Shown here: piece by piece, positions 1 to 21,125 of the stretch | Numbering within the stretch: the first letter of the stretch is position 1 | Layout: every line of letters begins with the position of its first letter | Virus record (IMG/VR): IMGVR_UViG_3300034418_012342 | Location: 1-21,125 of that record | DNA length: 21,125 nucleotides | Strand: one strand, 5' to 3' | Source of the DNA: a virus | Notes under the pieces: model-generated | Databases searched by the model: none | What the model saw: only the letters and a program-made list of their open reading frames with translations | Told to the model about the DNA's origin: nothing | Translations under genes and position numbers: made by a program

Positions 1-125
1 TAAAAGATTATATAAACATATTTTTAGACTTATTTAATTATTTAAATAAACTAAAGTTAAAACATTAATAAACAAATTCTGTCTTTGTCCTATAAATAGC
101 CCTGTATTGCCTTCATTTTTGTTTT
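1..125. other. AT-rich intergenic leader before the head operon
   Basis: Very AT-rich stretch with no reading frame of note, ahead of the first gene of the left operon. A TTTG at 84-87 could be a -33 element of a Bacteroidota promoter, but no good TAnnTTTG box follows at the expected 19-21 bases, so a promoter is not claimed. No terminase remnant is visible here. Confidence 0.4.
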
Positions 126-434
126 ATGGAAGTATCTATTACTCGCGTTTTAGACGAAATAAACACCCCTACAGATGGAAATCAGGCTAGGGAATTCTCT
201 ATTGGATGGATCAGGACCACCAGAGGACCCAAGCAAGGCACCCTCAAAAAGGTAAATCGATGCATCAAAGCTGGCACCGACAAACGAAAAAACGTAGAAG
301 GCAAAGCCAACAAGCTTCAACCCATGATCAAAAAGCGGAAGCTTCTTCGATTATATGACAGAGATGCCAATCAGACCATCAATGTTCCCCTTTACACCAT
401 CATTATATATAACGGATATAGAGTAAGGCACTAA
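126..434 (+). CDS. small basic phage protein upstream of the portal gene
   Basis: A 102-residue, strongly basic protein with many Lys/Arg between residues 33 and 75 and a hydrophobic end (PLYTIIIYNGYRVRH). Its stop overlaps the start of the portal gene (TAATG), so the two are translationally coupled. Small basic proteins of this kind precede the portal in some Bacteroidota prophages, as I recall; I cannot name the family. A nucleic-acid contact during packaging would fit the charge but is only inference. The start is the first ATG after an AT-rich leader, without a clear Shine-Dalgarno, which is usual in this phylum. Confidence 0.6.
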   Translation: MEVSITRVLDEINTPTDGNQAREFSIGWIRTTRGPKQGTLKKVNRCIKAGTDKRKNVEGKANKLQPMIKKRKLLRLYDRDANQTINVPLYTIIIYNGYRVRH

Positions 435-1840
435 TGAGAGAAAATTTTGTAGTAATGGACTTTGATTTTGACAAGGATAGCAAATCTGCTACCCTACGCG
501 CTGACAGAGACAGAGGTGCTGCACCTATAAATAATATATATTCAGCCGGTCTAATAGACATTCCTAAAAACAGCGAACCCAAAGAAGTACTACCCTGGTA
601 CAAGGGGGCAAACAATGAGCCTGAATACCTGATAAAACTGGTGATTGACAATCCCATCGCCATGGGATTAATAGGAACCAAAGTGGCCATCCTTCATGGT
701 ACTGGCTTAGGGTTATACCAGGAAGGAGAGAGTGGAATGATTAGAATGAAGCCAGAAGATTGGCCAGAAGAAATCAAGAGATTCTATGAGTACAATAGCC
801 TTAATGACTGGGCTTATGCTTGCTTCATGGATTTTGAGATGCTTGGTAACTTCTTTACGTCTATGAGCTTTAGTAAAGGGTCTAAGCTCGCAGACGTGCC
901 GAGAAAAGTGGTCCGAATAAACAGGATAGATCCAACCACTGTCAGGGCCATCAAGCCAAACGCCAAGAAAGGACAGGCTATTAAAGAATACATCGTAGCC
1001 AGCTTATGGAAAGATTTCACCATGACCACAGATCACACCCGATTTAAGGCATTTAATTGGAGAGATTACTTCGACCATATTACCATGGAGTTTTTGCCTG
1101 GGGAAGCAAAGACCTCCAGGGTACTGGCACATGGCAGGCGACCTTTTCCGGGCTTCCCACACTATGGTCTTCCCCGATGGTATGGAGCCCGTAAAACGGG
1201 TGAGCTCCAAAATGAGATACCACATTGGCACATAGCCAATATCATAAACATGTGGGGAATTAGGATGCGTGTAAGCGTCAACCAAGAGTACATCAACACT
1301 AAACTCCAAAAAATCAACCAGGCTACAGGCAAGAATTATACAGCCGATGAGATCAATAAGGAGCTTACAGAAAAGTTTCATAATTACTGCACCAATCCCC
1401 AAAACGTAGGCAAGGTACTTCTTGACACCTATTACATGGAGCCAGGAGGAAAGGATCCTCAGCGTGATTTTATAATTGAAAATATTGAGGTGACAATTAA
1501 AGATGAAGCATATGTCAAAATTAGTGAAGCCATGAATAGCTTTTTCACCTCTGCATTTGATGTAAATCCATCTTTAGCCAATGTCATCACTACTAAAGGC
1601 ATGTCATCAGGATCAGAACAGACACAAGCCTGGAACATCGCTGATGCAAAAGCAAACTACGAAAGATCTAAGGTGCTAGAAGTACTTAACTTTATTCACC
1701 GCTTTAATAGTTGGGATTCTGAATACCCTGGAATCTACTGGGGATTTGAAAACCCTAAACTTGTGACCAAAGACATTTCCAAAACAGGGCAAACAGAACC
1801 AGCTAACGCAGAGCCTGTAGCCACAACAGAAGAAAAATAA
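434..1840 (+). CDS. phage portal protein
   Basis: A 468-residue protein whose length and layout fit a tailed-phage portal, the ring at the capsid vertex through which DNA is packaged. Visible signs: the N-terminal 'DNPIAMGLIGTKVAILHGTGLGLY' style segment near residues 70-100, a 'PHYGLPRWYGA' turn near residues 240-255 followed by 'IPHWHIANIINMWG', and near residues 378-400 'DVNPSLANV...GMSSGSEQTQAWN', the pattern seen in Bacteroidota prophage portals just before the last helices. The C-terminal tail after residue 450 is low-complexity and charged. It is coupled by TAATG overlaps to the gene before and the gene after. The terminase large subunit expected next to it is not in the window and may lie upstream of base 1. 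Confidence 0.8.
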   Translation: MRENFVVMDFDFDKDSKSATLRADRDRGAAPINNIYSAGLIDIPKNSEPKEVLPWYKGANNEPEYLIKLVIDNPIAMGLIGTKVAILHGTGLGLYQEGESGMIRMKPEDWPEEIKRFYEYNSLNDWAYACFMDFEMLGNFFTSMSFSKGSKLADVPRKVVRINRIDPTTVRAIKPNAKKGQAIKEYIVASLWKDFTMTTDHTRFKAFNWRDYFDHITMEFLPGEAKTSRVLAHGRRPFPGFPHYGLPRWYGARKTGELQNEIPHWHIANIINMWGIRMRVSVNQEYINTKLQKINQATGKNYTADEINKELTEKFHNYCTNPQNVGKVLLDTYYMEPGGKDPQRDFIIENIEVTIKDEAYVKISEAMNSFFTSAFDVNPSLANVITTKGMSSGSEQTQAWNIADAKANYERSKVLEVLNFIHRFNSWDSEYPGIYWGFENPKLVTKDISKTGQTEPANAEPVATTEEK

Positions 1841-2856
1841 TGCCTCTTTTTAATTACGTATATAACAATACAAGCTCAGACCAGACAGCAGCACTTTATA
1901 GATACTGTCCGGCTTTTAGCACCAATATGAACTGGGAGAAGGTTTTGCCTTTTGTAGAAGATGCAGAAGCGGAATACATCAAGCCAGTATTGGGGGATGA
2001 ATTTTATGATGAGCTCATCACAGCACTGGCAGGCACACCCACAGCAGCACAGATTGCAGCCATTGCAGTACTTAGGCCGGCAGTGGCATGGTTTACTTTT
2101 GAAAAAACGCTGATAGGACTGGCGCTATCAGTTTCAGAAATGGGACCAGCTGAAGCTGTAGACACCGAAGGTAGATGGTTATTCCCTAGAAAATGGGTCT
2201 CAGAGGCAGGAAGACAGCAAGCCTTTCGCAACGGATACAAGAAGCTAGAAGAAGCCCTCAGATACTTAGAGAAAAATGAAATTGAATACAGTACCTGGTA
2301 TAAGTCAGCTGCCTATTGCAAAGAAGTTGGACTATTTATTCCAAATGCTACAATATTGGCAAACTATATTCCACTCGATGGAGGCCGGGCCATATACAGC
2401 AGATTAAGACCTGCTATCAACAAAGCAGAACTGCATTATATTAAGCCAGTGCTTGGAGAAGCATTATTTAACCAAATGAAAAACATGCTTACCACTCCAG
2501 CCTCCAATTTCACCATAGCACAGGCAGAATTACTAGATAAAATAAGATTAGCACTGGCAGAATGGATGCTAAATTATGCAGTCCCATTTTTTAGACTAAA
2601 ATTTAATGAACTGGGGATCATAGAGCCAGCCATGGAAAACGGCATAGGCAAAGAATCTCCAGCCACTCAAGAGGCTGTTGCTGGGCTATGGATGTCGATT
2701 CAAGAAGCTGGAAAAAGGTTTTTGTTAGATCTCAAAACGTTCCTGGACAGCAATGCTGATTCCTTCCCTAACTACACAGACACCAAGACACCGGCTCCAG
2801 AGCCAAGCCAGGAGGATGACAATGGCCGTACCTACAATGTGGTATCATTCTTGTAA
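1840..2856 (+). CDS. DUF6712-like phage structural protein, probable head-tail connector, internally duplicated
   Basis: A 338-residue protein of the type found directly after the portal in Bacteroidota phages (DUF6712-like by recollection). It appears to be a tandem duplication: YIKPVLGDEFYDEL at residues 46-59 recurs as YIKPVLGEALFNQM at 200-213, each followed by about 25 residues and then a helix with an aromatic W (AVAWFTFEK at 81-89, LAEWMLNYAVPFF at 239-251). The fold of head-completion (adaptor) proteins is a small helical bundle, so two fused copies could be two adaptor lobes. The C-terminus from 310 is Pro/Thr-rich and disordered-looking, ending TYNVVSFL. Its ATG overlaps the portal stop. 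A strong terminator follows the stop, so this closes the first transcription unit. Confidence 0.65.
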   Translation: MPLFNYVYNNTSSDQTAALYRYCPAFSTNMNWEKVLPFVEDAEAEYIKPVLGDEFYDELITALAGTPTAAQIAAIAVLRPAVAWFTFEKTLIGLALSVSEMGPAEAVDTEGRWLFPRKWVSEAGRQQAFRNGYKKLEEALRYLEKNEIEYSTWYKSAAYCKEVGLFIPNATILANYIPLDGGRAIYSRLRPAINKAELHYIKPVLGEALFNQMKNMLTTPASNFTIAQAELLDKIRLALAEWMLNYAVPFFRLKFNELGIIEPAMENGIGKESPATQEAVAGLWMSIQEAGKRFLLDLKTFLDSNADSFPNYTDTKTPAPEPSQEDDNGRTYNVVSFL

Positions 2857-2886
2857 ATACATAGACCGCAAACATAGGACAAAGGA

Positions 2887-2930
2887 AAAGGCCTGACAGT
2901 GATGATGCTGTCTGGCCTTTGCTGTTTTTT
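2887..2930 (+). terminator. rho-independent terminator after the connector gene
   Basis: A 13-bp stem (2887-2899 with 2908-2920, one mismatch) and an 8-base TGATGATG loop are followed by GCTG and six T (2925-2930). It closes the portal operon. The right arm CTGTCTGGCCTT is shared exactly with the hairpin at 3338-3369. Confidence 0.85.
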
Positions 2931-2978
2931 AAGGGTTTATAATTATATTAGGGTTTTAACCTTTTACACTTACTTTTT

Positions 2979-3320
2979 ATGTTAAAATCCAAAACCCTGC
3001 TAATCATCCCAGTCCTTCTATTGGTTTTATTAGCATTCACAAGCCAAGACAGCACCAAGTACCAGTACATAGATGTACAGATCAACCAAAAGCTACTCTC
3101 TCAAAAGGTAAATATCGTCATCAACGAAGGCAAGAAGCTGCCATGGATGAGAGATAACAGACTCAAAGATGAGAATGGGAAACCAGTAGTTTTTGAGAAT
3201 GAAGTAAACGCCTTGAACAAATTAGGTGAAGATGGATGGGAGCTTAAACAGAGTTATTCTGTTGCGGTGAGTAATTCAATGGCTGTAATTCATCATATCA
3301 TGATGAGAGAAGTTAAATAG
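2979..3320 (+). CDS. small secreted DUF4177-like protein
   Basis: 113 residues. Residues 1-21 form a classical signal peptide (MLKSK, then a Leu/Ile/Val-rich core, then AFTSQ), without a lipobox cysteine, so export to the periplasm is expected. The mature part has the pattern of DUF4177-type proteins: 'KYQYIDVQI' strand near 28-36, and 'VNALNKLGEDGWELKQSYSV' near 80-100, the region with the diagnostic helix and GWEL. The biochemical role of that family is not established. The gene has its own leader and is bracketed by two almost identical terminator hairpins, so it is expressed apart from the head operon; this is the arrangement of a phage moron (accessory gene expressed from the prophage). 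Confidence 0.6.
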   Translation: MLKSKTLLIIPVLLLVLLAFTSQDSTKYQYIDVQINQKLLSQKVNIVINEGKKLPWMRDNRLKDENGKPVVFENEVNALNKLGEDGWELKQSYSVAVSNSMAVIHHIMMREVK

Positions 3321-3337
3321 AATCTGGCTTCTTGTAA

Positions 3338-3377
3338 AAGGCCAGGCAGGGGAAATCCTGTCTGGCCTTGACTGTTT
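3338..3377 (+). terminator. terminator-like hairpin after the DUF4177-like gene
   Basis: Stem 3338-3350 with 3357-3369: 12 Watson-Crick pairs and one G-T pair, loop GGAAAT, then GACTGTTT. The T tract is short, so termination may be partial. It resembles the hairpin at 2887-2920 in arm and tail sequence. Confidence 0.6.
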
Positions 3378-3462
3378 AAAATAGCTGATATCAACTGCAT
3401 CAGTTTCAAATATTCCCTAAAGCATTTTAAGTTCATTTTGTTTTCTGTTTTTTTAAAAAATC

Positions 3463-3732
3463 CTAAAACGTATCTACGTCACACTTCTCTCCCCAGCCAG
3501 CATACCGCCGACTCAGGACCTGCACCTGGTCCAGATAATGTACCGGATCCGTAATCGACCGGAGTGCAAGGATATCCTGCATCACCCAGTAGAGGACACT
3601 AGACTTATAGGCTTTCAGATAACTGTCATGTAGAGCATCGTGCTCCTGTTGTTGCTGATCAATTAGATTGATCAATTCCTCTCTGGAGAGAGAGTCCAGG
3701 GGAAGTTGGTGATTCAGTGATTTGTTTAGCAT
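3463..3732 (-). CDS. small hydrophilic protein on the minus strand, unknown
   Basis: 89 residues (MLNKSLNHQLPLDSLSREELINLIDQQQ...). The 'LSREELINLIDQQQQEHDALHDSYLKAYKS' stretch reads as a real amphipathic helix, and the C-terminal half is rich in Trp/Tyr (YWVMQDILALRS, RRYAGWGEKCDVDTF). No family recognised. It is the only gene-like frame opposing the left operon. Its start codon (3732-3730) sits at the edge of a 22-bp perfect inverted repeat, so translation could be gated by RNA structure. The upstream in-frame codon before a TAG allows no longer ATG start. A competing 64-residue frame (3853-3659) overlaps its first third; only one of them may be real. Confidence 0.4.
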   Translation of the reverse strand: MLNKSLNHQLPLDSLSREELINLIDQQQQEHDALHDSYLKAYKSSVLYWVMQDILALRSITDPVHYLDQVQVLSRRYAGWGEKCDVDTF

Positions 3733-3853
3733 AACAAATGATTTTATAGTGGCCTGGCTGACCCGTTGCTAAACAAATCACTGAATCAGGATTGTTGGAT
3801 ACACCATTACAATGTATCCACGGGGGCCAAGCCATAATAGTTTTAGAAGACAT
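3659..3853 (-). CDS. possible 64-aa leader or small protein overlapping the 89-aa frame
   Basis: Begins ATGTCTTCTAAAACT with AGGA eight bases before, a better ribosome site than that of the overlapping 89-aa frame. The product (MSSKTIMAWPPWIHCNGV...) has three Cys and two Trp in the first 50 residues and a Pro/Ser-rich end. It runs through the inverted-repeat arms, so ribosomes translating it would open the hairpin that covers the start of the 89-aa frame. That would make it a leader ORF. It may equally be chance. Confidence 0.2.
   Translation of the reverse strand: MSSKTIMAWPPWIHCNGVSNNPDSVICLATGQPGHYKIICYAKQITESPTSPGLSLQRGIDQSN
3710..3788. repeat. 22-bp perfect inverted repeat
   Basis: Arm 3710-3731 and arm 3767-3788 are perfect reverse complements over 22 bp with a 35-base spacer. 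The spacer contains GTGGCCTGGCTGACCC on the plus strand. There is no T tract after either arm, so it is not an ordinary terminator. Confidence 0.9.
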
Positions 3854-3883
3854 AAATCCTAATTCTGTTTTGTTTGTTTAGCA
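3767..3883. repeat. 117-base imperfect hairpin sharing an arm with the 22-bp repeat
   Basis: The ends are perfect complements (TGCTAAACAAA at 3767-3777; TTTGTTTAGCA at 3873-3883). Further in, TGAATCAGGATT (3782-3793) pairs with AATCCTAATTC (3856-3866) with a single wobble, and at the centre GGATACA (3797-3803) pairs with TGTATCC (3813-3819). The 3767-3788 arm is thus able to pair with either neighbour. Confidence 0.65.
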
Positions 3884-4414
3884 CCCGAAATCTAGCAAAA
3901 AACTTTCACGATTAGATATAAAATGTGTACAGGTCTGCGAAAATATATTTGATCACTATTTTTAAAAAAAGTCACATTTTCCCAAAAAAGCATGTAAGTA
4001 ATTGATTTATAGTTATTTATACCTTGGGAAAAGTTTTAAAAAACTCCCAAATAACTCCCAAAATTCTCCCAACTTTTCCCAAGCCCAAAAAGTTTTCCCA
4101 AAAATGTGGCTTTTTTAAGGAGTTTTGGGAGTTTTCCCAAAGATGTAACTATCTGTAAATCAGAATATTAAACCCCTTATTTTGGGGGTTTTGGGAAAAT
4201 GGGAAAAAACACCCCTCAAAATAGGTAGGGGTCCCTCAGAACAGAATAGCTGGTTACTTTTTGGTCATTTCACCTTCTCTTTGACTTTGATTCTCAAAAA
4301 GATGTAATGTTTTTAGCCATGTTGCTCAAAAAGCAACCTGAATACTAAATAAATTGGATTGGTTTTTGTAGATTCCAATTTGGGGGACAATCAGAATACA
4401 TACTAATTCAGTCT
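3854..4414. other. 560-base non-coding region: repeat array plus two leader hairpins
   Basis: No frame of 60 codons on either strand. It holds A/T-rich DNA, the CCCAA/TTGGG array (3977-4206, separate entry), an IR ACCCCT/AGGGGT near 4211-4231, a 6-bp hairpin GTTGCT-CAAAA-AGCAAC at 4321-4337, and an 8-bp hairpin AAATTGGA (4351-4358) / TCCAATTT (4374-4381) just before the next gene. No convincing TTTG/TAnnTTTG promoter was found. Best readings are a replication origin or a regulatory region for the 4415 gene group. Confidence 0.5.
3977..4206. repeat. iteron-like array of CCCAA / TTGGG motifs
   Basis: Plus-strand CCCAA occurs at about 3981, 4046, 4057, 4068, 4078, 4084, 4097 and 4136. The reverse motif TTGGG occurs near 4024, 4125, 4183 and 4191. 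CTCCCAA starts at 4044, 4055 and 4066, exactly 11 bp apart, and TTCCCAA follows at 4076, so four copies lie on one helix face. TTTGGGAGTTTTCCCAAA near 4124-4141 is a short palindrome. Helically phased short repeats beside AT-rich DNA are typical of phage or plasmid origins, centromere-like sites, or cooperative regulator sites. Confidence 0.7.
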
Positions 4415-5128
4415 ATGCAGACCAAGCTAAGAGTCTCTGTGGCTCCTTATGTTCACGCCTATCTTGCTACTAGGTACGGACCTTCTCCCTACGACCTCAC
4501 TCATTCCAACCGAAATGACTTAAGGATGGCATTTTCATATATGTGGATGGGAGTGGAATTTTGGCCACGCATCAAACACGGTCACTATGTAGTCATCGAC
4601 CTGGGCAATGATCACACTTTACTTCGTGCCTACCAATACAATAAACCATTTCTAAAAGCTGGCTACTTTTTTCAAGGCGAATTTATGAGAGCTATGAGAG
4701 GATATGTCAAGGCACAGGAGGCGCTTGCAAACTCTCTTAATCTTGGGCCCAGTGCCTGGAATAAAAAGTGGGCCATTGATCAGTTCTTAAAAGATCACAA
4801 TGTGGATCCTAGTTCATATGACTTTTTCAGCGCCTATAGACAGCACAATCGTATGGAACAGGCTGATTTTTCAGAGCTTGAAAAAAAATGCTCCACAAAA
4901 TTTAATTTTAGGCCATCTGACAATCAATACTTTAAACTCTGTTCTGTTAGCTTTGGAAAAAAAATTAGAATCATTTTTTGGTGCTACTCTAGGGAACAGG
5001 AAGACATGAGGAGATGTGAATACCATATCCCTGTGAAATTAGTTAGGTCAGGTGACTGGCTTTCCTACGCCAAGACTTCCATGCACATCATCAATGACTT
5101 TCTCCTAAAAGGCTACACAGTATCATGA
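4415..5128 (+). CDS. unknown 237-aa protein, first of a four-gene coupled group
   Basis: No family recognised with confidence. The N-terminus (MQTKLRVSVAPYVHAYLATRYGPSPYDL) resembles the opening of an uncharacterised protein I recall from Bacteroidota mobile elements, where a basic strand is followed by 'V..YL..KYG'. No signal peptide or membrane segment. It is Tyr/Phe/Trp-rich and basic overall. It lies directly after the repeat array and is coupled (ATGA) to the membrane protein downstream. A DNA-binding or replication-initiation role would suit the position but no HTH or catalytic motif is visible. The start is the first ATG in frame, preceded by an A/T-rich leader with hairpins and no Shine-Dalgarno. 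Confidence 0.6.
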   Translation: MQTKLRVSVAPYVHAYLATRYGPSPYDLTHSNRNDLRMAFSYMWMGVEFWPRIKHGHYVVIDLGNDHTLLRAYQYNKPFLKAGYFFQGEFMRAMRGYVKAQEALANSLNLGPSAWNKKWAIDQFLKDHNVDPSSYDFFSAYRQHNRMEQADFSELEKKCSTKFNFRPSDNQYFKLCSVSFGKKIRIIFWCYSREQEDMRRCEYHIPVKLVRSGDWLSYAKTSMHIINDFLLKGYTVS

Positions 5129-5793
5129 TCACTTTGTTAACTATTATATGTTTGGCTCTCGCCGGAGTCATGATGGCATTTATGGATAGATGCAGTACAG
5201 CGGGGGAGTTTTTTATGAGCATCCTTGGAAAATATCAGTCTTGGTGGTTGGGACCAAAGACAATCACTTGGAGAAACAAGCATGAGTCAAGACTTCCTTT
5301 TTCTACTAGCATATTGGTCTTTTTGACAGATAGCTGGCATTTCTTCAAAGAGATGGCACTTTTCTTTATACAGTTAGCTCTTGCTCTAAATATATCTATT
5401 ATCCAATCTCTTGCCGTCAACTCATTAGAAGCTGTAATATCTTATCCTTTGGTTAGAGTTCTCATGGACGTTCTTTTGTACAAAGTCATTATGACTGGCA
5501 GCTTCCATATTTTTTACACTAATATATTAAGTATGAATTTTTGGAAAAATCTTAAAAATTTTATGTACGAAATGAACTTTTTTAAAGCCATCATTGTCGT
5601 GCTCCCTCTCTTTTTCTTTTGGATCGGTGCCGCTGAATTAATCAACCGCTTAGATCCACGATATTCATCTACTGATGCTGACACGACCTTCCTGGGTGAT
5701 ATTGTGATGAGCATAGTTTTCTTTATCACACTAGGAGTATTAGCCTGGCTAGACTTCAGAAAAAAAAATAAAGGAGGCAATTCAGATGCATGA
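5125..5793 (+). CDS. conserved multi-pass membrane protein
   Basis: 222 residues with hydrophobic segments at about 2-20, 72-96, 152-170 and 192-210, plus a weaker one at 103-125, so four or five membrane passes. The loop between the first two carries WWLGPKTITWRNK (40-52) and PFSTSILVFLTDSWHFFK (58-75); a WRNK...F.ST..VFLTD.WH pattern recurs, as I recall, in uncharacterised inner-membrane proteins of Bacteroidota and their prophages. Function unknown. Its ATG overlaps the previous stop by four bases (ATGA) and its own end overlaps the next start by eight, which argues for one translated unit. A membrane role such as superinfection exclusion or lysis is possible but unproven. Confidence 0.65.
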   Translation: MITLLTIICLALAGVMMAFMDRCSTAGEFFMSILGKYQSWWLGPKTITWRNKHESRLPFSTSILVFLTDSWHFFKEMALFFIQLALALNISIIQSLAVNSLEAVISYPLVRVLMDVLLYKVIMTGSFHIFYTNILSMNFWKNLKNFMYEMNFFKAIIVVLPLFFFWIGAAELINRLDPRYSSTDADTTFLGDIVMSIVFFITLGVLAWLDFRKKNKGGNSDA

Positions 5794-6175
5794 TGTAAAT
5801 AGTGATTTAGGAAGACTATTGGACACCGGTGCTGAAATAATTGAATCAGACACAAATGCTCAACGTGATTTTCAGTCGGGCAACATTGTTCTATTGAAAA
5901 GTGGCAGTGTACCTATGACCGTTGACAAAGTGAATGAAACAGGTTTACTTCAGTGTATATGGATGACACCTGGTGGAGAACTTCATCATAGCCTATTTAA
6001 TCCTGATTTGCTTGAGTTGGCTTCAGAAAATGAACAGCATGTAAATCAGCAGCAGCTGAGATTACTTGACCTCAAGTTGAATCTTAAAAAGCTGGAAGGA
6101 TTTCAGACAGAACTTCAAAAGAAAGTAATCAATTTGGCATCACCTCAATCACGAATGCCACGAAAAGTAACATAA
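5786..6175 (+). CDS. DUF2158 (YodC-like) small protein with coiled-coil tail
   Basis: 129 residues. Residues 29-78 match the DUF2158 pattern: 'FQSGNIVLLKSGSVPMTVDKV' (G-x-V-x-LKSG-x-x-MTV) then 'LLQCIWM...ELHHSLFNPDLLE' (C-x-W and an F..DLL end). The family is a small beta-barrel-like domain widespread in bacteria and phages with no settled function. Residues 85-117 (QQQLRLLDLKLNLKKLEGFQTELQKKV) look like a coiled coil, and the end is basic. The start overlaps the membrane-protein gene; an AGGAGG-like element (AAAGGAGGCAATTC) precedes the ATG, an unusually good ribosome site for this window. Confidence 0.65.
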   Translation: MHDVNSDLGRLLDTGAEIIESDTNAQRDFQSGNIVLLKSGSVPMTVDKVNETGLLQCIWMTPGGELHHSLFNPDLLELASENEQHVNQQQLRLLDLKLNLKKLEGFQTELQKKVINLASPQSRMPRKVT

Positions 6176-6180
6176 TTAGC

Positions 6181-6474
6181 ATGAATCAGGTATCTATCAG
6201 GGACTTTGGTCCATTCATAATCGTTTTAGGTAGTCCATCTAACAAGCTAGGTATTGCCATTGAAAAAGGTGGCATAGTTGCCCGCTTGGAAGAAATCGGG
6301 GACAGAGTATTTATTGTGTTGGAGAAGTGGCTGCTTACAAGACGTGAAGTAATAGATCAAATCCCTGAAGACCTGCTCTCAGCAGAGGCCAGAGGCCAAA
6401 CGCCACAGGAAACTCTTGGAAAAGTCATGCAAATATTAGTGACTCCTCAAACCCCAATTAAACATGCAGCCTAA
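6181..6474 (+). CDS. unknown 97-aa protein
   Basis: No family recognised. The first half alternates hydrophobic and charged residues as beta strands would (RDFGPFIIVLG, GIAIEKGGIVARLEEIGDRVFIVLEKW), the second is helical and acidic (REVIDQIPEDLLSAEARGQTPQETLGKVMQIL). It begins five bases after the DUF2158-like gene and its end overlaps the possible start of the 590-aa gene by 11 bases. It belongs to the same operon. Confidence 0.55.
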   Translation: MNQVSIRDFGPFIIVLGSPSNKLGIAIEKGGIVARLEEIGDRVFIVLEKWLLTRREVIDQIPEDLLSAEARGQTPQETLGKVMQILVTPQTPIKHAA

Positions 6475-8236
6475 AGCCCTACTCCTTTATATAAGTACAT
6501 TATTTATTTGTTGTATGAATACAGAACTCTTAGACCGATGCACCCTCCAGGGATGGAATGCTCAGTGCGAGACTCAAATAGGCAGCATAAAATGTCTCCG
6601 TATTACTAAAGTCTCAAACCTGCTTGCGGATCCTGAATGCTGCAATGAGGATCATGAAGTTAGTGGAGAGATTTCCATGAAGCCAGGATCAGGATTTAAA
6701 ACATATGATTTTAAACTCAATCAGGCTATCTTTTCAGAGCAAAAAAAAGAAGATAAACATGGTGACTATTTTGAGCAACTAATAGAAGTACAACGACACG
6801 GCATAGATAAAGATGTGATACAAGAACTTTGCAGGCTCAACAATCAGCACACGGTTGCTGTTGTTGACTTGTATGCCGGCAGTACAAGGATAATTGGCAA
6901 CCTAAAAAATCCCCTTGTTACCAATATTGCAGCTAACTCCTCAGGCCGCGCTCAGTCAGACACCACTAGCGCGGACCTGGGCTTTTTTCGTAAGTCAAAA
7001 TGCCCTGCTTGCTTTGTTGCATCTGATACAATCATTCCTACATTAGCAGATAGCCAGCCATACAGCTTCATCAATGTAGTAAGACCCAATGCATGTCTAC
7101 CTGCATTAATTACTATTGCTCCTCTTTCCCGTCGTAGTAATGGAGACTTGGTGACTCCCATCACCCCAGCTGCAGATGTGCAGATTGTCTACACATTTGG
7201 AGATTTTAAAAATCCACTATACAGGGCTTCAATAGGTCCAGATGCAGATCCTACGGATATTTCCGACTGGACTTTTATATCTGGCACTGGGACTTCTGTA
7301 GAATTTGAGACCAACATTGTTGATGAGATGCAGGCCAGTGCAACTGGGGTCTCACTCTACTTCAATGCCAAGCTTCTGGAGTCAATACATGCAGGAAATT
7401 TTATTGAAGTACATGCAGAGGTTGTTGATCAGTCGGTCTATAGCAATATTGCTTCCTCAAAAATTAGGTTTTTTAGGTCTCTGTCATTATCTGGAACCTT
7501 TACTGGCCAAACAGTAACTCTTATTTATTACAGTCGAACTGATTGTAGCACAATGTTTCAGGCAGGCCCTATTAAAGATGCTATGATGATTAATGAGGGG
7601 GCTATGACACCTGTATCAATAAATGCCGGAATTTCTAATAACTATAAATTTCAGATGTACTCAGACCCTTCCAGTTTAGACAACTTGACCATAGGAACTC
7701 CATCCTTTACTGGTTTGGTAGGTATAGGTGGGAAATCCAATAGATTAAGGGTTTTGTCATTTAGTGCAGGTGGGGCTCATGATTTAGGAGCATTTAGCCT
7801 TCGATCATTTCCTAACCTCCAAACTTTCTCTGCACCTTCTGCACAGATCACAGACATTGACTACAAAGTCAATGACAATCTGCAGGATATTAATTTAGAT
7901 GACAATTCCCTGACTGGAAGCATTGATCTGACTATTCTTCCTAATTTGGGGCAAGTATATTTAAGTAATAATTCACTTACTTCTGTCACATTGGGCAGTA
8001 GTAAAGCTAATCTCAGTATTTTTGATGTACAGGGCAATAATCTGGATAGTGCAGCATTAGATGCATTGATTGTAGAGCTGTGGGAAATGAGAGACGATGT
8101 GACCGGCACTCCTACTATTGATCTTAGGACAAATACTGGTTCTATCTCTACTGATTCAATCGCTCGAATAAATGGAACCGGATCTTATAGTGGCGAAGGA
8201 CTTGTGGCAAATTATTCTTGGACAATAAACTATTAA
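6464..8236 (+). CDS. phage structural protein with C-terminal leucine-rich repeats
   Basis: 590 residues from this start. Met18 (6515, MNTELLDRCTLQGWNAQC) is the more likely true start, because the first 17 residues mimic a signal peptide, which a virion protein would not need. Residues about 20-170 have the layout of a domain common in Bacteroidota phage structural proteins (conserved Cys/Gly start, 'ISMKPGSGFKTYDFKLNQAIFSEQ', then 'HTVAVVDLYAGSTRIIGNLKNPL'). The middle is beta-rich. From about 427 to 545 there are leucine-rich repeats (LRVLSFSA, LQTFSAPSAQITDI, LQDINLDDNSLTG, LGQVYLSNNSLTSV, LSIFDVQGNNLD). Such repeats usually bind protein or glycan surfaces, so a virion-surface or host-recognition role is inferred. 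The end (GTGSYSGEGLVANYSWTINY) resembles a structural C-terminus. Confidence 0.6.
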   Translation: MQPKALLLYISTLFICCMNTELLDRCTLQGWNAQCETQIGSIKCLRITKVSNLLADPECCNEDHEVSGEISMKPGSGFKTYDFKLNQAIFSEQKKEDKHGDYFEQLIEVQRHGIDKDVIQELCRLNNQHTVAVVDLYAGSTRIIGNLKNPLVTNIAANSSGRAQSDTTSADLGFFRKSKCPACFVASDTIIPTLADSQPYSFINVVRPNACLPALITIAPLSRRSNGDLVTPITPAADVQIVYTFGDFKNPLYRASIGPDADPTDISDWTFISGTGTSVEFETNIVDEMQASATGVSLYFNAKLLESIHAGNFIEVHAEVVDQSVYSNIASSKIRFFRSLSLSGTFTGQTVTLIYYSRTDCSTMFQAGPIKDAMMINEGAMTPVSINAGISNNYKFQMYSDPSSLDNLTIGTPSFTGLVGIGGKSNRLRVLSFSAGGAHDLGAFSLRSFPNLQTFSAPSAQITDIDYKVNDNLQDINLDDNSLTGSIDLTILPNLGQVYLSNNSLTSVTLGSSKANLSIFDVQGNNLDSAALDALIVELWEMRDDVTGTPTIDLRTNTGSISTDSIARINGTGSYSGEGLVANYSWTINY

Positions 8237-8257
8237 ATAGATACTTAAGGTTGGTTA

Positions 8258-8295
8258 GGCAATTAGGCTGATTTTGAGTCTGGTTGCCATTTTTT
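8258..8295 (+). terminator. probable terminator before the protease gene
   Basis: GGCAA (8258-8262) pairs with TTGCC (8284-8288), and inside it AGGCT (8265-8269) pairs with AGTCT (8277-8281) with one wobble. A run of six T follows (8290-8295). It is a moderate structure with an internal loop, so the separation between the LRR gene and the capsid genes may be partial. Confidence 0.5.
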
Positions 8296-8339
8296 GTGTC
8301 CTACTATTTAGCATCTGATAGAGGCACCTTGCTTCTATT

Positions 8340-9266
8340 ATGGCAGATCGCATTATACTTTCCGATGAGTCGGTCAACTCATACGGATTTCGTGTGTTGA
8401 CAGCAGGCATAGACCTGAATGCATTTGATAAAAATCCAGTGATGCTTTATGATCACCGGAGCTATTCCTATTTGCCTATTGGTACATGGGGAAATCATCG
8501 CATTGAAGGTAGTCAGCTGACAGCCGAACCGATTTTCGATATGGAGGATGAAAAGGCTGCACAGATAGCCGGTAAATATGACCGCAAAGTCCTGAACGCT
8601 GCATCTATTGGAGTCCAGATTCTAGCAACGTCAGAAGATCCTGACGATATGCTTCCTGGACAGACTGGCCCCACCGTTACAAAATGCCTCTTGTATGAGG
8701 CCTCTATTGTTCCGATGCCTTCCAATAGCAACGCTGTCAGGCTCTACAATAGGAAAGGAGATGCAATTGATCTGAGCGATGCAAACGCTTTGCAACTCGC
8801 ATTAAATCCTAATAAAGAAAAAATGCAAACTCAACCCGAAGAAAAAAACGGTTTGCTATCACAGCTAAATGCAAAGCTGGATACGCTTCTCAGCAAGCTA
8901 TCCGGTAAGCCTACTGAAGATCAGCAAAACAATGAAGAAGACCCCGGCACCCAGGAGGAATCTCCAGAGGTATCACAGCTCAAAGCTCAGCTCTCAAACA
9001 GAGAATCAGAGATAGCTCAGCTGAAAACAGACCATCAAGCAGAAATTGACACATTGAAGGCAGAACAGGACAAGGAACTCAGCAAAGTGAAGGATGAGGT
9101 GACTGAGTTGAAAAATGAAGTCGCTAAACTCGCTGGCAAGCCCGCTGAGGATACTCCTACCCCTACCCCAAGCGAGGACAGCAGAAATACAGAAGTGACA
9201 GACCCTTTTGCCGACCTCAATGCCCGTGCTCTAACTAAATTTTCACATATCAAAACTGAAAAGTAA
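8340..9266 (+). CDS. HK97-type prohead protease fused to a scaffold domain
   Basis: 308 residues in two parts. Residues 1-135 are a prohead protease: 'LNAFDKNPVMLYDHRSY' carries the likely catalytic His39, 'KVLNAASIGVQ' the nucleophile Ser89, and 'LYEASIVPMPSNSNAVRLY' (118-136) the conserved E-x-S-x-V-x-x-P-x-N segment. Residues about 205-270 are a long coiled coil (SQLKAQLSNRESEIAQLKTDHQAEIDTL...), the scaffolding part, with an acidic Pro/Thr linker before the end. In this family the scaffold guides capsid assembly inside the prohead and the protease then degrades it. The gene is coupled to the capsid gene by a TAATG overlap, the usual HK97 order. Confidence 0.85.
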   Translation: MADRIILSDESVNSYGFRVLTAGIDLNAFDKNPVMLYDHRSYSYLPIGTWGNHRIEGSQLTAEPIFDMEDEKAAQIAGKYDRKVLNAASIGVQILATSEDPDDMLPGQTGPTVTKCLLYEASIVPMPSNSNAVRLYNRKGDAIDLSDANALQLALNPNKEKMQTQPEEKNGLLSQLNAKLDTLLSKLSGKPTEDQQNNEEDPGTQEESPEVSQLKAQLSNRESEIAQLKTDHQAEIDTLKAEQDKELSKVKDEVTELKNEVAKLAGKPAEDTPTPTPSEDSRNTEVTDPFADLNARALTKFSHIKTEK

Positions 9267-10192
9267 TGGCTCTCAATAAAGGCACAGTTGCCAACATCCA
9301 GGATTATTACCTGACTCACCGTGAGGGATTCTACACGAAATCCTTCTCTCGTCCAATGATGAGTAATTTCATCAATGTGACAGCTACAGATAAGCTGATG
9401 CTTCAAAGCGCCAGCTCTACCAGTGTTCTCCAGTCTCGTCAGGCAGGACACCACAAAAAAGGCTCTGTTACACTCAACGCACGTCAGCTTGACATGAGAG
9501 GCGTAAAGGCGGACCAGACCTTTGACACAGTCAAATTCAGCGAGGAAGCATATCACGCCTACCTTTTCGCTGGCAATCTCGACCCAAAAGATTTTCCTTT
9601 TCAGGCATTCGTGATCGAAATGATTATGAACCAGATGTATGAGGACTTTGCGCTAGAGGTGCTATGGAATGGCGTACATTTAGGGGCTATCTCCGGTGCT
9701 CCTAACAATCCTTCAGACACTGCTGACGGATACCGCGAATTACTTCGCCAGGATATTGTAGCAGGATCAGTGACCCCGTACCTGACAGGACAATTCACAA
9801 ACGCAAATGCGCTGGATGGTATCCGTCAATTCGTGAAAGATCAGTTGGATACAGCAAGCAAGAGAGCTCGCTTACATTACATCTACTGCTCACAGGACAC
9901 GGTTGACGCTTATCAGGAAAATTACGAGGACGCAATTGGTGCCTATCGCCATGCAGATGAAGCCTACAACCTCACCCGTGTACATGGAACAAATGCGATG
10001 CTGGTTCCGCAGGATGGTATTTCAGGAAGTGGCCTCTTCATGTGTCGCCCGGACAACCTCTTTGTAGGTTTTGACGGACCTCCGGTAATTAATCTCGACT
10101 ATGAGAGCCGTGAGCTGAAAGTAGAAGTCGATTGGAAGTATGGAATGCAGTACGCTTCAACAGCAGAGCTGTATGTCAATGAATGGATCTAA
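9266..10192 (+). CDS. major capsid protein, HK97-like
   Basis: 308 residues, translated from the protease stop (TAATG). The N-terminus has a basic, mobile region; 'FNWRD'-type motifs are absent but the order strand-helix-strand expected for an HK97 fold is consistent, with 'FSEEAYHAYLFAGNLDPKDFPFQAFVIEMIMNQMYEDFALEVLWNG' as the long helix region and 'ALDGIRQFVKDQL...RLHYIYCSQDTVDAYQENYED' then 'GLFMCRPDNLFVGFDGPPVINLDYESRELKVEVDWKYGMQYASTAELYVNEW' at the C-terminus, the usual ending of Bacteroidota capsid proteins. Position right after the protease-scaffold gene supports the call more than any single motif. There is no obvious long delta domain, in keeping with the fused scaffold upstream. 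Confidence 0.85.
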   Translation: MALNKGTVANIQDYYLTHREGFYTKSFSRPMMSNFINVTATDKLMLQSASSTSVLQSRQAGHHKKGSVTLNARQLDMRGVKADQTFDTVKFSEEAYHAYLFAGNLDPKDFPFQAFVIEMIMNQMYEDFALEVLWNGVHLGAISGAPNNPSDTADGYRELLRQDIVAGSVTPYLTGQFTNANALDGIRQFVKDQLDTASKRARLHYIYCSQDTVDAYQENYEDAIGAYRHADEAYNLTRVHGTNAMLVPQDGISGSGLFMCRPDNLFVGFDGPPVINLDYESRELKVEVDWKYGMQYASTAELYVNEWI

Positions 10193-10211
10193 ACCTTAAT
10201 CAAGAGAAAAA

Positions 10212-10538
10212 ATGCCAACAGCAATAACAATCAACGCACGAACTTTGAATTTGGTCGATGAGACCAATGTAAGCGTTAAACTGCGCGTAGGGGGCCAAGT
10301 GGTCACATATAGCGCTGCCGAAATCATCGCAAACGCCAATAGCGAACAAGCCAATATTCAGGCAGTCGTAGGCCTTGGCGCCGGGACTACTGAGTCTGTG
10401 AAAACAGCTTATGTCACTTCGGGAGGTATCGTTCAGGATACTGAAGGGAATGACTTCCCCACCACCTATCTCCTGGGTAAGGAGATTGACTATGAAGCTG
10501 ACCTGATGAACACCAATTTCTTCAAGGATGTGACTTGA
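10212..10538 (+). CDS. small probable head structural protein
   Basis: 108 residues, beta-rich and Ala/Thr/Gly-rich (MPTAITINARTLNLVDETNVSVKLRVGGQVVTYSAAEIIANANS...), starting 19 bases after the capsid gene with an AGAGAAAAA leader. Its location right after the major capsid gene and composition suggest a decoration or head-fibre component. No family recognised; the assignment rests on position. Confidence 0.55.
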   Translation: MPTAITINARTLNLVDETNVSVKLRVGGQVVTYSAAEIIANANSEQANIQAVVGLGAGTTESVKTAYVTSGGIVQDTEGNDFPTTYLLGKEIDYEADLMNTNFFKDVT

Positions 10539-10570
10539 TAACAGTTTTTTAACCTGAAAAAATAAAAAAA

Positions 10571-11146
10571 ATGGCAGCATACGCATGCACAACTCCGAAA
10601 AAGCTGGAATCATGGACTTTTGACCAGTGTAGTACAGCGGCACCGGGCATCTCACCCAATATCATCGTCACTTTTGCCGAGTGGTTAGACACATGGCCAT
10701 CACTTGACGATTATCCTACTACTGGGGATCCTAATACTATATCAACAGATATAACTTTGGACACCGTAACCTATGCAGATGCAGTATGGGCTCAGTGGTA
10801 CACATCACCTGAAAAAGCTGGCTTTGAGTCAGAACTCCAGGGAGACATTGGTTCTCTCAGCTGGAAATCTACTTTGACCGCTTTTGCACCTGGCAACAAT
10901 GCCATGATGAGCTACCTACTTGGACAGGTAACTAACAAAGAACTATTTGTGCTGTATCGTTACAATAGTGACAAATGGCGTATTTTGGGCAGTCCTGAAT
11001 TTCCATGCTACCTTCTATCAGGTGTAAAGGAAGTCACTGGGCTGACAGGTACTGATTCTGTAGGCTATGAACTCCAGATTGGTACTCCAAACCACAACAA
11101 TCCATTTGCCTACTATACCGGTACTATCCCAACTATCACCGCCTAA
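10571..11146 (+). CDS. probable virion protein, tail-tube-like
   Basis: 191 residues. It has several Trp/Tyr (SWTFDQC, WLDTWPSLDDY, WAQWYTSPEK), a segment 'ELQGDIGSLSWKSTLTAFAPGNNAMMSYLLGQVTNKELFVLYRYNSDKWRILGSPEFPCYL' and an end 'GYELQIGTPNHNNPFAYYTG'. The succession 'G....P..L.S.....TG....D..GYEL' with a terminal YYTG resembles phage tail-tube proteins of Bacteroidota phages, but a further head protein cannot be excluded. It follows the 108-aa gene by 32 bases with an A-rich leader. Confidence 0.5.
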   Translation: MAAYACTTPKKLESWTFDQCSTAAPGISPNIIVTFAEWLDTWPSLDDYPTTGDPNTISTDITLDTVTYADAVWAQWYTSPEKAGFESELQGDIGSLSWKSTLTAFAPGNNAMMSYLLGQVTNKELFVLYRYNSDKWRILGSPEFPCYLLSGVKEVTGLTGTDSVGYELQIGTPNHNNPFAYYTGTIPTITA

Positions 11147-11158
11147 TACTGAACAATC

Positions 11159-11383
11159 ATGAATATCAAATTGACATCATATGGACAGAAGGCGCTCAAT
11201 AGTGCCTTGCTAAATGGTCAAAAGCCAGTAATCAAAAAAGGAGCTTACAGTATCAACCTGAATAAGCTGGACCGCGCATCTGATGCTACCATCAAAGCAT
11301 TCATGGCGCCTGATAACTTCAACCCCTATTTTGAGGTTACAACGAAAGCTCCAGCAGCAGCCAAGACTTCAGCGAAGTCGTAA
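11159..11383 (+). CDS. small late protein, unknown
   Basis: 74 residues, basic, with a low-complexity Ala/Lys/Ser tail (APAAAKTSAKS) that may be disordered. Twelve bases after the tail-tube-like gene and directly before the terminator, so it is the last gene of the capsid operon. No family recognised. Tails of this type occur in small DNA- or capsid-associated proteins, but that is only suggestive. Confidence 0.5.
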   Translation: MNIKLTSYGQKALNSALLNGQKPVIKKGAYSINLNKLDRASDATIKAFMAPDNFNPYFEVTTKAPAAAKTSAKS

Positions 11384-11417
11384 AGCCGTAGCCCGCAAAT
11401 AGTAGTTAAACATTGAT

Positions 11418-11452
11418 ATAGCAGCCTCTTGGTAGGCTGCTATTATTTTTTT
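11418..11452 (+). terminator. strong terminator closing the late operon
   Basis: Perfect 10-bp stem ATAGCAGCCT (11418-11427) / AGGCTGCTAT (11434-11443), loop CTTGGT, followed by TTA and seven T (11446-11452). Confidence 0.9.
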
Positions 11453-11505
11453 AGATTTACCTACCACACCAGTAAATTTTCATTTTCTGGTCTGTCTTAT
11501 AAAAT

Positions 11506-11539
11506 ACCCTAAGTGTTTCCAGCACTTAGGGTTTTTTTT
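11506..11539. terminator. bidirectional terminator between late operon and integrase
   Basis: Perfect 10-bp stem ACCCTAAGTG (11506-11515) / CACTTAGGGT (11523-11532), then eight T on the plus strand (11532-11539). On the minus strand the stem is followed by ATTTTAT, so it can also end the convergent integrase transcript, whose stop is at 11545-11543. Confidence 0.85.
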
Positions 11540-11542
11540 CGG

Positions 11543-12799
11543 TTAGATATTGACCCAAGTATCATTCATTTCTTCATCCCTTCTCTTCGATGTCAGATGG
11601 ACATATGTCATCAGTGTATCTAGCTTTGTTAATCCCATCAGTTCCATCAGCACTTCTACACTCATACCTCTTTCAAGCGATACCGTTGCGAAAGTATGTC
11701 TTCCTACATGAGTGGTTAAGTGTTTGTAAATGCCCAGCACCTCTGCCATTTCTTTCAATCTTAGGTTATATTTAGCATTAGGAGGCGTATCTAATATGGT
11801 CCCTACCCTACCCTCAATCAATTCCTCCAATACAGGCGTGATAAGCATCCTAACTTCTACACCAGAAGTTTTTTCTGTCTTTTTAGGTACAAATACCAAA
11901 TACTTTTTATTACCGTCTTTTTCTATATCTCTATGTCTGATTGTTCTGGCGTCATCATATCTCATACCTGTGAGGCATTGCCACAAGAAGCATCGTAGGG
12001 TATTGTGAATGCGTGGCACAACATAGTCAAAGTATTGAGCTTTGTGGTGATCAGTCATTTTTTGGGTTTTTGTCAGTTGTATGCATGCCTCTTCGATAAC
12101 ATCTGGCGCCCTAAAAGCAGTAAGTAATTGAAAAAGCTCATCTTGTGTCAGAAACACAGGCCTGCTTTTGGATCGTGGCCATATCAGCCCATTAAAAGGA
12201 TCCTTAAACTTTTTCCCATCTCCCTCTGCCATTCTCAGGTATTTCCTGACGGTTTTGAATACTTTTTCTCTTGCTCTCAGTCCCTCATTTCCTTCTTGCT
12301 GCTGCTGCTTTGCATGCCAAGCATCAAAGCCTTCTATCCACTCTCTGCTGATATCGGCAAACATTATCCGGCCTCCGTATGTTTCCAATTTTGATACAGA
12401 ATTTAAGTGTATGACTTTGGTTGCCGGTGAAATGATATGCCGTTGATATTCATTATCAATTTTGGCTCTCATATAAGCTATAAAGTCCTGCCTGGTAGCA
12501 TTGCTCTTAAATTCTCTTTTGAATGAAGTTGGCGTGATGTTTCCCCCAGCTAGTCTGTATTCCTTAAGTATTTCAATTGCTTTTCCTATGTTGCTTTGCA
12601 GTTCAAGGTTTCGATCCCTGTAGTCAGGATGGCTCTTTTTAACTTGCTGTTTTGTATCATCCCAGTGAATAGGGTCTATTTCCATTTCAGGCAAAGTTAT
12701 CGCAACCTTTTGTCTTTTAATGTATAGCTGAAGAATAATGGGGCACTTTCCATTATTATGCTTTCTGTCTTTTCTTAGAATTAATTTTGGATTAGCCAT
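11543..12799 (-). CDS. tyrosine recombinase / phage integrase, Bacteroidota type
   Basis: 418 residues. Residues 1-100 form the arm-type DNA-binding domain usual in Bacteroidota integrases (PKLILRKDRKHNNGKCPIILQLYIKRQKVAITL, ...DPIHWDDTKQQVK). A SAM-like core-binding domain follows (102-205), then the catalytic domain. Visible catalytic residues: Arg280 (LTGMRYDDART), Lys307 or Lys310 in KKTEKTSG, His364 and Arg367 (THVGRHTF), and Tyr399 (MTYVHL). The fifth position, usually His or Trp in 'LGH', is Leu390 (LMGLTKLDT). It cuts and rejoins DNA at att sites, inserting the element. It is convergent with the late operon, preceded by the repeat-rich 12800-13006 stretch that may hold its binding sites. 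Confidence 0.9.
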   Translation of the reverse strand: MANPKLILRKDRKHNNGKCPIILQLYIKRQKVAITLPEMEIDPIHWDDTKQQVKKSHPDYRDRNLELQSNIGKAIEILKEYRLAGGNITPTSFKREFKSNATRQDFIAYMRAKIDNEYQRHIISPATKVIHLNSVSKLETYGGRIMFADISREWIEGFDAWHAKQQQQEGNEGLRAREKVFKTVRKYLRMAEGDGKKFKDPFNGLIWPRSKSRPVFLTQDELFQLLTAFRAPDVIEEACIQLTKTQKMTDHHKAQYFDYVVPRIHNTLRCFLWQCLTGMRYDDARTIRHRDIEKDGNKKYLVFVPKKTEKTSGVEVRMLITPVLEELIEGRVGTILDTPPNAKYNLRLKEMAEVLGIYKHLTTHVGRHTFATVSLERGMSVEVLMELMGLTKLDTLMTYVHLTSKRRDEEMNDTWVNI

Positions 12800-12803
12800 A
12801 ATA

Positions 12804-13001
12804 TTGGTGATGCAATTGTTCCTACAAGTCTCTTAAAATACTGATTTTAAGCTTTGCATAAGTATCTGAAAAACAAACGCTTCCCCTAAAGAGGAAGCGT
12901 TTACACGGTGTAAAGTGGGCCCACCCGGCCTTTTAAATATTGTCATATCCATCTGGTAATCAGGCAAATAAAACAAATCGACCTAATTTTGGTGATGCAA
13001 T
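12804..13001. repeat. 13-bp direct repeat TTGGTGATGCAAT, two copies
   Basis: Copies at 12804-12816 and 12989-13001, 185 bp apart. With flanks, 22 of 27 bases agree (TAAT before, CCTAC after). The first abuts the integrase start codon, the second overlaps the end of the HTH gene. Confidence 0.85.
12870..12902 (-). terminator. terminator of the HTH gene (minus strand)
   Basis: Perfect 10-bp stem AAACGCTTCC (12875-12884) / GGAAGCGTTT (12893-12902), loop of eight bases. On the minus strand the stem is followed by G and five T (12873-12869), so it ends transcription from the 13417 gene before the integrase, which therefore needs its own promoter. Confidence 0.75.
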
Positions 13002-13006
13002 CCCAC

Positions 13007-13417
13007 CTACTTCTTTTTGCCATTCCCCCCACCTAGCTGCTCTTTTAGCCTCTCATTTTCGTATGTAAGGCGCTGATTTTCAAGCCTTAATGCTCCTATT
13101 TCCTTTGTCAAATCAATGATTTTGTACAGGTCATTTTGGGAAGCATTTGAACTGTCAGGCTTGCCTTTTGATATGCTTTTTTTCGTGTTTACAAAATCCA
13201 ATTCCTCAATCTGTATGTGTACTTTATAGCCATATAAAGTGGCAACTTTTGACACTTCAGAAAATAGTAGCCGGTTTGACCTCGCTCTTTTTAAGAATGA
13301 AGGATAACTGATGCCTAGTGCCCTGGATGGCACTTTAGTGATATCAATTTTGTTGTTTTTTTTCATTTTATCGTAAAAGACTGAGGGTAAGGTGGATAGC
13401 TCGTATTCGTTACTCAT
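13007..13417 (-). CDS. HTH protein with C-terminal coiled coil, candidate lysogeny repressor
   Basis: 136 residues. Residues about 24-70 (DITKVPSRALGISYPSFLKRARSNRLLFSEVSKVATLYGYKVHIQ) have the XRE-like pattern: a 'GISYPSFLKR' recognition region and 'LLFSEVSKVATLYGYKVHI', the usual 'f...eLekiA..LG..l.i' ending. Residues 95-128 (LYKIIDLTKEIGALRLENQRLTYENERLKEQL) are a heptad coiled coil, expected to dimerise the protein. No peptidase domain follows, so SOS autocleavage like lambda CI is not expected. It is divergent from the early operon across a 135-base region with several TTTGATA sites, the layout of a phage switch. The name as repressor is inference from position and HTH. Confidence 0.7.
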   Translation of the reverse strand: MSNEYELSTLPSVFYDKMKKNNKIDITKVPSRALGISYPSFLKRARSNRLLFSEVSKVATLYGYKVHIQIEELDFVNTKKSISKGKPDSSNASQNDLYKIIDLTKEIGALRLENQRLTYENERLKEQLGGGNGKKK

Positions 13418-13531
13418 TTGATATTATTTAAATTGATTTTGATATTATCAAATTTGCATTTGATAACTACTATTTATACTATTGCAGTATGGTAGTCATA
13501 CAAATACGGTATCGACCTTCATAATATCAAA
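13417..13531. promoter_or_regulatory. operator cluster in the divergent switch region
   Basis: TTTGATATTATCAAA at 13438-13452 is a perfect 7+1+7 palindrome. Further TTTGATA elements lie at 13417-13423 and 13459-13465, and an inverted TATCAAA at 13525-13531. The central palindrome directly abuts the -33 box of the rightward promoter and the 13459 half-site lies in its spacer, a position where a bound dimer would block polymerase. A second small IR, GTATG-GTAGT-CATAC (13487-13501), lies just downstream of the -7 box. Confidence 0.7.
13453..13484 (+). promoter_or_regulatory. rightward early promoter (Bacteroidota type)
   Basis: TTTG at 13453-13456, 20 bases, then TACTATTG at 13477-13484, one base off TAnnTTTG. 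Spacing fits the Bacteroidota consensus. It would drive 13553 and the early genes. Confidence 0.55.
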
Positions 13532-13552
13532 AATTATATCTCAAAAATTGAC

Positions 13553-13768
13553 ATGTTGCCAATTATTACACCCCAAAAAATTGAGTTCTGGATGAGCAAG
13601 TTGACAGCTCATCAAAAACGGACTGTAAAAGGGCGAATGATGTCTGAATTAAGGTATGGATGGAGTACGCTTCATGAAAGATTGAAAGATGGATTTCCAG
13701 AAAAGGACCATTCCAAGCTCCGGAGCATATTCTCAGACTATCTTGTTATCACAAAAGACGCAGCCTAA
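13553..13768 (+). CDS. small early protein, first gene opposite the repressor
   Basis: 71 residues, basic, helical-looking (PQKIEFWMSKLTAHQKRTVKGRMMSELRYGWSTLHERLKDGFPEKDHSKLRSIFSDYLVI). The 'MMSELRYGWSTLHERLKDG' segment could be the start of an HTH, and the position opposite the repressor is that of cro-like genes. Not recognised as a named family. The ATG is the first after the switch region. Confidence 0.55.
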   Translation: MLPIITPQKIEFWMSKLTAHQKRTVKGRMMSELRYGWSTLHERLKDGFPEKDHSKLRSIFSDYLVITKDAA

Positions 13769-13785
13769 TTAAGAAATTTAAAAAT

Positions 13786-13822
13786 TCGTAAACCAAATGA
13801 CACATCGTAAACCAAATGACAC
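13786..13822. repeat. tandem 18-bp repeat with 19-bp period
   Basis: TCGTAAACCAAATGACAC at 13786-13803 and again at 13805-13822, identical, with one base between. Two helical turns minus two bases apart. Lies just downstream of the first early gene. Confidence 0.9.
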
Positions 13823-13843
13823 GGCCTTAGTGCCAATTCATTC

Positions 13844-13895
13844 TCCTGGCGCCTGCTCTCTTGGAGGGCAGGCAATCCAGGAACCAATCCCTTTT
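13844..13895 (+). terminator. long structured hairpin, possible attenuator or terminator
   Basis: Three stacked stems: TCCTGG (13844-13849) / CCAGGA (13877-13882), GCCTGC (13851-13856) / GCAGGC (13868-13873), and CTC/GAG around a TTG loop. Five T follow at 13891-13895, eight bases after the stem, further than in a canonical terminator. The rest of 13769-13975 holds only the tandem repeat and no credible gene. Confidence 0.45.
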
Positions 13896-13975
13896 TACAG
13901 CTTGTCCTATTTCCCTCCTATCGGGAAAACTATGTTTGCTCTTGTCAATGTTTCACCCCTAAAAATTTCGTTGTC

Positions 13976-14230
13976 ATGAGTGAAAGAAAGTATTTTATTT
14001 GTCAGGACGTTACTGATTCCCCTCAGTTTATCTGCGTTTCTCCTAGAGAAAAATTTATCGAATTAGTTGATGAATCAAATTCTAAGGATTTAATATGTCG
14101 CATTCCTTATTGGAATCAGGCTGAAGATTCTTTGGCGCATTTATATGACGCTATCCCGCGAGAAAAATATATTGATGCCAGACTGAAGATTATCAGTCGA
14201 TTCCCCCCCAAGTCTCGTGCTGTGGCCTGA
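13976..14230 (+). CDS. small early protein, unknown
   Basis: 84 residues, acidic-basic mix, with aromatic pairs (ICRIPYWNQAEDSLAHLYDAIPREKY). No membrane segment, no recognised family. Its last 14 bases overlap the start of the next gene, so the two are co-translated. Confidence 0.55.
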   Translation: MSERKYFICQDVTDSPQFICVSPREKFIELVDESNSKDLICRIPYWNQAEDSLAHLYDAIPREKYIDARLKIISRFPPKSRAVA

Positions 14231-14480
14231 TCAAGAAGGCTACTCTAAAGTGTGTACTTACTCCAATGGCCTCCTTATACAAGGCGATCACGTCAACTTC
14301 CCAAAAGTTAAAGGAATTATTGTAGGAGGAATTGTTTTCGAAGGAAGAGACACCCACCGCCCACTATGGGACCCAGTCCGGGCAGAGCTAGAAGCCTACC
14401 AAGGAAGACCCTGGGAACAGATTCAGCATCTATATCATGGGCGCACAGTTTACGCGCTCTTGCTTATCAAAAAAGCCTAA
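14217..14480 (+). CDS. small early protein, unknown
   Basis: 87 residues (MLWPDQEGYSKVCTYSNGLLIQGDHVNFPKVKGIIVGGIVFEGRDTHRPLWDPVRAELEAYQGRPWEQIQHLYHGR...). Strand-rich first half, helical second half. Overlaps the preceding gene by 14 bases. A terminator-like hairpin follows. No family recognised. Confidence 0.5.
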   Translation: MLWPDQEGYSKVCTYSNGLLIQGDHVNFPKVKGIIVGGIVFEGRDTHRPLWDPVRAELEAYQGRPWEQIQHLYHGRTVYALLLIKKA

Positions 14481-14511
14481 CCCTTTTCGAATATTGTGAT
14501 TAATAGTGAAT

Positions 14512-14537
14512 TCCTGCCCTTAGGGGCAGGAGTTTTT
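14512..14537 (+). terminator. terminator within the early region
   Basis: TCCTGCCC (14512-14519) pairs with GGGCAGGA (14524-14531), loop TTAG, followed by GTTTTTG. Eight perfect base pairs. Transcription beyond it may need antitermination or another promoter. Confidence 0.7.
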
Positions 14538-14551
14538 GAAACCCCTACACG

Positions 14552-14908
14552 ATGAAAACTATTTCAAAACAAAGAAAAGCACCACTGCCCATCACTTATC
14601 TTCAAAAGAGAATCCTGCTGAAAGCAGGATTCTCAATTGTCATCTGCGACACCAGGTACAAATCAGTGACAATAGTCACTCCAAACGACACTGTAACCCT
14701 ACCCCAAGAAACAAAAGAGAATACCAGGCAGAGGGCCATGGTGTACACCTCTCCTAATATGGTTGTGTTTTTAGATGGGGTGATGTCAAGCCTTAGCATG
14801 GATCAGCTTAATCGCTCAGGAATAGTTGCTCGCGAGCATCCGGAGCGAAGCAGAATGATGGGAAGAAGCACATACATCATTGAGCAACAAATAACCCGTT
14901 CTTTTTAA
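14552..14908 (+). CDS. small early protein, unknown
   Basis: 118 residues, basic (MKTISKQRKAPLPITYLQKRILLKAGFSIVICDTRYKSVTIVTPND...). Begins with a basic segment then alternating strands; the end (EHPERSRMMGRSTYIIEQQITRSF) is basic. No family recognised. A second frame from 14536 (73 codons) covers part of it and is considered spurious because of its composition. It lies between two hairpins, upstream of the primase gene. Confidence 0.5.
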   Translation: MKTISKQRKAPLPITYLQKRILLKAGFSIVICDTRYKSVTIVTPNDTVTLPQETKENTRQRAMVYTSPNMVVFLDGVMSSLSMDQLNRSGIVAREHPERSRMMGRSTYIIEQQITRSF

Positions 14909-14925
14909 TTTTTCGATTTCCCCTA

Positions 14926-14949
14926 CCCCAAGGCCTGAGTGCCTTGGGG
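14926..14949 (+). terminator. perfect hairpin in front of the primase gene
   Basis: CCCCAAGGC (14926-14934) / GCCTTGGGG (14941-14949), nine perfect pairs, loop CTGAGT, then GATTTAAA. The T tract is poor. It lies 18 bases before the primase start, so it might attenuate or stabilise the primase transcript. Confidence 0.55.
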
Positions 14950-14966
14950 GATTTAAAGCAGAAGAA

Positions 14967-17900
14967 ATGCAAAAGATTCCTGAAAATATTATTGACGATT
15001 TATACAAGGTAGACTTGCTCAGTGTTGCTAAAGATATTCATCCTGGAGATTGGAACCAGAAAGGTGGTCAGTGGTGGGCCCTCTCTCCTTTTAAAACTGA
15101 AAACACTCCCTCCTTTACAGTTCATAACCGTAAGGGTTTCTATAAATGCCATGCAACCGGAAAAGGTGGTCGAGGCGCCATCAAGCTGGTACAAGATGTC
15201 AAAAAACTGAATTTTCCTGATGCTTGCAGATGGGTAGCCAAATTTGCTGGTATCACCATTCCTGCAGCTACTGAAGAGGACGCGGCAAAAGATAAAAAAA
15301 TACAAGCCGAGAAGGCAAAAGTGAAAAAGGCTGCTGCCTATTATGCCGAGTCAAAGTCAGAAAAACTCAGCGAGTTTATTGCGGAGAGAGGAATAAACGT
15401 TGAGACATCAAAGCTCTTTCAGATCGGATATGCTCCGGAGAATGACTTTTCAAAATTCAAAGGCAGAATCATCTTCCCTATCTGTGATCAGTTTGGCAAT
15501 CCCATTGCTTTTGGTGGCAGATCACTTTCAGATAATAAGGAAGAAGCAAAATACATCAACAGTACAGAGTCTGATCTGTATGACAAGTCAAAGACATTGT
15601 ATGCCTGGGATTTAGCGCGGGAATCAGCCTCAAATGCTGGCTATGCGCTATTGACTGAGGGATATATGGACACCATTATGTGTCATCAGCATGGATTCAC
15701 CATGACTGTGGCTTCATGTGGTACCGCCCTCACCCCCTACCAGGCAAAGAGTCTCGCATACGTGGTAGATGAGGTTGTAATCCTTCGTGATGGAGATCCG
15801 GCTGGCCAGCAGGCTACCTTGAGAGATATCAAGGTACTGTTGGCAGCTGGGATCCATCCGAGGGCATTTACACTCCCCAATGGCCAGGACCCTGATGACT
15901 ACCTTCAGAAGGAAGGCAAGGACGCCCTCCAAAAGCATATCAGTCATGCAAAATCATGGATTTCATTCCTGCAGGGTTACTACATAACCAATCATGGTCA
16001 GATCGATGAAGACACAGGCGAGATCATTGTTCCAATCAAGAAGCGTACTGAGCTGATGAAGATGGTCGTGGAATACATACAGACCATTCCTGATCAGATC
16101 ACACAGCAGGAGTACGCAAAGGAGGCCAGTACTATTTTGGGTATTGATATGAAGATCATGGCTAAAGAATTGGGATTCCAGTTGATTAAGGCCAATTCTG
16201 TGGCCATTGCCCGGAATGGATTCAGAAGAACATGGCAGGACTATCAAAATATTTGTGAGCTTTTTGGCTTGACTACTAATGATGATTTTTCCAAAAATGA
16301 CGCTGGTTTTATGAATATTGCTTACTATCAAATCGGTGGCAAGCCCTTTAAAATTAGAAGAAATCGTCAATCTATCGAGGCTGTCAGAAAAACCAACAGC
16401 TATGACCCTATCAATGCAGTCTACATCCATCCTTGCCTGAGACTTGAGAATACAGAAAAAGACTGGGGAAACCTGGTGCCACTGCCTATGGCAAAGGAAG
16501 AAGTCACCTATCAAAAGGATGGCTATCCCCTCCCTCTTTATCTTGTGCAGGATGAAATTACTGCCAGTATTTTAGTTGATTTTGGTATCCCTGCTATTGG
16601 CATGAATAATTTTATAGGCTTTGCTCGAAACAAAGGCCAGAAGGAACTTCATGCACAGTTAGATGCCACGGTTAAACATTACAACTTTAAGCACATTGTA
16701 TATGTGCTTCCAGGTGCAGCCTGGAGTTTGCCAGAGGCCAAAGATGCTGACTTATCCAGTGTTGGCATGAAGTTTTCAAAGGCATTGATCAGCTTTAATG
16801 TCACACTAAAAGACTTGGAGATATCTTCTTACTGTATGTCACAGAAGTTAGGGCATGGCCCGATGGATGAAGATCTGTGGATAGAGGATATTATTCAAAA
16901 AATTAGGGCAGAAGGGAAAGAGCCAAAGGATGAATTTTTGAAGCATTTTAAAGGACAAGAAAGTCCTTATGTTGATATTACCAACATTTCATACTCCAGG
17001 CCAGAAAAGTTACAGCAGTTTTTAAAGGTAGAGAACGCACAGGACTTTTTTGATTATTACGCAGATCAGCTAGGAGCTGAATTTCGATTCAATGGCAAGT
17101 TATATGAAGTAGATATCAAGTCTGGTGCTGTCAGCCTGAAGAAAGGCCAGCAAGATCCTGATGTCAAAAGTGAAAACGGTGCCTATTATTCACGTCAAAG
17201 AAATGGTGGATGGAAAGAGATATCCAATTTTACTTTGGAATGCCTCCTAGAAGTAAAGGCGCAGGAGTCTTTTAACCTATATAGGATCAAGTCCAGAGAT
17301 ACGGGAGTATCTCAGATAACGATTATTCCAGACAGAGAGTTCACCGATCGCACGAAGTTTATCAGCTGTATCAGACGGCAAAGAGGACTTAAAGCATGGT
17401 TTAAAGGAACCACCCAAGACTGTCTTGAGATTCAGGCCACCTCTATCCAGTACGCTCCGGAGGCTGAGCCTCTTGAGCATACCCTGGGATGGTATAAGCC
17501 ATACCGATACCAAGGGGCAAAACAAGGCTTTTATGTGATGGGGAATGGGCTGATAAATGAAGAAGGCAACTTTATTCCAGTAGATGAGCAAGGCCTTGTT
17601 AATTATGATGGAGAAACATACTTTCTCCCAGCCCATTCCAATATTAGGACAGCTGACAATCACAAGTCGAAGTATGAAAGGGAAATCAACTTTAGCTACT
17701 CCCCCTCTGACATCAACTTCAAAGACTGGCTGTATCATTTTCGTCTGACACACGGAGAGAATGCTGACACCGCTTTCTTCTTCTTTTTAATGGCCTTATA
17801 CAGGGACATTATCCTGGAGACTTATGATGAAAGGATCCCACACCTGTTCCTATTGGGGCCAAAAAACGCAGGAAAAGGAACCCTGCAGGAATCACTTTGC

Positions 17901-19112
17901 GCTCCATTTGGCAAGCTCAAAGTATTGGGCCTGAATGAAGGCCCCACATCCAGCTCATACAGATACCATTTTGCTCAGTACCGAAATGCTTTTGCTGTAT
18001 TCAATGAGTGCAATCCTTCATCTATTCCTGGATGGATGGTCACAGGATTTAAAGGAGCTTATGACAACCAGACAAGAGCAAGGATGAAAGGCCCAAACAC
18101 AAAGGAGATTGATTATGGTGAAGTCAACTCTGCAGTATTGATCATGGGTCAGGAGCCTACAATTTATCAGCAGGAAGCCATCTCTACTCGCTGCATTGTA
18201 TTGCACTGTAATAAGGAAAAGTACACAGCGGATGAGTCCAAAAGGTGGGATGAATTGAAGTCAAAGCATAAAGCCGGTCTTGGTCATTACTTAGGAGATT
18301 TTATGAGATTGCGTCCCATCATCAAAGAACACTTTTCCGACACCGCAACATATCTGCACAAAGCACTCAAAGAAGAGATAGATAGATTGTTTGGGACTGG
18401 AGCATCTTACTCCATTGATGGTAGATTGTTTTACAACTGGTCTGTAGCATTAAGTCCTGTATGGATATTGACCACAAAAGGGAAACTCTCCTATCCGCTG
18501 TCAAATAAAGACATATTAGAATTTGCAGCACGTCAAATAAAAAACCAGGCTGAGCAAATGATATCTAAAGGCGTACTGGAGATGTTTTGGGACTTTTTAT
18601 CTGCTTATTATTGGGATCGTAGTTATGAGATCTATGACCACCTAGTATGGCATGACAAAAAAAAGGGTCATTTAAACATAAAAATCACAGGGTTATACAT
18701 CAAATTTGAACAGTATATCAAAAAAGTGGCTCCTAATATAGAGAACGTTACACGAACAGACTTGACAAGAAGATTCAAATCCCATCCTGCATTCATAGGC
18801 TATAGGAAATCCGGTATTTGGTTTGGATACAGAAAAGATACACAAGGTAATTATGTTAGAAAGACACAAGCAGTGCTCTCCCCTAGCGGTGATAAAATTA
18901 CTGTTCCAGGTGAAGGGATCCGAAATTCGCTTACCAGTGGATATATATTCGATGCATCTAAATTGAATCTTGAACTACGTCAGCCAGTATTTCCTTGGGA
19001 TGATGTCAATGGCTTGGAGCCTGATGCTGCGATGGCACCGGCTCCATCATCCCCTACTCCTGATATAAATGGATCTATAGTATCTCATACAGAAGAAGCA
19101 GTCCCATTTTAG
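14967..19112 (+). CDS. fused DnaG-like primase and P-loop helicase
   Basis: 1381 residues. Residues 1-85 match the CHC2 zinc-binding domain, but three of four ligands are gone: 'CPFH' is S40-P-F-K43 and 'CFGC' is C61-H-A-T64. A TOPRIM catalytic domain follows: E231-G-Y-M-D235, 'SCGTALT' near 250, and R274-D-G-D277-P-A-G, then LPNGQDPDDYL, all intact. Residues about 520-620 resemble a second TOPRIM with dead motifs. The helicase part has a Walker A-like G964-P-K-N-A-G-K-G-T972 (adenylate-kinase style), a Walker B-like F1012-N-E1014 and a candidate arginine finger R1075 (ISTRC). A winged-helix-like end is likely around 1190-1290. It should prime and unwind DNA at the element's own origin. The length is unusual for a phage primase-helicase. 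Start: first ATG, weak ribosome site (GCAGAAGAA). Confidence 0.8.
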   Translation: MQKIPENIIDDLYKVDLLSVAKDIHPGDWNQKGGQWWALSPFKTENTPSFTVHNRKGFYKCHATGKGGRGAIKLVQDVKKLNFPDACRWVAKFAGITIPAATEEDAAKDKKIQAEKAKVKKAAAYYAESKSEKLSEFIAERGINVETSKLFQIGYAPENDFSKFKGRIIFPICDQFGNPIAFGGRSLSDNKEEAKYINSTESDLYDKSKTLYAWDLARESASNAGYALLTEGYMDTIMCHQHGFTMTVASCGTALTPYQAKSLAYVVDEVVILRDGDPAGQQATLRDIKVLLAAGIHPRAFTLPNGQDPDDYLQKEGKDALQKHISHAKSWISFLQGYYITNHGQIDEDTGEIIVPIKKRTELMKMVVEYIQTIPDQITQQEYAKEASTILGIDMKIMAKELGFQLIKANSVAIARNGFRRTWQDYQNICELFGLTTNDDFSKNDAGFMNIAYYQIGGKPFKIRRNRQSIEAVRKTNSYDPINAVYIHPCLRLENTEKDWGNLVPLPMAKEEVTYQKDGYPLPLYLVQDEITASILVDFGIPAIGMNNFIGFARNKGQKELHAQLDATVKHYNFKHIVYVLPGAAWSLPEAKDADLSSVGMKFSKALISFNVTLKDLEISSYCMSQKLGHGPMDEDLWIEDIIQKIRAEGKEPKDEFLKHFKGQESPYVDITNISYSRPEKLQQFLKVENAQDFFDYYADQLGAEFRFNGKLYEVDIKSGAVSLKKGQQDPDVKSENGAYYSRQRNGGWKEISNFTLECLLEVKAQESFNLYRIKSRDTGVSQITIIPDREFTDRTKFISCIRRQRGLKAWFKGTTQDCLEIQATSIQYAPEAEPLEHTLGWYKPYRYQGAKQGFYVMGNGLINEEGNFIPVDEQGLVNYDGETYFLPAHSNIRTADNHKSKYEREINFSYSPSDINFKDWLYHFRLTHGENADTAFFFFLMALYRDIILETYDERIPHLFLLGPKNAGKGTLQESLCAPFGKLKVLGLNEGPTSSSYRYHFAQYRNAFAVFNECNPSSIPGWMVTGFKGAYDNQTRARMKGPNTKEIDYGEVNSAVLIMGQEPTIYQQEAISTRCIVLHCNKEKYTADESKRWDELKSKHKAGLGHYLGDFMRLRPIIKEHFSDTATYLHKALKEEIDRLFGTGASYSIDGRLFYNWSVALSPVWILTTKGKLSYPLSNKDILEFAARQIKNQAEQMISKGVLEMFWDFLSAYYWDRSYEIYDHLVWHDKKKGHLNIKITGLYIKFEQYIKKVAPNIENVTRTDLTRRFKSHPAFIGYRKSGIWFGYRKDTQGNYVRKTQAVLSPSGDKITVPGEGIRNSLTSGYIFDASKLNLELRQPVFPWDDVNGLEPDAAMAPAPSSPTPDINGSIVSHTEEAVPF

Positions 19113-19128
19113 GGTCTTCTAATAATAC

Positions 19129-19197
19129 AAAAGGGGGACAAGTTCTTTAAATGGGTAAACATTTTTCACCGGGTTAATAATGCAGGTCCCCTTTTTT
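19129..19197 (+). terminator. long-loop terminator after the primase gene
   Basis: AAAAGGGGGAC (19129-19139) pairs with GTCCCC-TTTT (19186-19195), one G bulged, and six T run 19192-19197. The loop is about 46 bases. Ends the primase transcript. Confidence 0.6.
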
Positions 19198-19216
19198 AAC
19201 CACAACACCAAAAAAA

Positions 19217-19339
19217 ATGATAAACATCAAAAACAAGAAACTGCGGAGATTGATTGCTGTAGCACTTAGTCCTCCAGGCTTAATGAGCATAATCGTGGCG
19301 ATCGTCTCCATCATCGTGATCTGGAACTATTATAATTAA
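19217..19339 (+). CDS. 40-aa single-pass membrane peptide
   Basis: Sequence opens MINIKNKKLRRLIAVALSPP, positively charged, then a hydrophobic helix from about 22 to 36 (LMSIIVAIVSIIVIW), ending NYYN. An A-rich leader precedes the ATG. The positive N-terminus predicts it inside. Too short for family assignment; could be a holin-like or regulatory membrane peptide. Confidence 0.45.
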   Translation: MINIKNKKLRRLIAVALSPPGLMSIIVAIVSIIVIWNYYN

Positions 19340-19364
19340 TTATAACCATCTAAATCGTAAAAAA

Positions 19365-19496
19365 ATGACTAAAAGAAAACTGATTATTCTAATCACATTG
19401 CTTTTTACACTTTCAGTATCCTCATGTACAACTCCATATCCAAACACCTACGATAATGGTGTATCTGTAAAGCTTGAAAAGCAACAGCCTGAATAG
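19365..19496 (+). CDS. 43-aa putative lipoprotein
   Basis: Classical lipoprotein signal: MTKRKLIILITLLFTLSVSS followed by Cys21 (lipobox SVSSC), then a short hydrophilic tail (TTPYPNTYDNGVSVKLEKQQPE). Mature part is only 23 residues. Small lipoproteins like this occur as outer-membrane spanins in phages, but the tail is very short and nothing confirms that. Lies 26 bases after the 40-aa peptide, so they are probably one unit. Confidence 0.5.
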   Translation: MTKRKLIILITLLFTLSVSSCTTPYPNTYDNGVSVKLEKQQPE

Positions 19497-19522
19497 ACCG
19501 ATAAATCGTTCTTTTAAATCTA

Positions 19523-19588
19523 ATGTTAAACTGGGTGCAGACAGCATCTGGAATTACATGGGAAATTTGGAAAGAAGCTGGGAGGTAG
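19523..19588 (+). CDS. possible 21-aa micropeptide
   Basis: MLNWVQTASGITWEIWKEAGR. The stop codon lies in the loop of the hairpin at 19576-19602. Three Trp in 21 residues is notable. It may be chance. Confidence 0.2.
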   Translation: MLNWVQTASGITWEIWKEAGR

Positions 19589-19602
19589 TATGCCTCCCAG
19601 CT
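19576..19602 (+). terminator. perfect 10-bp hairpin
   Basis: AGCTGGGAGG (19576-19585) / CCTCCCAGCT (19593-19602), loop TAGTATG. No T tract follows (ATTAAATAAAG), so it may be a weak terminator or an RNA-stability element between the lipoprotein gene and the 50-aa frame. Confidence 0.45.
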
Positions 19603-19617
19603 ATTAAATAAAGTAAC

Positions 19618-19770
19618 ATGAAATTAATCACACCATTTTTTATACACACAATCAACAGGATTGACAAATACCTGAGACATCATACTCCCACTGGCTGGGG
19701 GTATCGGATCACCTTTTATAAACTTGACAAATCAGAAGAAATTGTCGAGAAATCTTTTAAAAAATTATAA
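19618..19770 (+). CDS. 50-aa small protein
   Basis: MKLITPFFIHTINRIDKYLRHHTPTGWGYRITFYKLDKSEEIVEKSFKKL. Basic, one mixed helix and strands; no membrane segment. Stops ten bases before the ATG of the HTH gene. A longer frame (19724-20080, TTG start) would overlap it; the layout argues for this 50-aa gene followed by the ATG start at 19781. Confidence 0.45.
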   Translation: MKLITPFFIHTINRIDKYLRHHTPTGWGYRITFYKLDKSEEIVEKSFKKL

Positions 19771-19780
19771 TGAAAAAAAT

Positions 19781-20080
19781 ATGCTGACGATTAAGAAATT
19801 TAAAATTTATCTAAATGCTGTCGGTTTAAATGAGTCAAGTCTGCAACCCAAAAAGTCAGGAAGAGGGCGTCGTGCTGGCCACTATACCGGGATGACAGCC
19901 AAACGAGATGCCCTTATTGTGTTTTTATATTTTAAATATGGGAGAAAAAAGACAGAAAGAGGAGCATTAACATATAACGACTTAGGCCAGTTATTTAATT
20001 TGTCAGAGTCAACAATTCAAGCAATAGTAAGACGCACAGAACAGGATCAAGACCTATTTAAACGGTTAATCCGCCTTTAA
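19781..20080 (+). CDS. small HTH-type DNA-binding protein
   Basis: 99 residues starting MLTIKKFKIYLNAVGLN. An earlier TTG at 19724 would extend it in frame by 19 residues, but the ATG here avoids overlapping the 50-aa gene. Basic stretch KKSGRGRRAGHYTGMTAKRDALIVFLYFKYGRKK (25-58), then 'ALTYNDLGQLFNLSESTIQAIVRRTEQDQDLFKRLIRL', the HTH with recognition helix around STIQAIVRR (75-83). It could regulate the replication genes or early functions. Not similar to the repressor at 13007. Confidence 0.6.
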   Translation: MLTIKKFKIYLNAVGLNESSLQPKKSGRGRRAGHYTGMTAKRDALIVFLYFKYGRKKTERGALTYNDLGQLFNLSESTIQAIVRRTEQDQDLFKRLIRL

Positions 20081-20144
20081 AAGATTTCAAAATAAAATAA
20101 AGCAGCAAATGCTTTTTTAACCTTTCTAAAAATAAAATACTACT

Positions 20145-20426
20145 ATGTGGCTAACTATTGAAGAATACTTAGATTGGTGGGAGACAGAGGTAAGGCGTGA
20201 CCTTCATTTTTGTTCCTTTCAGCTGAAGCCTAAAGGCAAAGTTTATGTCTTTCAGGAAATTGACAGAGAAGCGAGAGAGGCAAAGTACACCTTTGAGCCT
20301 ACTGACTGGCCGCCAAGACCTACACCTACTTACAAAGCAAGCTTGGATAAGAAAGTGATAGGACTGGTATTGCCATATCAGATAAGAAACTTTAGAAATA
20401 ATAAAAGCTCGCAAGGAGATAAGTAG
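20145..20426 (+). CDS. small protein, unknown
   Basis: 93 residues, Trp-rich start (MWLTIEEYLDWWETEVRRDLHFCSFQLKPKGKVYVFQEIDREAREAKYTFEP), then Pro-rich PPRPTPTY and a basic end. The strand-rich 'FCSFQLKPKGKVYVFQEI' is reminiscent of many small phage proteins without named function. It ends with the codons AAA AGC TCG CAA, close to the end of the next gene. Confidence 0.5.
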   Translation: MWLTIEEYLDWWETEVRRDLHFCSFQLKPKGKVYVFQEIDREAREAKYTFEPTDWPPRPTPTYKASLDKKVIGLVLPYQIRNFRNNKSSQGDK

Positions 20427-20446
20427 GGCTTCCTAAAAACAGAACA

Positions 20447-20632
20447 ATGACACTAAAAGAAATTAAAAATTTCTGTGAGCAAAATAAGGTTGAAATAGTC
20501 AGGCTGGAAGATATGCAGCTTCATTGTTTCATCAACTACAAAAAGGGTGATGGTAGCTACGCACATGGCATCAATGCTATCGCAGTTATGCAGCAAGCAA
20601 TAAAAAGATATTTAGAAACTAAAAGCTCGTAA
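20447..20632 (+). CDS. small protein, unknown
   Basis: 61 residues (MTLKEIKNFCEQNKVEIVRLEDMQLHCFINYKKGDGSYAHGINAIAVMQQAIKRYLETKSS). Alternating helix and strand, with a helical end. Twenty bases after the previous gene. It closes with KSS-stop, the same codons as KSSQ of the preceding gene apart from one C-to-T change. Confidence 0.5.
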   Translation: MTLKEIKNFCEQNKVEIVRLEDMQLHCFINYKKGDGSYAHGINAIAVMQQAIKRYLETKSS

Positions 20633-20656
20633 GGGCTTGGCTAACTGCAAAACGAT

Positions 20657-20710
20657 ATGAGATTTTACCAATTTAAAACGGAGCTTCTAAAATATTTAAT
20701 AACACTTTAA
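20657..20710 (+). CDS. possible 17-aa micropeptide
   Basis: MRFYQFKTELLKYLITL between two small genes. No supporting feature beyond an ATG and stop; listed only for completeness. Confidence 0.12.
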   Translation: MRFYQFKTELLKYLITL

Positions 20711-20720
20711 ACTAAAAATC

Positions 20721-21026
20721 ATGAAAAATTTCACCGAAACAAAAATGAAAACAAAAAACATAATCCAAATTATACCCTTTTCAGGGCATTATATGATGTA
20801 TAAAAATGACCTTGACCCTAGTGAGATACTATTTATCCCTACGTTTGCATTAATCTGCTTCTCAGATGGAGAAAATGATGAAAGTGTTGCATTTCAAGTG
20901 GTTGATGCATTCGATGTAGAACAAGAGCATTTTGTAATGCTCGATGAAGGGCAATTTGACAAACCTGGTGTCATTGGTGTTGATATGAATGGTGTTAAGT
21001 ATAAGGAATATTTTAATCAAAAATAA
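20721..21026 (+). CDS. acidic protein, unknown
   Basis: 101 residues. Met9 is an alternative start (MKTKNIIQIIPFSGHYMMYKND). The C-terminal two thirds are acidic (DGENDESVAFQVVDAFDVEQEHFVMLDEGQFDKPGV). No signal peptide or HTH. Preceded by an A-rich leader (AACTAAAAATC). Acidic small proteins are common as phage DNA mimics or as single-strand-binding-protein-like partners, but nothing here decides. Confidence 0.5.
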   Translation: MKNFTETKMKTKNIIQIIPFSGHYMMYKNDLDPSEILFIPTFALICFSDGENDESVAFQVVDAFDVEQEHFVMLDEGQFDKPGVIGVDMNGVKYKEYFNQK

Positions 21027-21055
21027 CCTTGCATTAGGAATTAAAACAAAACACT

Positions 21056-21125
21056 ATGAAAAGACTACTACCAACGCACACACTAGCGAAGAAACTTAAA
21101 AAGCTTGAAGATTTTTTAGAGGATA
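21056..21125 (+). CDS. partial CDS running off the window end
   Basis: Begins MKRLLPTHTLAKKLKKLEDFLED and continues past 21125. Basic then heptad-like acidic residues, so a short coiled or helical start. Leader is A-rich (TTAAAACAAAACACT). Nothing more can be said. Confidence 0.4.
   Translation, partial: MKRLLPTHTLAKKLKKLEDFLED

Follow-up and report, generated by a model that had tools for sequence, protein, structure and literature searches.

The window analysed here, the whole stretch of 21,125 nucleotides, is a 21-kb record that its gene content assigns to a tailed temperate phage. A portal-like protein, whose similarity to phage portals is weak, is encoded together with an adaptor (DUF6712), a protease, a tyrosine integrase of the Arm-DNA-bind_5 type and a large primase-helicase. 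The last of these, identified with Pfam and PHROGs and with relatives in Bacteroidota phages, is a DnaG-type primase with a CHC2 zinc finger, a Toprim domain and a distinct C-terminal part, and is the only replication enzyme recognised in the window and in its 40-kb relative (L002, described below). A 113-aa gene with a weak DUF4177 match (2979–3320) is missing from that place in the relative. Within the run of structural genes, a 682-bp gap between an 89-aa minus-strand ORF ending at 3732 and a 237-aa ORF starting at 4415 holds a dense repeat array, with the following features (window coordinates unless marked L002).

3977–4206, no strand: whole iteron array, 12 CCCAA/TTGGG; top 7-mer cluster of the locus, −435 to −225 of the 237-aa ORF
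3977–3985, plus: TTTTCCCAA site 1; same in the relative (L002 4572–4580)
3986–4023, no strand: AT-rich segment (79% AT) between sites 1 and 2; candidate unwinding element
4024–4032, minus: TTTTCCCAA site 2 (plus strand reads TTGGGAAAA); left arm of a 13-bp inverted repeat; TGTGAAAA in the relative (L002 4620–4627)
4044–4050, plus: CTCCCAA phased site a; spacing 11/11/10; gap-free alignment with the relative
4055–4061, plus: CTCCCAA phased site b; kept in the relative (L002 4651–4657)
4066–4072, plus: CTCCCAA phased site c
4074–4082, plus: TTTTCCCAA site 3; right arm of the inverted repeat (4071–4083); TTTTCACA in the relative (L002 4670–4677)
4093–4101, plus: TTTTCCCAA site 4
4125–4131, minus: inverted CTCCCAA (plus strand reads TTGGGAG)
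4132–4140, plus: TTTTCCCAA site 5; TTTTCACA in the relative (L002 4729–4736)
4141–4178, no strand: second AT-rich segment (71% AT), without sites
4191–4199, minus: TTTTCCCAA site 6
4415–5128, plus: 237-aa ORF, in the slot of gene X (see below) by synteny; candidate iteron-binding initiator
14967–19112, plus: primase-helicase

The repeated CCCAA/TTGGG motif reported in the initial annotation is real: 12 pentamers fall within 3981–4195 (starts at 3981, 4024(−), 4046, 4057, 4068, 4078, 4084, 4097, 4125(−), 4136, 4182(−) and 4191(−)), compared with 2.5 ± 1.3 expected from dinucleotide shuffles of the array's 230 bp (maximum 7 in 2000 shuffles) and 3 in the next-densest 230 bp of the window. Two motifs are nested in the array, TTTTCCCAA and CTCCCAA, and all six copies of TTTTCCCAA in the window, on both strands, lie inside it. 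The helical phasing that had also been noted holds for four neighbouring sites spaced 11, 11 and 10 bp apart (CTCCCAA at 4044, 4055 and 4066, TTCCCAA at 4076) but is not significant over the full set of 12 (Rayleigh p = 0.07). A perfect inverted repeat of 13 bp (4023–4035/4071–4083) is made up of site 4024(−) and site 4074(+). The array stretch contains no Rfam hit or tRNA at curated thresholds, no ORF of at least 60 aa, no clear promoter and no host DnaA box (TTWTNCACA), and simple sigma-70 promoter and terminator scans of 3300–4500 returned nothing informative.

Beside the array lies a structured element on the minus strand (3710–3890; L002 4290–4490), in which segment 3767–3796 is complementary both to 3850–3883 and to 3710–3731, where the 89-aa ORF has its start codon. 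The pairings of the 3767–3796 element are maintained with different sequence in the relative. Its plan recalls the antisense leaders of phage P4 CI or P1 C4; the Rfam C4 antisense RNA model had no match at the element.

Array conservation in a single close relative

The only close relative is an IMG/VR contig of 40,337 bp, collinear with the window at ~75–90% DNA identity and probably nearly complete, as both contig ends lie inside a collagen-like repeat gene. Near-identical DNA or protein is common to the two at 12860–13770, 14300–15000 and 18990–19760 (background 75–83% identity), which on sequence grounds appears to be a sign of recent exchange. The relative's array occupies the same place (L002 4556–4803), retains the 11/11/10 spacing of the phased sites and keeps the inverted repeat able to pair. 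Several TTTTCCCAA sites, on both strands, are replaced by TTTTCACA(A/C), and all seven matches to TTTTC[AC]CA[AC] in the whole 40.3-kb record fall in the array. Such parallel CCC-to-CAC replacements, affecting several sites and both strands, are the pattern expected if the sites follow one binding protein, since the sites change in the same direction. An identification of the relative's TTTTCACA sites as DnaA boxes was dropped: their counterparts in the window read TTTTCCCAA, and a change of specificity is not to be expected of a conserved host protein.

Repeat arrays and gene X in Bacteroidota phages

As neither the 237-aa ORF nor the portal has close genome relatives (a search of GTDB genomes with the portal protein found none), sampling was widened to phages sharing the portal, integrase and primase, and an unbiased scan for the most clustered 7-mer was run on these more distant phages. 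Each phage scanned has one dominant array, scoring 8.4–22 compared with ≤7.3 in shuffles. The motif differs in most of them (TCGGACA, GTTGAGA, GATTACA, AGTTCCA, GTTACAA, CCTACAA and TCCAACA); each lineage carries a motif of its own, 7–9 bp long. In BT-TP2, Leef and the Porphyromonas phages, the gene after the array encodes related proteins of ~160 aa, here called X. A search with four X proteins yielded 57 viral loci, and the strongest repeat cluster within each ~10-kb locus sits just upstream of X in 51 of 65 loci (36 of the 45 non-redundant ones). The best cluster falls within 800 bp upstream of X in 36/45 non-redundant loci and in 4.25/45 shuffled loci; 32 of the clusters score at least 7.5, a value never reached in shuffled loci. 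In related temperate Bacteroidota siphophages, these arrays precede X at a distance of ~450–35 bp, with the upstream array weak or absent at some X loci. The window array, at −435 to −225 of the 237-aa ORF, occupies the same slot and, judging from these sequence comparisons, is one case of a family of repeat arrays that a broad range of Bacteroidota phages carry, one per genome. We found no description of the array or of gene X in these phages in open-access papers.

Other repeats and genes were observed around these loci. In locus L066, CCTCAGC is repeated very densely, with 17 copies in 250 bp, at 9968–10208, about 5 kb downstream of X. BT-TP2 has a second repeat cluster, AGGCATA/GCCTACA, between its integrase and repressor genes (PQ571279 43950–44171), possibly its attP or an operator. 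In Leef and Ingeline, a second, mutually related tyrosine recombinase gene directly precedes the array (NC_062750 28136–28999; NC_062749 21703–22494).

Many relatives share a layout in which two to three tandem 8-bp iterons on one strand are followed first by an AT-rich stretch, then by a central cluster whose spacings are near 8–11 and 18–21 bp, and finally by two to three tandem 8-bp iterons on the other strand. The same layout is found in Ingeline, laban6-1 and a Microcystis phage, where the array does not adjoin X. Across 45 loci, AT content peaks at 74% between −350 and −300, a relative place comparable to that of segment 3986–4023 in the window. The Bacteroidota promoter core TAnnTTTG is 4.7-fold enriched upstream of X and in one group is fixed at about −72 (−70 to −74), followed by inverted iterons and then the X start; inverted iterons between promoter and X ORF occur in relatives such as L058, L059, L065 and L020 and are not evident in the window. 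Of the shared layout, the window array has the two-sided arrangement and the AT-rich segments; it is regarded as a divergent member of the family because the tandem 8-bp copies and a clear promoter are missing. Comparison of related loci, proposed in the initial annotation as a check on the conservation of the motif and its spacing, gave a positive answer in modified form: layout and position are kept, while the motif itself changes between lineages. GC-skew extremes lie near arrays marginally more often than expected by chance (combined p = 0.047).

The primase gene is linked to the same loci. In about a dozen loci its 3′ end and X are 570–850 bp apart and flank the array, the primase coming first; the array adjoins the primase gene in laban6-1 and BT-TP2; and in a group of eight loci (L073–L080) X lies 320 bp before the primase, with a strong array elsewhere, between the portal and TerL genes, in the three whole contigs sampled. 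The remark that the array is far from the primase is therefore correct for the window (10.8 kb) but not typical of the family. As the parts trade neighbours yet stay together, we interpret primase, array and X as one module, and it is the primase that makes this a replication module.

No match to X was found in Pfam or PHROGs. An AlphaFold model from 39 sequences is confident (pLDDT 91.9); Foldseek found no PDB fold match, no sequence match in the PDB was detectable, and in a viral library only Leef gp39, itself X by sequence, matches the model well. The 237-aa ORF lies between the iteron array and the protease-capsid run; protein searches found no relative in GTDB genomes, phages or plasmids and one in viral contigs. 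Its similarity to the X-family profile (BT-TP2 gp8/Leef gp39 type) is weak (HMM E = 1.9), with an hhalign match (p = 0.016) confined to the N-terminal 19–21 residues, and its match to the X profile is better than that of 99.8% of its shuffles. The AlphaFold model of the 237-aa ORF, from two sequences, is poor (pLDDT 46) and was used for element order only. In this low-confidence model, the order of secondary-structure elements in the first 150 residues is that of X at nearly the same positions (237-aa ORF/X: E4-8/E3-6, H10-21/H10-21, H33-45/H35-43, E58-62/E59-62, H85-107/H80-107, H117-127/H114-124 and H137-149/H132-161). Position, profile and model together suggest that the 237-aa ORF is probably a divergent X, although homology is not proven. 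X would probably be the binder of the iterons; as the 237-aa ORF holds the gene-X slot, the earlier suggestion of array binding by its product fits.

A candidate replication origin and its alternatives

The computational analysis establishes that the array exists and is exclusive, that its position and layout are conserved, that its motif turns over between lineages and that it is linked to X and the primase. As the array is usually next to gene X and the primase, or linked to them through relatives, its most likely role is as the start of phage DNA replication. We consider that the array probably serves a temperate siphophage of Bacteroidota as its iteron-type replication origin, to which a phage initiator, most likely X, would bind. 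Points against it are the position of the window array in the run of structural genes, 10.8 kb from the primase, the portal–TerL position in the three sampled relatives, the marginal GC-skew association, the weak or absent arrays at some X loci and the lack of a PDB fold match for X. The initial annotation had offered an origin or a partition site: the origin half gains from the conserved layout with divergent motifs, the AT-rich flanks, the single array per genome and the linkage to primase and X, while the partition half is not supported, as no ParA or ParB is encoded in the window or the 40-kb relative.

Several other roles were weighed. The array may act as a multi-site operator or enhancer for the promoter of X and the protease-capsid operon, a late-gene switch with no direct role in replication. 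This would suit the fact that array and X usually head an X-Y-protease-capsid run and that many arrays contain a Bacteroidota promoter flanked by iterons, but we consider it unlikely: the array lies kilobases from X and the protease-capsid genes in Ingeline, laban6-1, the Microcystis phage and the three sampled L073–L080 phages, the window array has no clear promoter, and 6–13 sites over 200–350 bp are many for one promoter. A role as a packaging (pac/cos) site, with the small terminase or some other packaging factor as the binder, is quite improbable. Most relatives' arrays are far from terminase genes and tied to X or the primase, even though those of the three sampled contigs lie between portal and TerL genes and the inverted tandem repeats at both ends recall P1 pac. 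In the 40-kb relative, inspection revealed a separate HTH-like candidate TerS gene just upstream of a TerL-like gene. The array of Leef, for which Cos 3′ ends have been predicted (PMC8776804), is at 29.1–29.4 kb of 37.5 kb, ~8 kb from the record ends, which also argues against packaging if the record was opened at cos.

An RNA element such as a hairpin or terminator, with the repeats as a by-product, would account for a stretch that folds better than its shuffles (z = −4.1, and −7.0 in the relative, with DNA parameters) and for the inverted-repeat pairing kept in the relative. It is very improbable, as protein sites explain the lineage-specific motifs, the sites on both strands and the 8-bp tandem copies, and no credible Rfam match was found. 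Phased iterons can act as centromeres, and 8-bp tandem repeats recall the sites of ribbon-helix-helix proteins; a centromere-like partition site (parS/parC) is nevertheless scarcely credible, because ParA (PF13614) and ParB (PF02195) are absent from the window and the 40-kb relative in searches that were positive in control genomes. In addition, the integrases of these phages allow them to persist as prophages. The case for an attP with arm-type sites for the tyrosine integrase is that ~230 bp of direct and inverted short sites recall lambda attP and that an Arm-DNA-bind_5 integrase is present. We regard it as extremely improbable, since homologous arrays lie inside prophages: in the records of Porphyromonas prophages, for which bounding repeats were used to curate the boundaries (PMC10367356), they are found 9–11 kb into the element and not at its end. 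In the window, the integrase gene is 7.3 kb away.

Under the origin interpretation, the X product (here that of the 237-aa ORF at 4415) would bind the TTTTCCCAA/CTCCCAA sites cooperatively, and the loaded array would strain and open the neighbouring AT-rich DNA at 3986–4023 and/or 4141–4178. The primase-helicase (14967–19112), a likely functional partner, would then be recruited to the opened DNA, where copying would start. X would in addition reduce its own expression, in the manner of RepE of plasmid F; this autoregulation is proposed because in many relatives the outermost inverted iterons separate the X promoter from the start codon. More tentatively, X may represent a new class of initiator with an unmatched fold, 7–9-bp iterons and a specificity that changed repeatedly, in which case array, X and primase-helicase would form an undescribed origin system of many temperate siphophages of Bacteroidota.

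If the origin interpretation is right, the arrays mark a likely replication origin across a large group of phages and prophages of Bacteroidota, with human gut and Porphyromonas examples among them, and a candidate binder is named; simply scanning the DNA upstream of gene X would then locate origins. The arrays would also offer a natural set of protein-DNA specificities that change in concert (TCCTACA, TCCAACA, GTAACAA, TACCACA, GATTACA, TTTTCACA, TTTTCCCAA and others) and a starting point for replicons in Bacteroidota, a phylum with few genetic tools.

Comparison with known replication origins

In satellite phage P4, the alpha protein, a primase-helicase, acts at short iterons (ori1/crr) distant from its gene. 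The window likewise combines a phage primase-helicase with short iterons at a distance from its gene, but its primase is of the DnaG type with a distinct C-terminal part and there is one array, whereas P4 has two. The lambda ori, associated with the O protein, has phage iterons next to AT-rich DNA, as here; the array described here differs in lying outside the initiator gene, in its shorter iterons and in a different protein.

The plan matches that of plasmid F oriS/RepE and other iteron plasmid origins, which share clustered iterons, AT-rich DNA and, here as a candidate, an initiator gene just downstream (PMC13028717, PMC4980987). In plasmid F, an AT-rich stretch and iterons are followed by repE, with inverted repeats between promoter and ORF (PMC13028717), and inverted copies between promoter and start codon are found in relatives of the window array. 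Cooperative Rep binding depends on helical spacing (PMC4980987). Unlike F-type origins, the iterons here are 7–9 bp (8-bp tandem units) rather than 17–22 bp, the array has no DnaA box and X has no detectable PDB sequence or fold match. An iteron origin does not strictly need host DnaA boxes. Bacillus phage SPP1, with oriL/oriR and G38P, has a discrete origin and a phage-encoded origin-binding protein, together with a second origin 12 kb away (PMC3485210). The phages described here resemble it in their probable discrete origin and candidate origin-binding protein of their own, and differ from it in carrying one dominant array per genome.
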